Source: a virus
Virus record (IMG/VR): IMGVR_UViG_3300044796_000261
Location: 1-59,962 of that record
DNA: 59,962 bases
Direction: 5' to 3' (one strand)
This document shows, piece after piece, positions 1 to 59,962 of this stretch. The notes below the pieces were generated by a model. It did not search any database, had not been told where the DNA came from, and worked only from the letters and a program-made list of their open reading frames with translations. The stretch's first letter is position 1. Every line of letters begins with the position of its first letter. The translations under genes and the position numbers were made by a program.

Positions 1-258
1 GTCGAGGCATCCAAGGCTCCTCGCAGCCATTGCGACTCCAAGTGCGTCGATTGTCTCGCTCTGCACATGCCGCGTCGAGGCATCCAAGGCTCCTCGCAGC
101 CATTGCGACATGAGGCCGGCCGGTTCGCGACGGCCGTGGGGGCATCGTGTCGAGGCATCCAAGGCTCCTCGCAGCCATTGCGACCCATCGCCCACGCCAT
201 CGACGCCGCCCGCGTCGAGGTAGTCGAGGCATCCAAGGCTCCTCGCAGCCATTGCGAC
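1..258 (-). CRISPR. CRISPR array, part after the circular junction
   Basis: Identical 36-bp repeats lie at 1-36, 74-109, 149-184 and 223-258, separated by spacers of 37, 39 and 38 bp (37-73, 110-148, 185-222). Together with the part at 59691-59962 the circle has six repeats and five spacers. The repeat ends are complementary (GTCG at one end, CGAC at the other). Read on the minus strand, a CGAGG/CCTCG stem sits near the repeat 3' end, next to the spacer, as in several type V crRNAs. The first repeat is only 19 bp past the stop of the Cas12-like gene, so I infer co-transcription leftward. All repeats are identical, with no decayed terminal repeat. Spacer targets are unknown to me. Confidence 0.97.
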
Positions 259-277
259 GTGTCTCGCACGACCCGAA

Positions 278-1981
278 TCATTCCGCCACCTTGGCGGCCG
301 ATTCGCGAGCGGAGGCTATTTCCTCGCTCTTCGCTCGCTTCTTTTCCTTTCTCCGCTCCCAGGCGTTGCCTCTCAAAGTACCGCTTCCACTGACGTTTTC
401 CTCCGTGCGAGCGCCCCCGCCGATCCACGCGTCGATCGCGCGCTCGCACCACGACCGCTCCTCGCTCTCGCTGAGCCGCGCCGCCGGAATCCACGGGTGC
501 TCGATCGCGTCCGCACCGAAGACGAGCCTCAGCGCGCCCCGAAGCTCGCTCGGCCCCGCCACAAATCGCACGTCGCTCTCCTCGCCGAAGCGCGCCTCGC
601 GCGACAGATCGCGATCCTCGAGGATCACGGTCCGGTACCGCCTCCCCCACTCGGCCGCCAGCACGCGGTATTGTTCGCGTCGGCGTCGGAGAGCCTGACC
701 TCGTGAGCCGTCTGCGTACTGCCAGAGGTGCCGGTCGCGGTGGACCCACTCGGCGAGCATCGCCAGCGCCTTCGGGCAGCACGTCGCGTGCTTCGCAGAC
801 CACGACTCGTACAGCCGGTGGAATCGATCGAGCGAGAGCCAGAGGTGCATCGTGGCCTTCGCCTTCGCGAGCTCGGGCGGGAGGGGCCCGGTCATCGCGC
901 GCGCGAGCTTCGGGGCCATGTCGTTTCGGATCAGGTCGCGCACGGCGCGAATGTCCGCCGACTTGCAGATCCCCTTGATTTCGCGCTCTGAGAGCATCAC
1001 CTCGCCGGTGCGGCCCTCGTGGTCGCGCCATGTGCCGACGCGGATCGTGCCGGCGACCGGAGTCCACTCGACCTCGAGCGCAACGGCCCCCTCGAGCGAG
1101 CGGTCGAGACTGCGAGCGGCCGGAGCCGGATCGTCCACCGTGATCTCGCACGACCACACCGCATGGGTCGCCTCGCGTCGGCACGAGACTCGTACCCACT
1201 TCCACCGTGCCGCGTCGGGGACCTGGCGGTGCATGCGCACCGGGAACTTCGCCCACACGGGGTCTCGGCCCTCGGATCCCACGCGCAGCCAGAGCACGCG
1301 CCAGGGGTGGCCGGTTTGCTTCCGATCGGCGAATCGGTCGGGCGCGAGCCGCACGCGCGGGTCCGTGCCCGCGAGCACATCGCGGGTCGCCAGTCCCCCC
1401 TGGATCTGGATCCCGATCTGCCCGACGTAGACGCCGGAGCCGATGCGCGTCTCCTCCGCCCGCACGAATTTCGGGTCACTCGGCTCGAGACCCCCCCCCT
1501 CGTAGAGGGGCATCCTGCGGACCTGATCGGACGAGGCCTCGATCGTGAGGTAGGACCCCCAAAACGTCTCGGTCAGGTGGCGCGCGTCGCCGCGGATCGA
1601 CTTGTCGAGCAGCGCGATCCTCCCCGTCTCGTAGAGCGGCGAGTAGGCGTAGCGGAGCTGACGACGGCGCCCGTCGCCCTCGTTCCACTCGACCGGAGCC
1701 TCCCAGTGGCCGCCCGCGCACCGCGCGGCGTCGAGCGTCTCTCGGCGGATCTTGCTGAGCGCAGTCAGCGCGGCTTTCCGCGTTGACTTCGTGGCCGCCT
1801 TGAGCGACGCCTCGGCGTCGCGCACCTCGGGTGTGTCGAGGATCGCGCGCAGTGCGTGGCGACGTCCCCGCTCGACCGCAACGAGGTCGTTGCGGTAGTC
1901 GTGCGCGGCGCGAACCTGAGCGCGCTGGACGGACTCGCCCTCGACCGGGCCCTTGCAGCCGAATTGGTAGACGCGGATCAT
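278..1981 (-). CDS. Compact Cas12-like CRISPR effector, predicted nuclease-dead
   Basis: A 567-aa protein encoded next to the CRISPR array. It starts at an ATG preceded by GAGGAG. The N-terminal 90 residues are rich in basic helices, followed by a mixed region (about 100-290). A RuvC-I-like strand reads ALEVEW (301-306), where the catalytic Asp of active Cas12/TnpB is not present. A basic helical stretch contains HRDRHLW (414-420) and RRRREQYR. A RuvC-II-like strand reads VILEDRDL, with Glu455 kept. After it there is no CxxC...CxxC Zn ribbon and no DxNAA-type RuvC-III; the chain ends in a Lys/Arg-rich tail (about 540-567). From memory this arrangement resembles the Cas12m/Cas12c branch, whose members bind DNA without cutting it. 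I infer crRNA-guided DNA binding and silencing. No adaptation genes are nearby. Assignment to Cas12 rests on motifs and array adjacency. Confidence 0.82.
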   Translation of the reverse strand: MIRVYQFGCKGPVEGESVQRAQVRAAHDYRNDLVAVERGRRHALRAILDTPEVRDAEASLKAATKSTRKAALTALSKIRRETLDAARCAGGHWEAPVEWNEGDGRRRQLRYAYSPLYETGRIALLDKSIRGDARHLTETFWGSYLTIEASSDQVRRMPLYEGGGLEPSDPKFVRAEETRIGSGVYVGQIGIQIQGGLATRDVLAGTDPRVRLAPDRFADRKQTGHPWRVLWLRVGSEGRDPVWAKFPVRMHRQVPDAARWKWVRVSCRREATHAVWSCEITVDDPAPAARSLDRSLEGAVALEVEWTPVAGTIRVGTWRDHEGRTGEVMLSEREIKGICKSADIRAVRDLIRNDMAPKLARAMTGPLPPELAKAKATMHLWLSLDRFHRLYESWSAKHATCCPKALAMLAEWVHRDRHLWQYADGSRGQALRRRREQYRVLAAEWGRRYRTVILEDRDLSREARFGEESDVRFVAGPSELRGALRLVFGADAIEHPWIPAARLSESEERSWCERAIDAWIGGGARTEENVSGSGTLRGNAWERRKEKKRAKSEEIASARESAAKVAE

Positions 1982-1993
1982 GATCTCCTCGCT

Positions 1994-2905
1994 TCACACC
2001 CGCTCCCGCGCCCAAGCCACCGTCCGCCGAATCCCCTCCGCAAGCGACATCTGCGGCGACCAGCCGAGCAGCTTCCGCCCGAGGTCCCCGTTGATGGTCT
2101 TGTGGGCCGCGCCATCGGGCTTGCTTGCGTCATACCGTAGCTGCCCATGAAACCCGACCTCTCGCGCGATGGTCTCGGCGAGCTCCCGCACGCTGATGCC
2201 GCGCTCAACGCCCACGTTCACGATGCCATCGTGCGAAGGGCAGTCGACCGCGCGAATCATCGCCTCCGCGGCATCGTCCGCGTACAGCCACTCGCGAACC
2301 GGGGTTCCGGTGCCCCACACGGTCATGTACTCCGAGCCAGAAGCCTTGGCCTGCAGCGTCTTGACCACGAGCGCGCCGAGCGCGTGCGAGCGCACGGGGT
2401 CAAGGTGGTCATCGATGCCGTAGCAGTTCGGTAGCACCAGCGAGATCGTATCCAAGCCGTGCTGCTTCTTGTGCGCCCACGCGCCGACGACCGCAGCCTT
2501 GCGCGTGAATCCAGTCACGAGCACGCTCTCGTGCATCGGTCCGTTCCAGAACTCGTCCTCGCGGAACACGCTGGCCGCGCCCGGGTATGCGCAGTTTGCG
2601 ATGGGCTGCACGACGCGCTTGACGGCCGTGCGGCTCGCCATGTCCAGCACGTTCATCGTCATCGCGAGGTTGTCGCGAAAGATGCGAACCGGATCGTCGA
2701 AGTTCATCTGAATTCCGCCGCCAAACTGCGCGCAGTGGATGACCGCGCTCGGATGATGCCTAACGAACAACTCGCGTGTCTGCTCGGGGTCGCGAAGGTC
2801 CACGCCGGTCGACTTCGATGCGCCGACGTAGCGGACGCCGCGCACGTCGAGGAGCTTGCAGACTCGGGAGCCAAGGAATCCGGTGTGGCCGGTGACTAGG
2901 ATCAT
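1994..2905 (-). CDS. NAD-dependent epimerase/dehydratase, GDP-L-fucose synthase-like
   Basis: A 303-aa short-chain dehydrogenase/reductase-fold protein. The N-terminal Rossmann motif is TGHTGFLG, and its gene lies directly after GDP-mannose dehydratase with an ATGA overlap. GDP-fucose synthases epimerise and reduce GDP-4-keto-6-deoxymannose to GDP-L-fucose. The C-terminal substrate-domain motifs ([27 protein letters not shown]) fit that family. Oddly, the usual catalytic YxxxK is not visible: the aligned stretch reads [13 protein letters not shown], so Tyr and Lys appear replaced by Thr and Arg. The enzyme may therefore be altered or dead. The Cas12-like gene follows 12 bp downstream in the same transcript. 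Confidence 0.85.
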
Positions 2906-3882
2906 CGCATGTCCCTCACGGCCTTCTCTTGCCTGGCCAGCATCATGTCCGAGTCGATCATCATACGCACGAGGTCACGGAACGCCACCGAGGGCAGCCA
3001 ACCCAACGCTTCCCTCGCAAGCGACGAGCCTCCTTCCAGGCAGTCAATCTCGGTGGGCCTACGATAGGTTGCGTCCTCCGTGACGTACGTTCGCCAGTTG
3101 AGGCCGAGTTGACCGAATGCCTCGTTCAGTACGTCCCGCACCGAAAAGCTAACGCCGGTCGCGATCACGAAGTCCCCTGGCTCGTCTCGCTGGACCATCC
3201 GCCACATAGCCTCGACGTAGTCGCCTGCAAAGCCCCAGTCCCTTCGCGCTTCGAGGTTCCCGAGCGCAAGCGAAGACTGCAAGCCGAGCGCTATGCGCGT
3301 CGCAGCACGCGTGATCTTGCGCGTCACGAACGTCTCACCGCGGCGAGGCGACTCGTGATTGAACAGGATGCCGCAAGAAATATGCATCCCGTACGCCTCG
3401 CGATAGTTGACCGCGTGCATGTGGGCGGATAGCTTCGCGACCGCGTACGGGCTTCGCGGTCGAAACGGCGTAGCTTCGCTCTGCGGTGCGGGCGACGATC
3501 CGAACATCTCTGAGCTCGAAGCCTGGTAGAACCGTATCGGTGCCTGCATGTCGCGCACCGCATCGAGAAGCCGCAGCGTACCCATCGCGTTCACGTCGGC
3601 CGTGTACTCAGGCTGGTCGAAGCTCACGCGCACATGGCTCTGCGCGGCTAGGTTGTAGACCTCAGCTGGCTGCACGCGCTCAAGGACACGACGCAAGCCC
3701 GTGCCATCCGTCATGTCGCCGAAGTGCAGATGCAGGCGCTGGCGGACGTGTTCGATGCGGCCCGTTGTGAACGAGCTTCCGCGGCGAAGCATGCCGTGAA
3801 CCTCGTAGCCATTCGCCAGCAGAAGGTCGGCCAGGTATGAGCCATCCTGACCAGTGATCCCGGTGATGAGCGCGACCGTCAC
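2902..3882 (-). CDS. gmd: GDP-mannose 4,6-dehydratase
   Basis: A 326-aa SDR enzyme converting GDP-mannose to GDP-4-keto-6-deoxymannose, the branch point for GDP-fucose, GDP-rhamnose and GDP-perosamine. [16 protein letters not shown] at the N terminus is the family's NADP-binding signature, and SPYAVAK supplies the catalytic YxxxK. I place the start at the GTG at 3882, which overlaps the stop of the upstream fucosyltransferase as GTGA and has GGAGGTG just upstream; the open frame extends further but without support. The length is slightly short of bacterial Gmd (about 345-370 aa). Confidence 0.93.
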
Positions 3883-4559
3883 GTCGGCACCTCCCCCCGG
3901 TCCAGCGCCCTCAGGATGCGAATCGTCCCGCTGAACGTCCCGAAGCCCTGACCCATCCAGTCGACAGCCCCGCGACACATCCACATGTCGACGATGGCGT
4001 CCTCGATGCGGCCGTAGACCTTGTGCTCGTTCAGGCCGTGAAGCTCCTTGCCATCGAGCACGCAGCCGGAACGGAAGCGGTCACCGAGCCAAGACTGATA
4101 ACGCCGCTGGGTCTCCCCGTTGTCGCAGGCTACCCACACGGGTCCGTGCCTCGCTGCGCACCATCGCAGATACTCCTCGTCCGTCTCGTGGTGCGCACCG
4201 ATCATCGCCGCGAGCGGAGTCATGTCCGTCCGCCGAACGTGGATGGCCAGGTACCCTCCGTCGAGATACAGCGTTTCGCGGAACGTTGCCACGCGCTGCA
4301 CGATGCTCGATACAGGCCTCATCTCCGCGTACGCCTTTCGCCAGTCGGCAGGCGCGCCCGCAGCGATGCCGTAGTCCTGGTGAAATCCTGGCGAGTGGTC
4401 GTCCACGAACTCCACGCCGTCGAGCGGCTCGAAAGTCTTGAGGAAGTGCGGGACGTCGGGGGTCCAGTGGACGCGGAGGGAGCCGTGGGCGGACTTGTAT
4501 GACAACAAGGCCTGTACCCTGTTGAACGATCCGCCTACTGGTCGTAGGCAAAACGTCAC
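3879..4559 (-). CDS. Fucosyltransferase-like glycosyltransferase
   Basis: A 226-aa protein with [11 protein letters not shown] in its middle, the HxRRxD donor-binding motif shared by alpha-1,2/1,6-fucosyltransferases (GT11/GT23/NodZ). A C-terminal [15 protein letters not shown] segment also fits the GDP-fucose-binding half. It sits directly upstream of gmd and the fucose-synthase-like gene, overlapping gmd by 4 bases. The three genes form a logical make-and-transfer cassette. It starts at GTG 4559 with GGAGAAAA upstream. It is shorter than typical GT11 enzymes (about 290 aa). The acceptor is unknown; it could be host LPS or a virion protein. Confidence 0.72.
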
Positions 4560-4630
4560 TGACTTTTCTCCAGGTACTCGGCCAGAGCGCGCAACCTCTC
4601 TGCGCTCTCCTCTGCCACACGCTTAGCCAC
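4556..4630 (-). CDS. 24-codon micro-gene, coupled to both neighbours
   Basis: A GTG at 4630 shares one base with the TAG of the upstream methyltransferase (TAGTG). The frame runs 24 codons and ends in TGA overlapping the GTG start of the fucosyltransferase (GTGA). The product (MAKRVAEESAERLRALAEYL then EKSQ) would be one charged amphipathic helix. Precise overlap at both ends is the only evidence; it might serve just to couple translation. Confidence 0.5.
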   Translation of the reverse strand: MAKRVAEESAERLRALAEYLEKSQ

Positions 4631-5379
4631 TACGCTCGCCCCCACAACGTCATCGTTCGCGGCCAGCACTCCGGTCCGTACCACTCGTGCGTGACGCGCC
4701 ACCCGCGCGACTCTAACTCGGGCCGGAAGCTAGGACCCGAAGCCTCCCACCTACCATCCGCCCCCCAGCCAGTGAGGTACTCCACGTCATGCGGGATGGT
4801 GAACAGGTGCTCGACGTTGCGCTCTACGAGCCAGTCGAGCCACCACACAACCTCGTCCAGCGTACACTCGCTCCACGAGTGGATATTCACCGCGAGGTCC
4901 GGCGACATGAGCCGGCCTAGTTCCTCAGGCCGCACGACCATCGCGCGCGTCACGCCGCGGAAGGCAAGATACTTCTCGCAGACCACGCGCGACACGGGAA
5001 CCGGGTCCGTGCAGAACACGAACACGTCCGGGTCCACTTCGGTCCAGCGGTGAGCCAGACGGCCGTATCCCGACCCAATGTCGAGCACGCGGCGGACGCC
5101 TACGAGGTTGCTTCGCAGAAAGTGCAGCTCGGCGACGCTGTCGAGGAGGTCGCGGGACACGACGTAGCCGAGATCCGGTGCGTGCTTATACCCGAACGCG
5201 TTGCACCCGAATGCGGCGTCTTCTACCATTCCCGCAATCAGCGTCGGCTCGCGCTCCGTGGCCCACGCGCCCATCGCCACGTACGGATATTCCGCCTGGC
5301 ACCCGAGGTACTGCCGGTCGGCGCGGAAGTTCTCCACTTCGATGACGTTCGCGTGCGAGCGCCAGAGACCTTTGCTCAC
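4630..5379 (-). CDS. Class I SAM-dependent methyltransferase, sugar-methyltransferase-like
   Basis: A 249-aa protein with a Rossmann methyltransferase motif I, VLDIGSGYGRLAHRW, followed by an acidic residue region FVFCTDP. The long N-terminal extension before motif I (about 85 aa) is typical of putative sugar O-methyltransferases in glycan clusters. The start is the GTG at 5379, overlapping the stop of a 23-codon upstream ORF as GTGA. The gene position in the sugar cassette suggests methylation of a transferred sugar; the substrate is not known. Confidence 0.75.
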   Translation of the reverse strand: MSKGLWRSHANVIEVENFRADRQYLGCQAEYPYVAMGAWATEREPTLIAGMVEDAAFGCNAFGYKHAPDLGYVVSRDLLDSVAELHFLRSNLVGVRRVLDIGSGYGRLAHRWTEVDPDVFVFCTDPVPVSRVVCEKYLAFRGVTRAMVVRPEELGRLMSPDLAVNIHSWSECTLDEVVWWLDWLVERNVEHLFTIPHDVEYLTGWGADGRWEASGPSFRPELESRGWRVTHEWYGPECWPRTMTLWGRA

Positions 5380-5447
5380 GGGACAGCCTTCCAGCCAAAA
5401 AGCTGCACCGCGCCGAGCACGATGGCCACGACCGCGAACGTCGTCAC
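5376..5447 (-). CDS. 23-aa single-membrane-span micro-protein
   Basis: A GTG at 5447 overlaps the stop of the upstream gene (GTGA), and its own TGA overlaps the GTG of the downstream methyltransferase. The predicted peptide, beginning MTTFAVVAIVLGAVQLFGW, is almost entirely a hydrophobic helix. Double coupling supports translation, but no function can be assigned. Confidence 0.5.
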   Translation of the reverse strand: MTTFAVVAIVLGAVQLFGWKAVP

Positions 5448-5893
5448 TTCGCGGCTCGCTTGGCCTTGACCAGCTCCTTCGTGAGCCTCTCGATCTCCCT
5501 CCGGAGCTTCGCGTTTTCGACGAGAAGCGAGAGCTGCTCGTCTTCGAGCGTCTGGCATCGGTCGGCCAGCTCGTTGGCGCGCGAAGTGACGCTCATCCAA
5601 GGACGCGTAGGCGGCAGCGCGGCTGCGAGCGCGCGCGCCTCTTCGTCGTCTTTGACGAGAGGGTAGAGAATCTTCTGCGGCGGTGGCAGCGTCAGCGCTC
5701 GCGGAGCAGGCTCACCGTGGTAGACTAAGCAGTCGTACGGCATCGCGAACGTGCCGGCCAGCTTCGCTCGGTACTGCGCAGTCGCCTCGACAGTGCCGTG
5801 AATCTCGCACCACGGGTTGCGAGACTTCCCGACCCGCCCGTCGTCTAGGTACTGCATCGGGCACGTGCACTCGAATTTCTCGTCCGCCTTCAC
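5444..5893 (-). CDS. Hypothetical protein with C-terminal coiled coil
   Basis: A 149-aa protein of unrecognised family. The N-terminal third has three cysteines (CTCP and WCEIHG) that could bind a metal. The last 45 residues form a heptad-like coiled coil (ENAKLRREIERLTKELVKAK). The GTG start at 5893 overlaps the stop of the ribbon-helix-helix gene upstream. Confidence 0.7.
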   Translation of the reverse strand: MKADEKFECTCPMQYLDDGRVGKSRNPWCEIHGTVEATAQYRAKLAGTFAMPYDCLVYHGEPAPRALTLPPPQKILYPLVKDDEEARALAAALPPTRPWMSVTSRANELADRCQTLEDEQLSLLVENAKLRREIERLTKELVKAKRAAK

Positions 5894-6081
5894 GCCCGCC
5901 TCACCGTCTTCGGCACCGAGCTTCCGCGCTCGCCCCGCGTGACGCCGTCGTCGCTCTTCAGCAGCACGCTGACCCTTACGTGGTCGGACACGCTCAGGCC
6001 CTCGCTCTTCGCTGCGCGTTTGATGTTCGCGACCTCGCCCTTGGTCAACCGAACCTGTAGCAGCTCACTTCGCTTGCTCAT
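5890..6081 (-). CDS. Small ribbon-helix-helix DNA-binding protein
   Basis: A 63-aa protein with the pattern of an Arc/CopG-type domain: a short beta strand (LLQVRLTKGEV) followed by two helices (ANIKRAAKSEGLSVSDHV). Such proteins usually bind operators as dimers. The start ATG has GAGG seven bases upstream. It follows the terminase large subunit after a 99-bp gap that holds nothing else I can support. Confidence 0.7.
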   Translation of the reverse strand: MSKRSELLQVRLTKGEVANIKRAAKSEGLSVSDHVRVSVLLKSDDGVTRGERGSSVPKTVRRA

Positions 6082-6180
6082 GTCGTTACCTCGTACTACG
6101 CGCGTCAGACGGGGTCAAGCAGTCGGTGTACGACACACCGCCGTCCGGGGGTCGCCATGACGGCCGTTCGCCGCAAGACT

Positions 6181-7722
6181 TTAGAGCCCGAGCGCGCCAC
6201 CTCGCGGACTGCCGCCGCCAGGCTCGCGACGTCCGCTCCGCGCCATCATCCCCTGATATCCAGCCGCCGCCGCGCGCGGCTCCACGCGTTCGGTCACGAG
6301 CAGCGAGCCAAACTTACGCCGGTCGTGGTCCACCGCAGCCACGAGCGCCGAGTACATGTCCGCATGCGCGCCACCTACGTGTGGCAGAGTGAACTTGAGG
6401 CCACCGCCGCTCTTCGGAACGGCCATGATGCTCTTGACTTGCTGCACGAGCGTCTTGTTGTCCGGGACATCGATGAGCGAGTTGCGGAACAGGTCTCGCA
6501 GGTACACGCGCGCGGCCTCGAGCTGCTGAGCGCCCGTCGGTCCGCGCTCAAGCGTCATGCCGGCCTGCAACGCGTGCTCTCGAGCCGTCTCGATGTAGTG
6601 CCCGTCCGCAGCCAGCGTTAGCGACCCATACCACTTCGCCAAGCCGCAAAGCTCTGGCAGCACGACGCCAGGCACGAGCGCCTTGGTCGGCGTAGGCTGG
6701 CGCTGCTCGCAGTAGGTCACGCGGAGCTTGTGCCCCTGGCGCTCGACGATGACCAGCGCGCACGCGTCGGAAACGAACCCCGTATCGAGTCCGGAGCTGA
6801 CCATGTCCCGCGTGATGAGGATGGTCGGCACCATGGCGCGGTCGATGCTGTCGCCCTCGTGAAAGGACTCATCCACGTCGGTCACGATGCAGTCGAACTC
6901 GCGCAAGGCCTTCTGCGGCTTCTCCGCGCGCATCGCGATGACCTCGGCCTCTACCTGCTCGTAGCCTGGCGACCCGAATCGCATCATCAGCGTGGGAGCC
7001 ATCGCGCACAATGCGACCGTCGGCTTGCCGAAATTCTCCTCGAAGTACTGCGCGGTCGCAGAGGGCGCAGGCCACGGTGTGCTGATGAGCAGCACCGGCG
7101 ACCCGGGCAGCGACGTCGGGCGAATCGCGTCGATGATGTCCACGTCGCGCATCTTGAGGGCCACGTCATTCGGGGCCACGAACTCCGACTCGTCGAGGAT
7201 GGCGCACGTAATCCAGTAGCTTCTGGCGGTCACGCCGCCGACGGACCGCGCGACCGTTTTGAACGACACCACGCGTCCGTCGGGTCGGCGCAAAAGGAGC
7301 TCGCCCGCCGTCGGTTTCTTGGCCAGCATCCGACGCAGGTCCGGCGTCCCTTCCACGAGCTGGCAGGCCATAGTGAACACCGTGCCAGCGAGGTCGGTGC
7401 GCGGCGCGATGACGATTACGGCGGGCGGCTTGCCGAGGGTCGCGAGCGTCAGGTCCGCCGTGAGCATGCGATAGAGCCCGTACGCCGCCGAGATGAGCGA
7501 CTTGAACGACCTACGCCCGAGCCGCAGCACGATGGTCCGCCGCGCCGCCGCCGGCACGCGCTCGACGTCGCCGAAGATGATCCGCGCCACCTCGCGCAAG
7601 TCGGGCGGCAAGTCGCACGGGTCCACGCGGTCGAAGACGACGAGGGCCAGCGTGCGCTGGGCTCGAGTGAGCGTTAGCCGCAGGACTGAGGCGCAGAAGT
7701 AGGTGAAGCTGGGTCCTGACAC
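6181..7722 (-). CDS. terL: Terminase large subunit (DNA-packaging ATPase/nuclease)
   Basis: A 513-aa packaging motor protein. The ATPase domain has a Walker-A-like GRRSFKS (69-75), a deviant form usual in terminases, and a Walker B TCAILDESEF with the catalytic Glu. A coupling-type motif LLISTPW follows. The C-terminal RNase-H-like nuclease domain begins near SSGLDTGFVSDACALVI, with another Asp in HADMYSALVAAVD. The length is normal. The putative small subunit lies 25 bp upstream. Confidence 0.93.
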   Translation of the reverse strand: MSGPSFTYFCASVLRLTLTRAQRTLALVVFDRVDPCDLPPDLREVARIIFGDVERVPAAARRTIVLRLGRRSFKSLISAAYGLYRMLTADLTLATLGKPPAVIVIAPRTDLAGTVFTMACQLVEGTPDLRRMLAKKPTAGELLLRRPDGRVVSFKTVARSVGGVTARSYWITCAILDESEFVAPNDVALKMRDVDIIDAIRPTSLPGSPVLLISTPWPAPSATAQYFEENFGKPTVALCAMAPTLMMRFGSPGYEQVEAEVIAMRAEKPQKALREFDCIVTDVDESFHEGDSIDRAMVPTILITRDMVSSGLDTGFVSDACALVIVERQGHKLRVTYCEQRQPTPTKALVPGVVLPELCGLAKWYGSLTLAADGHYIETAREHALQAGMTLERGPTGAQQLEAARVYLRDLFRNSLIDVPDNKTLVQQVKSIMAVPKSGGGLKFTLPHVGGAHADMYSALVAAVDHDRRKFGSLLVTERVEPRAAAAGYQGMMARSGRREPGGGSPRGGALGL

Positions 7723-7747
7723 GGAGCGGTCTCCCGCTCAGTCTGCC

Positions 7748-8104
7748 CTACTCGACAGGCTCCCCGCCACCCGTGACCGGCTTGGCCGCGTCCGGGCTCG
7801 CCAGCCAGGCCGGCGCCGCGTCGGGCTCCTTGGACTCGTCCTTGGCCTTCCTCGGCGCCTGGAATACGCGGGCGGCGTTCACCCGGTCCTTGTCCTCGCC
7901 GTTGGCCATGACGTCGAACAGCGTGACCTTCCCGACGAGCTCCGCGTCCACGTCCTCCCCGCGCAGGATGGCCGCCAGCGCTGCCCGCGCATTGTCTCGA
8001 GCCGTCGCCTGCTCCTCGAGCTTCGCGGCCGCCTCGCGCTCCCTGGCGAGCTCCTTGGTGTAGACCTCGGTCGTGTTCTCCTTGGCCCGGCTCACGGCGG
8101 ACAC
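7748..8104 (-). CDS. Putative terminase small subunit
   Basis: A 118-aa acidic, helical protein just upstream of terL. Its position and size fit a small terminase subunit, which would recognise the packaging site. The first 50 residues predict a coiled coil (KELAREREAAAKLEEQA), and the tail is disordered. The start is the GTG at 8104. I see no clear HTH, so the assignment rests mainly on synteny. Confidence 0.5.
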   Translation of the reverse strand: MSAVSRAKENTTEVYTKELAREREAAAKLEEQATARDNARAALAAILRGEDVDAELVGKVTLFDVMANGEDKDRVNAARVFQAPRKAKDESKEPDAAPAWLASPDAAKPVTGGGEPVE

Positions 8105-8257
8105 CGCAGTGGCTCGTTGCAGAAGTGGTGACAGGTTGGCTCAACTCGCCGGGTCATGTTGCCATTCTGGCACTAGAGACACGCACGCGCGAGGCGGTTC
8201 CAGGTTTCAGTGCGATTCTGGAATCTCCCCACTCGCTTCCAAGTTTTCGGGGTCCAA

Positions 8258-8277
8258 ACCCCCCGTTTGCGGGGGGT
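8258..8277. terminator. Strong GC hairpin, terminator or operator
   Basis: ACCCCCCG and CGGGGGGT form a perfect 8-bp stem with a four-base TTTG loop. No long T-run follows on either strand, so it may be a Rho-assisted terminator, an mRNA 5' structure or a protein site. Confidence 0.45.
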
Positions 8278-8489
8278 GCGAACGCTTGCGGGTAGTCTGA
8301 CCCGCCGCACGAAAATCGGTGCGGGTAGTGCATGTGTATGATATGACTATCCCGCGCGCCCGACCCCTAGCTAAGATCATGAGATTTGGTAGCCCGGGTG
8401 GGCACTACCCGCATGCTTCCGCAAGGAAACGTAAGTGTATGACATTATTGGGTGTGAGTTTTTTGCCATACCCGCAGGATGAGCTACGG

Positions 8490-8518
8490 TTGATTGGTGT
8501 GATAGTGTAAAGTATAAG
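8490..8518 (+). promoter_or_regulatory. Sigma-70-like promoter for the HTH regulator
   Basis: TTGATT (8490-8495) and TATAAG (8513-8518) are separated by 17 bp and lie about 100 bp upstream of the HTH gene. A transcript would begin near 8525 and carry a short upstream ORF. Confidence 0.6.
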
Positions 8519-8592
8519 ACCTACAGCACCCACATGCCTACATGTAGGCTTGTATTGTGCACGTACCGGAACTCGCAGGGTGAGGATTGAAG

Positions 8593-8670
8593 ATGCTTCG
8601 TTTTGCTCGTATGGTGCGTTATGGCCACAATGAGCATTGGTCCGGGTCTGGACGGTCGAGGCACCATTAG
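8593..8670 (+). CDS. 25-codon upstream ORF (possible leader peptide)
   Basis: An ATG at 8593 has a better ribosome site (GAGG seven bases upstream) than the regulator it overlaps. The frame encodes 25 residues, beginning MLRFARMVRYGHNEHW, and stops inside the regulator's N-terminal codons. It could tune regulator translation. The evidence is the site and position only. Confidence 0.35.
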   Translation: MLRFARMVRYGHNEHWSGSGRSRHH

Positions 8671-8938
8671 GCGATGGTGCAAGATGAGCGAGGCAAACGT
8701 GTGCCGATGGGCTGGCGTGACCAACCATGTCCTTCGCACGTGGGAGTCAGGTCACTCGGACTGGGTTCCGGGGAACTTCGGGCGCGGCGGCGACGCTGAC
8801 GCGGAGCGCGCTCGCGTCGTTCGCAGGCTCGCGGACGTCTACGCGGGGATGCTCTGGATCCTCGGTCGCGGGCAGTGGCCCGATGAGCTTCACGACGAGC
8901 CGCTACGCGCGGCCATCGAGCGGCTTAGGGCGAGCTGA
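8621..8938 (+). CDS. HTH transcriptional regulator
   Basis: A 105-aa protein with a helix-turn-helix near its N terminus (TIRRWCKMSEANVCRWAGV then NHVLRTWESG), similar in layout to Cro/MerR-like folds. It is transcribed rightward out of the regulatory region with repeated operator-like motifs, so it is a good candidate for the early/late switch. A TTG at 8603 and an ATG at 8630 are alternative starts; none has a strong Shine-Dalgarno. Its 3' end overlaps the primase gene tail-to-tail by 14 bp. Confidence 0.7.
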   Translation: MATMSIGPGLDGRGTIRRWCKMSEANVCRWAGVTNHVLRTWESGHSDWVPGNFGRGGDADAERARVVRRLADVYAGMLWILGRGQWPDELHDEPLRAAIERLRAS

Positions 8939-11360
8939 CCTTTCGCACGTACCAAAACCTAGCCTTGGTGTGCTTGTCGGCCTCCGAGGACAGACGCAGC
9001 CCGCCGTGCACCTGGCCCTCGCGCGCCTTGAGGGCTTTGCCGAACCGGATGGGGTCCGGGGGAAAGCCGCCCTTGGCCGCGGAAAGGCTCTCGATGGCCT
9101 CGCGGAGTTCTTCCCACCCGTCGGGCGGCTCTTCGCGTCGAGGGGCCGGGTAGATCAGGTCCAGAATCTCTTTGACGCGGAGAGGCTTCTGCGCGAGTCG
9201 AGGTAGCTCGCGCACGAGCGTGGCGAGGGAGGCGAACTCGTCGCTTGCGCCCTTCTCCGTGGTGCCGATGCACTCGAGTACGTTCGGTCCCCCCGCGTAC
9301 GCGATGGCGTTCGGAATGAGCTTTGACCACGCGTAAAAGCTCTGCATCGTTCCAAGGCCGGCGTCGGGGTAGCCGTGGCAGGCGAACGAGCGGAGGATGG
9401 TGAGCGCGGCGACCATGAGGCGTGGTCGCTCCGCAAGCGTCCAGGTCGGGAGATCCTCGTGCTGAAACGATGTGCGCTTGGTCGGATCTTCGCTGTCCGG
9501 CTCGATGCGGCAGAAGAGCGACCGGCGCAGCATGTCCTCGGTCATGGTCATGTTGTTGCCGGTGACGAGCACGGTCGCGATCCACGGGACGCTGATGTCT
9601 TCGGTCCGGCCCAGGACACGTTGCCGGAGCTCGCCCGTAGTAATGACGCCCTCGATGGGGGCGCCGCCGAACTCGCCCTTGACGTTGTCGAAGAACGCCA
9701 CGGGAGACGCGGAAACCGCGGCAGAAAGGACGGTTTTTCGCTGCTCGTCCTCGTCGTGAGGGAAGCTCGATTTCGCGGCCATGCGCCCGGTCGCGATGAT
9801 GTGTGCGCAGTCGCCCTGCATGGTCTTGCCGCTGCCTTGGATGCTCGCCTCGAACGCGAAGACAGGTACGGTTCCAGATATGGCCGCGCGGGCGAGGATG
9901 GTCAGGATGGCCGCGATCGGGACGTAGCTCATGGCCTCGTTGACGTATGGGAAGTCGCAGAACACGTGCCGCAGACTCTCGAGAGCGAGTCGCGCATCCT
10001 GCTGCGTTGGCTCGCTCGGAACCGGCGGATACTCGCACGAAGGACGGTACAAATAACCGGTAGCCTCGTCGTATCCTGGCGTCTGGCAGATGGTACCGTC
10101 TGGCCTGAAAATAGGGGATTCCGTGATGCCTGTCAGTGGCCGGATGCGGTCCCATCGTCCGAAGGCCAGCATGGGCATAATGGCCGTCTCGGCGTTGGCG
10201 CGCGTTGGTACCCACTCCCCTTGCGCGCGGTTGCCCAAGGTGTCGGCCAGCGCGATGGCTTTCTTGTCCGGTGGCTGGAATCGTACGCACCGGAGCCTTT
10301 GCGCTACGCGCGTCTCGAGCGAGTGCTTGTTCAGAGCGCGAAGCGTGGGGGCGCCGATGGGCACGAGTCCTGGCTTGCGCTCCGCGAGTACTTCCACGAG
10401 CTGAAACCCACGCTGGAACACATCCGGATCGTGCTCGGCCAGCGCGGCATCGAGCGCAGTCACGTTCTTGTAGCTGTCGACGGTGAGCCGGACCTCGGGT
10501 CTCGGATCATCGTCTTGCGGCGCGACCGGCTCGTGGTCAAGCCATGCGGGAGGCGTGGGCGCCGGGGGCGCGGCCACGAAGACAGGCATCGGCATGGGCA
10601 CGAGCGCGTCGAGCGTTCCGCCATGCACCGGGCCGAGAAGGTCCGACACGTCCTTGCATGGTGCAGGGGACTCCCAGCACGAGACGGTCGCATGGGCAGA
10701 CAATGCGTCGTGCACCTGCCGCGCATGCCGGCGCCCTGGGTCGTCCGCGTCCGCGATGACGACGACGGTGCGCCCGCGAAGAACCGTCGAGGCGACACCA
10801 GAGACGGTGTGCCATTTCCCGGCCCCTCCGGCGTTGCACGTGGCCACGAGCCCGCGCGATACGAGCGTGGCGACGTCCTTCTCTCCCTCGACGATGTAGA
10901 CAGTTTGGTCGGTCGGCGCTTCGAGGAGTTCCGGAAGCCGGTAGAGAACGCGCCGCGTGTCGCCGAGTTTCCACGCCCAGCCGCCGGGGCTCGACGGGTC
11001 GGGCCGACGCTGAAGGAACTTTTTACCGGCCTTGCGGACCACCTGATAGAGCAGGTTTCCGGCTTCGTCGCGGTAGTCGTAGGTCGCTTCGATCTCGCCG
11101 TAGCTCGCGATGGCCGGTCCGTGCTCGACGCCGCACCGGCAGGCGCCACGCATCATGTGCCGGTAGGTCGGCGGGTCGCCGTCTCCTATCTCGAGGCGAC
11201 CGGCGTGCTCCTCGCGCGTGCACCTGCACCAAAGTCCGTCGTCGGACGTGAAACCCGAGCATCGCTTGCCTTGCCCGCGCGGCGCCTCGTCGAAGCCCCC
11301 GCAGACCGGGCACGGATGCCCGCGCACGTGGCGGTTTTGACGGGGAACGCCGGTGGTCAT
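8925..11360 (-). CDS. Primase-helicase (Zn ribbon, TOPRIM, P-loop helicase)
   Basis: An 811-aa multidomain replication protein. The N terminus has a Zn-ribbon CPVCGG (17-22) plus further Cys (to about 76). A TOPRIM core follows, VYIVEGEKD (154-162) and VVVIADADDPG (199-209), the metal-binding motifs of DnaG-type primases. The C-terminal half has a Walker A SIQGSGKT (about 506-513) and a Walker-B-like VAFFDNVKGEF, as in phage/plasmid helicases. It should prime and unwind phage DNA. The ATG start overlaps the VRR-NUC gene stop as ATGA. Confidence 0.9.
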   Translation of the reverse strand: MTTGVPRQNRHVRGHPCPVCGGFDEAPRGQGKRCSGFTSDDGLWCRCTREEHAGRLEIGDGDPPTYRHMMRGACRCGVEHGPAIASYGEIEATYDYRDEAGNLLYQVVRKAGKKFLQRRPDPSSPGGWAWKLGDTRRVLYRLPELLEAPTDQTVYIVEGEKDVATLVSRGLVATCNAGGAGKWHTVSGVASTVLRGRTVVVIADADDPGRRHARQVHDALSAHATVSCWESPAPCKDVSDLLGPVHGGTLDALVPMPMPVFVAAPPAPTPPAWLDHEPVAPQDDDPRPEVRLTVDSYKNVTALDAALAEHDPDVFQRGFQLVEVLAERKPGLVPIGAPTLRALNKHSLETRVAQRLRCVRFQPPDKKAIALADTLGNRAQGEWVPTRANAETAIMPMLAFGRWDRIRPLTGITESPIFRPDGTICQTPGYDEATGYLYRPSCEYPPVPSEPTQQDARLALESLRHVFCDFPYVNEAMSYVPIAAILTILARAAISGTVPVFAFEASIQGSGKTMQGDCAHIIATGRMAAKSSFPHDEDEQRKTVLSAAVSASPVAFFDNVKGEFGGAPIEGVITTGELRQRVLGRTEDISVPWIATVLVTGNNMTMTEDMLRRSLFCRIEPDSEDPTKRTSFQHEDLPTWTLAERPRLMVAALTILRSFACHGYPDAGLGTMQSFYAWSKLIPNAIAYAGGPNVLECIGTTEKGASDEFASLATLVRELPRLAQKPLRVKEILDLIYPAPRREEPPDGWEELREAIESLSAAKGGFPPDPIRFGKALKAREGQVHGGLRLSSEADKHTKARFWYVRKVSSP

Positions 11361-11668
11361 GCGATGGCCGCGAGGGCCTCAGCGACGGACCGGGCGACGA
11401 CGTACATGCCTCCGGCTGATTCGACAGCGCGTTGCCACGCGACTTGCTCTGGAGTCTGCCGGCCCGATGGCGTCTTGACTTCGACGGCAAGGAACCGTCC
11501 GGACGGCTTCAGGATGCCAACGAGGTCCGCGCCGCCGGCACCAAGACCGAAAGACACCCATCGCTGCCCGGACTTGAGGCGCCCGGTATTGTTGCGCCAG
11601 AGTACGACGCGGCCCGTCTCGCGCATCGCGACGTGAATCGCTTGCATGAGGGCGGTCTCAGTGGGCAT
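11357..11668 (-). CDS. VRR-NUC domain nuclease
   Basis: A 103-aa stand-alone nuclease domain of the PD-(D/E)XK-like VRR-NUC family. The signature GGADLVGILK...FLAVEVKTPSGRQTPEQ carries the catalytic Asp, Glu-x-Lys and Gln. Phage versions may process branched DNA. It lies between a helicase and a primase-helicase, overlapping both genes, which supports a replication role. Confidence 0.88.
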   Translation of the reverse strand: MPTETALMQAIHVAMRETGRVVLWRNNTGRLKSGQRWVSFGLGAGGADLVGILKPSGRFLAVEVKTPSGRQTPEQVAWQRAVESAGGMYVVARSVAEALAAIA

Positions 11669-13019
11669 CGAACCCGACCTCCGCGCACGCGCGCCGGAAC
11701 GTGACCATGTCCAGGTCTTCTTGGTAGACCGCGCGCCATTTGTACCTTACTGAGGTCGCCTTGTGGCCTTGCAGCTTTGCAGCCTTTAGCCATCTAAGTA
11801 AAGTCTCCTTCCTTTGCGTTTCCCCCTGCGCAATCATGCGCGCGTACTTGACGAGCGGGTCTTGCGTGATCTCTGTCGTGCCTCGCTCGCGCTCCTCTTC
11901 CTCAGGCGAATACCCGCACGCTGCGCACGGGTAAGCCCCGCCTTGGAGGATGGCCTTGCACACCTTGCAGAGCGCGACTTCGGTGGTCGAGATGCCTCGC
12001 CCTTCGAGCTTGTAGACGCGCTCGTCTTCGGGCATCCCCCACACGTGAGAGACGCCTTGCAGGTCGAGGAGCATTGCCTTGGATTTGCCAGCGTGAGGGC
12101 GAAGTACGCGACCCACCATTTGCAGGTAGGTTCCAGCCGTCGATGCGCCGCGCGCAAGGATGCAGCATTGAGCCATCGTGAGGTCCGTGCCCTCGGTGAA
12201 GATGTAGACGTTGCATAGAACACGAACGCCGCCGGAGCGGAAGGCCTCGAGGATGGCCGCACGCTTGTCCCGCGGCGTGCGTTCACTAACCGCGGCAGAC
12301 CGGTACCCGGCCGCGGTGAACCGTTCCGCGTAGGCTTCCGCTTCGTCGACCGTGAGCGCGAAGAGGAGGCCCTGCTGTCCGCGTGCGTGCTCGAGGTAAG
12401 CGTCGAGCGGGTCTTTCGCGAGGGGATTTCCTTTCATCCGCTTGGCCTTGAGCCACGTGCCTGGCCTCACGACCTCGCACGGCACGAGGTGCTCTTCCGC
12501 CGTGAGCTGGCGGACGCTGACGCCGACGACGATGCGATCAAAAAGCGGTGCGAGCCCGGCGCCGTCGGCCCGCTCGGGGGTGGCCGTGAGCCCGAGCATG
12601 CGCACGCCGTGATACGCCTGGATGAGCGATGCCCACTCGGGCGCTCCCTCGCTCGCGTGGTGGCACTCGTCCCATACAATGCCGTCCGCGGGTGGCCGGT
12701 GCTCGCGGGCGAGGAGAGTCTGGATGCTCGCGACCTGCACGGGAGCCGACGGATTGGCCGGCCACGCGCTCGATGCTGCGACGGCTCCCACGTCGAGACC
12801 TTGTCCGTGCAGAGCCGCGCAAGCTTGCCCGACGAGCTCCGTGCGGTGCGCAAGCCAGAGCCAGCGTTTGCCCTTGGCCACCCCGGCTCGCACGACCTCG
12901 GCGCCGGTCCGTGTTTTCCCCGATCCGGTCGGCATGACGAGGCAGACGCGCTGTCCGCCGTCGGCCATCGACTTACGGACGCGCGCAATGGCGTCGATTT
13001 GATATGGACGAAGACCCAG
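11658..13019 (-). CDS. Superfamily 2 DEAD/DEAH-box helicase
   Basis: About 453 aa with all core motifs: LRPYQIDA (Q-like), MPTGSGKT (I), WDECHHA (II, DECH), GLTATPERAD (III), and QMVGRVLRP (VI). A Zn-ribbon CKVC...CAAC follows the helicase core. The relatives are phage/UvsW- or RecG-like remodelling helicases. The start is uncertain: an AGGAGGTG site lies six bases before a CTG (13017-13019), which would give MGLRPYQIDA. The only in-frame ATG is 39 codons further upstream, at 13136, through sequence that looks non-coding. Confidence 0.88.
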   Translation of the reverse strand: MGLRPYQIDAIARVRKSMADGGQRVCLVMPTGSGKTRTGAEVVRAGVAKGKRWLWLAHRTELVGQACAALHGQGLDVGAVAASSAWPANPSAPVQVASIQTLLAREHRPPADGIVWDECHHASEGAPEWASLIQAYHGVRMLGLTATPERADGAGLAPLFDRIVVGVSVRQLTAEEHLVPCEVVRPGTWLKAKRMKGNPLAKDPLDAYLEHARGQQGLLFALTVDEAEAYAERFTAAGYRSAAVSERTPRDKRAAILEAFRSGGVRVLCNVYIFTEGTDLTMAQCCILARGASTAGTYLQMVGRVLRPHAGKSKAMLLDLQGVSHVWGMPEDERVYKLEGRGISTTEVALCKVCKAILQGGAYPCAACGYSPEEEERERGTTEITQDPLVKYARMIAQGETQRKETLLRWLKAAKLQGHKATSVRYKWRAVYQEDLDMVTFRRACAEVGFDAH

Positions 13020-13335
13020 GCTGCACCTCCTACGCGACCGAAGCGGCCCTAGCCATGAGACGCTACACGACGAGCGGTGAAGTTCGCCCGGAGGAAGGAG
13101 CCCTCTCGTCGTGCAGCCTCCGATGACCGGGGCCATCCCCAGGACTTCACTCCAAGGGAAGAGTCAGACTACTACCGCGAACCGCTGAGCGAACGCAAGC
13201 GATGTGTGGCGTTTTGGGTGAGGCGATGTGGTAGGCGCGTGGCGCGAATGTCGCCTCGTTGCCCGATAGCAGACGCAACTTTCCCCTTGCGCAAACCGTG
13301 CGCGTGGCAATAATCAGCCTCGGAGGCGATAGGAC
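13020..13335. promoter_or_regulatory. Divergent intergenic region with a rightward promoter
   Basis: This 316-bp gap separates the leftward helicase from the rightward pentapeptide gene. TTGCGC (13287-13292) and AATAAT (13309-13314), 16 bp apart, could be the rightward promoter, 22 bp before the ATG at 13336. GGAGGCGATAGGAC supplies the ribosome site. I see no convincing gene in the remainder. Confidence 0.5.
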
Positions 13336-14667
13336 ATGAACATCAAGATCAGGTCGTGGCGAGACGGCAGGGTGCTTTGGCACGGCGAGGCCGAGTCGCT
13401 TAGGGACGCATTGAGTAATGCTGTTTTGGCGGGCGCGAACCTGACGGACGCGAACCTGGCGCGCGCGAACCTGGCGCGCGCGGACCTGGCGCGCGCGGAC
13501 CTGGCGGACGCGTACTTGGCGGGCGCGGACTTGGCGCGCGCGAACCTGGCGGGCGCGGACTTGGCGCGCGCGTACCTGGCGGACGCGAACCTGGCGGGCG
13601 CGAACCTGGCGGGCGCGAACCTGGCGCGCGCGAACCTGACGGACGCGAACCTGGCGGACGCGAACCTGGCGGGCGCGGACTTGGCGCGCGCGAACCTGGC
13701 GCGCGCGAACCTGACGGACGCGAACCTGGCGGGCGCGTACCTGGCGCGCGCGTACCTGGCGGACGCGGACTTGGCGGGCGCGGACTTGGCGGACGCGGAC
13801 TTGGCGCGCGCGAACCTGGCGCGCGCGAACCTGACGGACGCGAACCTGACGGACGCGGACTTGGCGGACGCGAACCTGACGGACGCGTACCTGGCGGACG
13901 CGGACTTGGCGGACGCGAACCTGGCGCGCGCGGACCTGGCGGACGCGTACTTGGCGGGCGCGAACCTGGCGCGCGCGGACCTGGCGGACGCGTACTTGGC
14001 GGACGCGAACCTGGCGCGCGCGGACCTGGCGGACGCGTACTTGGCGGGCGCGAACCTGGCGCGCGCGGACCTGGCGGACGCGTACTTGGCGGACGCGGAC
14101 TTGGCGGACGCGAACCTGGCGGGCGCGGACTTGGCGGACGCGGACTTGGCGGACGCGAACCTGGCGGGCGCGAACCTGACGGGCGCGAACCTGGCGCGCG
14201 CGTACCTGGCGGACGCGCGCAACGTTCCCTCCGCCGCGATGGGCGCTCCGGCGAAGACGTCCGAGCCGCGGCCGCCGCGAGACGACGCGGCGGCACGCGC
14301 GGCATGGACAGCGCACCGCAAGATGAGCACGGCGGAGCGCGCCGATGCGTACCGCGCTCGACATCCAAATGTACCCGTCGTCCCGCATCTCGACGCGAAG
14401 ATTCTCAGCCTCGTTGACACCGGCGAAGGCAAGCTCGACATGTCATCGGTCCACCTGTGCGAGACAACGCATTGCCGTGCCGGGTTCGCGGTGCACCTGG
14501 CCGGCGCGGCTGGGTACGCGCTAGAGAAGGAGCGAGGCTGGCGGGCAGCGGGCCGCGCGATCTACCTCGCCAGCACGGGGCGATACCCGCACTTCTTCGC
14601 GACCGACGAGCGGGCGCTCGAAGACATGCGGCGGTGCGCAGCCGAGGACGCGAAGGTGTCCGTATGA
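13336..14667 (+). CDS. Pentapeptide-repeat protein with C-terminal phage domain
   Basis: A 443-aa protein. Residues about 31-295 are some 53 consecutive A(D/N/Y)LxxA-type pentapeptides, predicting a right-handed quadrilateral beta-helix roughly 13 turns long. Proteins such as Qnr and MfpA use this fold to mimic DNA and protect gyrase. The last 145 residues are unique sequence with CETTHCRAGFAVHLAG, a module I recall after pentapeptide repeats in other phages. At the DNA level the repeats are almost exact 15-mers, implying recent expansion. The ATG has GGAGG upstream. It ends in an ATGA overlap with the next gene. DNA mimicry is an inference. Confidence 0.9.
   Translation: MNIKIRSWRDGRVLWHGEAESLRDALSNAVLAGANLTDANLARANLARADLARADLADAYLAGADLARANLAGADLARAYLADANLAGANLAGANLARANLTDANLADANLAGADLARANLARANLTDANLAGAYLARAYLADADLAGADLADADLARANLARANLTDANLTDADLADANLTDAYLADADLADANLARADLADAYLAGANLARADLADAYLADANLARADLADAYLAGANLARADLADAYLADADLADANLAGADLADADLADANLAGANLTGANLARAYLADARNVPSAAMGAPAKTSEPRPPRDDAAARAAWTAHRKMSTAERADAYRARHPNVPVVPHLDAKILSLVDTGEGKLDMSSVHLCETTHCRAGFAVHLAGAAGYALEKERGWRAAGRAIYLASTGRYPHFFATDERALEDMRRCAAEDAKVSV
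13427..14220 (+). repeat. Tandem 15-bp minisatellite inside the pentapeptide gene
   Basis: Nearly 800 bp consist of about 53 tandem 15-mers of the form CTGGCGGGCGCGAAC. The variation is limited to a few positions that switch Asn/Asp/Tyr and Gly/Arg/Asp. Larger blocks recur (for example near 13921-14090), suggesting unequal exchange. Copy number may vary between isolates and be mis-assembled. Confidence 0.95.
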
Positions 14668-14882
14668 GCACCCTCGAGCAAGACGCGGACGATCGCGAGA
14701 GCGGACCGCGCCTGAAGCGCCCCGTTTCGCGCAGACCTGATACGATTCCTGTGCGGGTGCCCATCGGCATCAAGGGCAAGCCTGCGCTCCGCGTCGCGGC
14801 GAAGGCGCCGGAATGGCTGGAGCGGGCGTGGGCGGGGGACCGGAGCGGGCTGCCCATGCGGCCGCCCACGACGCGTCGCTGA
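14664..14882 (+). CDS. Hypothetical 72-aa basic protein
   Basis: It starts at an ATG overlapping the pentapeptide gene stop (ATGA) and ends in TGATG shared with the next start. The product is basic and proline-rich (VSRRPDTIPVRVPIGIKGKP) without a recognised domain. Coupling on both sides supports it as real. Confidence 0.65.
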   Translation: MSTLEQDADDRESGPRLKRPVSRRPDTIPVRVPIGIKGKPALRVAAKAPEWLERAWAGDRSGLPMRPPTTRR

Positions 14883-15079
14883 TGGCCGCCAAGACCACCC
14901 TCCCCAAGCGCTGGGCCGACCTGGCCGAGGCGTACGGCGGCGTGATCGCCTTCGCCGCGGAGTTGGGCGTTCATCCGTCCACGGTCTGGCGCTGGGGAAA
15001 CGGTGCCCGTAAGTTGCCGAAAACAGTACGGATGGCCCTGGCGTCTATGGCCGCGATGAAAAAGTTACCAGTGCCGTGA
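14882..15079 (+). CDS. Small HTH protein (Cro-like)
   Basis: A 65-aa protein with a helix-turn-helix (GGVIAFAAELGVHPSTVWRW), resembling phage Cro or YdaS-type regulators. The start ATG overlaps the previous stop (TGATG). It probably regulates the accessory operon; its operator is not identified. Confidence 0.72.
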   Translation: MAAKTTLPKRWADLAEAYGGVIAFAAELGVHPSTVWRWGNGARKLPKTVRMALASMAAMKKLPVP

Positions 15080-15123
15080 CGAATTTCGTTGCGGGTCAAG
15101 GTTGCATATGGCAAGGTATCGGC

Positions 15124-15402
15124 ATGAACAGCGCAGAACAGATTGTGCGGTTGGCGGTGGACGCGGCGGGTCAGGCGGCCGGGCGCGACGTTCGTCACGT
15201 GCGAAGGGATTCCTTCGTGAACATCCAAGCTCGGGCCGCCATCGCCTTGGCCCTCCTCGACCTCACGCTCTTTCCGAAGCCGTGGGAGCGCGACGACGCC
15301 GAGGAGCAGTACCGCGAGGCGTGCGAGGGTCCCGAGGTCGACCCGTACCGCGATCCTACCGTTTCGGAGCTTCGGTTCCAGCCGGAGAGGGAGTGGCCGT
15401 AA
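15124..15402 (+). CDS. Hypothetical 92-aa protein
   Basis: Begins MNSAEQIVRLAVDAAGQAAG, with AAGG about ten bases upstream. An alternative GTG start at 15076, coupled to the previous stop, would add 16 residues. The C-terminal half is acidic (ERDDAEEQYREACEGPEVDP). No family was recognised. The TnpB element begins immediately after its TAA. Confidence 0.65.
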   Translation: MNSAEQIVRLAVDAAGQAAGRDVRHVRRDSFVNIQARAAIALALLDLTLFPKPWERDDAEEQYREACEGPEVDPYRDPTVSELRFQPEREWP

Positions 15403-16620
15403 TCAACCCCGCCCTAAAGGGCGGAGCTTTGCAGATCAAGTCCATGGCTCACAACCACTTCAACCCTGTCCGCGTACGGCCGGATTACTTCGGCCCGGCG
15501 AGCTATTACCCTCGCCGCGTTGACGTCGGCATCCGCGGTGTGGCCGCACGAGAGGCACGCGAAGAGGTCGCGAGTCTTCCGGTTGGCCTTCTCGGCGTGG
15601 CCGCAGACGCGACACTCCCGGGAGGTGTTTCGCGGGTCGACGTGGCAGACTGGCAGTCCAGCACGGGCGGCTTTGTAGGCGATCTTCGTCTGAAGGTCAC
15701 CGAAGGCCCACGAGTGCAGGACGCGTCGCTGCGACCGGGAAGCTCTTATCCGCGAGCGGATGCCGTCGAGGTTCTCGAGGGCGATGCCGCGCGAGGTGCG
15801 TTCGGCTGTAGCCACGATCTGCTTAGAAATGCAGTGATTCACATGCGTGGAGAAACGACCCTCCTTGAGCCGTCTTTTGTGAAGCAGTCGCTTCGCGCTC
15901 TTAGTGCCCTTGGACTGGAGTCGTTGTCGAAGCTTGACGGCGCGACGTCGGAGAGCGTTGAGACTCGAGCCGCTGAAGTTGTCACCGTCACTTGTCGTAG
16001 CGATATTGACGATGCCGACGTCTACGCCGAGCCAGCCGAGAACCTTCTTCTCCTCGATATCGGGTACGTCGACAGAGACGAAGAGGTAGAACTTGGAGCC
16101 GCGGAGCACGAGGTCCGCCTCGCCTCGCTCGAAACCGAGAAGCGCACGCTGATGCTCGCCGCAGACGAATGGGATCGCTTGGCGCCCAGAGAGCGTCCAG
16201 AGGTTCGCAGCATCGCCCTTCCACGACAGGATACGCTGATCGTACGCGATCGACCCGAGCGGGCGAAAACGGCGCCTCACCTTCTTGTCGAGTTTGTAGG
16301 CGTCGGCAACCTTGGCGGTTGCACGCACGATCATTTGCGAGGACAGGTCAGGGAACGCAGCGCGAGCGTCACGGTAGACCAGCTTGTGCAGCGCGAATTG
16401 CCGGAAGATCTTGGCATCCCAGGCCTTGCCAGAAAGCCAGTCGCACGCCGCATTCGCGCGCCGCATCGTCGCGGTGAGCGATGCCGCTTGCTCGGCGGTC
16501 GGCTGCAACTTCACCTGCACGACAAGCTTCACCATGGTGACGTAGCACGCTCAAGACTTGAGGCAACACAACCAAGACGGGGCTTCCTCCCCGCCCTGAA
16601 GGACGGGGTTTCCGCCCCGG
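15403..16620 (-). mobile_element. Solitary TnpB element (IS200/IS605, IS1341-type)
   Basis: The tnpB gene is bracketed by GC hairpins of the type found at IS605-family ends. A perfect CCGCCC-TAAA-GGGCGG stem lies at 15409-15424, just past the 3' end of tnpB, and a CCCCG...CGGGG stem at 16589-16608 lies upstream of its start. No tnpA is present, so movement would need one in trans. The end at 15403-15430 is where the guide (omega) RNA scaffold would end. Exact ends are uncertain by a few bases. Confidence 0.75.
15414..16535 (-). CDS. tnpB: TnpB RNA-guided nuclease, apparently intact
   Basis: A 373-aa OrfB/TnpB protein, the family ancestral to Cas12. All catalytic parts are visible: RuvC-I LGVDVGIVNIAT (Asp172), RuvC-II IALENLDGI (Glu254), a Zn ribbon CRVCG...CLSCG (Cys308/311/327/330) and RuvC-III ADADVNAA (Asp337). 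TnpB proteins are guided by a transposon-end RNA and cut target DNA, which helps keep the element. It is opposite in direction to the surrounding accessory genes. It contrasts with the catalytically degenerate Cas12-like protein elsewhere in this genome. Confidence 0.95.
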   Translation of the reverse strand: MVKLVVQVKLQPTAEQAASLTATMRRANAACDWLSGKAWDAKIFRQFALHKLVYRDARAAFPDLSSQMIVRATAKVADAYKLDKKVRRRFRPLGSIAYDQRILSWKGDAANLWTLSGRQAIPFVCGEHQRALLGFERGEADLVLRGSKFYLFVSVDVPDIEEKKVLGWLGVDVGIVNIATTSDGDNFSGSSLNALRRRAVKLRQRLQSKGTKSAKRLLHKRRLKEGRFSTHVNHCISKQIVATAERTSRGIALENLDGIRSRIRASRSQRRVLHSWAFGDLQTKIAYKAARAGLPVCHVDPRNTSRECRVCGHAEKANRKTRDLFACLSCGHTADADVNAARVIARRAEVIRPYADRVEVVVSHGLDLQSSAL

Positions 16621-16627
16621 AGAGACA

Positions 16628-16975
16628 ATGACCCCGATAGAAATGACCTTGATGCTTGCGGACGCCACGGGCCTTAGCCCGTCGACCATCGGCGAGCTGC
16701 CAGCGGTGAGCGCTGCCGCCATGCTAGCCGACGTGCGCAGGCCTCCCGGTCAGCGCGGAGCCAAGTGGACCCGCGGCGAGCTCGCGGCCATCGTCCGGAG
16801 CAACGACGGAGACGCGGCGCTCGAAGTCCTCAAGTACCTCGACGAGCGAGGGCCAAGGTGCGTGTCGTGGCTGGATGAGACCGTGCCTCGCGGCGGCATC
16901 GGTTGCGAGTGCCCGGGGGACTGCCCGGAGCATGGGGAGGCGGCGGTCGACGTCGCGAGCGCTGAGCCTGGGTGA
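16628..16975 (+). CDS. Hypothetical 115-aa protein
   Basis: An unrecognised protein with a C-terminal Cys/His cluster (CECPGDCPEHG) that may bind Zn. Its ribosome site GGAGA lies within or right next to the TnpB element end, so the insertion may have altered its original upstream region. Confidence 0.6.
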   Translation: MTPIEMTLMLADATGLSPSTIGELPAVSAAAMLADVRRPPGQRGAKWTRGELAAIVRSNDGDAALEVLKYLDERGPRCVSWLDETVPRGGIGCECPGDCPEHGEAAVDVASAEPG

Positions 16976-17066
16976 TGGGCGGTCCGACGCATGCCTATCC
17001 GGTTCGTTCCCATGAGCACGTCTTTCCGCATGTTTGCGCCTTTCTGAGAAAATCGCCTCTATCCGC

Positions 17067-17094
17067 TTGACGCCCACGAATCCGGGCGTATGAT
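17067..17094 (+). promoter_or_regulatory. Near-consensus sigma-70 promoter
   Basis: TTGACG (17067-17072) and TATGAT (17089-17094), 16 bp apart, lie 66 bp upstream of the gene at 17160. It would drive the passenger genes and probably the transposase. Confidence 0.7.
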
Positions 17095-17159
17095 GTTTGT
17101 TGTGGGCAGCAGTTGAGGGCCCGCGAGACCACCACCGACCACCACCACGGAGCCTCCCA

Positions 17160-17423
17160 ATGATTATCACCGCCAAGTTTGCCTCTGTCTGCCCCTGCTG
17201 CAACGCCCGCATCGTCCCCGGCAGCAAGGTCGAGTGGAGCAAGGGCAGCCCGGCCAAGCACACGGCCTGCGGCGGCGCTGTGGCTGCCAGCCTGGCTCCC
17301 CGTACCTCGCGACGCTCCTATACGGCAGGGCGCTGGAATGGCTGCTCGTGCGGTGCGCGCGAGATGCCCGACGGCTCGCTGAGCCGCAACGCTTGTGCGT
17401 CGTGCCGATTTGACAACGAGTGA
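17160..17423 (+). CDS. Zn-ribbon protein, 87 aa
   Basis: Starts MIITAKFASVCPCCNARI and carries two Cys pairs (CPCC and CSCG...CASC), a treble-clef or double Zn-ribbon pattern common in small phage/plasmid proteins; the first motif is typical of proteins annotated only as conserved hypotheticals. It is the first gene after the 17067 promoter. Confidence 0.72.
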   Translation: MIITAKFASVCPCCNARIVPGSKVEWSKGSPAKHTACGGAVAASLAPRTSRRSYTAGRWNGCSCGAREMPDGSLSRNACASCRFDNE

Positions 17424-17499
17424 ACCTCGCCGGTCGCGGTCGGGGCCTCGGAGACGGGACCCCGGACGCGGCAATCGAGCCGCACGAAAGACCACCACC

Positions 17500-18009
17500 A
17501 TGACCACCGACAAGATCAAGATCACGATGTCCGAGCGACGCCCAATCACGATCGACCCGAAGCTTTGGCCGGTGATCGCCCGGGCCGACTGGCACAACGG
17601 CCAGCACGAATTTCAGGCCAACACCATCCGCCGGATCAAGGTACGCCAGCACGCCGACGGACGGCGGATCGTCTATGGATTCCAGACGGCCGGCAACGGC
17701 GGACAGCCCATCGGGACGCGTAACCCGGCGGCGGGATTCCTCTTGCCCGCGGGCGCCGATACGATCCGGGCGATCCGCCGCGTGGGCGGTGTCATCGACG
17801 ACGACACGCTGGCCGACGAGTGCATCGCGGACCTGCCCGCGGAGGAGTTGGTCAACGAAGCGAGCCGCTTTGCTGAGCCCGGGATGAGGCTGGACGTGTC
17901 CGCCGACAAGCTGGGAGCCATTTACGCGCTGCTCGTCCGGGCCGCGGAGTACGTGCCCGAGCCGCTCAAGAGCGAGATCCGCGCAGCCATCACGGCCGGC
18001 GCCTCGTAA
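17500..18009 (+). CDS. Hypothetical 169-aa protein
   Basis: Unrecognised. The N-terminal half (PITIDPKLWPVIARADWHNG, then RRIKVRQHADGRRIVYGF) looks like a small beta-rich domain. The second half is helical and acidic. The same gene type seems to precede the transposase as a passenger. The ATG lies in a purine-poor context (ACCACCACCATG) without a good ribosome site. Confidence 0.65.
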   Translation: MTTDKIKITMSERRPITIDPKLWPVIARADWHNGQHEFQANTIRRIKVRQHADGRRIVYGFQTAGNGGQPIGTRNPAAGFLLPAGADTIRAIRRVGGVIDDDTLADECIADLPAEELVNEASRFAEPGMRLDVSADKLGAIYALLVRAAEYVPEPLKSEIRAAITAGAS

Positions 18010-18045
18010 CGTTTCGCTCCTGCCCTCGACTCGCTCGGGGGCAGC

Positions 18046-19113
18046 ATGGGAGGCATTACCGTGGACCCCAGAGGATTCCCTACGACGCTGCCCGAGTTCC
18101 AGCGCGTCTTCCCCGACGATCGCGCCTGCGCGACGTACTTGGAGCGCCTGCGCTGGCCTGAGCAATTCGCCTGCCCCAAGTGCGGCGTGGTCGCCGACCC
18201 ATACCGGTTCGAGGCGCGGCCCCACGTGCTGCGCTGTCGCTCGTGCAAGGCCGACGTATCGCTCCTTGCGGCAACCGTCATGCAGTCGAGCCACACGCCA
18301 CTCTCGACCTGGTACTGGGCCGCGTACCTCGTCACGACGCAGACGCCCGGACAGAGCGCTCTCCAATTCCAGAGGCAGCTCGGCCTGACGCGGTACGAGA
18401 CGGCGTACATGATTCTCCATAAGCTCCGGTCGGGCATGGTGCGGCCGGACCGTGACACGATCGGCGGGGAGCACCACGTGGAGGTAGACGAAACGCTCGT
18501 GGGTGGGCGGACGCGCGGGGAGGGCAAAGGACGCCACCACAAGGTCTACGTGCTCGGCGCCGTCGAGGGGCGCATGCGTAAGACGGGCGAGCACGCGAGC
18601 GGAAACGGTCGAGAGCAACACCGCGACGGGAAGCCAGTCAAGCGCCCGTACTACGCGGGCCGCCTGCGTCTCCAGCTCGTGAGCGACCGCCAGGCAGCGA
18701 CGTGCGAGGGTTTCGTGCGAGAGAACGTGACCGCACGGACCAACGTGCGAACCGATGGCTGGCAGGGCTACGACCGACTCGGCGCCATGGGCTACGCGCA
18801 CCGCCCTATCGTGATGGCCGGCGCACCCGAGCAGAACGACGCGCACCTTCCGCTCATCCACCTTGTGTTTTCGAACCTCAAGGCGTGGATCCTCGGCACG
18901 CACCACGGCACGAGCCAGCAGCACCTTCAGGCGTACCTCAACGAGTACGCCTTTCGCTTCAATCGGCGCTTCTACCCGATGACGGCATTCAATTCGGTTT
19001 TGGGGATCGGCGTGAAGGCGGTTCCGCCGACGTACGCCGGCCTCTACTCGGGCGTGTGGCAGCACCCGGGCTCGCAGCCGACGGATCCTCAGACGGAGTT
19101 GCCGTTCGCATGA
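18046..19113 (+). CDS. IS1595-family (ISXO2-like) transposase
   Basis: A 355-aa transposase. An N-terminal Zn ribbon (CPKCG...CRSCK) precedes a DDE-type core: HVEVDETLVGGRTRG, VRTDGWQGYDRL and SNLKAWILGTHHG, the last being a hallmark of this family, followed by YLNEYAFRFNRR. It would catalyse cut-and-paste or copy movement of the flanking element. The length is normal and the frame intact. Confidence 0.9.
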   Translation: MGGITVDPRGFPTTLPEFQRVFPDDRACATYLERLRWPEQFACPKCGVVADPYRFEARPHVLRCRSCKADVSLLAATVMQSSHTPLSTWYWAAYLVTTQTPGQSALQFQRQLGLTRYETAYMILHKLRSGMVRPDRDTIGGEHHVEVDETLVGGRTRGEGKGRHHKVYVLGAVEGRMRKTGEHASGNGREQHRDGKPVKRPYYAGRLRLQLVSDRQAATCEGFVRENVTARTNVRTDGWQGYDRLGAMGYAHRPIVMAGAPEQNDAHLPLIHLVFSNLKAWILGTHHGTSQQHLQAYLNEYAFRFNRRFYPMTAFNSVLGIGVKAVPPTYAGLYSGVWQHPGSQPTDPQTELPFA

Positions 19114-19318
19114 CGTCGGCAGGTACGACGTCAAGCAGGGCTGCGAGGCCCTCTGGGGTAACGAGCACGCCGCGTGTGGTGCGCTGCACGTACCCTCGTT
19201 CAGCGAGCGGCCCGAGCGCCCACGGGTCGAAACTGGCAATGGCAGCGGCGTCGCTCTCTGCGTACGCCTGGAGCATGCGCAGCTCGGGCGCGGTGAGCGT
19301 CTCTGGGAGAGTGGGCAT
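18989..19318 (-). CDS. Hypothetical 109-aa protein, winged-helix-like
   Basis: The first 75 residues (ALGPLAERGYVQRTTRGVLV then TPEGLAALL) resemble the C-terminal half of a winged helix. The last 35 residues are encoded antisense to the 3' end of the transposase and look artificial. The gene may have been lengthened by joining the element, or it may be an internal passenger. Confidence 0.5.
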   Translation of the reverse strand: MPTLPETLTAPELRMLQAYAESDAAAIASFDPWALGPLAERGYVQRTTRGVLVTPEGLAALLDVVPADVMRTATPSEDPSAASPGAATRPSRGRRTSAEPPSRRSPKPN

Positions 19319-19470
19319 GAGGGGCAACCTACGTCACGCATCGCGGCTCCGCACGGGGAAACGCGATGGGAGAAAACCGGATAGGCATGATCCAAACCAG
19401 GCATCGCAACGGTCGCCAAGCAGGCAGGCCGTGCGAAGAGGGATGCGCGGTAGGACGTGGGAATTGAAAG

Positions 19471-19863
19471 TCAGCCGGCCGAATTGATGGGCAGGGCGCC
19501 TTTGTCGGGCAAAGCCGCGCGCCTCCGTGAGAGCGGACACCGCGCCATGTGCTGCCCGCATCCCCTGCATCGGTGCCGCTCGCGGACGTACGCAAGCGTG
19601 CAGATCGCCCACCTCGTGCGCCGGCAGGCCGGGCAGCGCACGCGGCGGCGCTTGGTGCCAGGAGTGGTGCGCAGGACGGCCGTGGTAACGCGGCGCTCGC
19701 CCGCGCAGGCCATGCACCGGCCTGACCGCTCGCGGATGCGCTTCGGAAAGCCGCACACGACGCGCTTGTGTAGGCAGACGGGACATTGGACCCGCCAGCG
19801 CGGCGCCTGGCCAGGAGAGCGTCCCGGCATGAGCGGGAGGCGCTCGGGGGCCGCGAGGCTCAC
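19471..19863 (-). CDS. Multi-Zn-ribbon protein, 130 aa
   Basis: Four Cys pairs (CPVC, CMAC, CPAC, CRGC) in a very basic protein suggest two Zn ribbons that bind nucleic acid. The GTG start overlaps the stop of the Zn-ribbon frame upstream (GTGA). No family was recognised. Confidence 0.68.
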   Translation of the reverse strand: MSLAAPERLPLMPGRSPGQAPRWRVQCPVCLHKRVVCGFPKRIRERSGRCMACAGERRVTTAVLRTTPGTKRRRVRCPACRRTRWAICTLAYVRERHRCRGCGQHMARCPLSRRRAALPDKGALPINSAG

Positions 19864-20015
19864 GGCCTAGGCGCCCCGCACTTGGCAAGCCCAGGCCTCA
19901 GAATCCCATCGCTGAGCCGAAGCGTTGCGCGGCACGCAGTGCATCGCACTGAGCGCGCGTCGCTGAACACGGCGCGATGCTGGAACTCGCCGCATGCGGT
20001 GCACTCGAAGTCCCA
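19860..20015 (-). other. In-frame Zn-ribbon extension after the methyltransferase stop
   Basis: Directly after the methyltransferase TGA, the same frame stays open for 51 codons and encodes a clear Zn ribbon (FECTACGEFQHR, then VRCTACRATLR). It ends with a GTGA overlap onto the next gene, as real genes here do. No ATG, GTG or TTG lies at its beginning. Either the TGA is read through, or a base was lost at a TGATG start, or this is a decayed gene. Confidence 0.45.
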
Positions 20016-20738
20016 TCACAACGCACCGAAGAGCGGCTCTTGTCCTGCGCGCACTGCCTGCAACGTGGAGCCTGACTCCTCGGCCCGTAGGCGCTCAATG
20101 CTCAGCGAGGCAGACTTCGGCTCGCGATCGATGCCGATGAATCGGCGGCCCAGTCGTAACGCCGCGACGCCGGTCGTTCCGCTTCCGCAGAATGGGTCGA
20201 GTATGATGTCGTTCGGATCGGTGAAGTCGGAGATCAAGGCGAGCATGAGGTCGACAGGCTTGGGCGTATCGTGGTCCGGACGATCATCGCCTCGTGGCGG
20301 CAAGCAGCGCCAGATCCCCGCACCGCCTCCACGGTTCCACGATTTGCGCCCTGCGCGGTGCATGATGGCGATGGCCTCTACGGCCTGCCCCGGACGGTCC
20401 CCGGTGATCTGCGGCGAAGGGGCGACCTTGTCCCAGATCCCCGCTCGGACCCACGCCTTGCCGGCGGCCTCCGCGTAGTCCCCGATGGCTTCGACGGTGC
20501 AGAAGGCGATTGCCCACCGAGACGCCTTCGCGATCAAAATCTTAGCTAGGCTCTGCGGATCCGTCAGCGCGCCGAATGAGATGCCGAACCCGTCGGCCAA
20601 CGCCTCGGCCACCGCCTCGGCCACCGCCTTGTGTAGCGCACCGCGGTGCGTTCTCGGGTCGTACGGAGGGTCCGTTATCACATGGTCCACGGCCCCGATC
20701 GTGGGCAGAATCTCCAAGCAGTCTCCTTCAAGGACCAC
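20016..20738 (-). CDS. DNA methyltransferase (N6-adenine/N4-cytosine type)
   Basis: A 240-aa enzyme with the catalytic DPPY motif (VITDPPYDP) near the N terminus and the SAM-binding motif DPFCGSGTTGVA near the C terminus, which is the beta-class order. It likely methylates phage DNA to evade host restriction. The start is uncertain: I chose the GTG at 20738 (MVLEGDCLEILPTIG), which lies after the upstream gene ends; no strong ribosome site is seen. Confidence 0.88.
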   Translation of the reverse strand: MVLEGDCLEILPTIGAVDHVITDPPYDPRTHRGALHKAVAEAVAEALADGFGISFGALTDPQSLAKILIAKASRWAIAFCTVEAIGDYAEAAGKAWVRAGIWDKVAPSPQITGDRPGQAVEAIAIMHRAGRKSWNRGGGAGIWRCLPPRGDDRPDHDTPKPVDLMLALISDFTDPNDIILDPFCGSGTTGVAALRLGRRFIGIDREPKSASLSIERLRAEESGSTLQAVRAGQEPLFGAL

Positions 20739-20767
20739 CCACCGATCGCGACCGTCGAGGACGCGGG

Positions 20768-20995
20768 CTACACGATCTTGGAGATCGCCAGCACAGACAG
20801 CGCGCTCCGGCTCTTCCCTGGCCTGCCGGACTTCTTGTTCGCCGCCGCCTTCGCGTCCAGCTTCTTCAGCAGCGCGATCGGGATGTGGACCGACATGATG
20901 TGCTGACCCGGCACTCGGTCCGCTCCGGTCTTGCTCGCCCGCTTCGACTTCGACGCCGTGGGCTCCGGGCGCTTCGGGCTCGCCTTGGTTGTCAT
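20768..20995 (-). CDS. Small ribbon-helix-helix-like protein
   Basis: A 75-aa protein with a Lys-rich, disordered N terminus (TKASPKRPEPTASKSKRASK) followed by a strand and two helices (MSVHIPIALLKKLDAKAAA). This matches small RHH DNA-binding proteins. It precedes the methyltransferase in the same leftward transcript. Confidence 0.6.
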   Translation of the reverse strand: MTTKASPKRPEPTASKSKRASKTGADRVPGQHIMSVHIPIALLKKLDAKAAANKKSGRPGKSRSALSVLAISKIV

Positions 20996-21001
20996 CGGTT
21001 C

Positions 21002-21229
21002 TCAACGCGCACCATTGGCCAACCTTTCGATTTCTCGGTTCACGTACCACGCGGCCTTGCGCAAGTCCTCGGTCGCGTTCTTCGACTTGAGCCCAGCGCG
21101 CCAAAGGTACTTGATGGCGTTTCCGATGTTGAACCCGCAGTGCTCCGCGATGGTCACGCACTCCACGCCGCTCGGGTGGGACGTGTAATGCGATGGGCGA
21201 TTGACCGCGTCGTTAGGCTTAGACTTCAC
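21002..21229 (-). CDS. DUF3310 (SaV-like) phage protein
   Basis: A 75-aa protein with the DUF3310 signature: NRPSHYTSHPSGVECVTIAE, NIGNAIKYLWRAGLK and DLRKAAWYVNREIE. The family is common in phages near nucleotide and replication genes. Its precise function is unknown; a nucleotide-kinase association has been suggested by annotation. The GTG start overlaps the upstream stop. Confidence 0.9.
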   Translation of the reverse strand: MKSKPNDAVNRPSHYTSHPSGVECVTIAEHCGFNIGNAIKYLWRAGLKSKNATEDLRKAAWYVNREIERLANGAR

Positions 21230-21375
21230 GCCTTCGCCCTCTCGCTGAGCTCCACGCCGAGCACACTGGCGACGGTCTTGAGCACGTGGATTTTCTGCGA
21301 CAGCGACAGCTTCGACAGCTTGCGCGCGATGGTCAGGACGAGCGTGGTCAGGTCTTCGGGCTGTTCGGTAGGCAT
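21226..21375 (-). CDS. Hypothetical 49-aa helical protein
   Basis: Starts MPTEQPEDLTTLVLTIARKL, with AAGGA nine bases before the ATG. It overlaps the DUF3310 start as GTGA. The sequence predicts two amphipathic helices. No family was recognised. Confidence 0.6.
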   Translation of the reverse strand: MPTEQPEDLTTLVLTIARKLSKLSLSQKIHVLKTVASVLGVELSERAKA

Positions 21376-21413
21376 GGGATGGTATCCTTGGTGAGCAGGA
21401 ACGGTAACGCACG

Positions 21414-21463
21414 GCGCGAAAGCGCGCAAGCTCCTTGACGCGCAAAAGCGCACGCGCTACGTT
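21414..21463 (+). promoter_or_regulatory. Promoter with two palindromic operator-like sites
   Basis: TTGACG (21435-21440) and TACGTT (21458-21463), 17 bp apart, end seven bases before the ATG at 21470. Two near-identical palindromes, GCGCGAAAGCGC (21414-21425) and GCGCAAAAGCGC (21440-21451), flank and overlap the -35 box, 26 bp apart. They could bind the ribbon-helix-helix protein encoded just downstream (autoregulation). The spacing predicts a leaderless or nearly leaderless mRNA. Confidence 0.55.
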
Positions 21464-21469
21464 GCACCC

Positions 21470-21658
21470 ATGAGCGATGAGACCAAGTCGATGCGCGTTG
21501 GGGTGAGCCTGGACCATCTCGACGTGGAGATTCTTGCCCAGGTCATGGCGTCGATGCCACCAAACCTGCGTGGAATTACCGCGGCCGACGCACTCCGTTT
21601 TGCCTTGCATGCGCACGGAAAGACGATCCAGAAGCCTTCGCGAAGGGCCGTGCGATGA
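21470..21658 (+). CDS. Small RHH-like regulator heading the recombination operon
   Basis: A 62-aa protein (MRVGVSLDHLDVEILAQVMA...) with a strand followed by helices, which fits a ribbon-helix-helix fold. It is the first gene of the rightward recombination operon and overlaps the ERF gene by four bases. Confidence 0.6.
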   Translation: MSDETKSMRVGVSLDHLDVEILAQVMASMPPNLRGITAADALRFALHAHGKTIQKPSRRAVR

Positions 21659-22389
21659 GCGACGATAGAGCCGTCATACCACTGCGCCACGATGCGAGCG
21701 TGGACGTTCACGCTTCCGTGCTGGACGTCATCGCCCGCGCTGCGAGCGACCCAGCGGTCAACGTCGAGAAGCTCGAGCGCCTGCTTGCCATCCAAGAGAG
21801 TCTACTAGCGGACCAGCGCAAGACGTCGTACTTCGCCGCACTAGCTAGGCTCCAGGAGGCCTTGCCGCAAGTTACGAAGGCCGGCACCATCCTCGACCGC
21901 GACGGGAAGGCCAGGAACCGCTACGCGAAGATCGAGGACATCGACATCGCCATCCGGCCGCTTTGCGCGAGGGAAGGCTTCTCGTTCTCCTTCGACTCCA
22001 AGTCCACTCCGGGCGGCGCGGAGTACTCGTGCGCCATGCAGCACCGCGACGGACACGTTGAGACCAAGACGCTGATGCTCCCGCTGGACCAGGGCGCGGG
22101 CCGCAACGCGGTGCAGAGCGCGGGGAGCACCATCAGCTACGCGAAGCGGTACTTGCTCGGGATGCACCTGCATCTCGTGACGCGCGACGAGGACACGGAT
22201 GGCGAGGCGTTCGCGAACATCACGCCGGAGCAATCGGATCGGCTCAAGACGTCGCTGCAAGAGGTCGGCGGCTCTGTCGACCGGTTCCTCCGGTACCTCA
22301 ACGCGGAGTCGTTCGAGACGATTCGCGTGGGGCAGTTCTCGAAGGCGCTCAATCTCATCGAGGAGAAGAAGAGGCAGGGAAGGCGATGA
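21655..22389 (+). CDS. erf: ERF-family single-strand annealing protein
   Basis: A 244-aa recombinase. The ERF core includes ALARLQEALPQVTK, RYAKIEDIDIAIRPL and AGSTISYAKRYLLG, hallmark motifs of the ERF superfamily. It would anneal single strands during phage recombination, paired with the YqaJ exonuclease two genes downstream. It begins at ATG 21655 in an ATGA overlap. Confidence 0.92.
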   Translation: MSDDRAVIPLRHDASVDVHASVLDVIARAASDPAVNVEKLERLLAIQESLLADQRKTSYFAALARLQEALPQVTKAGTILDRDGKARNRYAKIEDIDIAIRPLCAREGFSFSFDSKSTPGGAEYSCAMQHRDGHVETKTLMLPLDQGAGRNAVQSAGSTISYAKRYLLGMHLHLVTRDEDTDGEAFANITPEQSDRLKTSLQEVGGSVDRFLRYLNAESFETIRVGQFSKALNLIEEKKRQGRR

Positions 22390-23081
22390 CGCTACGAACG
22401 GCTCTCATTCTAGACACGGAAACGACGGGTCTGGATCCGAAGACAGACTCTTGCATCGAGGTCGGATGCATCCTGTATGACCTCGAGCAGGCGGCCCCCA
22501 TTGCTTCGTTCGCAAGCCTAATCCGGTGCGACCGAAATCCAGCATGGGAGGTCAACCGAATCACTATCAACGCGCTAGACATCGCTCCCGACGCTGGAGA
22601 CGTGTGGCTACGGGCGTACGAGTTTGCGTCACGCGCTGACATCATCATGGCTCATCGAGCCGAGTTCGATCGGGGTTTCGTTTCACCGCAGGTCCGCGAT
22701 GCAAAGCCTTGGGTATGCACCAAGTTTCACGTCGACTGGCCTCACGGGAAGCCGGGAGACCCTCTCACGTTCCTGGCCTTGGCCCACGGAGTTGGAATAG
22801 TCAACGCGCACCGAGCGATGAGCGATTGCGACACGCTCTCACGTCTTCTGTCTCGGGTGCACGAGATGACGCAGACGGAGGAGGATCCGGTGCCGCTTGT
22901 GTCTCTCATGCAGCTCGCCATGCGACCGCGCGTGAAGGTTCAGGCTCTAGTGAGTTACGACGACAGGGAGAAAGCGAAAGCGGCAGGCTTTGCATGGGAA
23001 GCGTCAGACAAGCGGTGGGTGCGAGAAGTCGCCGAGCAAGACGCAGCGTCCTTCCCATTTAGAACGATGGTGCTCACGTGA
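22386..23081 (+). CDS. DnaQ-like 3'-5' exonuclease
   Basis: A 231-aa DEDDh exonuclease: ILDTETTGLD (Asp10, Glu12), a middle AHRAEFDRGF Asp, and NAHRAMSDCDT (His/Asp). The C-terminal 45 residues (SYDDREKAKAAGFAWEASDK then RW) form a small extra domain, of the DUF5710-like kind by memory. It probably acts in proofreading or recombination processing. The ATGA overlap with erf supports the start. Confidence 0.9.
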   Translation: MTLRTALILDTETTGLDPKTDSCIEVGCILYDLEQAAPIASFASLIRCDRNPAWEVNRITINALDIAPDAGDVWLRAYEFASRADIIMAHRAEFDRGFVSPQVRDAKPWVCTKFHVDWPHGKPGDPLTFLALAHGVGIVNAHRAMSDCDTLSRLLSRVHEMTQTEEDPVPLVSLMQLAMRPRVKVQALVSYDDREKAKAAGFAWEASDKRWVREVAEQDAASFPFRTMVLT

Positions 23082-23686
23082 TCATCCACACATGCGTGCA
23101 AGGCTCCACGGAATGGCTCGCGGTCCGCGCCGGCATCCCCACCGCATCCTGCTTCGACAAGATCGTGACGCCCAAAGGCGCTCCGTCGAAGCAGGCAGAG
23201 AAGTACATGCACAAGCTCCTGGCTGAGAAAATGATGGGCCATCCGGTGGTCGAGTTCACCGGCCCGTGGCTCGAGAGAGGCAAGGAACTCGAGGCGGACG
23301 CGCGCATGTACTACGAGTCAATCCGGGAGATGACGACGGAGCGCGTGGGGTTCGTGACCAACGATGCTGGCACCATCGGATGCAGCCCAGACAGCCTCGT
23401 CGGCGAAGACGGGCTCTTGGAGCTCAAAGTGCCAGCAGAGCACACGCACGTGGCCTACATGCTGACGCGGTCCGTGGACGCCGAGTATTATCCTCAGGTG
23501 CAGGGTCAGCTTTGGGTGACGGATCGCAAGTGGCTAGACATCATGTCGTTTCACCCGGAGATGCCGCCGGCCATCATCCACGTCGAGCGAGACGAGCAGT
23601 ACATCTCCATTCTGTCCGCCGCGGTGAGCAAGTTTTCGGCGCATCTCGAGCGGACCGTGGCTGAACTTCGGGAGAAGAACAGGTGA
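23078..23686 (+). CDS. YqaJ-like (lambda-exonuclease fold) recombination nuclease
   Basis: A 202-aa nuclease with GSTEWLAVRAG at the N terminus, GTIGCSPDSLVGEDG (metal-binding Asp), LLELKVP (Glu-x-Lys) and YYPQVQGQLWVT. These are the YqaJ family motifs. It should resect 5' ends to make substrate for the ERF annealase, completing a two-protein recombination system. GTG start. Confidence 0.93.
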   Translation: MIIHTCVQGSTEWLAVRAGIPTASCFDKIVTPKGAPSKQAEKYMHKLLAEKMMGHPVVEFTGPWLERGKELEADARMYYESIREMTTERVGFVTNDAGTIGCSPDSLVGEDGLLELKVPAEHTHVAYMLTRSVDAEYYPQVQGQLWVTDRKWLDIMSFHPEMPPAIIHVERDEQYISILSAAVSKFSAHLERTVAELREKNR

Positions 23687-23889
23687 GCGCCAAAGGGGAC
23701 CGCACCCACGTCGGCGGCAAGCCCAAGCCGCTCACCGAGCGAGACGTCGATGTCGAGCGCCGCCTAAACGCAGGCGAGACCCCGACCGCCATCGCGCGGG
23801 ATATGGGCATCTCGGCGAAATCCATCGGTCGAATCCGTGAGCGGCTGTACAACGTGAGGAGCCTGGAGAAGGTTCGGGTCACACGATGA
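23683..23889 (+). CDS. Small HTH protein
   Basis: A 68-aa protein with a resolvase/sigma-like HTH (NAGETPTAIARDMGISAKSI then GRIRERL) after a basic N terminus. It is likely DNA-binding. Four-base overlaps tie it to both neighbours. Confidence 0.65.
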   Translation: MSAKGDRTHVGGKPKPLTERDVDVERRLNAGETPTAIARDMGISAKSIGRIRERLYNVRSLEKVRVTR

Positions 23890-24155
23890 CCGCAGCCGAT
23901 AAGCCTGTCATCGCTTCGGAGCCCATAGCGCTCGACATCGAGGGCCATCCCAGCGTGTCACCCGCGGCGAGGCGCGCAGCAGAGGACGAATATCGCCACT
24001 ACGTCGCGCGGCTCGAGATCGAGGTCGCCGCCCTGCGTCGAGCCGTGGCCGACAAGGACGCAGAGCTTCGCCGCCTTCGTGAGACGTGGCAGGCGCGGCT
24101 AGAAGATGAGGTGCGCCTCAGAATGCGCGGGACGCGTGTGCCGGAGAGACCATGA
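23886..24155 (+). CDS. Coiled-coil hypothetical protein, 89 aa
   Basis: The second half is a strongly heptad-like helix (YVARLEIEVAALRRAVADKD, then AELRRLRETWQARLE). The start ATG overlaps the HTH gene stop. No known domain. It may form dimers with a neighbour product. Confidence 0.62.
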   Translation: MTAADKPVIASEPIALDIEGHPSVSPAARRAAEDEYRHYVARLEIEVAALRRAVADKDAELRRLRETWQARLEDEVRLRMRGTRVPERP

Positions 24156-24337
24156 GCGAGAGACTTAGGGACATCTACCAGCAGCTAGAGGACCACGTGA
24201 GGACTTACGAGGGGAGGGGTGAGGCGAGGTTGGCCGACGCGACGAGGGACTTGCAGGACGTCCTTTGGTACCGGCTCAGCGATGAGGCGCGGCGGTGGCT
24301 GAATGGGCGGGAGCCGAAGGACGGGAGGACGATGTGA
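24152..24337 (+). CDS. Hypothetical 61-aa helical protein
   Basis: A short, charged, helical protein (MSERLRDIYQQLEDHVRTYE...). The ATGA start and GTGA stop overlaps support it as a member of the operon. Function unknown. Confidence 0.58.
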   Translation: MSERLRDIYQQLEDHVRTYEGRGEARLADATRDLQDVLWYRLSDEARRWLNGREPKDGRTM

Positions 24338-24687
24338 GAGTGCTGGTGGAGCCCACGGACGAAGGCGTGGAGGCCGCCGCCAAGCGCGAGCTCTTCGAAG
24401 AGACGGGCCTGGTCGCCAGGAGCCTGGCCCTTCTCCACGAAGGGCCGGCGGACCCGTCGATGGTCCAGCCGGGCCGCGCGTCCGTCGTGCACGTCTTTCG
24501 CGTCGCCGTGCCGGAAGGCGCCCGGCCGGAGGAGCGCGAGCACGGGTGCCCGATCTCCTGGCTGACGCGCAATGAGTTTCTGAGCCGCGTACCCTTCCGG
24601 GCCTTCTACACGGCGGTGTTCGAGAAGCTCGAGCGGGAGTGGGAGGTCGGCGACTGGTACGTCGACCCGCCTACAAGGTTCGGATGA
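24334..24687 (+). CDS. Nudix-like hydrolase, N-terminally short
   Basis: A 117-aa protein with the core of the Nudix box, EGVEAAAKRELFEETGLV, which provides the REx2EExG metal-binding glutamates. The strictly conserved first Gly of the box is replaced (Leu at that position). The usual N-terminal strands before the box are missing because only about ten residues precede it. It may be a truncated, degenerate or specialised nucleotide-sugar/nucleotide pyrophosphohydrolase. The GTG start is fixed by a GTGA overlap. Confidence 0.7.
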   Translation: MRVLVEPTDEGVEAAAKRELFEETGLVARSLALLHEGPADPSMVQPGRASVVHVFRVAVPEGARPEEREHGCPISWLTRNEFLSRVPFRAFYTAVFEKLEREWEVGDWYVDPPTRFG

Positions 24688-24702
24688 AAGCGCGGGCCGA
24701 CC

Positions 24703-25551
24703 GTGTCCGATAAGAGCGCGATTGAGTGGACCGACGCCACGTGGAACCCGGTACGCGGGTGCCGTGAGGTGAGCCCTGGATGTGACCACTGCTACGCGAA
24801 GCGCTTTGCGGAGCGATGGCGTGGAATCCCAGGTCACCCATATGAGGCCGGGTTCGATCCGCGATTCGTTCCGGACCAACTGGACGCCCCGCTCCACTGG
24901 AAGCGGCCTCGACACATCTTCGTCAACAGTCAGAGCGACCTTTTGCAGGGTGCGTTTAGCAACGAAGAGATCGGTTCGGTGTTCGGTGTAGCCGCTGCCT
25001 GCCCGCAGCACATATTTCAGATCCTGACGAAGCGCGACGAGCGCTTGGTGAAGTGGTTCAAGTGGATCGCAGAGGAGGGCAAGAAGCTTCCGGGTAGAGT
25101 GGGAGAGCCGTGCCCTAGTACGAGCTCGCTTGAGGCCTCAGCCTGCGTGATGCTGGCCGGCGTCGCTGTCATCCCACAACGACAGTTCGTCGATGCGTGC
25201 AACGAGAGCCCATGGCCCCTGCCCAACGTGTGGGTGGGCGTGTCGGTCGAGAGCCCCGACTACCTGCACCGCGTCGACAACCTTCGCATGGTGCCCGCGG
25301 CGGTCCGGTTTCTGTCGCTGGAGCCGCTCCTTGCGGATCTCGGCACGATCAACTTGGACGGAATTGGTTGGGTCATCGTGGGCGGGGAGAGTGGCCCTGG
25401 GGCGCGTAGCATGAAGCCGGAGTGGGTGCGGGCCATTCGCGCACAATGCGAGGCAGAGGGTGTCCCGTTCTTCTTCAAGCAGTGGGGCGGCCTGTTGAAG
25501 AAAAAGACGGGCCGATTGCTGGACGGCCGCACCTACGACGGCATGCCATAG
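24703..25551 (+). CDS. Phage Gp37/Gp68-family protein (DUF5131)
   Basis: A 282-aa member of a phage family with IEWTDATWNPVRGC and then a Cys cluster SPGCDHCYAKRF (C-x6-C-x2-C), suggestive of a bound iron-sulphur or metal site. Other hallmarks are ILTKRDERL, NVWVGVSVES, RFLSLEPLL, VIVGGESGPGARSM and FFFKQWGG. The function is not established; some relatives are annotated as radical-SAM-like. GTG start. Confidence 0.9.
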   Translation: MSDKSAIEWTDATWNPVRGCREVSPGCDHCYAKRFAERWRGIPGHPYEAGFDPRFVPDQLDAPLHWKRPRHIFVNSQSDLLQGAFSNEEIGSVFGVAAACPQHIFQILTKRDERLVKWFKWIAEEGKKLPGRVGEPCPSTSSLEASACVMLAGVAVIPQRQFVDACNESPWPLPNVWVGVSVESPDYLHRVDNLRMVPAAVRFLSLEPLLADLGTINLDGIGWVIVGGESGPGARSMKPEWVRAIRAQCEAEGVPFFFKQWGGLLKKKTGRLLDGRTYDGMP

Positions 25552-25559
25552 AGGCGAAC

Positions 25560-25787
25560 ATGAAAGGCCAGCCGCGCACGAAGAGTACGCCCATCGGGGA
25601 CGCGATCCGCAAGGACGCCCTCGCCTACCGGTCCGACGGCCAGGCCGAGCGCGCCGAGGGTATGGTCGACGCGGCCGACCGCCTACCCGGGGAACCACCA
25701 CGTAGGCGTACACCCGTGCCCATCTTGCTCGACCACGAGCCAGTCGACACGCGCACCCGTAGCGTCCGTGACATCTCCCGGTCGTAG
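25560..25787 (+). CDS. Hypothetical 75-aa protein at the operon end
   Basis: Begins MKGQPRTKSTPIGDAIRKDA. Its last third is antisense to the end of the endolysin gene (convergent overlap of 105 bp). Only the first 45 residues look protein-like. Existence is uncertain. Confidence 0.4.
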   Translation: MKGQPRTKSTPIGDAIRKDALAYRSDGQAERAEGMVDAADRLPGEPPRRRTPVPILLDHEPVDTRTRSVRDISRS

Positions 25788-26300
25788 CTGAAGGCAGCAC
25801 CACCCGCGAGACGGCTCGGGCACCCCGAACGAACAGGAGCGCATGTACCTCGCGGGTCGGAGCGCCTCGAGTTGCTGCGCGGTGAGCGGCTGCGGAGCGC
25901 CAACGTACAGCATTGACGAGTAGCCGCCCGAGCTCAGCGCAGCGTCGAAGGCGTTGACGTGGTCGCCGCATTCGGTGCCGACGACGCCCTCGAGGTCGAT
26001 TAGCACGTGGCAGCCGAGAGGTACGCCAAGGGCTACGGCCTGTCGAACCGCAGTGGCGCCGCGCGAGGCCCCGGTCGCGTTGTTGACAGGTCCCGTGCTC
26101 GCCATCGTGTACGGCGCGATACCCATCTCGCAGGACAGGATGAGGTCGCGATACTCCGGCGTGAGGTTCTCGAGGTACGCTCCGACGACGCGAGCGCCGC
26201 GCCCGTGGAAGTCGACGAGCTGGTCCCGCGTAAAGTGGGCCAGGCCGTCGACACCGAGCGTGAACGGCGGACAGGGGCGGCCTACGCCGATGGCGGTCAC
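25683..26300 (-). CDS. DUF1906-type glycoside-hydrolase-like domain, putative endolysin
   Basis: A 205-aa TIM-barrel-like domain of the DUF1906/Rv2525c group: FTLGVDGLAHFTRDQLVDFH, VVGAYLENLTPEYRDL, GCHVLIDLEGVVG and RVDWLVVEQDGHG. Such domains resemble GH25 muramidases. Last in the late operon and directly after two lipoprotein genes, it is a plausible lysin. No signal peptide is visible. GTG start in a GTGA overlap. Confidence 0.72.
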   Translation of the reverse strand: MTAIGVGRPCPPFTLGVDGLAHFTRDQLVDFHGRGARVVGAYLENLTPEYRDLILSCEMGIAPYTMASTGPVNNATGASRGATAVRQAVALGVPLGCHVLIDLEGVVGTECGDHVNAFDAALSSGGYSSMLYVGAPQPLTAQQLEALRPARYMRSCSFGVPEPSRGWCCLQLRPGDVTDATGARVDWLVVEQDGHGCTPTWWFPG

Positions 26301-26542
26301 TCCGAACCCCCATCGAGCCGCGCCCGCAGATACGCCTCGGCCGCACCGATTACGTACGGACCGCAGTTCTGCACCTCGTCGAGCGTCAGCACGGCGTTCG
26401 GGTCGCCCTCGGCCTTGTCCGCGATGGCCTGGCCTACGATGCAACCGACCGCGGCGCCCTCGGTGGCCGGCGGCGTGGGGGGAGACAACGGAGGCGGAGC
26501 CGAGTGGCATCCGACGAGGAGCGCCATCGCGGCCAGTCTCAC
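26297..26542 (-). CDS. Small lipoprotein, possible outer-membrane spanin
   Basis: An 81-aa protein starting MRLAAMALLVGCHSAPPPLS; LLVGC is a lipobox right after a short hydrophobic signal. The mature part begins with a proline-rich stretch, as Rz1-type o-spanins do, though the Cys in CIVGQ and the C-terminal helix differ. It is coupled to both neighbours. Confidence 0.6.
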   Translation of the reverse strand: MRLAAMALLVGCHSAPPPLSPPTPPATEGAAVGCIVGQAIADKAEGDPNAVLTLDEVQNCGPYVIGAAEAYLRARLDGGSE

Positions 26543-26955
26543 GGAGCGCCCGCGTCCGTGGTCACCGTGACAGTAGTGGGACCCGTGGTCGTCGTCTCGG
26601 ATGGGACGTCGGGAAGCGAGCCTACGTAGGAGCTGCACTTGCTTGCCGCGAAGTTCGAGCTGGTGAACGATGCGGTGGCGGTGCCGAACAGCTCGAGCGC
26701 CGCGACGCCGATTGAGATGAGCGCCAAGTCGTTTTTCGCGGTCACCTGGGACGGCTGCAAGGCGGCGGCTGAGGCCCCGAGGCCGGCCCCGGACGCGCCG
26801 AGTGCGATGTCTCCGATGACGATGCCGTTGTGCACGCCGGCCGTGGACTGGCATGCGCTGACAGCCGCCTGATTCGCCGCATTGACCGGCACTATGGGCG
26901 CGGAGTCGATGCAGCCAGCGAGCAACAGTGCGCCGAGCGCGAGTCGGGCGCTCAC
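26539..26955 (-). CDS. Lipoprotein, 138 aa, lysis cassette
   Basis: The N terminus MSARLALGALLLAGCIDSAP has a signal and lipobox (LLAGC). A second hydrophobic Gly/Ala-rich stretch (residues about 45-65) and a Thr-rich tail follow. It overlaps the smaller lipoprotein. The pair could form a spanin complex; this is inferred from context. Confidence 0.6.
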   Translation of the reverse strand: MSARLALGALLLAGCIDSAPIVPVNAANQAAVSACQSTAGVHNGIVIGDIALGASGAGLGASAAALQPSQVTAKNDLALISIGVAALELFGTATASFTSSNFAASKCSSYVGSLPDVPSETTTTGPTTVTVTTDAGAP

Positions 26956-27176
26956 GAGCCGCCCCCGGTGGGCACGCTAAGCTCGGCCCCGAAAGCCTTG
27001 AATGCCTTCAGCGCGTCGAGCGGCGAGATGGCTCCCACGATGTGAAGCGCCTTGCCGTACCATGTGGTCGGAGGCAGCTTCGCCGCGAGCGGCGAGATGA
27101 CCGCGGCGTTGACCGCGCCCCAGATGGCGAGGTCGGTGACGGGGTTGGCTTGGAGCCAGGCAAGAACTGCGCTCAT
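26952..27176 (-). CDS. Small hydrophobic protein, holin candidate
   Basis: A 74-aa protein with hydrophobic segments (LAIWGAVNAAVISPLAAKL and ALHIVGAISPLDAL) and a Gly-rich tail. Its size and location between lipoprotein and endolysin genes fit a holin or pinholin. No family could be named. Confidence 0.5.
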   Translation of the reverse strand: MSAVLAWLQANPVTDLAIWGAVNAAVISPLAAKLPPTTWYGKALHIVGAISPLDALKAFKAFGAELSVPTGGGS

Positions 27177-27349
27177 GGTCGATTCCTTTCGCTTTCCACC
27201 CACACTTTAGCAGCCTCGGCAGCCTTGTCGCGGGCCAACTCCCATGCCTCGTTGAACGTCGCGCGCCGAGGGTCATTCGGGTCGGCGTACGCCTTCAGCG
27301 CGCCAGCAAGGTCCAGCGCCTCTTTCAGCGCGGTCCGTTCGGCGCTCAC
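27173..27349 (-). CDS. Hypothetical 58-aa helical protein
   Basis: MSAERTALKEALDLAGALKA and onward predicts one or two charged helices. The GTG start at 27349 overlaps the previous stop, and its stop overlaps the next start region. A soluble antiholin role is possible but unproven. Confidence 0.55.
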   Translation of the reverse strand: MSAERTALKEALDLAGALKAYADPNDPRRATFNEAWELARDKAAEAAKVWVESERNRP

Positions 27350-27855
27350 GGCAGCAGCTTCCAATGGTGGGCCAGCCACGCGCCGACGGCCCCGGACGCG
27401 ACCAGGGCGGCAGCCACGGCCCACACGAGGAGGTGTACGGCCCAGTGCTCGACGAGACTCTCACCGGCCCACGTGAGGGCCCTGGCCAGCCACTTCGCTG
27501 CGGGCGGCAGGGACTCGACCTTGGCTTTCGACGCCGCGCCCTCGGCCCGGCCGGCCATGTTTGCCACGGTGAGCATGTAAGACCCCGTCACCTGCTCCCG
27601 CTCCGCAATCTGCGTGACGGCCCTGGATAGCGCCTCGACGGCCGACTTGATGGCCACGAGTTCTCCGCGCATCGAGCCCATGTCAAGCGCGATGCCGGCG
27701 CTCATGGCGTCGACCTTGCCGGATAGGGTGCCGTGGGCGTCGAAGAACTTTGACCCGAGTTCGGACAAGGACCGGTGGAGCAGGCGCGCCTCGCCGGTGG
27801 CGAGCGGGGTGGGCATCGTCGGGGGCTCGGGGGGGATTCGTGGGGCGGTGGTCAT
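27346..27855 (-). CDS. Helical protein with C-terminal membrane span
   Basis: A 169-aa protein. The middle is a long amphipathic helix (residues about 35-105), and the C terminus is one hydrophobic span (VHLLVWAVAAALVASGAVGA). I chose ATG 27855 because it overlaps the lectin gene stop (ATGA) and has GGAGG nine bases upstream; ATG 27861 is the alternative. It could be an i-spanin-like or holin-partner protein. Confidence 0.6.
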   Translation of the reverse strand: MTTAPRIPPEPPTMPTPLATGEARLLHRSLSELGSKFFDAHGTLSGKVDAMSAGIALDMGSMRGELVAIKSAVEALSRAVTQIAEREQVTGSYMLTVANMAGRAEGAASKAKVESLPPAAKWLARALTWAGESLVEHWAVHLLVWAVAAALVASGAVGAWLAHHWKLLP

Positions 27856-28571
27856 GACCATGAGCCTCCGTATCGAGATGAGAAGTATTTGAACACGCTC
27901 GAAACTTGTGAAGCAGAATGTGCCGACGAGTATATGAGAAGCTCCGCTATTTTTCCGTTCAGAAGTTGAGACGCGGCCCCGTACCCTCCGATGGTCATGC
28001 CGGACGCCCCGAAAGAGTTGGATCCGGCCGCGCCAGATGCGTTCGGGGCTGCAGACGTTCCCACATAGGAGACCCCCGGCCCGCTGTTGAATACGCCAGC
28101 AAAGGCATTCTTGGATCGCGAGTTGTTCGTGCCTAGCAGCAGAGATCCGGCGTAAATTCCCCACACGCTACCGCTCCAATATATCGTTGGCGGAGCAGTA
28201 GCACCGTTGCCCTGGAAATCCTGAGCGGATCCGCCAGAAGTGCTCTCTCCGACCACATATATCGTGGCTGGCTGCGATAGGTTCTGGAACGTCGAGTCAG
28301 TGAGGCTCTGCAATGCTGACGCAAGGAAGGACATAGTTGGTTGCCCGTTGTACATCGCATCTACAGCCGTATACGAGGGGCGATTCGTGGGAGTTCCTTG
28401 CACGAAGGTGGCCCCCGATCCACTCATGTCAACCCACTGGCTGACGGAGCCAGACACGAGCGTCACGTTGGTGTCGGACCTCAGTCGGAGCTTGATGCCC
28501 GATGTTATTGGCAAAGACTGCGCGGTCTGCCCTCCCGCGGCGATGCCGATGGCGGTTCCAATGAGTCCCAT
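27852..28571 (-). CDS. LamG/ConA-like lectin tail protein
   Basis: A 239-aa protein resembling a concanavalin-A-like domain: QWVDMSGSGATFVQG near the start, YTAVDAMYNGQPTMSF, and LLNGKIAELLIYSSAHSASQ at the end. Similar modules decorate tail fibres and bind glycans. The last domain of the preceding tailspike has the same pattern, suggesting duplication. Confidence 0.7.
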   Translation of the reverse strand: MGLIGTAIGIAAGGQTAQSLPITSGIKLRLRSDTNVTLVSGSVSQWVDMSGSGATFVQGTPTNRPSYTAVDAMYNGQPTMSFLASALQSLTDSTFQNLSQPATIYVVGESTSGGSAQDFQGNGATAPPTIYWSGSVWGIYAGSLLLGTNNSRSKNAFAGVFNSGPGVSYVGTSAAPNASGAAGSNSFGASGMTIGGYGAASQLLNGKIAELLIYSSAHSASQVSSVFKYFSSRYGGSWS

Positions 28572-31111
28572 CAGGACACCGGGATCCCGTACTTGGAGCC
28601 CAGATTCGTCTTGACCGTTAGAATCTCAGCGGCGGTCAAGTTGCGATTGTAGACGATTACCGTGTAGATGCCTCCTGGGAAGTATTCGCCAGATCCCCCA
28701 GGATTGCCCAGCACTTCCACATGCTCCGTGTGGGTTGCCATAGACCCGGTGGTCCCGGCGGTGCCGTCCAGGGCGAAGTAGCTGGACGCGCCGTCGAGGT
28801 AGCCCATGTAGATATGCGGGTTTCCGTTCGTGCCCGTCACCGCGCCAGGGTTACTACCCGCGTCGTCGACCATAACGTAGTTCGTCGAGTTGGTGTTCCT
28901 GCCGAAGTTTACGTTGTGTCCGCTCGTCTGCATCGCGAAGACTACATGCGTCGCCGAATAGGTAGCTTCCACCGCGACGATGAACACGGTAAGCTTAGCC
29001 GTCGAATAGGTGGCCGTTCCCACGAGCGCATCGGACGTGCCGTTGCCCACGATCCCCGGGTATCCGTTGAGCGTGGCCGTCCCATAGGCCGGTATCGTGC
29101 TGTTCGGGGCGACGTCGCCAGCGTTGCCACTCTGGTCCGCCCACTTGGTGACGCCGCTCGAATTGGTGACGCCGAGGCTCGAGTCTAGCCAGAGCACACA
29201 TCCGGAGATGTCAGTGGGAGCCCACGTCGGAGAGTCGTCCTGGACGCGGATCACGTTCGTTCCGTCGCACCTCACTATGGCAGTCTTGTTCGGGCCGATC
29301 GGCACGCCTGCCCCGGTGGCACCGCCCACCGTGATCCGCGATGGCGTCAAATTCGCTACCGTCTTCTGCCACCCAGGGTTCAGTGGCACATTGACCGTGC
29401 TGCTTGTTGTGCTTGATCCAGTAATGGCGATCGTTTTGCCGCCGAAAAATCCGCTCATCGGTGATAGTGCCAGCTGACCCTGACTGACGGTGGCAACGGA
29501 TGTGGCCGTCATGTCAAAGCCCGAAGAAGACGCGCCCATAGGCACTATCGTGGTGTCGTCGAATAGGTCGACGCTGATCCCATGCACGGTAGGCGGTACG
29601 TCGATCACGAATTCAGCATCACCTATTCCGCTGACCTCGAGACCGTATAGCGTGGCTCCTGAGTCCACTTTGACCACTGGGCATACCGACGATGTGTATG
29701 AGTAGGAACCCCCCTCAACGATGACGGCGAAGTTGTTCTCGCTTCCGCTCAGGTGAACGAATGCGGATGCGCTAGCCGCAGACATCGCGACGTCGCGGAC
29801 AGAGAAGCCGTTGACCCCTCCGCCAGTGCCATTGCCAAGCAGTATCGGAACCTCAGTGACGCTGGCAGCGTTCTCGATGTGACCGCCGAACATGCCAGAC
29901 GACTGGCACAATTCTGCGTACACGTTTCCGAGGGCGTTCGATTCTAGGAGCAGACCGTACGTGTTGAACTGGCTTAGACCGTTGCCAGGGCCCCTTTGCT
30001 TCTGATGCAGACCGTACCCATGGCAATCTGCGATGTTGCCTCCGAAGAACTGTACTCCGGCAGCGCCAAGCTCGTCGTATATCTGCACGCCGTCTCCGGT
30101 GCAGCCCTCCACGTTTAGCTCATAGAAATTGCACTGAGCATTGTTGTTTTGTGCCGCCGTACCTTCAAGCTGCACTGCGGCAGTCGTGAAGCCGGCGTAA
30201 GAGTGGCATGTGAGCCACAATTTGTTGCACGTCACGAAGTAATTTGCCTGAAAATGCAGGCCAACTGATACGGACGCATCGGACGTTTGAATCTCGAACG
30301 ACTCAAGCGTGATCTTCTGAGCCAGCGTCGCAAGAGAGACCTTCTTGCCGTTGGTCAAGTTGATCGTACTGAGCTGCCCGGCGCCTCGGATGGTCGCGTT
30401 ACTCGGTATCGATATATCGGCGGAATATATCCTGTACGCCACGGTGGGTGGCGGGATGAACACTTGGGCTCCGATCGATTGCGCCAGCGAAATGCATGTA
30501 TTGAACGCTGCGGCGTCGTCGGTTACGTCGTCGCCAATGGCTCCGAAATCCTGTACGTTCAGCTCTCTCGGGCGGTGTACGCCAACGTTCTGTAGCACCC
30601 ACCCCGGCCCGCTCTGGTCGTACAGGAAGAGTAGCGCGCCCTGCTTCGGCTGGAGCACGACGTTCGCGCCATTGCTCTGCGTGTTGATGCGCCAGCTAGC
30701 CGTGCTCGACGCGTCCGCGTTCACGATCGTCATCGGCTGAGACGTCGTGTTGCTGACGAGCAGGTACGGGTACGCCCCAGCAGCGGGCGGGGTGAACCCA
30801 CCGATGCTGAACGCACCGGGCGTGTTGAGTCCGATGCGAAGCGTGGAAAGCCCGCTCGTGGCGATGTTCGAGTTGCGCCCAGGAGTGAGCGTGATGTTGG
30901 ACTGCCCGAAGCTGGCCCCCGGCGCCGTGCTCGTCAGCGTGACGACCGTGGTCCCTCCGGCGAGGTTCGGGTTGTCGACAACCGACACGCCCGTCGTGCT
31001 GTTGCCAGCGACGAACTGCATTTGCGGTCGAGGAGTGACCAGATTCCCGCTCGGGTCAATAACGTTCTTGACGAGCTGCGACTGAAGGAAATTGCCGGGG
31101 GAATTGCTCAT
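28571..31111 (-). CDS. Tailspike: beta-helix (pectate-lyase-like) plus LamG-like domain
   Basis: An 846-aa virion protein. An N-terminal 180-residue attachment region precedes NVQDFGAIGDDVTDDAAAFN, the start of the pectate-lyase-3 beta-helix fold used by phage depolymerases. A parallel beta-helix continues to about 600. The last 200 residues form a LamG-like domain (CVLWLDSSLGVTNSSGVTKW, then DQSGN). It probably recognises and cuts host surface polysaccharide. Confidence 0.85.
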   Translation of the reverse strand: MSNSPGNFLQSQLVKNVIDPSGNLVTPRPQMQFVAGNSTTGVSVVDNPNLAGGTTVVTLTSTAPGASFGQSNITLTPGRNSNIATSGLSTLRIGLNTPGAFSIGGFTPPAAGAYPYLLVSNTTSQPMTIVNADASSTASWRINTQSNGANVVLQPKQGALLFLYDQSGPGWVLQNVGVHRPRELNVQDFGAIGDDVTDDAAAFNTCISLAQSIGAQVFIPPPTVAYRIYSADISIPSNATIRGAGQLSTINLTNGKKVSLATLAQKITLESFEIQTSDASVSVGLHFQANYFVTCNKLWLTCHSYAGFTTAAVQLEGTAAQNNNAQCNFYELNVEGCTGDGVQIYDELGAAGVQFFGGNIADCHGYGLHQKQRGPGNGLSQFNTYGLLLESNALGNVYAELCQSSGMFGGHIENAASVTEVPILLGNGTGGGVNGFSVRDVAMSAASASAFVHLSGSENNFAVIVEGGSYSYTSSVCPVVKVDSGATLYGLEVSGIGDAEFVIDVPPTVHGISVDLFDDTTIVPMGASSSGFDMTATSVATVSQGQLALSPMSGFFGGKTIAITGSSTTSSTVNVPLNPGWQKTVANLTPSRITVGGATGAGVPIGPNKTAIVRCDGTNVIRVQDDSPTWAPTDISGCVLWLDSSLGVTNSSGVTKWADQSGNAGDVAPNSTIPAYGTATLNGYPGIVGNGTSDALVGTATYSTAKLTVFIVAVEATYSATHVVFAMQTSGHNVNFGRNTNSTNYVMVDDAGSNPGAVTGTNGNPHIYMGYLDGASSYFALDGTAGTTGSMATHTEHVEVLGNPGGSGEYFPGGIYTVIVYNRNLTAAEILTVKTNLGSKYGIPVS

Positions 31112-31112
31112 G

Positions 31113-32087
31113 TCAGTTGGCTCGGTAGTGCTTCACGATGATAGTCGCTGGACCCACCAAGCTAACGCCGCAATTCGTGGTGGACGACCGGTCAGCTTGC
31201 AGCGCTACGCCGCACTTGGCCGAAGACCCAAGCAGGTTTGCGGCGGGGAAGATTGCGGTCAACGTGACAGGCACGAATACGTCCTGCGTAGTCGGGGACC
31301 CCACGCTCTGCCAGAGAGAATCGAGTATCTTTCCTGATGTCTGCGCGTAAACTGCAGGATTACCATTCCCTGGGATCATGTACGGGAACAGCAAAGACCG
31401 ACCAACGGCGCTTGGCCCTAGCACGTAGGCGTTGAGGCTCCAGACGACTTCGATGAGGTCGCCTGGCTCAATATTTGGGCCGTACGTTGTGGAGCTTCCG
31501 TTCTTGAGCAAATCGAGAGAAGTCTCTGCGCTGCCTGTCGAAGCGACTCCGTTGTACGGGTAGATCGTGGTACCGGTGGGGTTGGCGATGCTAGCCCATC
31601 CAGATCCGCTGCTCTCGGAAGGGGCCCACGGCTGACCGGTTGGCGCCGCGGCAGGGCTTCCCATGTACATGTCGTAGAGCCGGTACTTGCCGAGCCTCCG
31701 ATACAGCCATGGCTGCGTGTTCTGCCCGGCCTCCCAAACCGCGCCGGCCACGGTGGCGTCCACGAGGTCCGTGCCGTTGTCGGGGAGCGAGACGGCGGGG
31801 AGGACTTGGTAGTCGATGCAATATCCCTGGGCCCCCTGGGAATACGGGCCAGATCCAGATGTCCCGTTCAACAGGAAGTCGTTCGCGTCGACGACGGTGA
31901 TGGTAAACGTATGGTCGATCGCCCCAGTGCCTTCGATGTCTACGGTGTCGCCCGTGTTGAACCCGTGCGCGGTGGCCTCGACCTGCCAGCCGCCTGCAAC
32001 GGTAGTGACCGCCACAATGGGTACAATTCGACTCGCCCCGCTGGTCGGTGAGGGGATGGTCCCGTTTCCTGCGTACGTTGTGGGCAT
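31113..32087 (-). CDS. Tail fibre/baseplate-associated protein
   Basis: A 324-aa protein, beta-rich. It includes a GFNTGDTVDIEGTGAIDHTF and DANDFLLNGTSGSG motif typical of ubiquitin-activating-like or fibre-adaptor repeats in phage fibres. It sits between the gpI-like and tailspike genes. Exact role unknown. Confidence 0.6.
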   Translation of the reverse strand: MPTTYAGNGTIPSPTSGASRIVPIVAVTTVAGGWQVEATAHGFNTGDTVDIEGTGAIDHTFTITVVDANDFLLNGTSGSGPYSQGAQGYCIDYQVLPAVSLPDNGTDLVDATVAGAVWEAGQNTQPWLYRRLGKYRLYDMYMGSPAAAPTGQPWAPSESSGSGWASIANPTGTTIYPYNGVASTGSAETSLDLLKNGSSTTYGPNIEPGDLIEVVWSLNAYVLGPSAVGRSLLFPYMIPGNGNPAVYAQTSGKILDSLWQSVGSPTTQDVFVPVTLTAIFPAANLLGSSAKCGVALQADRSSTTNCGVSLVGPATIIVKHYRAN

Positions 32088-33029
32088 CTACGAAACTCCG
32101 CTGAAGATTGTGGCGGTTGCGCAGGAAGGTCTCGTGGCAGTGTACACCTGCCCGTAGACTGGGTCACTGACGACCTTCCCAAAAGTGCCCCATGTGCCGT
32201 TCGGGAGGTAGGGGGAGCCGAAGGCGAGGGCGGGGTTGAAGTAGTTCGGGTCGTAGCTGACGATGAGCTGCGCGGTGACGTTGGCGGCCTTCTGTTGCTT
32301 GACCTCGGCGGCGAGCGCGCTGGACTGCGAAGCGGTGCCTCCCCACCCCCACACGGCGCCGGATCCCCACGCCTGGCCTCCGCCCCACGTCGCGGAAGGT
32401 ACTGGGTACGGAGACCCGCTCGTCGAGTAGATGATGGGCCAGAGTCTCCACCACCGATACGCGGCGCCGAACGGGTACCCGAGGGAGTCCCAGTCCCAGT
32501 TCGTGTGGGGCGACTGGCCCGGTTGGACGAACGTCGGGGGAGGCACCACGGGGAGACCTGCCGGATACGCGCTCGGGTAGGACGCGCGAGACGCGCTCAC
32601 CGGGGCGAGCGGGATCGGGTCGTCTCCGGCGCTGTACCCATACCAGTTGCTCGAATTGTCGACGGTCCGAACAGTGACTGCCGACGGCAACATTTGACCG
32701 ATGAGTCCAAGCAGCATCCCTGTCGGATGGCCCTCGTACGGCAACAGGTCTAGCCACTGCTGAAGCCTGGCGACGTAGTCTGCCTGCGGCTCCTGATATC
32801 CCTGCGAGATGGTGCGGTCGACAGCGATCCACGGGAACGCATCTGGCGGCGCAGTGGACGGGAAGCGCGACTTGACGGCCCACGTCGCGCCGTCGCTCAA
32901 GTCATCGTAGAGTATGTTGATTGACCAGCGGTATTTGCGCCAGTTCGGCCCGTTTAGGTAGGCAGGGCTCAGCGCGTCGCCGGCAAGGCAAAAAACGCTC
33001 GTGGGTGCGGTGACGAGCGGGCCGGTCAT
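32088..33029 (-). CDS. Baseplate/tail protein in the P2 gpI position
   Basis: A 313-aa protein directly after baseplate J, where P2 gpI-like proteins lie. It has a Trp/Gly-rich C-terminal half (WGGGQAWGSGAVWGWGG). The N-terminal part (LDLLPYEGHPTGMLLGLIGQ) is compatible with gpI-like folds but not diagnostic. Confidence 0.55.
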   Translation of the reverse strand: MTGPLVTAPTSVFCLAGDALSPAYLNGPNWRKYRWSINILYDDLSDGATWAVKSRFPSTAPPDAFPWIAVDRTISQGYQEPQADYVARLQQWLDLLPYEGHPTGMLLGLIGQMLPSAVTVRTVDNSSNWYGYSAGDDPIPLAPVSASRASYPSAYPAGLPVVPPPTFVQPGQSPHTNWDWDSLGYPFGAAYRWWRLWPIIYSTSGSPYPVPSATWGGGQAWGSGAVWGWGGTASQSSALAAEVKQQKAANVTAQLIVSYDPNYFNPALAFGSPYLPNGTWGTFGKVVSDPVYGQVYTATRPSCATATIFSGVS

Positions 33030-34285
33030 GTGAACACCACCGTTCCGTTGACCACGCCAAGTACAGCTACGTTGCCCTGACCAACGGTGAGATTACCAGA
33101 CGATCCGTTTATCGTGATCGCGATGTCGACAGATCCAGGCAACGCATTGTAAATGGTGGCTTCTACCTCCGCGATGGGCAGTATGCCTGCGGACGTCGTG
33201 TTGAGGCCACCTATCGGAAACGCGGAAAAATAGTTAGTCAGCGCGGACAGTATCGCCGACTGGATCTGCGTCGTGGTGTATCCGGCGCTTCTCCGAAAAT
33301 AAAGCGTGTAGCTCACATTGACAGTGAGCGCTGACGCAGCCTGAGCGACGTACGTGATGCACTGCCCGACGACGAGTGCAGACACCGCAGCCTGGATGAC
33401 CGCGACGTCGCCAGAAAGCGGCACCCCGGCAGCCGTGGCGAGGTACTGCTGCACGACGCCCGTCGCGGGGTTGCCCACGGTCTGGCTGCGCGTGATGCGC
33501 GTCGTCACGTAGTACGGCCACGTCGCCGATTGCGTTCCTGCCGGGATGCTCTGCGCGCAGTAGTCGTATGCGGTGCTCGGAGCGCTCGGGTTTGCAGGAG
33601 GAGGCGTCGTCCCCTGCTGGACGAGCGTAAGCGCTGACAGCGTGCCGAGCTTGTTCAGAGACCGCTGAAGGAGCTGAGGGTTCGTTTCCTGCGGGGTCCC
33701 CACGAACGGCTGCGTGAGCGCGTTGATGGTGACGCCAGGCAGCGGCGTGACGAGTTGCAGAATGACGCCCGTGGCCGCGTTGCCAGCGGCGCCGACGAAC
33801 GCGGCATCGGCCTGCACGGCCACGGTGCCGGAGCTGGACCCGCCGATGGTGCCTGTCCCCACGCTCGTGTACGTGGCTCCTCCGCTCGTGGGGTACTGGA
33901 AGTGCAGCGGGTTGTTTGGGCTGTACGGGTAGCTTGCTGCGTTCGAGTTCGTGTAAGGTACGGGCCCCGACGCGACGCCGGCCGCGAATCGAATCGTGTT
34001 GTAGTTGTTCGGCGTGAGCAAATCCATCCACGTCGTGATGGGATTGCCATTGCCGTCGACCATCTCCGCCGCGTAACTGGCATACCCTCCCTGCGCGAGA
34101 AAGTTCACGTTGCCCGCGTAGAGCGAGATGATGTTCGCCTGGACTTGGAAGATGGTCCGCGACGGGTCGAGAGGCTCCCATGACGTGACAGTCAGACCAA
34201 GCCCAGTGGCCGTCGCAAGCTCGAGCGAGAGCGCATCGGCCTGCGTGATGGGCGCAACGAGCTGGGCAAGCGTGGGCTGCGTCAT
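33026..34285 (-). CDS. Baseplate J-like protein
   Basis: A 419-aa protein with GGYASYAAEMVDGNGN and LTPNNYNTIRFAAG, SGTVAVQADAAFVGAAGNA, and RSLNKLGTLS...: features of the baseplate J/gp47 family that forms the wedge of contractile tails. ATG 34285 is chosen over an upstream in-frame start because the preceding gene ends at 34287. Confidence 0.82.
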   Translation of the reverse strand: MTQPTLAQLVAPITQADALSLELATATGLGLTVTSWEPLDPSRTIFQVQANIISLYAGNVNFLAQGGYASYAAEMVDGNGNPITTWMDLLTPNNYNTIRFAAGVASGPVPYTNSNAASYPYSPNNPLHFQYPTSGGATYTSVGTGTIGGSSSGTVAVQADAAFVGAAGNAATGVILQLVTPLPGVTINALTQPFVGTPQETNPQLLQRSLNKLGTLSALTLVQQGTTPPPANPSAPSTAYDYCAQSIPAGTQSATWPYYVTTRITRSQTVGNPATGVVQQYLATAAGVPLSGDVAVIQAAVSALVVGQCITYVAQAASALTVNVSYTLYFRRSAGYTTTQIQSAILSALTNYFSAFPIGGLNTTSAGILPIAEVEATIYNALPGSVDIAITINGSSGNLTVGQGNVAVLGVVNGTVVFT

Positions 34286-34286
34286 C

Positions 34287-34730
34287 TCACTGCACCGGGG
34301 TTGCGAGGTTGGAGTTGAGGAGCGTGACGGTGACTTGCGAGACAGCAAGCACCATCGTAAACGGACCTGCTCCCGATGTGATTCCGATGGTCAACGTGAG
34401 CACGGATGTGGCCGTGGTGAACGTTCCGGAGACCGTCACGGCCGTCACCTGCTGGTCCTTCAGAAGCTCTTGCTGCACGGAGGAACCGAGCTGCGAAATC
34501 TGCTGGACGGTCATCCCATCTGACAGCGAGTCGCGGAGGTCGATGCAGTCGTTCGGGCAGTCGATAACCGAGCCTCTAGGAGTGGAGAGGCGACAGAGAA
34601 GACGTTGTGCCAGGAGCGCGCGTCCGGTTTGCAGGCGGAATGCGGGGTCCGCGTCGAGTGCGCCGTTGGGCGCGCCGATGATTGCGAAGTCCGTTCCGAA
34701 CGGGTTTGAGCTGGGGAATGGGTTGCTCAC
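34287..34730 (-). CDS. Baseplate wedge protein, gp25/GPW-like position
   Basis: A 147-aa protein between the spike and baseplate J genes, where GPW/gp25-like wedge subunits lie. It includes DCIDLRDSLSDGMTVQQISQ and a C-terminal hydrophobic beta-rich part. The family motif (EPR) is not evident, so the call rests on order and size. GTG start in a GTGA overlap. Confidence 0.55.
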   Translation of the reverse strand: MSNPFPSSNPFGTDFAIIGAPNGALDADPAFRLQTGRALLAQRLLCRLSTPRGSVIDCPNDCIDLRDSLSDGMTVQQISQLGSSVQQELLKDQQVTAVTVSGTFTTATSVLTLTIGITSGAGPFTMVLAVSQVTVTLLNSNLATPVQ

Positions 34731-35254
34731 GAAGCCTCCGTGTTCGTCGTGACCGGAGGGATTCCGACGAGAGCCGACGTGATGGCGGCGCCGATTGCGT
34801 TGATTTCCGCTCCGCTCACTGGGCCAGCAGGAACACCGTTTAGGCCTCCAACAAGAGCAGTTAGCATCGCAGTGTAGGACGGTCCGGTGGCGAGCGGCGC
34901 CGCGCCTGCGGTTCCGATCTGCACCAGCGCCCCGTACTGATACACAACCGTAGGCGTATCCGTCGGGTCGAGCCCGCACACCTCTGGCTTGGTCTTGTCT
35001 CCGTTGGCAAACCGAAGCCGAACGAGCTTGCCCGGCGTGGGAACTGCGACACCACCGTCCGGACCGGGCCAAAGCGTGACGCTGGAGAGCGGGCCAAAGG
35101 GGTTGCTCGTACCCGTTGGCAGAAGGTCGAGCACCACGGGGGGGCCTGGGGTTGCGGCGATGACCTGGTACTCCCAAACGACATACGCCGCGAGGTTAGG
35201 CAGGATGAGCCCAACGAGCTTCTCTAGAGCGGCGCGGCCACGGTCGGCTGTCAT
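34727..35254 (-). CDS. Baseplate spike protein (gpV-like)
   Basis: A 175-aa protein. The middle has an OB-like domain (PGKLVRLRFANGDKTKPEVC then GLD), the pattern of P2 gpV/gp5-type spikes. The Gly/Ala-rich C terminus may form a beta-helical tip. It precedes the wedge proteins as in P2/Mu-like order. Confidence 0.65.
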   Translation of the reverse strand: MTADRGRAALEKLVGLILPNLAAYVVWEYQVIAATPGPPVVLDLLPTGTSNPFGPLSSVTLWPGPDGGVAVPTPGKLVRLRFANGDKTKPEVCGLDPTDTPTVVYQYGALVQIGTAGAAPLATGPSYTAMLTALVGGLNGVPAGPVSGAEINAIGAAITSALVGIPPVTTNTEAS

Positions 35255-35913
35255 GACACCATGACCTCCGTGCGCAGCGAGTCCTGCCTCAGCACGTGCC
35301 GCACAAGGTTCACCGTCCCGCTAACCGTTGGGCCCACGAACACGGCCCCTGGCGCCCAGTCGGCGGGGAACTCCGTGGCAATCGTGTACCGTCCGCTGGC
35401 CCCGTGGACGTCGATGGCGTTGAATGGGCTCGCGATGGGCGTGGGCAGGCGCGGCGCGGTCTGCACAATGCCCGACGCGCTCATGTACCAGGAGTCGCCT
35501 AGGACGCCCTGAAGCACGAGCGAAGCAAGTCCCGCCTGTCGCACGTATCCCGTCCCGAGGGTGGGACTCACGGATGGGGCGACGACAGGCGGGGGCTCTT
35601 GCACGAAAATGGCGGCGTCGCTCAGCACCATCGCCGTCGGTACTCCACCCGGGAGGGAGTACTGCTTGGACGGGACGGGCTTGCGCCAGCCAGCCTGACC
35701 ACCGACCAAGCGCACCTCGCGGCGCCCGGCGAAGTCGATTGCGCGAATGGGCGTGCAAACCCATGCGCTTCCAGCCAAGGTGAGCACCTGCGGGCCGACG
35801 ATGTCGATCGCCACGTCACACACAACGTCCGCATGCCAGTTGCCAGCCATCGGGATGGTCAGCGCGGCCATGAAGATGGGCACGCCAGAGATGTCGGCGT
35901 AGTAGAGGCTCAC
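35251..35913 (-). CDS. Tail/baseplate protein, 220 aa
   Basis: Beta-rich protein of unrecognised family (MSLYYADISGVPIFMAALTI...). It lies between the tape-measure side and the gpV spike gene, where P2 gpX/gpU/gpD-like hub proteins occur. It is coupled to both neighbours by 4-base overlaps. Confidence 0.55.
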   Translation of the reverse strand: MSLYYADISGVPIFMAALTIPMAGNWHADVVCDVAIDIVGPQVLTLAGSAWVCTPIRAIDFAGRREVRLVGGQAGWRKPVPSKQYSLPGGVPTAMVLSDAAIFVQEPPPVVAPSVSPTLGTGYVRQAGLASLVLQGVLGDSWYMSASGIVQTAPRLPTPIASPFNAIDVHGASGRYTIATEFPADWAPGAVFVGPTVSGTVNLVRHVLRQDSLRTEVMVS

Positions 35914-36548
35914 GTCTTCCCCGCGGACGCAGCGGCCTGCGCGAGGAGCGCGTCGCGCTGCTGGACGAGAGCGGAGAGGGCCGGGTTTGGCGCCTTACCG
36001 ACGATATTGATGGGCTGGATGGTGATGGCACCAACCGGCGTGCTGGCCACGTTGAGCGGCGGCGGCGGGAGGTACTGGGTCACCGTCACGGTCGAAGCGA
36101 ACATGAGCTGGTCGCCCGTCTTCTTCACCTCGCCGATGCTGTTGCAGTAAATGGCCGAGATGTTGAGGAGGGCCAGCGCGGGATGCTGAATCGACACCGG
36201 CGTCGGTGGCACGCCTAGCTTGGTCCCGTCGTACTGAAACGCGAGCTGGTAGACCTGCCACGCGAAGAATTGCGCGTCAGTCCACATCTTGAAGATGAGG
36301 CGAAACGGCTTCGGCTTGTTGCCCTGGAACGTGGGAGTGTGCCCTTCTTGCCCCTTGCCGTGCTTGGGGTCCCACGAGTAGAAGAGCTCCGCTCCGTCAA
36401 TCTCGATGCTGCCTCCCTGGATGGCGTACCCATCGAGGAACCCCTCGGGCGCAGCGATGCCGTTGGGCGAACCCCACGTGAGACCGCCCACGGTGATGCT
36501 GTCCCACGACTGCGGGGACAGGAAGGGGGAAAGGACCGCCTGCACCAT
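35910..36548 (-). CDS. Tail protein, 212 aa
   Basis: A protein directly after the tape measure, probably a baseplate hub or tail component. It shows SFLSPQ-like N-terminal beta structure and a WTDAQFFAWQVYQLAFQYD segment. Family not recognised. The final residues are a coiled helix (LSALVQQRDALLAQAAA). Confidence 0.55.
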   Translation of the reverse strand: MVQAVLSPFLSPQSWDSITVGGLTWGSPNGIAAPEGFLDGYAIQGGSIEIDGAELFYSWDPKHGKGQEGHTPTFQGNKPKPFRLIFKMWTDAQFFAWQVYQLAFQYDGTKLGVPPTPVSIQHPALALLNISAIYCNSIGEVKKTGDQLMFASTVTVTQYLPPPPLNVASTPVGAITIQPINIVGKAPNPALSALVQQRDALLAQAAASAGKT

Positions 36549-38236
36549 CAGCCGCCAAGCTCCGTGACGATGCGTTCCAGCACGTCGTACATGGCGTGCT
36601 CGGTGATCTCCTGAAACTCGCTCGCGTTAGCGGGCTGCGACCCGTGGAAGTTCATCTCCACGCGGATGGCCCCCGGATGCACCTGAGCGCCGATGCCTCC
36701 GCCACCGAGACCGCCGCCGGAGAAGTCCGGCAGCGCGAGGCCTGCGACGTCGTCGGTCGCGCGACCCCTGGGGACGATGCGCTCGCCCGCGCCAATGCTC
36801 GTGAGGCCCTCTCCGTCCGCAGGCTTCACGTTCGCGATGCCTCCGCGAATGCTCTCTACGACTCCGCCTTCAGCATGCGGCGCCAATTCTGCCCTCTCCG
36901 CAGCCTGTTGCTTCGCCTCGACATTCGCCATACGATCGGATACGGCGAAGCCTACAGCTCCGGCAGCGTGTACGACCGCTCCACCCACTTTTCCGAGCGG
37001 ACCAAACACGTCACCGACGGCTTCGGCAAGGTCCTTCACTGACCGCCACAATTCCTTGATGTCGCTTATGAACCCGTCGATACTAGGCTTGTTCTTTAGG
37101 AACGCGACCTCTGTCTGAAGCCCGAAGATTTCTGCCTGTTCGACGGCGTCCGCAATCCGCTTGATGATCTCGTTGAACGCGCCCGTGACCGTCGTCTTCA
37201 TGTCCTTCGTCGAGCCGTCTGCCTCCTCGATGAGGAAGTGAAGCTGCTCGAACGAGTCGAGCAGAGGCTTGGTGTCGATGTCCTCGAAGATGCCGGCGAG
37301 GTCGTTCTTGATGTCGACCGCCACGTCCTCGAGCGAAAGCTTTTTCCTTGCGACCTCGCCCACCTTGCCATTGTTGATGGCGTCGGTGAGCGCCGCGATG
37401 CCGGTCTCGGCATCGATCTGCCCCGCCTTCAGCTTCGCCTTGACCTCTCCGACGGAAATCCCTAGCCGCTTCGCGAGGTCCGCGTAGAGGTCCGGAAGCT
37501 GTACGCCAAGGCCTGAGAGTTTCTTTGGCAAGACGAACGCGCCCTGCGTGAGCGATCGCTCGATGATGCTTTGGAGCTTCGTTGCGCCCGCCTCGAGACC
37601 GACTCGAGAGAGGTTGGACACGGCGGTTACGGCGCCCTTGATCGCGTCGAGGTTCGTCTCTCCTTGCAGCATGAGTTCTTGCGCGAGAGCCTGCGCGCGC
37701 TGCACGGGAATGTGAACGCTCTTGCCGAGATCCTCGATGTCCTTGAATGCCACCTCGCCAGCTTCGTGGGTACCAAGAACCGCCTCGTAGGCGTCGACCG
37801 TGTTCTCTTTCAACTCAGCCATCTCGACGGCAAATTTCGTGGTCTCGATGGCCGCGTCGCCGAACGCCTCGCCCACGCGCTTGACGCCTTCGGCGAGAAG
37901 CTCCCCGGCCGCAATCTCCGGCACGAGCGAGTGGCCAAACCCCTTGAAAAAGCCCTTCTCGATGTTCTCGCCGGGTTTCATTTCCTCTTTGAGCTCGTGG
38001 AGCTTGCTCTTCGCCTCGCCGAGCGGGATGCGGAGCTTTTGGATTTCGAGACCTAGTTCTTTGATGGGCTCCTTGAACCCTGCCCGCTTGTAGTTGAGCT
38101 GCTCTTCCTGAAGCTTTCGGATCGCAGCCTCGGTGCTCTTGATTTCGGACTGGAGCGCCTTGAGCGACGTGGCCTCGGCATTGGCCGGCCCGCTCATCCC
38201 GTCCTTGATCGAGGTCTCGAACTCAAGCCCCTCCAC
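36548..38236 (-). CDS. Tail tape-measure protein
   Basis: A 562-aa protein, mostly helical. A coiled-coil N terminus (SLKALQSEIKSTEAAIRKLQ) is followed by a P2/tape-measure-like middle (ALAQELMLQGETNLDAIKGA) and a Gly-rich tail segment. It sets tail length; at 562 aa the tail should be short (roughly 80-85 nm by the usual 1.5 angstrom per residue rule). I chose GTG 38236 because a 14-nt overlap with the chaperone frame fits and homology-like sequence starts there. Confidence 0.82.
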   Translation of the reverse strand: MEGLEFETSIKDGMSGPANAEATSLKALQSEIKSTEAAIRKLQEEQLNYKRAGFKEPIKELGLEIQKLRIPLGEAKSKLHELKEEMKPGENIEKGFFKGFGHSLVPEIAAGELLAEGVKRVGEAFGDAAIETTKFAVEMAELKENTVDAYEAVLGTHEAGEVAFKDIEDLGKSVHIPVQRAQALAQELMLQGETNLDAIKGAVTAVSNLSRVGLEAGATKLQSIIERSLTQGAFVLPKKLSGLGVQLPDLYADLAKRLGISVGEVKAKLKAGQIDAETGIAALTDAINNGKVGEVARKKLSLEDVAVDIKNDLAGIFEDIDTKPLLDSFEQLHFLIEEADGSTKDMKTTVTGAFNEIIKRIADAVEQAEIFGLQTEVAFLKNKPSIDGFISDIKELWRSVKDLAEAVGDVFGPLGKVGGAVVHAAGAVGFAVSDRMANVEAKQQAAERAELAPHAEGGVVESIRGGIANVKPADGEGLTSIGAGERIVPRGRATDDVAGLALPDFSGGGLGGGGIGAQVHPGAIRVEMNFHGSQPANASEFQEITEHAMYDVLERIVTELGG

Positions 38237-38399
38237 GGCGCCCGCCCTTCTCCTTGCGCTGGCCAATGGCCGTGATAAGAGCGATTCCGCTCTCGACGAA
38301 CGTCTGAATGCGCATGGCCGCCGCGTCGGCTTCGGTCGTGTCGAGGCCCGCGAAAAGCTCTCGGTAATGACGAGCGGCCATGCGTCGGTCGCCCGTCAT
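38223..38399 (-). CDS. Tail assembly chaperone, frameshift extension (GT-type)
   Basis: The frame encodes 58 residues from its own ATG (MTGDRRMAARHYRELFAGLD...). It lies in the -1 frame of the 112-aa chaperone, directly downstream, and is reachable through the G GGA AAA site at 38435-38441 with no stop in between. As in lambda G/GT, a minority fusion protein would result, joining the 112-aa ORF to this part. Confidence 0.72.
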   Translation of the reverse strand: MTGDRRMAARHYRELFAGLDTTEADAAAMRIQTFVESGIALITAIGQRKEKGGRRGGA

Positions 38400-38428
38400 C
38401 CTGCTCGTGTGCAGCCGGAGCGCGCGGC

Positions 38429-38767
38429 TTAGCCTTTTCCCTCGAGCGAGTCCGTCTGACCGGAGAGGTACTGGAGCGCCTTCTGCACTTCGGTACGTCG
38501 CACCATGCCGGGCCAGCGGGCCATGGCCGACGTAACCTCGGCCCGGTCCGGGTAGACGCACGTAGCCGCAAACAGGTTGGGCGACGCGAGCGCTTGCTGC
38601 GAATCGTCGATGGCCTGCTTGGTGAAGAACATGTGCTCCTGCGCGGTCGGGTTGCGCAGGACGAAAAATCCGCACCTTCCGAGCTGCAACGGCACGAGTT
38701 CGTGCGATGGCTCCGGGAATTTCGCGCGCAACTCCGCCATCACCTTGTCGATGTTTTCCTGATCCAT
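38429..38767 (-). CDS. Tail assembly chaperone, first ORF (G-type)
   Basis: A 112-aa protein between tail tube and tape-measure genes, the standard place for the chaperone. The content, LQLGRCGFFVLRNPTAQEHM and AATCVYPDRAEV, suits the gene-14-like/TAC families. It ends LEGKG just after a slippery heptamer. Confidence 0.75.
   Translation of the reverse strand: MDQENIDKVMAELRAKFPEPSHELVPLQLGRCGFFVLRNPTAQEHMFFTKQAIDDSQQALASPNLFAATCVYPDRAEVTSAMARWPGMVRRTEVQKALQYLSGQTDSLEGKG
38435..38441 (-). promoter_or_regulatory. Slippery heptamer GGGAAAA for -1 frameshifting
   Basis: On the minus strand the codons read GAG GGA AAA GGC TAA, giving X XXY YYZ = G GGA AAA in the correct phase, two codons before the stop. 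A -1 slip continues as AGG CTA AGC... into the downstream chaperone frame. Lambda uses the closely similar G GGA AAG. Confidence 0.75.
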
Positions 38768-38814
38768 GTTCGTCCCACCTTTCCACCACGGCGACCTCCG
38801 CCGTCCTTACTCGT

Positions 38815-39288
38815 TCACCCGACCGCGCCGATCGTGCTCGTCTCGATGAAGCTCGGCACGCCGTTCCATAGAATTTGCCCCGGGATGTGCAGCTCGAACT
38901 TCCGCGTCAGGGCCTCGTCGCCGACCTTGTTGCTCGCCGTCTGCTTGCCGAGGTAGCAGCCTGGGATGGTGTCGAACACCGGGACGAGCGGCGTGAGGCC
39001 GACCGGGATGTAGCTAACGTTGATGACGAGCGGCGTCTGACGCCACGCGCCCAGCGTGAGCATGAGGAACTGCGCAGCTTCGAGGTACAGCTCAATGCTG
39101 CCGTTCGCCTCGTACTTGCCCTTGGTCAGGCCGAGCGGCGTGGACGCCGTTCCGTAGACCTTCGCGCGATTCAGGTTGTCGTCGTAGTCGATGGCCGCAA
39201 CGCCAGCGAATCGCAAGCCGTTGGCGTTCAGCTCGACGTCGGCGAAGGCGTGGAAGCTGCCGTTGATCAGGGGTGCGAGTAGCGCCAT
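38815..39288 (-). CDS. Tail tube protein
   Basis: A 157-aa protein right after the sheath gene, beta-rich (LTKGKYEANGSIELYLEAAQ), matching the size and position of tube proteins in contractile tails. It would polymerise inside the sheath. Confidence 0.78.
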   Translation of the reverse strand: MALLAPLINGSFHAFADVELNANGLRFAGVAAIDYDDNLNRAKVYGTASTPLGLTKGKYEANGSIELYLEAAQFLMLTLGAWRQTPLVINVSYIPVGLTPLVPVFDTIPGCYLGKQTASNKVGDEALTRKFELHIPGQILWNGVPSFIETSTIGAVG

Positions 39289-39291
39289 GAC

Positions 39292-40812
39292 TTACGGGCC
39301 TCCGGGTGACGAAGAGACTTGGATGACGGCCGGATTCTGGAACGTGAGCGTAACGTTGATGGTCTTCAGATATCCGAGAGGTACGATCGAAATCGTGACC
39401 GTCAGCGTGGACGTGGTCAGGATGTTGTCGGTCCTGCTGACGACGCACGTTGCCGAGCTGACCGCACTGGCGTTCGTGAGGCCGTTCGCGAGCTCCGCGT
39501 TGCAGCCGTCCTGAAGGTTCTGCGCATCCTGCGGGAGGATGAAACCGTTCGATCCGACGCGAACCGAATCGCTCAGCTCCTCGACGAAGTAGTCATAGGC
39601 GATGAGGCACGCGGCATCCATGACGTGCCCGTACTGGAGCCACTTGAAGCTCGAGCCCGGAGGCGCCATGAGGTTCGGGTTCTTGACGAAGAGCCCAGGC
39701 CGGTTGAGGATGCTCCAGCACGACATAAATCGCGCGGCGTCGAGGCCAGGGTTCACGCTCTCGTCGTGGTAGATGTACCCGTCGGGCTTCGACGGGAGCA
39801 CCATGTTCGCCAGAGACCCGTCCTTCACTCGCCCGAGGTCGACCTGGATGGCGACCCCCGAGTCACGCGCTGCGGCGGCCCAGAGCAGCGGGCGCCGGAA
39901 CTGCGACTGGCTGTATGGCGAGATCATGTTGTAGGCGCCCGCGGTGACGCCGACCCGCAGCGAAGAGCTGTTGACGAACGCGGTCTCGATGCTCGTCATC
40001 CACGCGGCCTCGGTCTCCGTCGAAGCGCCGCCCCACATGGCATCGCCGGCCGAGCAAATCAGACGGTTGAAACGCTTCTTGTTGAAGAGCGTGGTCATGT
40101 ACCCGTCGAAGGCCGAGACGTCGCCCGCGGTCACGCCGACCGTTCCGGCCCCGTTGCGCGCAGCCGAACCGCCAGCGACGATGATGTCCTCGGGCAGGAG
40201 GCTCGGCACGGTGAGCAGGACGTTTACGGCGCTCTGCACCGCTGCGTCCGACCACGTGGGCTCGGTAGATATCCACGTCCAGGAGTCGCCCGCCACGAGG
40301 GCGCCCGCGCCGAAGTTCAGCGTCAGGCCCGTCGTCGGCTGGCCAGGGAAGGTGATGGCCACGGAGTTGGCCGTCCCGAGGTTCACGGTGAGGTACGTCG
40401 TTCGGCCCGCGTCGAGCGACACGGCGAGCTGGATGCCTGCCACGCCGATGGTGCCTGCCACGAGCACCGAAACGCGCCCGTAGTAGGTGTCGTTCGGGGT
40501 GCCACTCAGCGTGACGGCGCTAGAGGACGTGTTCGTCGAGGCCGCCGTCACGGCGGTGTTCGTGCCGGGCGACGCCGCGGGGACCGCAACGAAGGCCACG
40601 GGGTTTCCCGTAGAGTTGCTCGTGAAGCCCGCGAGTTCGACGCCGGGGCCGGTGCCGTTCTGCGTCTGGAAGTCGTTCGGGTTCGTGCTCTGGATGAGCT
40701 GGTAATACGGACCCGTCGAGCCGATGCCGATGATGTATTCGGTGTTGCCCTGGCCAGCGGGGCTCTGTCCGAGACCGCCGTCGTTGACGAAGAGGTTGAC
40801 TCCTTGCGGCAT
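39292..40812 (-). CDS. Contractile tail sheath protein
   Basis: A 506-aa protein with typical sheath features: MPQGVNLFVNDGGLGQSPAG at the start, a central insertion with VLTVPSLLPEDIIVAGGSAA, RLICSAGDAMWGG, and the C-terminal FVKNPNLMAPPGSSFKWLQY region and a helper strand-rich end. It identifies the phage as a myovirus. Confidence 0.88.
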   Translation of the reverse strand: MPQGVNLFVNDGGLGQSPAGQGNTEYIIGIGSTGPYYQLIQSTNPNDFQTQNGTGPGVELAGFTSNSTGNPVAFVAVPAASPGTNTAVTAASTNTSSSAVTLSGTPNDTYYGRVSVLVAGTIGVAGIQLAVSLDAGRTTYLTVNLGTANSVAITFPGQPTTGLTLNFGAGALVAGDSWTWISTEPTWSDAAVQSAVNVLLTVPSLLPEDIIVAGGSAARNGAGTVGVTAGDVSAFDGYMTTLFNKKRFNRLICSAGDAMWGGASTETEAAWMTSIETAFVNSSSLRVGVTAGAYNMISPYSQSQFRRPLLWAAAARDSGVAIQVDLGRVKDGSLANMVLPSKPDGYIYHDESVNPGLDAARFMSCWSILNRPGLFVKNPNLMAPPGSSFKWLQYGHVMDAACLIAYDYFVEELSDSVRVGSNGFILPQDAQNLQDGCNAELANGLTNASAVSSATCVVSRTDNILTTSTLTVTISIVPLGYLKTINVTLTFQNPAVIQVSSSPGGP

Positions 40813-40824
40813 TTTCAGACCCTC

Positions 40825-41498
40825 TCAGGGAGGCGCCACGATGACGCCGGAAGAAGTCGAAGAGCCATCGGGGAAGTCCTCGACGACCGTTGCATTGACT
40901 TGCACGCCTGCCGTCGTGCTCGTGGCGTACGGCAGCGATATCCACGGCTCGTCGGTGATGGCCGCGTAGAACCCGACCGGAACGATGAGCAGTCGGCCAA
41001 ACCGGCGGTCGTGCGTTGGCTGGTCCCACCGAGCCTCGCCGATGCTGACGTTCGGCACGTTGCCGAGGACGCGAACGAACGAACCGAGAAGCTCCCGGTA
41101 AAGCTCGATCGTAGTGTCGAAGTCTTGCAGATTGTTGACGCTCGTGAGGTCCGGGTCGCCCCACAAGTGAGCGTCGAACGAGATGAGCGACCGCCAAAAG
41201 GGCGAGAGTTGATTTGGCTCACCAGTCCCTTCATGGGCTGCTGACCCATGCGGATGGCAGGCTCTACGCGGATACCCGTAGGCACGAGCACGATGCGCGG
41301 AGGCGAGTGCTCCTGCTTCACCCACTCCTCTCCGATCATGATTGGAGACGTCGCCTGGGAAACCGGGCACACGAGCGCTGGCAAGCTGCGCTTCGCGCGC
41401 ACGCTGGCGATGTCCGAAGCGACCGCGGAGATGGTCGCCACGACGGTCAGCATCGGCCCCGTCGTGAAGTTCGTCGGCAAGGGAAGCGGCTGGACCAT
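40825..41498 (-). CDS. Tail terminator-like protein split over two frames
   Basis: The gene begins MVQPLPLPTNFTTGPMLTVV at ATG 41498. It continues as PPRIVLVPTGIRVEP... to INSRPF, then the sensible sequence jumps to the -1 frame (WRSLISFDAHLWGDPDLTSV, on to FPDGSSTSSGVIVAPP). The jump coincides with CCCTTTT on the minus strand (41196-41202), which in the original frame reads C CCT TTT, a perfect slippery heptamer. The full product would be about 225 aa. Either a programmed shift, a recent one-base loss from a T run, or a sequencing error explains this. The position suits a tail terminator/completion protein. Confidence 0.6.
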
Positions 41499-41935
41499 CA
41501 CCGCACCTCTCGCGCGCGCTGCGCCAGAATCCGAGCCTGCTCGGTGAGCACGCGGCGCCACGTCGCCGGCATCACGTGCTGCGGGAAGATGAGCCGCTGC
41601 GGAGGCCGACCGCGTCCTCCTTGGTGGAAGATGCCGTACGGAGCACCGATGCGGAGCGCGATGCCGATGCGTCCGCCCGTCATGGGCTTCGCCACGGTAC
41701 CGTCCCGGAGCTTGCCAGTCGCGGTGAGCGGAGGGTTGCGCCGTCCGCGCGCGATGGTGGACTTGGCCAAGGGCTTCCACGGTCGCCCGTAGGGGTCCTT
41801 GCCTTCGGCGAACTGCGCATGCATGAGCTTCGTGATCTCCGGCGCGGCCGCGACGGCGAGCTTGCGCGGCACGGCGCCAAGCTCGTTGACGACGCGAATC
41901 ATGCGCGAGATGGCGCGGTCGGTGTGGGCACTCAT
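41498..41935 (-). CDS. Phage virion morphogenesis protein (Mu gpG/P2 gpS-like)
   Basis: A 145-aa protein with GKDPYGRPWKPLAKSTI, LTATGKLRDGT and APYGIFHQGG, the signature of the tail-completion/virion morphogenesis family. Its stop overlaps the next start (TGATG). Confidence 0.82.
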   Translation of the reverse strand: MSAHTDRAISRMIRVVNELGAVPRKLAVAAAPEITKLMHAQFAEGKDPYGRPWKPLAKSTIARGRRNPPLTATGKLRDGTVAKPMTGGRIGIALRIGAPYGIFHQGGRGRPPQRLIFPQHVMPATWRRVLTEQARILAQRAREVR

Positions 41936-42204
41936 GTTCCCATCACCTTGTACGGGCGCGCCACCATGCACACGATGCCGGTGGCCGACGTGTTCGAGTT
42001 CCAGATCTGCGTGAACGCGATGGGGTAGATGGTCCCCTGCTGGCAGTTTTGGAGCACGGTCACATTGCCAGCGGCGTCCGTGATCTGCACGTTGCCGCTG
42101 ACGCCCACGTAGAACGCCGAATAGATGTTCTTTTGGCTCGGCGGCGTGTCGCTGGGCGTAGCTCCGAGAGAGAACTGGTAGGTGATGGCGCCGATGTCGC
42201 TCAT
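41932..42204 (-). CDS. Small structural protein, 90 aa
   Basis: A beta-rich protein (GNVQITDAAGNVTVLQNCQQ...) typical of small spike/head-neck proteins encoded among myophage head genes. Exact role unknown. ATGA coupling to the morphogenesis gene. Confidence 0.6.
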   Translation of the reverse strand: MSDIGAITYQFSLGATPSDTPPSQKNIYSAFYVGVSGNVQITDAAGNVTVLQNCQQGTIYPIAFTQIWNSNTSATGIVCMVARPYKVMGT

Positions 42205-42207
42205 GGC

Positions 42208-42669
42208 TCACCACACGCTCGGGCGGCCGTTCGAGGAGAACGTCGACCACCCGCGTTGCTCCTGCGAGCTGACCTGCGGCATGTCGTGGGTCGGATCGCC
42301 GGGGCTCGCCGCACCAGGGATTAGCCCGTACGGCGTGATGTTCGTCCGCTGGATGTTCCTGAAATACTCGATCGCGGCGTCGTACTCCGGCTTCCAGTAT
42401 TTGTCTGCGCCCGCGTCGGGATTCATGCCGCGCGCGCGCAGGATGATCCACACGGCGATGCACGCCGAGTAGAACACGAACGACACTGGCCACTGCAGGA
42501 GAGGCATCGTCCAGCGGCTCGAAATGAGGTCGTCGGCCATGGCGTTCGCCTGCTGGCACGCAGCAAGCTGCTGCACCGGAGAGACGTCCTGAAGAGAGAA
42601 CGGGTTGACGCCCGTCAACAGGAGGTCCGAAGGTGCGCAATACTGCGAGCCAAGAGGGGCGACAGGCAT
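42208..42669 (-). CDS. DUF1320 (Mu gp36-like) head-tail connector protein
   Basis: A 153-aa protein with CAPSDLLLTGVNPFSLQDVS, NAMADDLISSRWTMPLLQWP and YDAAIEYFRNIQR; the DUF1320/gp36 hallmark. It follows the capsid gene, as in Mu-like phages. Confidence 0.85.
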   Translation of the reverse strand: MPVAPLGSQYCAPSDLLLTGVNPFSLQDVSPVQQLAACQQANAMADDLISSRWTMPLLQWPVSFVFYSACIAVWIILRARGMNPDAGADKYWKPEYDAAIEYFRNIQRTNITPYGLIPGAASPGDPTHDMPQVSSQEQRGWSTFSSNGRPSVW

Positions 42670-42685
42670 GGCCCACCTCTACCGG

Positions 42686-43696
42686 TCAGGGACCCGAGCG
42701 AGCGAAGAGGAACGAGAATCCGGCGGCCGGCGTAGCGCGCGCCCATCCGCCGAGCAGGAACTTGTGCTCATCGAATACGACGGGGTCGTTCTCGTTCATG
42801 CGCGGCGTGATGCGCGGGGCCTCGCGGAGGGCCCATGTCACGCCCTTGTATGCCTTGGTGCCGTCGCCGAGGTACCACATGGCCGAGTCGTTCAGGAAGA
42901 TGTTCTCGACAGGCGTCACGCCGAAACGACGGAGAGGGTTGTCCGCCGCGCCGACCTGGCCCGTGATGGTCCCCCACGCCGGAGGCGCGAAGAACATCGC
43001 CTTGAGCACGAGTTCGACCTCCGTCTTGAGCTGCACGGGGTGCATGAGGAAGCTCGGCATGACGCCGAGTCGCTCGCCGTCTTCGCCCTTGAGCGTCGAC
43101 ATGTACTCGTAGAGCGTCGAGAAGGCTGTCGGGCCGAACGCGCCGCCGACGAGGACAGAGCGCGTACCGCCAGTGTTCACGGCCGAGTAGGTGACCGTGA
43201 CGCCGCCGCCGGAGAAATCGTTGCAGTACGTTCCTGCCGCGGAGTTGTAGAAATCGGTCGGGTGGGCCGTGTTGAAGTAGGTGAGTCCGTCGAAGCCGAG
43301 AACGTTGCCCGTGTAGGCGCCCGCGTTCTCGAGCCAGTCGCGAAGCTCGTAGTTCGGCCAGCGGCGCGTCTGGCGCGCCATGTCCGGCACCATCCGGTAG
43401 TAGATGCCGTAGAGGTCGTCGTCGAGATCGAACCGGTCGATGTCGTACGTGATCTCGAAGGGAAGGACCACCGCAGAGTAGGTCTGCGGCGCCGGCTGAT
43501 TCGTCACGCGCGGGCCGTACCAGACCCGCATCTTCGGCATCATACCGGTCCAGCCGGCGACGAACTGCTTTCCGGTGACAGGTACCTCGCTGGCGTACTG
43601 CGGCCAGATCGAGTCCGTCGTGTCCGCGTAGACCGCCCCGAACGACGTATTGATGTTCGAGATGAACAGCGCGAAATTGGTGGGCGTCGGCTGCAT
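42686..43696 (-). CDS. Major capsid protein (Mu gpT-like)
   Basis: A 336-aa protein of the Mu-like major head subunit family: LFISNINTSFGAVYADT, FEITYDIDRFDLDDDLYGIY, FFNTAHPTD-like YFNTAHPTDFYNS, and the C-terminal ALREAPRITPRMNENDPVVF, which is characteristic. It would build the icosahedral head on the HK97 fold. Confidence 0.9.
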   Translation of the reverse strand: MQPTPTNFALFISNINTSFGAVYADTTDSIWPQYASEVPVTGKQFVAGWTGMMPKMRVWYGPRVTNQPAPQTYSAVVLPFEITYDIDRFDLDDDLYGIYYRMVPDMARQTRRWPNYELRDWLENAGAYTGNVLGFDGLTYFNTAHPTDFYNSAAGTYCNDFSGGGVTVTYSAVNTGGTRSVLVGGAFGPTAFSTLYEYMSTLKGEDGERLGVMPSFLMHPVQLKTEVELVLKAMFFAPPAWGTITGQVGAADNPLRRFGVTPVENIFLNDSAMWYLGDGTKAYKGVTWALREAPRITPRMNENDPVVFDEHKFLLGGWARATPAAGFSFLFARSGP

Positions 43697-43697
43697 G

Positions 43698-44192
43698 TTA
43701 TTGCGGGGCTCCGGTGGTCTGCGAGTTGCCCATCTTCACGGCGACCATGCCGGTGAGGTTGGGGGGCTGCTGGAGGCTCATGACGACGCCCGCGACAGGT
43801 CGGGTATTGCTCCCGGACGTCAGGCCCACCGTCGTCTCGTTGATGACGTAGCAGGTGGCTCCCACGTTGGCCTGAGCGATGGCATCCGCACCGGTGCCGT
43901 TGTTCAGATAGAAGCTACCCGTGGCCACTTCGACGGTGACCGCGCCGTTCGTGGTCCCTCCGGCCATGCCGGGTCCCGTGTCCGCGAAGCCTGGCCCGTA
44001 GCCCTCGTAGAGTCCCCAGACGAGATCCGTCGATTGCGGGGAGGTCGTCTCGACGGCGTAACCGCTGCGAGTCGCTGCGATGGCGCCTCGGTACAGTGAG
44101 GCATTCGCCGTGACTGCGAGGTTGACAGGCTGGGATGCGTTTCCCGGAGTCCCGTACCGGATGATTTTGACGTCTTTGGTCAGGTTGGCCAT
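43698..44192 (-). CDS. Head decoration-type protein
   Basis: A 164-aa protein upstream of the capsid gene, beta-rich (KIIRYGTPGNASQPVNLAV, GSFYLNNGTGADAIAQANVG). It is similar in layout to DUF2190-like decorators/stabilisers. It is adjacent to the scaffold and capsid genes. Confidence 0.68.
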   Translation of the reverse strand: MANLTKDVKIIRYGTPGNASQPVNLAVTANASLYRGAIAATRSGYAVETTSPQSTDLVWGLYEGYGPGFADTGPGMAGGTTNGAVTVEVATGSFYLNNGTGADAIAQANVGATCYVINETTVGLTSGSNTRPVAGVVMSLQQPPNLTGMVAVKMGNSQTTGAPQ

Positions 44193-44195
44193 GGC

Positions 44196-45044
44196 TCAGT
44201 ACCTCGCCGCGCCGTTGAGGGTCGCGATGGTCTTGTGTGCGTTCTTGATCGCCTCGGATCGGAGCGCGGCGGCCTTGTCTCCGGTCAGGCCGCTCGCCTT
44301 GACCGTGTCATCGATGCTCGCCATGACGTCGGCCGGCAGCTCCGCACGGCGAGGATTGCCGTCGTCGAGCGGGGCAGTGAGGTTCTCTTCCTCGGTCGCC
44401 ACGAGGGCCTTTGGCCGCATTGCGAGGTAGTCCGTAACGAAGGCGTGGTCCTTCTTGCGGAGCGTGACCGACTCGGGCTTGGTGATGCGACGCTGCGCCA
44501 GCGCTTCGTCGATCATCGCGGTGCGCTCGCGGTCCTTGGAGGCCCTGTCGCGCTGCACGGCGTCTCGCTCGAGCTTCGCGATTCGCTCGGCTTGCGCGGT
44601 GATGGCTGCGCTTGCGCCCGGGGTGAGGCTTGCCGAAGTGCCGGCGGGGGCAAAGTCGGACGGCGCGTAGGTGCGGAGCCGCGCTTCGGCCTCCTCCTCG
44701 TCCTCGTCCTCGTCCTCCTCGTCCTCCTCGCACTTCTTGGCGGCCTCTTCGTACTCGGCCGCCTTCTGCTTGTGCTCTGCGGCCTTCGAGCGGTGCTTGG
44801 CGGCTTCGGCGGTCTTCTTGGCCATCTTCGCGGCCTTCGCCGCCTTCGCGGCCTTGCTCTCGTCGCCGTCCTCGTCCTCGTCGTCCTCGTCGTCTTCGTC
44901 CTCGTCGCCGTCGTCATCCAGCTCGGCGCGTGCGCCCGCAAGGATGGCCAGCGTGGCCCGCAGAGACCGGAGCTTCTTCGGGTCGGTCTCCGAGGCGATT
45001 GCCGCCTCGGTGGACTTGATCTTGGTATCGAGCTTCACCGACAT
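44196..45044 (-). CDS. Scaffold-like, highly acidic coiled-coil protein
   Basis: A 282-aa protein whose middle has two Asp/Glu runs (DDDGDEDEDDEDDEDED and CEEDEEDEDEDEEEAEA) on either side of a long Ala/Lys helix. The C-terminal part (ITAQAERIAKLERDAVQRDR, LAQRRITKPESVTLRKKD) resembles Mu I-like protease/scaffold C-termini. It lies between protease and capsid genes, so assembly scaffolding is likely. The start ATG is at 45044. Confidence 0.72.
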   Translation of the reverse strand: MSVKLDTKIKSTEAAIASETDPKKLRSLRATLAILAGARAELDDDGDEDEDDEDDEDEDGDESKAAKAAKAAKMAKKTAEAAKHRSKAAEHKQKAAEYEEAAKKCEEDEEDEDEDEEEAEARLRTYAPSDFAPAGTSASLTPGASAAITAQAERIAKLERDAVQRDRASKDRERTAMIDEALAQRRITKPESVTLRKKDHAFVTDYLAMRPKALVATEEENLTAPLDDGNPRRAELPADVMASIDDTVKASGLTGDKAAALRSEAIKNAHKTIATLNGAARY

Positions 45045-45118
45045 GATGGCGTCCCTTGGGTGCGGTGGGTCATAAAAGACCCCGGTGGGTTGAATGTGAC
45101 CTACCATCGCCACACTTG

Positions 45119-45967
45119 TCAAGCGGGCGTTTCGTCGGCCCTTCGGTCGGTCTCGTTCCCTCTGTTCGGCGCGACCACCTCGGGCGGTGGGGTCTCGGAC
45201 GTGTCGAGCCCAAAAAGCACGTCGTCGAGGCTCATCACGTCGTCGATGAGACCCACGCGTTTGGCCTCTTTGCCAAGGTAGATGGCCGCTTCGAGGGCTT
45301 GCAGCGCCTCCGGCTTCATCTTCCTGGCCTTGCCGGCGATCGTGAAGAACTGGCGCGCAAGCTCCGCGTTGCGCGCGGTCTCCGCCTTCACCGCGTCATC
45401 CGATATGAGTGCGTGTGGGTGTCCGTCGGCCTTCCGCTTGCCGCTCGTGATGATGACGAAATCGAAGCCGTCCGAAGCATCGCGCTTGGCCTGCGAGGCG
45501 AGCGTGCTGATGACCCCCACGCTTCCGACGATGGCACTCGGAGGCGCGAGCACTTCGGAGCACGAGCAGCAGATCGCGTACGCCGCGCTAGCGGCCATCT
45601 CGTCCACGTAGGCCACGAAGGGGATGCCCGAAGCCTTGGACATGCGCTGGAGCTTGAGCACGCACTCATTGAGGCCAGCGACGACGCCGCCAGGCGACTC
45701 GATGCGGAACACGATCGCCGTTGGTTTTGGGTCCGAATCGATGGCCATTTTTACGCGCTCGAGAATGGCCTCGTATGAATCGCCTCCGTCGCCCTTGAAG
45801 TGCATGATCGCGCCACGGATGTGGACGATACCAACGGAGCCGTGCTTCTCGTTGTCCGGAGCGTCGGGCCCGAACGTGATGTAGAAGCCAGAGTCATCGT
45901 GCTGGATGACGGACGGGTCGATGGCGAGGTACTCGCCCCATCGGATGGCATGGCGACGCGTTGTCAT
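45119..45967 (-). CDS. S49 (SppA/ClpP-type) capsid maturation protease
   Basis: A 282-aa serine protease with VGIVHIRGAIMHF, VFRIESPGGVVAGLNEC, DEMAASAAYAICCS (catalytic Ser region) and AIVGSVGVISTLASQ. These are the S49 signal-peptide-peptidase motifs, common as phage prohead proteases. It should cleave the scaffold during head maturation. Confidence 0.9.
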   Translation of the reverse strand: MTTRRHAIRWGEYLAIDPSVIQHDDSGFYITFGPDAPDNEKHGSVGIVHIRGAIMHFKGDGGDSYEAILERVKMAIDSDPKPTAIVFRIESPGGVVAGLNECVLKLQRMSKASGIPFVAYVDEMAASAAYAICCSCSEVLAPPSAIVGSVGVISTLASQAKRDASDGFDFVIITSGKRKADGHPHALISDDAVKAETARNAELARQFFTIAGKARKMKPEALQALEAAIYLGKEAKRVGLIDDVMSLDDVLFGLDTSETPPPEVVAPNRGNETDRRADETPA

Positions 45968-47508
45968 GTCTTCTTGCTCCCGTCCTCCGCTCCGCCCTCG
46001 GGCGTCGGCTTCTCCGTGTCGTCGGTGTTCTCCTGGTCGCCTCCCACGTCGTTCGCTGGACCCTCCGCTCCGCCCTTGCCGACTGGCGCAACGAACCGAA
46101 AATCGGGCAACGCATCCAGGTTGAATTTCTTCTGCGCGAACGACCGAACCTGCTCCGCGTCCTTGAACTCGATGCCGCCCTGTCTAAGCACCTGAATGGC
46201 CTTGCCGAACTCGGAGAACTGTTTGGCGTTCGCCTCGTAATCCTCGCGCGGCGTGGTGTCGAAATAAGTGGTAGGCGCCAAATCCGAATCGCCAAAGTTG
46301 AAGAACGCGAACGGTCTGGCGAAGTCGCGGTAGATTGTCGTGCGCCAGCTCGCGTTGTCGCTCGCGATGGCCTGCTGACGGACATCCATGTGAGCCTTCG
46401 TGGCCGCGAAGCTGCCCCCGCTCACCTCGGTCGTGAGGTTCTGAAAGAGGATGGCCAGGACGATGGCCATGTCGCAATGGTCGCGGAGCCCGGGGAACGC
46501 TTGCCAGCTCTGCGAATTGGCCTCGACAAGCTCGTATCCGTAGCCGGTGTCTTTCGACTCCTTGTCGACGCCGCGCGGGACCATGAGCACGGGCTCGCTC
46601 CCAAGGTTTGCGACCTTGCTGAAGAACCCGGATGTCTTGCTATCCGGGTCCCCGACCGCAGGCACGTAGGCGAGGCGCGTCGGCAGCCCGTGGACCTCGC
46701 TGAAGCGGGCCCAGTCGCGGATGGCCCAATGCCGAATCAGCCACGGCTCAGCGACAGCGCGCAGAGCGCCGCGAACCCACCCGCGATAGGCGCCGTACGG
46801 CGTGTGCTCGTACCACTTGCCGTCACCGGGGAATATTGGGATGTTTCCGTCCTGCGAGATGGCCACATATCTGCGCGTGACCCACTCGTAAAACTCGTAA
46901 CGCGGATGCCATGGCCTGGCGTACGGAAGCCAGAGTTTGCCGCTCGTGTCCCAAAGGATTTGGCCGTGACCAAACCCCATAAAGATCGAATAGACGGCCG
47001 TCTCAGGTATGGCGTAGCTCGCCATGAGCTGCGGGAAGTGAGCGATCCACGCGTCGTGAACCTCTTTCGCCGCGTCGCTGTCGTTCGCCGGCTCACTCCG
47101 AATCTCGCGACCGAAGAGCCCTGACAGTCGAGACCCGAGCGTCGATTGCACCCTGTCGTCCCCGAGCATCGAATCCATGAGCTGACCGGACAGTTCGAAG
47201 ATGCCGGACATGTGCGACCAGAGCGCGTGCCGCACCTCTGGCACGGTCCACGTGTTCTGGATGGTGACAAGCGGTACGTCCCGGTAGTTCGCGACGCGCG
47301 CTCGCTCCGAGGCTCCGGCGTCCTTCAGCGCATCGCGCGGCGACTGGAACGCTGGATCGTCAAGGGTGGGGAACCCTGTACCTACTCGGTGCTCAATCTC
47401 GGGTCGCACTCGACCAGGCGGGATTGGCGCACCAACCCACTTCGAGTCCCACGGGCTACCGGCGGGGGGTCCCCGATCGCGCCCGTCTCCGGTGCCGGGG
47501 ACGCCCAC
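45964..47508 (-). CDS. Portal protein (Mu gp29-like, DUF935)
   Basis: A 514-aa protein of the DUF935 portal family: VRHALWSHMSGIFELSGQLM, IFMGFGHGQILWD, RRYVAISQDGNIPIFPGDG, AYRGWVRGALRAVAEPWLIR, HCDMAIVLAILFQNLTTEV and FAFFNFGDSD. It forms the head vertex for DNA packaging. The GTG start is uncertain. The C-terminal 45 residues are acidic and disordered. Confidence 0.88.
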   Translation of the reverse strand: MGVPGTGDGRDRGPPAGSPWDSKWVGAPIPPGRVRPEIEHRVGTGFPTLDDPAFQSPRDALKDAGASERARVANYRDVPLVTIQNTWTVPEVRHALWSHMSGIFELSGQLMDSMLGDDRVQSTLGSRLSGLFGREIRSEPANDSDAAKEVHDAWIAHFPQLMASYAIPETAVYSIFMGFGHGQILWDTSGKLWLPYARPWHPRYEFYEWVTRRYVAISQDGNIPIFPGDGKWYEHTPYGAYRGWVRGALRAVAEPWLIRHWAIRDWARFSEVHGLPTRLAYVPAVGDPDSKTSGFFSKVANLGSEPVLMVPRGVDKESKDTGYGYELVEANSQSWQAFPGLRDHCDMAIVLAILFQNLTTEVSGGSFAATKAHMDVRQQAIASDNASWRTTIYRDFARPFAFFNFGDSDLAPTTYFDTTPREDYEANAKQFSEFGKAIQVLRQGGIEFKDAEQVRSFAQKKFNLDALPDFRFVAPVGKGGAEGPANDVGGDQENTDDTEKPTPEGGAEDGSKKT

Positions 47509-47525
47509 TAGTCAGCCGACGGCCC

Positions 47526-48113
47526 TTAGGCCGCCGCCTTCTCGCGTACCCTAATCGGCTCGAGGGTGCGAATGTCCTGGCTTACGTACGTCTTGAGATC
47601 TTTCTGCCAGAAGGTCTGCGCTTGCCAGAGCCGGAACTTCGGGTTGATGTTGCGCGAGTTGGGGAGGTAGACCTCCTGGCGCTCCGCCAGAACGAAGCGG
47701 CCAGACGCGTCGACCGTTCCGGGCTTGCTTCCCGACTCGAGGGCAGAAACGAACTCGGGCTCCTTGTAGTCCTCGAGTCTCACCACCGTCCCGAACTTCT
47801 CTCCCAACCGAGTAGCCACGACGGCCGTGAACGTTGCCCCTATCACGCTGCGGCACGGGACCCGCTCGAGCTTGTGCGGCGTTCGGTCCGCGACGGGGCG
47901 CGCGGTCGCGCGCGCGTAGTGCTCTTCGAGCATCGTGACCGCCTCCTCGGGGTTGATCGGGAGGTCTCCAGGGCCAAGCTTCGCGGGGGCCTGGACCGTG
48001 GGTTGGGGGAGCGCCTGCACGGCGGAGACCGCAGCGCGCGCGCCGGCCTCACTGGCGGCGGAAAGCGCCTGCTGGAACTGCTCCTCTGTCATCTGGATGT
48101 TGCCCATGGGCAT
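47526..48113 (-). CDS. Hypothetical 195-aa protein upstream of the portal
   Basis: The first 35 residues are a Gln/Ala-rich helix (MTEEQFQQALSAASEAGARA); the rest includes KLERVPCRSVIGATFTAVVA. It might be a minor head component given its location. No family recognised. Confidence 0.55.
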   Translation of the reverse strand: MPMGNIQMTEEQFQQALSAASEAGARAAVSAVQALPQPTVQAPAKLGPGDLPINPEEAVTMLEEHYARATARPVADRTPHKLERVPCRSVIGATFTAVVATRLGEKFGTVVRLEDYKEPEFVSALESGSKPGTVDASGRFVLAERQEVYLPNSRNINPKFRLWQAQTFWQKDLKTYVSQDIRTLEPIRVREKAAA

Positions 48114-48167
48114 GAGTCTGCCCCGGGAACCCCAGGTGTGTCAAGAAAGACCCGGGTACGGAATGAC

Positions 48168-48356
48168 CTACCTAGGGATGGCCACAACCGAGCACGCCTC
48201 GCCGAGCTCTCGAGCTGGGGCGAATTCGATGGTCACGTGCATCCGGGTCATGACCCCGTCCGGCCCTGAGCTCATGAGAAGCCGCACGCTGGGCTTCTCC
48301 TGCCCGGTGAGCATGCGCGCGACGGTCTCCGCGATGGCGCTCTCGATCTCGGTCAT
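48168..48356 (-). CDS. Hypothetical 62-aa protein
   Basis: MTEIESAIAETVARMLTGQE and onward, with a C-terminal beta stretch (MTRMHVTIEFAPARELGE). The ATG overlaps the previous stop (ATGA). Confidence 0.58.
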   Translation of the reverse strand: MTEIESAIAETVARMLTGQEKPSVRLLMSSGPDGVMTRMHVTIEFAPARELGEACSVVAIPR

Positions 48357-48649
48357 GGCGGCGTGAAGGCCAGCGGGTTGACCAGGAATCCCGTGGGCGT
48401 GATGCCGTTGCTCGACGGTAGCGCACCCGTAGCGTACCAATAGCCTACCCATGGGCCAGACGCAGCGGTGAGCGGCAGTACGATGTCCGCGTGAAAGTTC
48501 CCCGTCGAATCCTGCACCACGGCCCCCGATAGCTGAGTCCCGTCGGGGCCTTGGACGATGGCAGTCAACGAGTCGGGGTTGGCCAGGACGCCAAGCACGG
48601 ATGCGACAACCGACAGGCGCACACTTTGGCCAGGGTTGTAGGTGTTCAC
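48353..48649 (-). CDS. Ig-like beta-sandwich protein, 98 aa
   Basis: MNTYNPGQSVRLSVVASVLG, FHADIVLPLTAASGPWVGYW and the shape of one immunoglobulin-like domain suggest a virion surface or accessory adhesin. GTG start. Confidence 0.62.
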   Translation of the reverse strand: MNTYNPGQSVRLSVVASVLGVLANPDSLTAIVQGPDGTQLSGAVVQDSTGNFHADIVLPLTAASGPWVGYWYATGALPSSNGITPTGFLVNPLAFTPP

Positions 48650-48650
48650 G

Positions 48651-49224
48651 TCAGCACTCCGACGAGCTTAGCACGAGCAGCGGGGCATCCGTGGCGCTGA
48701 GTTCGGCGAGTATCGCGTCGGACGGGGTCAGCGTAAGCAGCACGGCCTGCGATGGCTCCAGCGCGAGCAGCGCCGCGCTCGAGCCGGACAGGCCGAGCAA
48801 GGCCGACTGCGAGGCCTTGAGGCAGAGGGGCCCAAGCGCGACGCCTCCGGAAACCGTCCCTTCGGCCGCCTGCACGAGACCACCAAGGCTTTGGCCGATG
48901 GTCCCGGTGACCGTGGTGCTCGAGTTCCCCGTGGCTGCCTGCCGCAGGCCAGCTGACGTTGGGCGTACCCGCGTTGCAATTTGTGCATGCGTAAATCGCC
49001 TGCGTCTGATTCGAACTGGCGTTGTGCGTGGGCCCGGAGACCAGGACGTATGTGTTGCCTGCAATCCCGTCGCTAACGCCAGTGATAGAGCCTGACCCGC
49101 GAAAGGAAATCGTCGCGATGATCGTGTCTCCGGCAGCGACAGCCGACGCGAAAGCGCCGGACGTCTGAGGAGACGTCGATCCGCCAGTGGAGCTTTTGCC
49201 CTTGACGTGAGTAAACGTCGCCAT
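48651..49224 (-). pseudogene. Structural/adhesin gene interrupted by a GGCA duplication
   Basis: The N-terminal frame (from ATG 49224) reads MATFTHVKGKSSTGGSTSPQ to TPNVSWPAA. It then turns to Arg/His-rich nonsense while another frame carries TGNSSTTVTGTIGQSLGGLV and five ten-residue repeats (xALLxLxxSx) to SSSEC. A tandem GGCAGGCA (TGCCTGCC on plus, 48936-48943) sits exactly at the switch; removing one GGCA restores one frame: SWPAAATGNSSTTV. The reading with the insertion ends at 48646 in GTGA, so both ends remain near the next start. It is either a phase-variable or a newly broken gene. Confidence 0.65.
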
Positions 49225-49242
49225 GGGCGGGGAGCCCTTGGC

Positions 49243-49653
49243 TTACTGGGCCACCGGCATCGACACGGTCCACGCCGTGACAGCGACGGTCGCGCCGGAC
49301 ACGATCGATGTCGTGTTCAGATCCATGTCTGCCCCCGACGTCCCGCACGAGCCATCTAGGACCGCAGTGGTGCCGTCGGATTTGTAGCAACGAAACCATG
49401 TAGCGGTCCCGGTGTTGCCAGCCGTCCCGCTCGTGACCGCATTCGCCGTCTTGGTGCCAGAGCTTGCCGCGCCGAACGCAGTAGCGTTGATTCCGAGCGT
49501 AGCGAGCAGAGTATTACCGCTCAGCGCCGTGTCGGGCGTCGCTGGCTGCGTGCCAGTGTAAATCTCGATGAATCCGCTTGCGAGCGGGGTATCGAGCGCG
49601 GCGTTGAGCGCCAGGTTCCACGAAGCGATAGACAGGTGCGTGTTGGTGGCCAC
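49243..49653 (-). CDS. Hypothetical 136-aa phage protein
   Basis: MATNTHLSIASWNLALNAAL and FIEIYTGTQPATPDTALSGN match a family of short phage structural-like proteins, with a predicted beta fold. It is probably virion-associated; the function is unknown. Confidence 0.65.
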   Translation of the reverse strand: MATNTHLSIASWNLALNAALDTPLASGFIEIYTGTQPATPDTALSGNTLLATLGINATAFGAASSGTKTANAVTSGTAGNTGTATWFRCYKSDGTTAVLDGSCGTSGADMDLNTTSIVSGATVAVTAWTVSMPVAQ

Positions 49654-49662
49654 GTACCGACC

Positions 49663-50088
49663 TTACCAGCCCCATGGCCTGACGGCCAGTACGTACGCCG
49701 CCGCCGCGTCCAGCCACTCGGCCTCCTGCCTCCGCGCTGCGGCGAGTCTCGTCCCGCGGTCGCACCGGCCAGAGCTCAGGGCGGAGAGCCCGTCGTCATG
49801 GCACTGGGCGCCAGCGGCGTGCTTGATGCTGAGCCATGTCCCGACGCTGCCGACAGGGTCGCGCTCGAGGTCCGGTCGGTCCCGTATCTGGAGCCATCCG
49901 TAGGCACGACCGTCCCATCGGTGACCGGCGAGGGCGCGGCCGAAGTCGGACTCGTGGGACATCCACACAAGAACCTCGACCGCCTCTACCTCGGACGTCG
50001 CACGTCTCTCGATGGTGTCGAGCGGGGTAGTAGCCGGAGCGTCGAGCCAGAAGGCCACGAGGGCGAGGAGGGCATGCATGGGCCGCAA
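49663..50088 (-). CDS. Lytic transglycosylase-like (SLT fold) protein
   Basis: A 141-aa protein with a hydrophobic N-terminal signal (MHALLALVAFWLDAPA). The SLT-like motif VLVWMSHESDFGRALAG supplies the catalytic Glu, with WDGRAYGWLQIR matching the GxxQI region. It could cut peptidoglycan at entry or exit. Confidence 0.72.
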   Translation of the reverse strand: MRPMHALLALVAFWLDAPATTPLDTIERRATSEVEAVEVLVWMSHESDFGRALAGHRWDGRAYGWLQIRDRPDLERDPVGSVGTWLSIKHAAGAQCHDDGLSALSSGRCDRGTRLAAARRQEAEWLDAAAAYVLAVRPWGW

Positions 50089-50180
50089 CGGTAGCCACTG
50101 GGCTACGGATGGGCAAGGCGCGCAAACGGTTGAGTGTAGAAGCCCCAGGTTTCGATACGTGCTGAGGCGCCACGGTCAGC

Positions 50181-50420
50181 TCAGTCGAGGGCCAGGGAGA
50201 CCGTCTGCACACGCAGAACGCCATCAGCCGCCTGTTCGGGTGTCACGCCCATGTCGTCCAGTCTACGAAAGATGTCCTCAACTGGGTCAATCGCGGCCAG
50301 TGTGGCTCTGATTGCCTCCCGTACTTCCGCGGTACCGAACGACCCGTCCTCTTGCGACAGTTGCTCATGCCATGCCCGCATGGCGGCAATTGCCATCGAA
50401 AGCTTCACCTTGTCAGTCAT
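50181..50420 (-). CDS. Hypothetical 79-aa helical protein
   Basis: MTDKVKLSMAIAAMRAWHEQ, helical and acidic. Unrecognised. Upstream (50421-50457) and downstream gaps are short and otherwise empty; 50089-50180 shows no gene. Confidence 0.58.
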   Translation of the reverse strand: MTDKVKLSMAIAAMRAWHEQLSQEDGSFGTAEVREAIRATLAAIDPVEDIFRRLDDMGVTPEQAADGVLRVQTVSLALD

Positions 50421-50457
50421 CGCCTCTGTCTCCTATCCGGTCAAGCGCGCAAGGGAG

Positions 50458-50679
50458 CTAGCCCACCTTCGCGGTTCTCGCGTTGCGTATCAGTTGTTCC
50501 ACCGCGCCGCTCCGGGTCTGCCCGCGCTCGGCCGAGATGGCGTCCAAGCGGGACAGTGCCTCGGGACTGAGCGTCAACGTCACCATGGGGCGCGTGCGCT
50601 TGGCGTTGGGGGTCGTGGCGGTGCCGGAGCGGGACGGCGCCGGCTTCGAGGTCGCCACTAGGGGGCGCTTGCGGGTCAC
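50458..50679 (-). CDS. CopG/RHH-type DNA-binding protein
   Basis: A 73-aa protein with a basic N terminus then VTLTLSPEALSRLDAISAER and SGAVEQLIRNA, a good ribbon-helix-helix. The GTG start (50679) overlaps the stop of the 62-aa gene (GTGA). Confidence 0.75.
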   Translation of the reverse strand: MTRKRPLVATSKPAPSRSGTATTPNAKRTRPMVTLTLSPEALSRLDAISAERGQTRSGAVEQLIRNARTAKVG

Positions 50680-50864
50680 TCGGCCCCCTCGGTAGCCTCG
50701 GTAGCCTCGGCCCAAATCCGCCGCACATCCTCCGCCGTCCCCTCGCCGTCGCGGATGGCCTGCTCACACACGGTGTACAGCGTGCCCGTACCGTCCTCGA
50801 TGCCGCTCGCATCGACCAGTGCCCGTACCGCCGTGGGAGAAACCTCGGTGCTGTCGTTGTTCAT
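50676..50864 (-). CDS. Hypothetical 62-aa acidic protein, leaderless candidate
   Basis: MNNDSTEVSPTAVRALVDAS and on. It pairs with the RHH gene; an acidic partner plus RHH resembles a small toxin-antitoxin-like or regulator pair, but there is no recognised toxin. The promoter at 50871-50899 ends only seven bases before its ATG, so mRNA may start at the start codon. Confidence 0.6.
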   Translation of the reverse strand: MNNDSTEVSPTAVRALVDASGIEDGTGTLYTVCEQAIRDGEGTAEDVRRIWAEATEATEGAE

Positions 50865-50870
50865 GGGTAG

Positions 50871-50899
50871 ACTATACGTGCTCAGTACGTACAGCGCAA
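50871..50899 (-). promoter_or_regulatory. Leftward sigma-70-like promoter, leaderless geometry
   Basis: On the minus strand TTGCGC (50894-50899) and TATAGT (50871-50876) are 17 bp apart. The ATG of the gene at 50864 begins seven bases beyond the -10, i.e. at the predicted transcription start. Confidence 0.62.
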
Positions 50900-51050
50900 G
50901 TGGTAATCGTACGGGGCGCGTCGCTTTTCTTCGGGGCGCGTAAGTCCGAGAAACGGCAGGTGCAGCGTCGGTAGCCTCGTGCCGCCTGATGTGGGGCAGC
51001 CTACGCCGCCTGAGGACGTGACGTAGAGCCTCGCGCTCAGATGGGTGAGT
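50900..51050. other. Non-coding gap
   Basis: About 150 bp upstream of the promoter with no convincing gene. I see only scattered GTCTA-like motifs (TAGACTATAC near 50868, GAGTCTAAC near 51047). Confidence 0.4.
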
Positions 51051-51167
51051 CTAACGACCGAAGCCAAAGCACGCGGCCAGGTGTCGGAGACATACCCAGA
51101 TTCCGCCTCCGACCGGGTGTTTGCCGACCTCTGCACAAAAGTAACAGCGGTGCTCTTTGGTGCTCAT
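51051..51167 (-). CDS. 38-aa Cys/His micro-protein
   Basis: Begins MSTKEHRCYFCAEVGKH, with AAAGGAGA six bases before the ATG. CYFC and CLRH could form a single Zn knuckle. Its strong ribosome site and location between other small leftward genes support it. Confidence 0.6.
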   Translation of the reverse strand: MSTKEHRCYFCAEVGKHPVGGGIWVCLRHLAACFGFGR

Positions 51168-51203
51168 TGGGTCTCCTTTGGCCAAGCGCGCATATCGATG
51201 ACT

Positions 51204-51359
51204 CTAAATCCCGAGCCTTCGTCGGATACCGGGCGGCTGCTTCTCTTGGTCGAGAAGGTTACGACGCCACCATGCACGCTCCGCCTGTTCACCACAAAGG
51301 CCCCCAAGGCAGAACGCCAGGATGACGGCCAATGCTGCGAGTGCTCCGATGATGGGCAT
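51204..51359 (-). CDS. 51-aa small membrane protein
   Basis: Begins MPIIGALAALAVILAFCLGG: one N-terminal span followed by a basic tail (WWRRNLLDQEKQPP...). GGAGG lies five bases upstream. It could be a holin-like or exclusion peptide; no family recognised. Confidence 0.62.
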   Translation of the reverse strand: MPIIGALAALAVILAFCLGGLCGEQAERAWWRRNLLDQEKQPPGIRRRLGI

Positions 51360-51398
51360 CATGTCCTCCGGCAAGCGCGCATTAGGTTGAGTCTACCG

Positions 51399-52154
51399 CT
51401 ACGGCTTTCCCGCCGTCTTGGGTCGGGGCATCTCGCACTCGCCGACAAGCCCCTCGCGCGTCCCTCGAAACACGGTGCTCCCGATGTGGCCGACTGGGCT
51501 ACCTTCGCCCACGTACATCATCACGCGCCCTCCGATGGCGCGCCACGAACGGCAGAAGGAATAGTCCTCGCTTAGAAGCGTGCGCCACGGCGCGCCGTCC
51601 GCTCCCTGCGTCTGGTCCGTCCACGTGAGGCCGAACATGTTGACGGTCTCGGTGTGCGTGGTCTTGCCTTCGCGCGTCTGCACGTCGAAATACCACCGCT
51701 CTTGGTGGTAAGCGTCCCACATGCGCTGCATGCATGCGCGCGACGTGAGCATGAACCCGAACGCAAGCGCCTCTACCTCGATGCAGCCGTTCGCGACTTC
51801 TTGCCCGATTACGGGACCGTACGGGTAGGTCTTCTCGTCCTGCTTGCGGCGGTACGGAGCGCCCACGCAGTCTTGGCCGGTCTCGAGCATGCGATTGATG
51901 ATGCCGAGGTCATGAGGCAGGCAATCTTCGTCCCACCAAAGCAGCGCCGTGCAGTCCGTCTCGTGCAAAAACACGCGCGCCAGCCGGTCGCGCGCGCGCA
52001 CCACGTCCACGTTGCCAGTGATTAGCGTAGGCGAGTCGTCGAGGCGAACAACGTTGCCGAGCTTCCGAATAGCGAGCTGCACGCCGTAGTGCACGCGGGC
52101 GGTCTCTGGCGGGCCCTCGACCGGCATCGCGATGGCGAGCTTGATGGCGGTCAC
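51399..52154 (-). CDS. GT-A-type glycosyltransferase-like protein
   Basis: A 251-aa protein with IAMPVEGPPETARVHYGVQL at the N terminus and WWDEDCLPHDL, a DxD-like metal site of GT-A enzymes; LSEDYSFCRSWRAIGGRV also fits. It probably transfers a sugar to host or virion glycans, like the other transferases in this arm. Confidence 0.72.
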   Translation of the reverse strand: MTAIKLAIAMPVEGPPETARVHYGVQLAIRKLGNVVRLDDSPTLITGNVDVVRARDRLARVFLHETDCTALLWWDEDCLPHDLGIINRMLETGQDCVGAPYRRKQDEKTYPYGPVIGQEVANGCIEVEALAFGFMLTSRACMQRMWDAYHQERWYFDVQTREGKTTHTETVNMFGLTWTDQTQGADGAPWRTLLSEDYSFCRSWRAIGGRVMMYVGEGSPVGHIGSTVFRGTREGLVGECEMPRPKTAGKP

Positions 52155-52525
52155 GACGCCTCCGCGATGCGCGTGCGCGAGGCGTCTCGGCTGGCATGGT
52201 CAGGGAAGCCAGATATGGTCAGCGCCGCGTCGACCCTGCATTCGACGTGTTTCTCGTAGCTCCACTTCCCGCAGTCGGCGCAGCGTCCTTCGTTGCCCCA
52301 CTCCGCGATGAGCAGCGCCCGCACGAGCGCCGGTGCCGCGCAAGCCAGGCGCGTCCTGTCGTCGTCTTGGAAGCGGCCAAGAACGGTGCAGCATCCAGCG
52401 ATGTTCGCCTCCGGATCCGGTCCGGTCGTGAGGCAAATGCACGGATGCAACACCTCTGTCCCGTCATCGCTCTTCTCTACGAGATTCGCCGCAAGCTCCC
52501 ACGTCTCCATGTACTCCTCGCTCAC
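52151..52525 (-). CDS. Hypothetical 124-aa Cys-containing protein
   Basis: MSEEYMETWELAANLVEKSD and a later CADCGKWSYEKHVEC, a likely Zn site. The GTG start overlaps the 58-aa gene stop. Family not known. Confidence 0.6.
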   Translation of the reverse strand: MSEEYMETWELAANLVEKSDDGTEVLHPCICLTTGPDPEANIAGCCTVLGRFQDDDRTRLACAAPALVRALLIAEWGNEGRCADCGKWSYEKHVECRVDAALTISGFPDHASRDASRTRIAEAS

Positions 52526-52698
52526 GACGGCTCATCCTCCGCCATCTGCGCCAGCTTGTTCAGAAACCCGCCGAGCCCCGGATCTTCGCGGTAGGCCAGG
52601 TCGCTGGCGCACTTCGGAGAACACGTGCGGGCGGTGTCGTCCTGGTACCGGCGCCGCTGGACGGGCTTGGGGCACACGGCGCAGTCGCGGAGCTTCAT
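52522..52698 (-). CDS. 58-aa Zn-ribbon protein
   Basis: Starts MKLRDCAVCPKPVQRRRYQD; CAVC and CSPKC form a Zn-ribbon-like pair, followed by an acidic helical tail. It is coupled by ATGA to the GroES gene and by GTGA to the next gene. Confidence 0.68.
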   Translation of the reverse strand: MKLRDCAVCPKPVQRRRYQDDTARTCSPKCASDLAYREDPGLGGFLNKLAQMAEDEPS

Positions 52699-53099
52699 GA
52701 CTCGATGACCCCTTGCAGCTCCTCTTGAGCGACCACCACGATCTCATCCGCCCCAAGCGCGTACGTCCTGAGCTTCTGGGCGGCCGCCCCGTACGTGTAC
52801 ACGACGACGTCCCCGACTTCGATGTCCCACGGCACTTCCGGGCCAAGGTCGCCCATGCGCGCTGGGGGGCCGAACGCCAAGACGGTCCCCTTGTGGATGG
52901 TCACTTCTCGCTCGGCGTGCTCGCGGAAGATGCGCGCGTCCGGGATGACGATGCCGCCAGCGGTCGTGTGCTCGCGAACCTCGGACGAGTCTCGGCGGAC
53001 TACGCAGCGGCCACGAAGCCAGCGCACGCTCGCGAGCAGGTCCGACGTCGCGGTGCCGGCGTGGCCGTAGGGGGAGTAGTCGGTCACTACGTCGCTCAT
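52695..53099 (-). CDS. GroES-like co-chaperonin
   Basis: A 134-aa protein with the Cpn10 fold pattern: a mobile-loop-like TTAGGIVIPD, GTVLAFGPPA, DIEVGDVVVYTYGAA, EIVVVAQEELQGVIES. The N terminus carries about 25 extra residues. No GroEL is encoded, so it presumably caps the host GroEL, as T4 gp31 does, to fold capsid or other proteins. The loop sequence between residues 33 and 52 decides partner choice. Confidence 0.88.
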   Translation of the reverse strand: MSDVVTDYSPYGHAGTATSDLLASVRWLRGRCVVRRDSSEVREHTTAGGIVIPDARIFREHAEREVTIHKGTVLAFGPPARMGDLGPEVPWDIEVGDVVVYTYGAAAQKLRTYALGADEIVVVAQEELQGVIES

Positions 53100-53491
53100 C
53101 CCCGCACCTTCGGCATCTCCCGCACCACGCTGATGCCCGACGCCGCCGCCTTCGCCTTCGAGAGCATGTCCTCGCCCACGTCGATGGCCTTCCGCAGCTC
53201 GGATTGCTCGGCGCGCGAGAGCGTCTCGCACGGAATGACGAGCGCGCCATCCGGAAGCTCGACCTCCGTGATCGACAGGAGGAAGAGAGGGAATGCCATG
53301 CGCACGGGCCCAGCGTTGCCGCGTCCGTCCTGCGCCATGGCGGTTTTGAGCTCGAAGACGGGGCCAAGCGTGCGGATTGCTGCGCCGGTGTCGTCCCTGT
53401 ACATCGTCGTCCTGCGCCCTATCAGCGCCAGCCCGTTCGTCAGCGCGATGACCCACCCGTCGAGCGTGTTTATTTCCTTGATGTCCACCAT
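53096..53491 (-). CDS. Hypothetical 131-aa protein
   Basis: MVDIKEINTLDGWVIALTNG, beta-rich then helical (LSRAEQSELRKAIDVGEDML). It is coupled to groES. Unrecognised. Confidence 0.62.
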   Translation of the reverse strand: MVDIKEINTLDGWVIALTNGLALIGRRTTMYRDDTGAAIRTLGPVFELKTAMAQDGRGNAGPVRMAFPLFLLSITEVELPDGALVIPCETLSRAEQSELRKAIDVGEDMLSKAKAAASGISVVREMPKVRG

Positions 53492-53565
53492 GGTCCCACC
53501 TTCCGCTCCGCGTCGTTCGTGACGCACACGGTGAACGTGCCGTCGTGCTGCTTATCGATGCTCAT
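53470..53565 (-). CDS. 31-aa micro-gene
   Basis: MSIDKQHDGTFTVCVTNDAE and a few more residues. The ATG shares TGATG with the stop of the gene above, and the 3' end overlaps the 131-aa gene. Evidence is coupling only. Confidence 0.48.
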   Translation of the reverse strand: MSIDKQHDGTFTVCVTNDAERKVGPWWTSRK

Positions 53566-54044
53566 CAGTACGTCTCACACGTCACGCCGCCGAGCGCGTT
53601 CGGGTCGCAGTAGGTCACGTGGCGCGGCTCGGGTTGCTCCCACACGGTCGGCGCGGCCCGAGGCTTCGGAGCGCGCACGATGATCTCTGGCACCACGACG
53701 AACGAAGCCGCCGACGAAGGCGATGGTTGCGATCCATCCGGTGAAGTCGCGCCGGGCTCGCTAGGCCCGTCGACCGATACGACCGTGGGGTATGCGCTGT
53801 ACTCACGCAACTGACCCACGTATCCACCTCCCTCGTCGGCGGCTTGGTGCGCCGTCGTGCAGGCCATGAGCAAGCAAGCCGCTACCACCCAGCACACCCC
53901 ATCCACCACGGCCTGCACGACCGCAAGGCCCTCGCGGGTCATGCGGACGCCGTGCCGCTGCGCCGTCTTCACCATGGCTCCTGCAAGCGCGTCGTCCCAC
54001 GTGCAAACTGCGCGTCGGTGCGCCTCGATGTCTGCGACTACCAT
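53565..54044 (-). CDS. Hypothetical protein with lipobox-like membrane segment
   Basis: A 159-aa protein. Residues about 50-63 form a hydrophobic helix ending VAACLLMACTT, which resembles a lipobox but is internal. A Ser/Pro-rich linker and C-terminal CDPNALGGVTCETY with two Cys follow. The start ATG overlaps the RHH gene stop (TGATG). Confidence 0.6.
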   Translation of the reverse strand: MVVADIEAHRRAVCTWDDALAGAMVKTAQRHGVRMTREGLAVVQAVVDGVCWVVAACLLMACTTAHQAADEGGGYVGQLREYSAYPTVVSVDGPSEPGATSPDGSQPSPSSAASFVVVPEIIVRAPKPRAAPTVWEQPEPRHVTYCDPNALGGVTCETY

Positions 54045-54223
54045 CACCCGCACTCCTCAATACTCTGAGCCTTGTCCAACACGCCGCGTACGTACTCCGC
54101 AACCGTGATGCCCGCGAACCGAGCGCGCCGACGAATCTCGCGCGCAGACTTGGCCGAAAGCCTCACTTTGATTTGCTCGGTGAAACCTCCGCGTATCGTG
54201 GTCGGGCGGCCGGTGCGGGTCAC
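54044..54223 (-). CDS. Small RHH-type protein
   Basis: A 59-aa protein, TEQIKVRLSAKSAREIRRRA then ITVAEYVRGVLDKA, a clear ribbon-helix-helix/CopG-like pattern. GTG start in a GTGA overlap. Confidence 0.72.
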   Translation of the reverse strand: MTRTGRPTTIRGGFTEQIKVRLSAKSAREIRRRARFAGITVAEYVRGVLDKAQSIEECG

Positions 54224-54648
54224 GGCACCGCCTCCACCGCAACCCCGCGCCGTTTCAGCTCGGGCATGATCTCCGTCAGCTTCGCGCGACACCCGGCGAA
54301 CATCGAGACCTGGCCCGCCGACAGCGCGACGCGCGGGGTGCCGGCCCAGTAGAATCGGTCGCAAGGGCGCCGCACCGGCTGGATGCTCTGCGCCATGCCG
54401 GATACAGCGGCCGTGCCGCTCGGGTTGCGCGCCAGCCACTTCGCCACCGCGCGGCCCACCGCTACGCCCTCGATGATGGCGTCGTCGCCGTCGAGCCAGC
54501 GCGAGACTTCCTCGCTCGATGCGGACCATTCGAGCTTGCCGATGAGGTCATCGGTGTGCCGGACCGGCAAGCGCATCTCGCGCGCGAGGGTCAGCGCGAA
54601 CGTGGTCTTTCCGCTCCGCGGTCCGCCTGCGATGAGGATGATGGTCAT
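54220..54648 (-). CDS. P-loop NTPase/kinase-like protein
   Basis: A 142-aa protein beginning MTIILIAGGPRSGKTTFALT (Walker A GPRSGKTT). HTDDLIGKL and the AIIEGVAVGRAVAKW strand suit a small kinase (adenylate/gluconate-kinase-like). Substrate unknown. Confidence 0.75.
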   Translation of the reverse strand: MTIILIAGGPRSGKTTFALTLAREMRLPVRHTDDLIGKLEWSASSEEVSRWLDGDDAIIEGVAVGRAVAKWLARNPSGTAAVSGMAQSIQPVRRPCDRFYWAGTPRVALSAGQVSMFAGCRAKLTEIMPELKRRGVAVEAVP

Positions 54649-54788
54649 GACAGCCACCACGAGATTTCCGCGAGCGCCCGCTGCCACCACGGCCAACGCT
54701 CGGGAAGGTCGTTACGGTAGACCCCGCATAGCACGTACCATCGCTGTCGCCAGGTCGGCGACCGCCAAGCCATCCGGAGCGTCCACAT
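54645..54788 (-). CDS. 47-aa Trp-rich micro-protein
   Basis: Begins MWTLRMAWRSPTWRQRWYVL, and contains nine Trp in 47 residues, unusual for random frames. Its TGA overlaps the kinase ATG (ATGA). It could be a membrane-interface peptide. Confidence 0.5.
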   Translation of the reverse strand: MWTLRMAWRSPTWRQRWYVLCGVYRNDLPERWPWWQRALAEISWWLS

Positions 54789-54830
54789 GCTACCCACGGG
54801 ACTTATGGGTACCGCTTGCCGCCGAGCCTG

Positions 54831-55664
54831 TCAACCTTTTAGCGCCGCGGTCGCGCAATTCGCCACGCACTCGCCGCAGATTCCGGCCCCTGTCGACGCG
54901 CTCGTGAACTTCACGGGGTTCGCCTGGCACCACCAGCAACGGCGCGGCGGCACGGGGTTCTGCGAGTAGTCCCGCTCCGCTTCGAGCGTCAGAAGGTTCT
55001 GCCTGGACATCCACTGATTTTCAACGAACGGCATTGGAGCCCGCGGCGTCGCGTCTTTAGGAACCGGATACGATCGCCAGTCGGCCGTCGCAACCCGCAA
55101 CGTGTGATTGTCGTAGCCGAGGGTGGACGGAATCTCCGTGTCGTGCTGCACGAGCGCGGGCAAGCTATGCACGATCGCGCGCCTACGTCCCCAGCTCCAC
55201 ATTTGCGCGTATCCGTCCTCGTTCCACTGGTCGCGCAGTCGCTTCGGAATCGTCGGGACGAAATCCACGAGCTGCGCAGCCACCCCGCGCGGCAGCACGT
55301 ACCCAGGGCCCGAAAGCCAGAAGGTTCGCAGGTACGGCACTCCCGCCTCCGCCAGCGACTTCGCCACCGGGAGCTGGCAGTGCAGCGAGATGATCTCGTC
55401 GGGCAGCGCGTCCGTCATGCGGTCAACGGCATCTACGAGTTCGGGCGACACGCTCACGTCGTCGTTGAGCAGGATGGCCGGCGCGTCCTGCTTCGCGGCC
55501 CACTGCCATAGGCGAACAGCCCACTGCTGCGCGTGTTCCTTCTCCGTGCTGACCTGGACGTGCGGCTTGACTCCCTGCGGCTCGAGTTCGCGCAAGAGGC
55601 GCATCAGGCCGTCGGCGCGACCTTCGGCCCACGCGGCGTGAGCGATGCCGACGATGGGCCTCAT
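54831..55664 (-). CDS. Glycosyltransferase-like protein with C-terminal Zn ribbon
   Basis: A 277-aa protein with a GT-A-like pattern including AILLNDDVSVSPELVDAV (DDD-like metal site) and RTFWLSGPGYVLPR. The last 30 residues add CWWCQANPVKF...CGECVANC, a Zn ribbon. Likely transfers a sugar in the surface-glycan pathway. Confidence 0.7.
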   Translation of the reverse strand: MRPIVGIAHAAWAEGRADGLMRLLRELEPQGVKPHVQVSTEKEHAQQWAVRLWQWAAKQDAPAILLNDDVSVSPELVDAVDRMTDALPDEIISLHCQLPVAKSLAEAGVPYLRTFWLSGPGYVLPRGVAAQLVDFVPTIPKRLRDQWNEDGYAQMWSWGRRRAIVHSLPALVQHDTEIPSTLGYDNHTLRVATADWRSYPVPKDATPRAPMPFVENQWMSRQNLLTLEAERDYSQNPVPPRRCWWCQANPVKFTSASTGAGICGECVANCATAALKG

Positions 55665-56263
55665 TGTCCGTGCCTTGCAGGACCACCGGGCGGCGGCGGC
55701 AGCAAACTCCACTGCCTCACTATCCACACGCTCGACCAATCCCCAGGACCCATCTCCGGGTCCCCGAGCTTGGCGCGCACCGCAGCCTGCACACCAGGGT
55801 ACGCGTCCTGGTAGTCGTGGCCGCAGAGCCATCCACCTGGCTTGACCATTGTGCGCCAGTGATCGATGTCGGCGCGCACGTTCGCCTCGTCGTGTGCGGC
55901 GTCGATGAATACGACGTCAGCGCACGGAACCGTAACGTCGCAGCTAGCGGCGCGCACCACGTGCAGCCGGTCCAGCACGTCCGGCGCATGTTCGCCCATC
56001 AGGCCGAGAAACGCGCGCCACGTTGTCGGGTACTTCGCAGCCACGGCCTCGAACGGAGCGCCGGGAGAATCGAGCACCGTTTCCGCCCACGTGTCGACCG
56101 CCCAAAGTTCGAGGTCCGGACGCATCGATCCGATCGCCGCAATGCTGCCTCCGAACAGCACGCCTACCTCGACGAACCTCGCGCCCTGCGGAAGATCCTC
56201 GGCCAACTTGCGGTAGAACGGAATGATGTCGGAATTCCACCCCGGTATCGCTTCCCAGCTCAT
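55661..56263 (-). CDS. Class I SAM methyltransferase (Methyltransf_24-like)
   Basis: A 200-aa protein with RFVEVGVLFGGSIAAIGSMR (motif I), LWAVDTW (motif II) and DVVFIDAAHDEANVRADIDH, the group's hallmark. It resembles sugar- and macrocin-type O-methyltransferases. A second homologous gene lies nearby at 56911. Confidence 0.82.
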   Translation of the reverse strand: MSWEAIPGWNSDIIPFYRKLAEDLPQGARFVEVGVLFGGSIAAIGSMRPDLELWAVDTWAETVLDSPGAPFEAVAAKYPTTWRAFLGLMGEHAPDVLDRLHVVRAASCDVTVPCADVVFIDAAHDEANVRADIDHWRTMVKPGGWLCGHDYQDAYPGVQAAVRAKLGDPEMGPGDWSSVWIVRQWSLLPPPPGGPARHGQ

Positions 56264-56907
56264 AGGCTCTCCAGTCTGTCGTAAGGCGCGAAGCTGCGCA
56301 CATGCTCCACGATGGTCTGCTCGTGCATCCGCTCCACCTTCGCGGCCGTACGCTCCCAGCTCACGTCGGCGGAGTAGACGTAGAGCACGTCGGGAATAAA
56401 TCGGCAGCGGTCCGGGCCAGACATTTCCAGGCAGGGCAGCATAAAGGCCGGGTCATCGCCCCTGTCGATCCACTCGCCTCGGTAGCGAAGGTGCTCGGGC
56501 TTGATTCGTTGGAAGAGCCCAGCGCGCATCGTCTTCAGGTGAGTCGCAAGCCACGGCTGCCGGCGGTACTCCGGCGTCGGGTACGGCGCGGCGAACCCTG
56601 GCGTTCCGTCGATCTGAACGAAGCTACCCCACGTCACCCACGCGCCGGCCTCGTGCTCGTCCAGCACACGACGGAGCGCGCCGCGGTGCGCGAGATGATC
56701 GTCACCATCGACGAACGCGACAACGTCGAGCGGGTCGAGCTTTGCGATGACGCGCGCGAGGTTCTCGAGCTTCGTGCACGGAGCCTCTTGCTCGCTGGCC
56801 TCCACATAATGATGTATTACCTCGACGCCTTGCTGCGACGCGACGGACGCTCGGCACACCGATGCGTGCGGGGAACGCCAGCCGGTTGAGACGACGTGGA
56901 TGCGCAT
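56260..56907 (-). CDS. Glycosyltransferase family 2-like protein
   Basis: A 215-aa GT-A protein; N-terminal MRIHVVSTGWRSPHASVCRA and VVAFVDGDDHLA (DxD) bind the nucleotide-sugar. GEWIDRGDDPAFMLPCLEMS resembles the acceptor-binding region. Part of the glycan block. Confidence 0.82.
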   Translation of the reverse strand: MRIHVVSTGWRSPHASVCRASVASQQGVEVIHHYVEASEQEAPCTKLENLARVIAKLDPLDVVAFVDGDDHLAHRGALRRVLDEHEAGAWVTWGSFVQIDGTPGFAAPYPTPEYRRQPWLATHLKTMRAGLFQRIKPEHLRYRGEWIDRGDDPAFMLPCLEMSGPDRCRFIPDVLYVYSADVSWERTAAKVERMHEQTIVEHVRSFAPYDRLESL

Positions 56908-56910
56908 GGC

Positions 56911-57540
56911 CTACGCCCGAACGATCCACATGACGCTCGAGCACCCAGGCTCCCACCCCTCGCGGTCGACGGGCCACGGTGCAAACTTCGCCGCTGGCAG
57001 AAGCTCGGAGACAGCCTGGTAGACAGGCCCTCGCCATCCGCAGTCGTGGAACCCGATGATGCCGCCCGTCTTGCACACGCGAAGCGAAGCCTGAATGTCC
57101 GCGATGACGCCTTCCTTCTTGTGGTCTCCGTCGACCAAAATAAGGTCCACGGATTCGTCATCCAACTCGAGCATCCCCTCCGCGCTCGGCTTGCGGATGG
57201 CCAGCACGCGCTCGCGCACGTCTGGCGCATGCTCGTCCAGCATCCCGCACCAGGCTTCGTACATGCCGCCGAAGCGGTCCCGCAGTTCGCGGTACGGCCC
57301 GACGGGCAAGCGCTCGCCCGCGTCGTCCCACTCGTTCGTCCACGGGTCGATTGCGATGAGAGACAGGTCAGGCCTCGTGACGCCAACGAACGAAATCGAC
57401 CGGCCGAAGAACGAGCCAATCTCGAGGTACGTTCCTCCTTGCTGCGTGCGAGGCAGCGCGACGTCTGCCAGCCACGGCAGGATGTCGGTGCTCCCGCCTG
57501 GGTGGGCGGAGTGCCAGGCCACTGACTCCTCGGGGCTCAT
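56911..57540 (-). CDS. Class I SAM methyltransferase (Methyltransf_24-like)
   Basis: A 209-aa protein with TYLEIGSFFGRSISFVGVTR (motif I), LIAIDPW (motif II) and VDLILVDGDHKKEGVIADIQ. It is paralogous in pattern to the gene at 55661. The ATG shares TGATG with the previous stop. Confidence 0.82.
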   Translation of the reverse strand: MSPEESVAWHSAHPGGSTDILPWLADVALPRTQQGGTYLEIGSFFGRSISFVGVTRPDLSLIAIDPWTNEWDDAGERLPVGPYRELRDRFGGMYEAWCGMLDEHAPDVRERVLAIRKPSAEGMLELDDESVDLILVDGDHKKEGVIADIQASLRVCKTGGIIGFHDCGWRGPVYQAVSELLPAAKFAPWPVDREGWEPGCSSVMWIVRA

Positions 57541-57665
57541 CAGTACCACCCCGATTCAGCAACGTTCTCGATGGCGCTGCACGTCGCGATGATCTTGTCC
57601 AGCATGGCCACAAGCTCCAGTGATACATCGTCAGCTCGTTTCGCGTTCTTCTTCTTTGCCGCCAT
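57540..57665 (-). CDS. 41-aa hypothetical micro-protein
   Basis: [20 protein letters not shown] with a basic head and helical tail. The stop shares TGATG with the next gene, and the ATG is coupled to the acetyltransferase gene. Double coupling supports it. Confidence 0.58.
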   Translation of the reverse strand: MAAKKKNAKRADDVSLELVAMLDKIIATCSAIENVAESGWY

Positions 57666-58300
57666 CACCCACCTCCAAACTCGTACCCCAACCTCTTCGC
57701 AGCCTCGAGAATCTTCTCCCGAGGCCTCTCGCGCACCACGCGCGCCGGCACTCCTGCCACGACGGTCCACGGCGGCACGTCGCGAGTGACAACCGCGCCC
57801 GCGCCGACGAGCGCACCCATACCAATGCGAACGCCAGGCAGCAGCGTGCACCCAGTCGTCACGATGGCCAGGGGCTCGAGCACCACCGCGGCGGCCCGCA
57901 CCGTGGCGTGCGCCTCGTCCGGGATGGTCGGGCCCGTAAGCCCGTTGTATCCGGAGTCGTCAGCGCACACGACGCGGCTCCCCGCGCCGAGCGTCGAGAA
58001 GTGGCCCATTTGCAGCGTACCTCTCGCGCCGCCGATGACCGTCACGTACGGCGCCACGTGGCAAAAGTCCCCGATGTCCGCCGCGGTCGTGATGAGCGTC
58101 CCGTGGTCGATGTTCGTGCTCTTGCCGATGCGCACGAGGTTCGGTCGACGGATGATGGCGCTTGGGGCGACGTATGAGTCCGCTCCGACGTTGAGCGGGT
58201 TCGCGCGGCCAACGTCACGCTCGGTCGGGCGCTCTTGCGGCGCCTTCTGGCACTCCCATCCGAGCCTGCACTCGGGGTCTCCGCAGTGGGGGCAGATCAT
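57665..58300 (-). CDS. Left-handed beta-helix acyltransferase (NeuD/PerB-like)
   Basis: A 211-aa protein. After an N-terminal Zn-ribbon-like [15 protein letters not shown], hexapeptide repeats ([40 protein letters not shown]) form the LbH acetyltransferase fold. With a DegT-type aminotransferase next door and gmd elsewhere, N-acetylation of a 4-amino sugar is plausible. Confidence 0.82.
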
Positions 58301-58311
58301 CCGAGCTCACC

Positions 58312-59412
58312 TCACGCGTAAAACGCCAGCACCTCGTCGCAAACCCTGTCCACTTCCTCATCGGTCAACTGCACCGACGAGGGCAGCCACAACCCGTCGC
58401 GTCCCACACGCTCTGCCACCGGGAAGCTGCCGCCATCGCCACCATAGCACTTTTGGTGCGCAATAGGTGGGTACATCGGCCGGGACCCGATGCCGCGCGC
58501 TTCGAGGTGCGCCCGCAGCCCGTCCCGGTTCCACGCCAGAACGTCGTAGAACCATGGCGTCGACTCCTGATGGTACATGGCCACTTGCGAGATGCCGGCG
58601 AGGCCCGCACGGTACCGCGCCCCGATGGCCTTCTTTCGGGCCACGCGCTCCGGTAGCTTCTTCATCTGCTCGAGCCCGACGACGGCTTGCAGGTCGGTGA
58701 ACTTCATGTTCACGCCGAACGTCGGATGTATGTCCACGCCTCCGCGCTCGCGGCCGAAGTCCTTGGCCCGCCGCATCAGGTGTGCAAGGTCGTCGTCGTC
58801 CGTGATGCACGCGCCACCCTGGCCCATGCTGATGACCTTCGGCGCGGAGAATGAGAACGACCCCACGGCCCCCACGCGACCGCAGTGCCGGCCGTCCGGT
58901 GCGAGCGCGCCTAGCGCCTGCGCCGCGTCCTCGATGATGGGAATTCGATGGTGCGCACACATCTCGCGTAGCATCGGCATCGTGCGCGGTGTCCTCCCGT
59001 TCGCGTCCACGAGCACCACGGCTCGCGTCCGGTGCGACAGCGCGCGCTCCACTAGCTCCGCGTCGATGCAGAGCGTATCCGGCTCCACGTCCACGAACGA
59101 GAGCTGCATACCGAGGAGCTTGAACGCGTTCGCGCTGGCGACCATCGAATAGCAAGGAACGATGACCTCGGCGTTCCGGGGAAGGCCAAGGGCAATGGCT
59201 GCCAGCGTGAGACTCAGCGTCCCGTTCGGGGCCATCACGCAGTGCCGCGCGCCGGTGTACGCCGCGATGGCGCCCTCGAGTTCGCGCGTCTTCGTGTGCT
59301 CGGTGAGGTAGCCTCCGGACACCACGTAGGAGGCGACCGCTGCGGCCTCCTCCTCGCCGAAGAGGGGGGCGTGCTGGGGGATCACTGCTCCCTCACCGAA
59401 CGGAGGTGTCAT
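58312..59412 (-). CDS. DegT/DnrJ/EryC1/StrS-family aminotransferase (RfbE-like)
   Basis: A 366-aa PLP enzyme: GTLSLTLAAIALGLPRNAEV, VDVEPDTLCID, IPIIEDAAQALGA and FSFSAPKVISMGQGGA, in which the Lys would hold PLP. NMKFTDLQAVVGLEQMKKLP is also diagnostic. The enzyme may convert GDP-4-keto-6-deoxymannose (product of Gmd) to GDP-perosamine. The start is at ATG 59412, coupled (ATGA) to the small upstream gene. Confidence 0.88.
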   Translation of the reverse strand: MTPPFGEGAVIPQHAPLFGEEEAAAVASYVVSGGYLTEHTKTRELEGAIAAYTGARHCVMAPNGTLSLTLAAIALGLPRNAEVIVPCYSMVASANAFKLLGMQLSFVDVEPDTLCIDAELVERALSHRTRAVVLVDANGRTPRTMPMLREMCAHHRIPIIEDAAQALGALAPDGRHCGRVGAVGSFSFSAPKVISMGQGGACITDDDDLAHLMRRAKDFGRERGGVDIHPTFGVNMKFTDLQAVVGLEQMKKLPERVARKKAIGARYRAGLAGISQVAMYHQESTPWFYDVLAWNRDGLRAHLEARGIGSRPMYPPIAHQKCYGGDGGSFPVAERVGRDGLWLPSSVQLTDEEVDRVCDEVLAFYA

Positions 59413-59618
59413 GAACCCACCGAGGCGAGCATCGCCTGTACGGCAGGCACGAGACAATCAGGCGAATGATTTTCTTCGATGGTGACGTTGTACCGAATGA
59501 CGCCATCGTTTACCAGCACTTCGTCATCTCGAAGCACGTCTATGCTGACCTTATTTTCTCCGCCGCAAACAGAGCAAACGTAGACCGTTCGCGGTCCGCT
59601 ACCGGGGCCGTTACTCAT
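59409..59618 (-). CDS. 69-aa Zn-ribbon-like protein adjoining the CRISPR array
   Basis: Starts MSNGPGSGPRTVYVCSVCGG, with GGAGGAAGGG upstream. CSVC and a later HSPDC offer a partial metal site. It is the first gene after the array in the leftward direction. I found no link to CRISPR function; small metal-binding proteins are abundant in this genome. Confidence 0.68.
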   Translation of the reverse strand: MSNGPGSGPRTVYVCSVCGGENKVSIDVLRDDEVLVNDGVIRYNVTIEENHSPDCLVPAVQAMLASVGS

Positions 59619-59690
59619 CGCCGTTCCCTTCCTCCGATTCCTCAATGTCCGCGCGCACGCGGGCGCGCCTCCCTGTGCGGGAGCCCTGTG

Positions 59691-59962
59691 GTCGAGGCAT
59701 CCAAGGCTCCTCGCAGCCATTGCGACACACGGTCGCCTTGAAAAAGCAGCCGTCCGGCGTCGTAGTCGAGGCATCCAAGGCTCCTCGCAGCCATTGCGAC
59801 GTAGCGGTGATGGCGCCGCTAGTTGCTGTCGCCGAGTCGAGGCATCCAAGGCTCCTCGCAGCCATTGCGACTCCAAGTGCGTCGATTGTCTCGCTCTGCA
59901 CATGCCGCGTCGAGGCATCCAAGGCTCCTCGCAGCCATTGCGACATGAGGCCGGCCGGTTCG
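59691..59962 (-). CRISPR. CRISPR array, part before the circular junction
   Basis: The same 36-bp repeat occurs at 59691-59726, 59765-59800, 59836-59871 and 59909-59944. Spacers are at 59727-59764 (38 bp) and 59801-59835 (35 bp). The last two repeats are the same physical copies as those at 1-36 and 74-109, seen twice because of the terminal overlap. The array stops 72 bp before the start of the small gene at 59618. That 72-bp gap shows no convincing promoter or AT-rich leader, so the leader is either within the cas gene side or absent. Confidence 0.97.
59836..59962. repeat. 127-bp terminal redundancy (assembly circle closure)
   Basis: Bases 59836-59962 are identical to 1-127. An overlap of exactly 127 bp equals a common assembler k-mer, so it is best read as an assembly artefact showing a circular (or circularly permuted) molecule of 59,835 bp, not as a true direct terminal repeat. 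The overlap falls inside the CRISPR array. Confidence 0.9.

Follow-up and report, generated by a model that had tools for sequence, protein, structure and literature searches.

The window analysed here is the whole of a viral record of 59,962 nt (IMGVR_UViG_3300044796_000261), whose two ends are identical: positions 1-127 match positions 59836-59962 exactly, over 127 nt. Such an overlap resembles the k-mer overlap left by circular assembly, in which case the genome would measure about 59,835 bp (~59.8 kb) and the CRISPR array that spans both ends would be unbroken across the junction. In this array (59691-59835 and 1-258), a 36-nt repeat occurs six times without variation and separates five spacers, 35-39 nt long. 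The end of a gene for a 567-residue protein, cas12m, lies 20 bp from the last repeat. The features of the locus are as follows.

1..127, no strand: end overlap of 127 bp, copy 1 (circular assembly)
59836..59962, no strand: end overlap of 127 bp, copy 2 (circular assembly)
59691..59726, minus: CRISPR repeat, distal to cas12m
59727..59764, minus: spacer 1, 38 nt, without convincing target
59765..59800, minus: CRISPR repeat
59801..59835, minus: spacer 2, 35 nt, target search negative
1..36 (equal to 59836-59871 via the end overlap), minus: CRISPR repeat
37..73, minus: spacer 3, 37 nt, matched at 36/37 beside a 5'-TTG PAM by two IMG/VR records
74..109 (equal to 59909-59944 via the end overlap), minus: CRISPR repeat
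110..148, minus: spacer 4, 39 nt, target search negative
149..184, minus: CRISPR repeat
185..222, minus: spacer 5, 38 nt, matched only weakly by numerous coding sequences of Myxococcota
223..258, minus: CRISPR repeat adjoining cas12m
278..1981, minus: cas12m, 567 aa, type V-M (V-U1) effector (profile, structure and coding-bias evidence)

When recomputed, all the repeat and spacer coordinates of an earlier note on this DNA proved right, and the full identity of the six repeats was borne out. Because the second-best match to the repeat in the genome has 14 mismatches, the array is far beyond chance. Moreover, since the end overlap takes in spacer 3 entirely and spacer 4 by half, closure is supported by more than the repeat. 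Judging from the letters of the assembly, a chimera seems an unlikely source of the array. The earlier note had described an array standing alone and had missed the gene 20 bp away.

The product of this gene matched no Pfam family above the cut-off. With the PADLOC profiles, it was recognized by Cas12u1 (E 5.7e-55) and by a model labelled Cas12f (E 2.7e-48). It also matches a solved Cas12m (PDB 23vw) at E 1.1e-31 and is about 29-33% identical to MsCas12m, encoded on a plasmid of Allomeiothermus silvanus. An AlphaFold (AF2) model of moderate confidence (mean pLDDT 69, pTM 0.40) was compared with known structures using Foldseek. The first four ranks were Cas12m chains (8hhl, 8hio, 8hhm and 8pm4; E 3.9e-22 to 7e-20), and Cas12f came next at 5e-7. 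Taken together, the profile, 23vw and Foldseek matches identify 278-1981 as a divergent cas12m and the locus as type V-M (formerly V-U1). The length of the protein, 567 aa, lies inside the range of the small V-M effectors (about 500-620 aa).

On the coding strand of cas12m, the repeat reads GTCGCAATGGCTGCGAGGAGCCTTGGATGCCTCGAC; in it, the stems GGCU/AGCC and CGAGG/CCUCG interleave to form a pseudoknot. Eight other V-M repeats were aligned with it, namely those of Ms, Methylomonas koyamae, virus Rctr197k, the viral contig L006 (two repeats), L007, L008 and the virus targeted by spacer 3. Over the aligned repeats, 90.1% of the cells of the pseudoknot are paired and 8 of the 9 pairs have changed on both sides. 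The covariation score was 0.741, versus 0.220 for the shuffles, and sliding the structure gave no more than 0.182; the aligned repeats being related, the shuffle count is no probability, and it is the slid control that preserves relatedness. Stem II pairs in all the aligned repeats, and stem I is unformed in the repeat of the target virus. Outside the array, the longest word shared with the repeat measures 11 nt, as for shuffled repeats. Thus, no anti-repeat was found above chance in a word search that leaves room for short imperfect ones, and there is no sign of a tracrRNA. A search of Rfam gave no match.

Profiles for Cas1, Cas2 and Cas4 found no match in the whole genome and did find matches in control genomes, which confirms the earlier observation that cas1, cas2 and cas4 are absent. 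This absence is expected rather than anomalous, since V-U/V-M systems normally lack them: genes for spacer acquisition are missing from typical V-U1 to V-U5 systems (PMC11013384). It would also suit an orphan mini-array borrowing the Cas proteins of the host, as archaeal viruses use such mini-arrays (PMC11656645). Nevertheless, the effector that a host-dependent mini-array would lack is present here, 20 bp away and in matching orientation. The repeat also has the V-M pseudoknot, and its exact sequence was absent from the other viral contigs searched. Dependence on host Cas proteins is therefore very improbable.

The effector itself has diverged at its catalytic centre and at its C-terminus, at the following positions.

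1073..1075, minus: codon 303, site of the RuvC-I catalytic Asp, occupied by Glu in ALEVEW (alignment)
617..619, minus: codon 455, RuvC-II Glu kept, in VILED (alignment)
281..493, minus: C-terminal 71 residues, at the expected location of the TNB zinc finger and RuvC-III (alignment, AF2)

At RuvC-I, the phage protein has ALEVEW where MsCas12m has AVDLGW, so that Asp is replaced by Glu. Protein alignment reveals no recognizable RuvC-III or zinc finger in the C-terminus. Only one of the four zinc-ligand cysteines aligns (C512) and three were not found, the last 70 residues being placed differently in the two alignments; a Glu at the RuvC-III position is possible. Residues 497-542 are modelled by AF2 with a confidence below 50. 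A basic C-terminal tail like that of the Myxococcota relatives is retained. The idea that a frameshift had removed the C-terminus was rejected, as the other two frames contain no zinc-finger motif over 201-700. In each of the other genuine Cas12m proteins compared, three or all four of the zinc positions are conserved (a spurious frame, L019, was dropped from the zinc and RuvC comparison). The sole exception is the Cas12m of L006 (IMGVR_UViG_2889752395_000001), which stops before the zinc finger, has Arg at RuvC-I and is followed by nine V-M repeats. The phylogenetic tree places L006 with proteins of mycobacterial plasmids and the phage Cas12m with Myxococcota, and thus the two C-terminal losses look independent.

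These losses raise the possibility that the locus is a decaying remnant, in which cas12m, having lost its C-terminal domain, is becoming a pseudogene beside a passive array. The missing TNB zinc finger and RuvC-III, the long branch of the protein and the poorly predicted segment 497-542 are consistent with this idea, and the losses could be harmful to target binding. However, the frame is open over all 567 codons, with a third-position GC of 0.80 to 0.94 throughout, to its end. Moreover, the six repeats have stayed identical, spacer 3 still matches a virus at 36 of 37 positions, and L006 shows the same loss beside a nine-repeat array. Decay thus seems unlikely.

Whether their site is DED, HDD or NDD, the Cas12m proteins tested were found to bind dsDNA and not to cut it (PMC11013384); MmCas12m2 silences transcription (PMC10442227). 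The RuvC triad and the TNB zinc finger, though common in the family, were not used here to define V-M because the triad differs among Cas12m clades (PMC10442227), and the phage protein displays neither in its usual form. Since Cas12m is already non-cutting with DED, HDD or NDD sites, the loss seen here would be a further step along a known road. From its residues, the phage Cas12m appears to be nuclease-dead.

The targets of the array were sought in IMG/VR with exact 17-nt seeds of spacers 1-4. Spacer 3 matches 36 of 37 positions in two records (3300044823_000252 and 3300044904_000188), each of 60,787 bases and identical to each other over the 2,871 bases compared. The protospacer is preceded by GACGCTTG, that is, by a 5'-TTG PAM, and the single mismatch lies at the PAM-distal end. 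At this single protospacer, the PAM fits the TTN of MmCas12m and the 5' T- or C-rich PAMs of V-M systems. In such a collection, whose size is assumed, fewer than about 1e-4 matches are expected by chance, which is negligible. In the same scan, spacers 2 and 4 had no match and spacer 1 had poor matches only, which serves as a control. Comparison of the spacers with annotated phages and plasmids gave nothing convincing. The search proposed in the earlier note has thus yielded a near-perfect external match for spacer 3, the other four spacers being without a convincing target. Because of this match, the array can be said to hold a meaningful memory, which upholds part of the earlier suggestion of maintenance by selection or of acquisition with host proteins; the spacers must have an outside origin, and their gain in trans or by recombination is plausible.

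The protospacer lies in a gene that directly follows one for a DnaB-like helicase and whose 114-aa product has a hydrophobic start and no assigned family. The target virus (60.8 kb) encodes a Cas12m of its own, in which both the DED site and the zinc finger are intact, and carries an array that holds 21 spacers between its 22 repeats. No match beyond chance was found between these 21 spacers and the phage. Otherwise, the two viruses have little in common beyond an exonuclease subunit of DNA polymerase (41%), a helicase, a short stretch within one small gene and the ends of a TnpB element. Within the array of the target virus (L034 3121-4677), two spacers are each present twice, which suggests recombination within that array. 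In addition, the target contig has a 127-bp inverted repeat at its ends (L033 1-127 and the end of L036), equal in length to the end overlap of the phage; this is either an effect of assembly or a true terminal repeat.

The phage itself and the presumed host were also considered as targets. Self-targeting can be set aside, as every spacer has at least 13 mismatches to the rest of the phage genome. The best host match of spacer 5 (33/38) is in an OmpA-like gene of one Myxococcota genome; it has no TTN PAM, carries seed mismatches at positions 1 and 9, and is followed by matches in unrelated genes. Nonetheless, Myxococcota coding DNA yields more matches to spacer 5 than to control 38-mers, with dozens at E <1e-3 versus 6 for the controls and a best E of 2.9e-7 versus 1.3e-4 for random coding 38-mers. 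Together with the degenerate RuvC, this likeness could point to a domesticated RNA-guided regulator, acting as a repressor of genes of the host or the phage and not on rival phages, in the manner of phage TldR, which puts nuclease-dead relatives on host genes (PMC13418256). The absence of any self-match, the defects of the OmpA-like match and the match of spacer 3 to another virus argue against such a regulator, which we hold to be distinctly unlikely.

Several observations bear on the host. The nearest relative of the phage portal is that of Myxococcus phage Mx4, and the nearest chromosomal Cas12m is found in a Polyangiaceae MAG. Matches to Cas12m occur in 4 of 379 Myxococcota genomes, one of them (L019) being probably spurious. 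In the tree, the Cas12m of the phage, that of the target virus and three Myxococcota proteins form one group (support 94/93), with long branches. A Myxococcota host is therefore likely for both phages. As to other phages, Virus Rctr197k (KX853510; L001 5947-9363) encodes a Cas12m, 30% identical and annotated merely as transposase-like, with a long V-M array directly behind the gene.

The V-M locus lies within a sugar-nucleotide cassette (window 54831-59385 and 1994-3984) that encodes a DegT/DnrJ aminotransferase, a hexapeptide transferase, two methyltransferases, a glucosyltransferase-like protein, a GDP-mannose dehydratase and an epimerase, and that perhaps alters surface glycans. Elsewhere in the window are found a 443-aa pentapeptide-repeat protein (13336-14667, plus strand; 15-bp period over about 1 kb) and a GroES-like phage co-chaperonin (52695-53099, minus strand). 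An intact-looking TnpB gene (15414-16535, minus strand), with a Cas12f1-like TNB in Pfam, has flanks (15386-15457 and 16579-16620) that resemble IS200/IS605 ends and are 84-93% alike in the target virus. TnpB was rejected as the effector of the array on account of its distance, 15 kb, and of the V-M type of the repeat.

From these data, it can be proposed, with a probability of roughly 0.78, that the phage carries a cleavage-free V-M (Cas12m) silencing system used against rival phages. The array, downstream of cas12m, would be transcribed, like the gene itself, from the minus strand. A simple scan of 1-3000 for promoters and terminators came up empty, just as it did on shuffles; where the host is not a model organism, this carries little weight. 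The transcript would then be cut within the repeats to give crRNAs with a pseudoknotted handle, each carried by one Cas12m. The complex would bind matching DNA beside a TTN-type PAM and, without cutting, block transcription or replication of the target. The guide from spacer 3 would be aimed at a rival V-M phage, probably of the same Myxococcota host range, so that the main role of the system would be phage competition (superinfection immunity). With one spacer out of five having a target, the data suggest that viruses deploy V-M systems against each other. A broader scenario, in which phage Cas12m proteins shed the zinc finger and RuvC-III at least twice independently to become RNA-guided roadblocks and take part in a two-sided V-M war among Myxococcota phages, is conceivable, if rather doubtful. 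The concrete pair of attacker and target phages makes V-M silencing of phage by phage directly testable. Moreover, a natural Cas12m that lacks the customary TNB zinc finger lets one ask which parts RNA-guided DNA binding needs.

The system resembles the known V-M systems MmCas12m2, GoCas12m and MsCas12m in its near-full-length homology, similar size, 36-nt pseudoknotted repeats, array beside the gene, lack of adaptation genes and TTN-like PAM at one protospacer. It differs from them by Glu in place of the RuvC-I Asp, by its unrecognizable RuvC-III and zinc finger and, where V-M is borne by a plasmid or chromosome, by its location on a phage. In the parts of the sources available, virus-encoded Cas12m is reported 24 times in landfill viruses (PMC12607003) and V-M also occurs in prophages (PMC11656645), again with Cas12m near an array and without adaptation genes; those parts state no target, whereas here one guide has a target that is itself a V-M phage. 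The CRISPR systems of huge phages, with a median of six repeats, no adaptation genes and spacers against other phages (PMC7162821), share with this one the short array, the missing adaptation genes and the phage-directed spacer, but the present phage has a genome of about 60 kb and a V-M effector that is apparently nuclease-dead. Phage TldR (PMC13418256) is likewise phage-borne, RuvC-dead and TnpB-derived, with RNA-guided DNA binding that is predicted in the present case; however, its guide is directed against a host flagellin gene and it has no CRISPR array. Thus, phage-borne V-M and phage arrays aimed at other phages (PMC7162821) are already known. Within the open-licence literature searched, what is new is a doubly degenerate phage Cas12m and a V-M phage aimed at another V-M phage.
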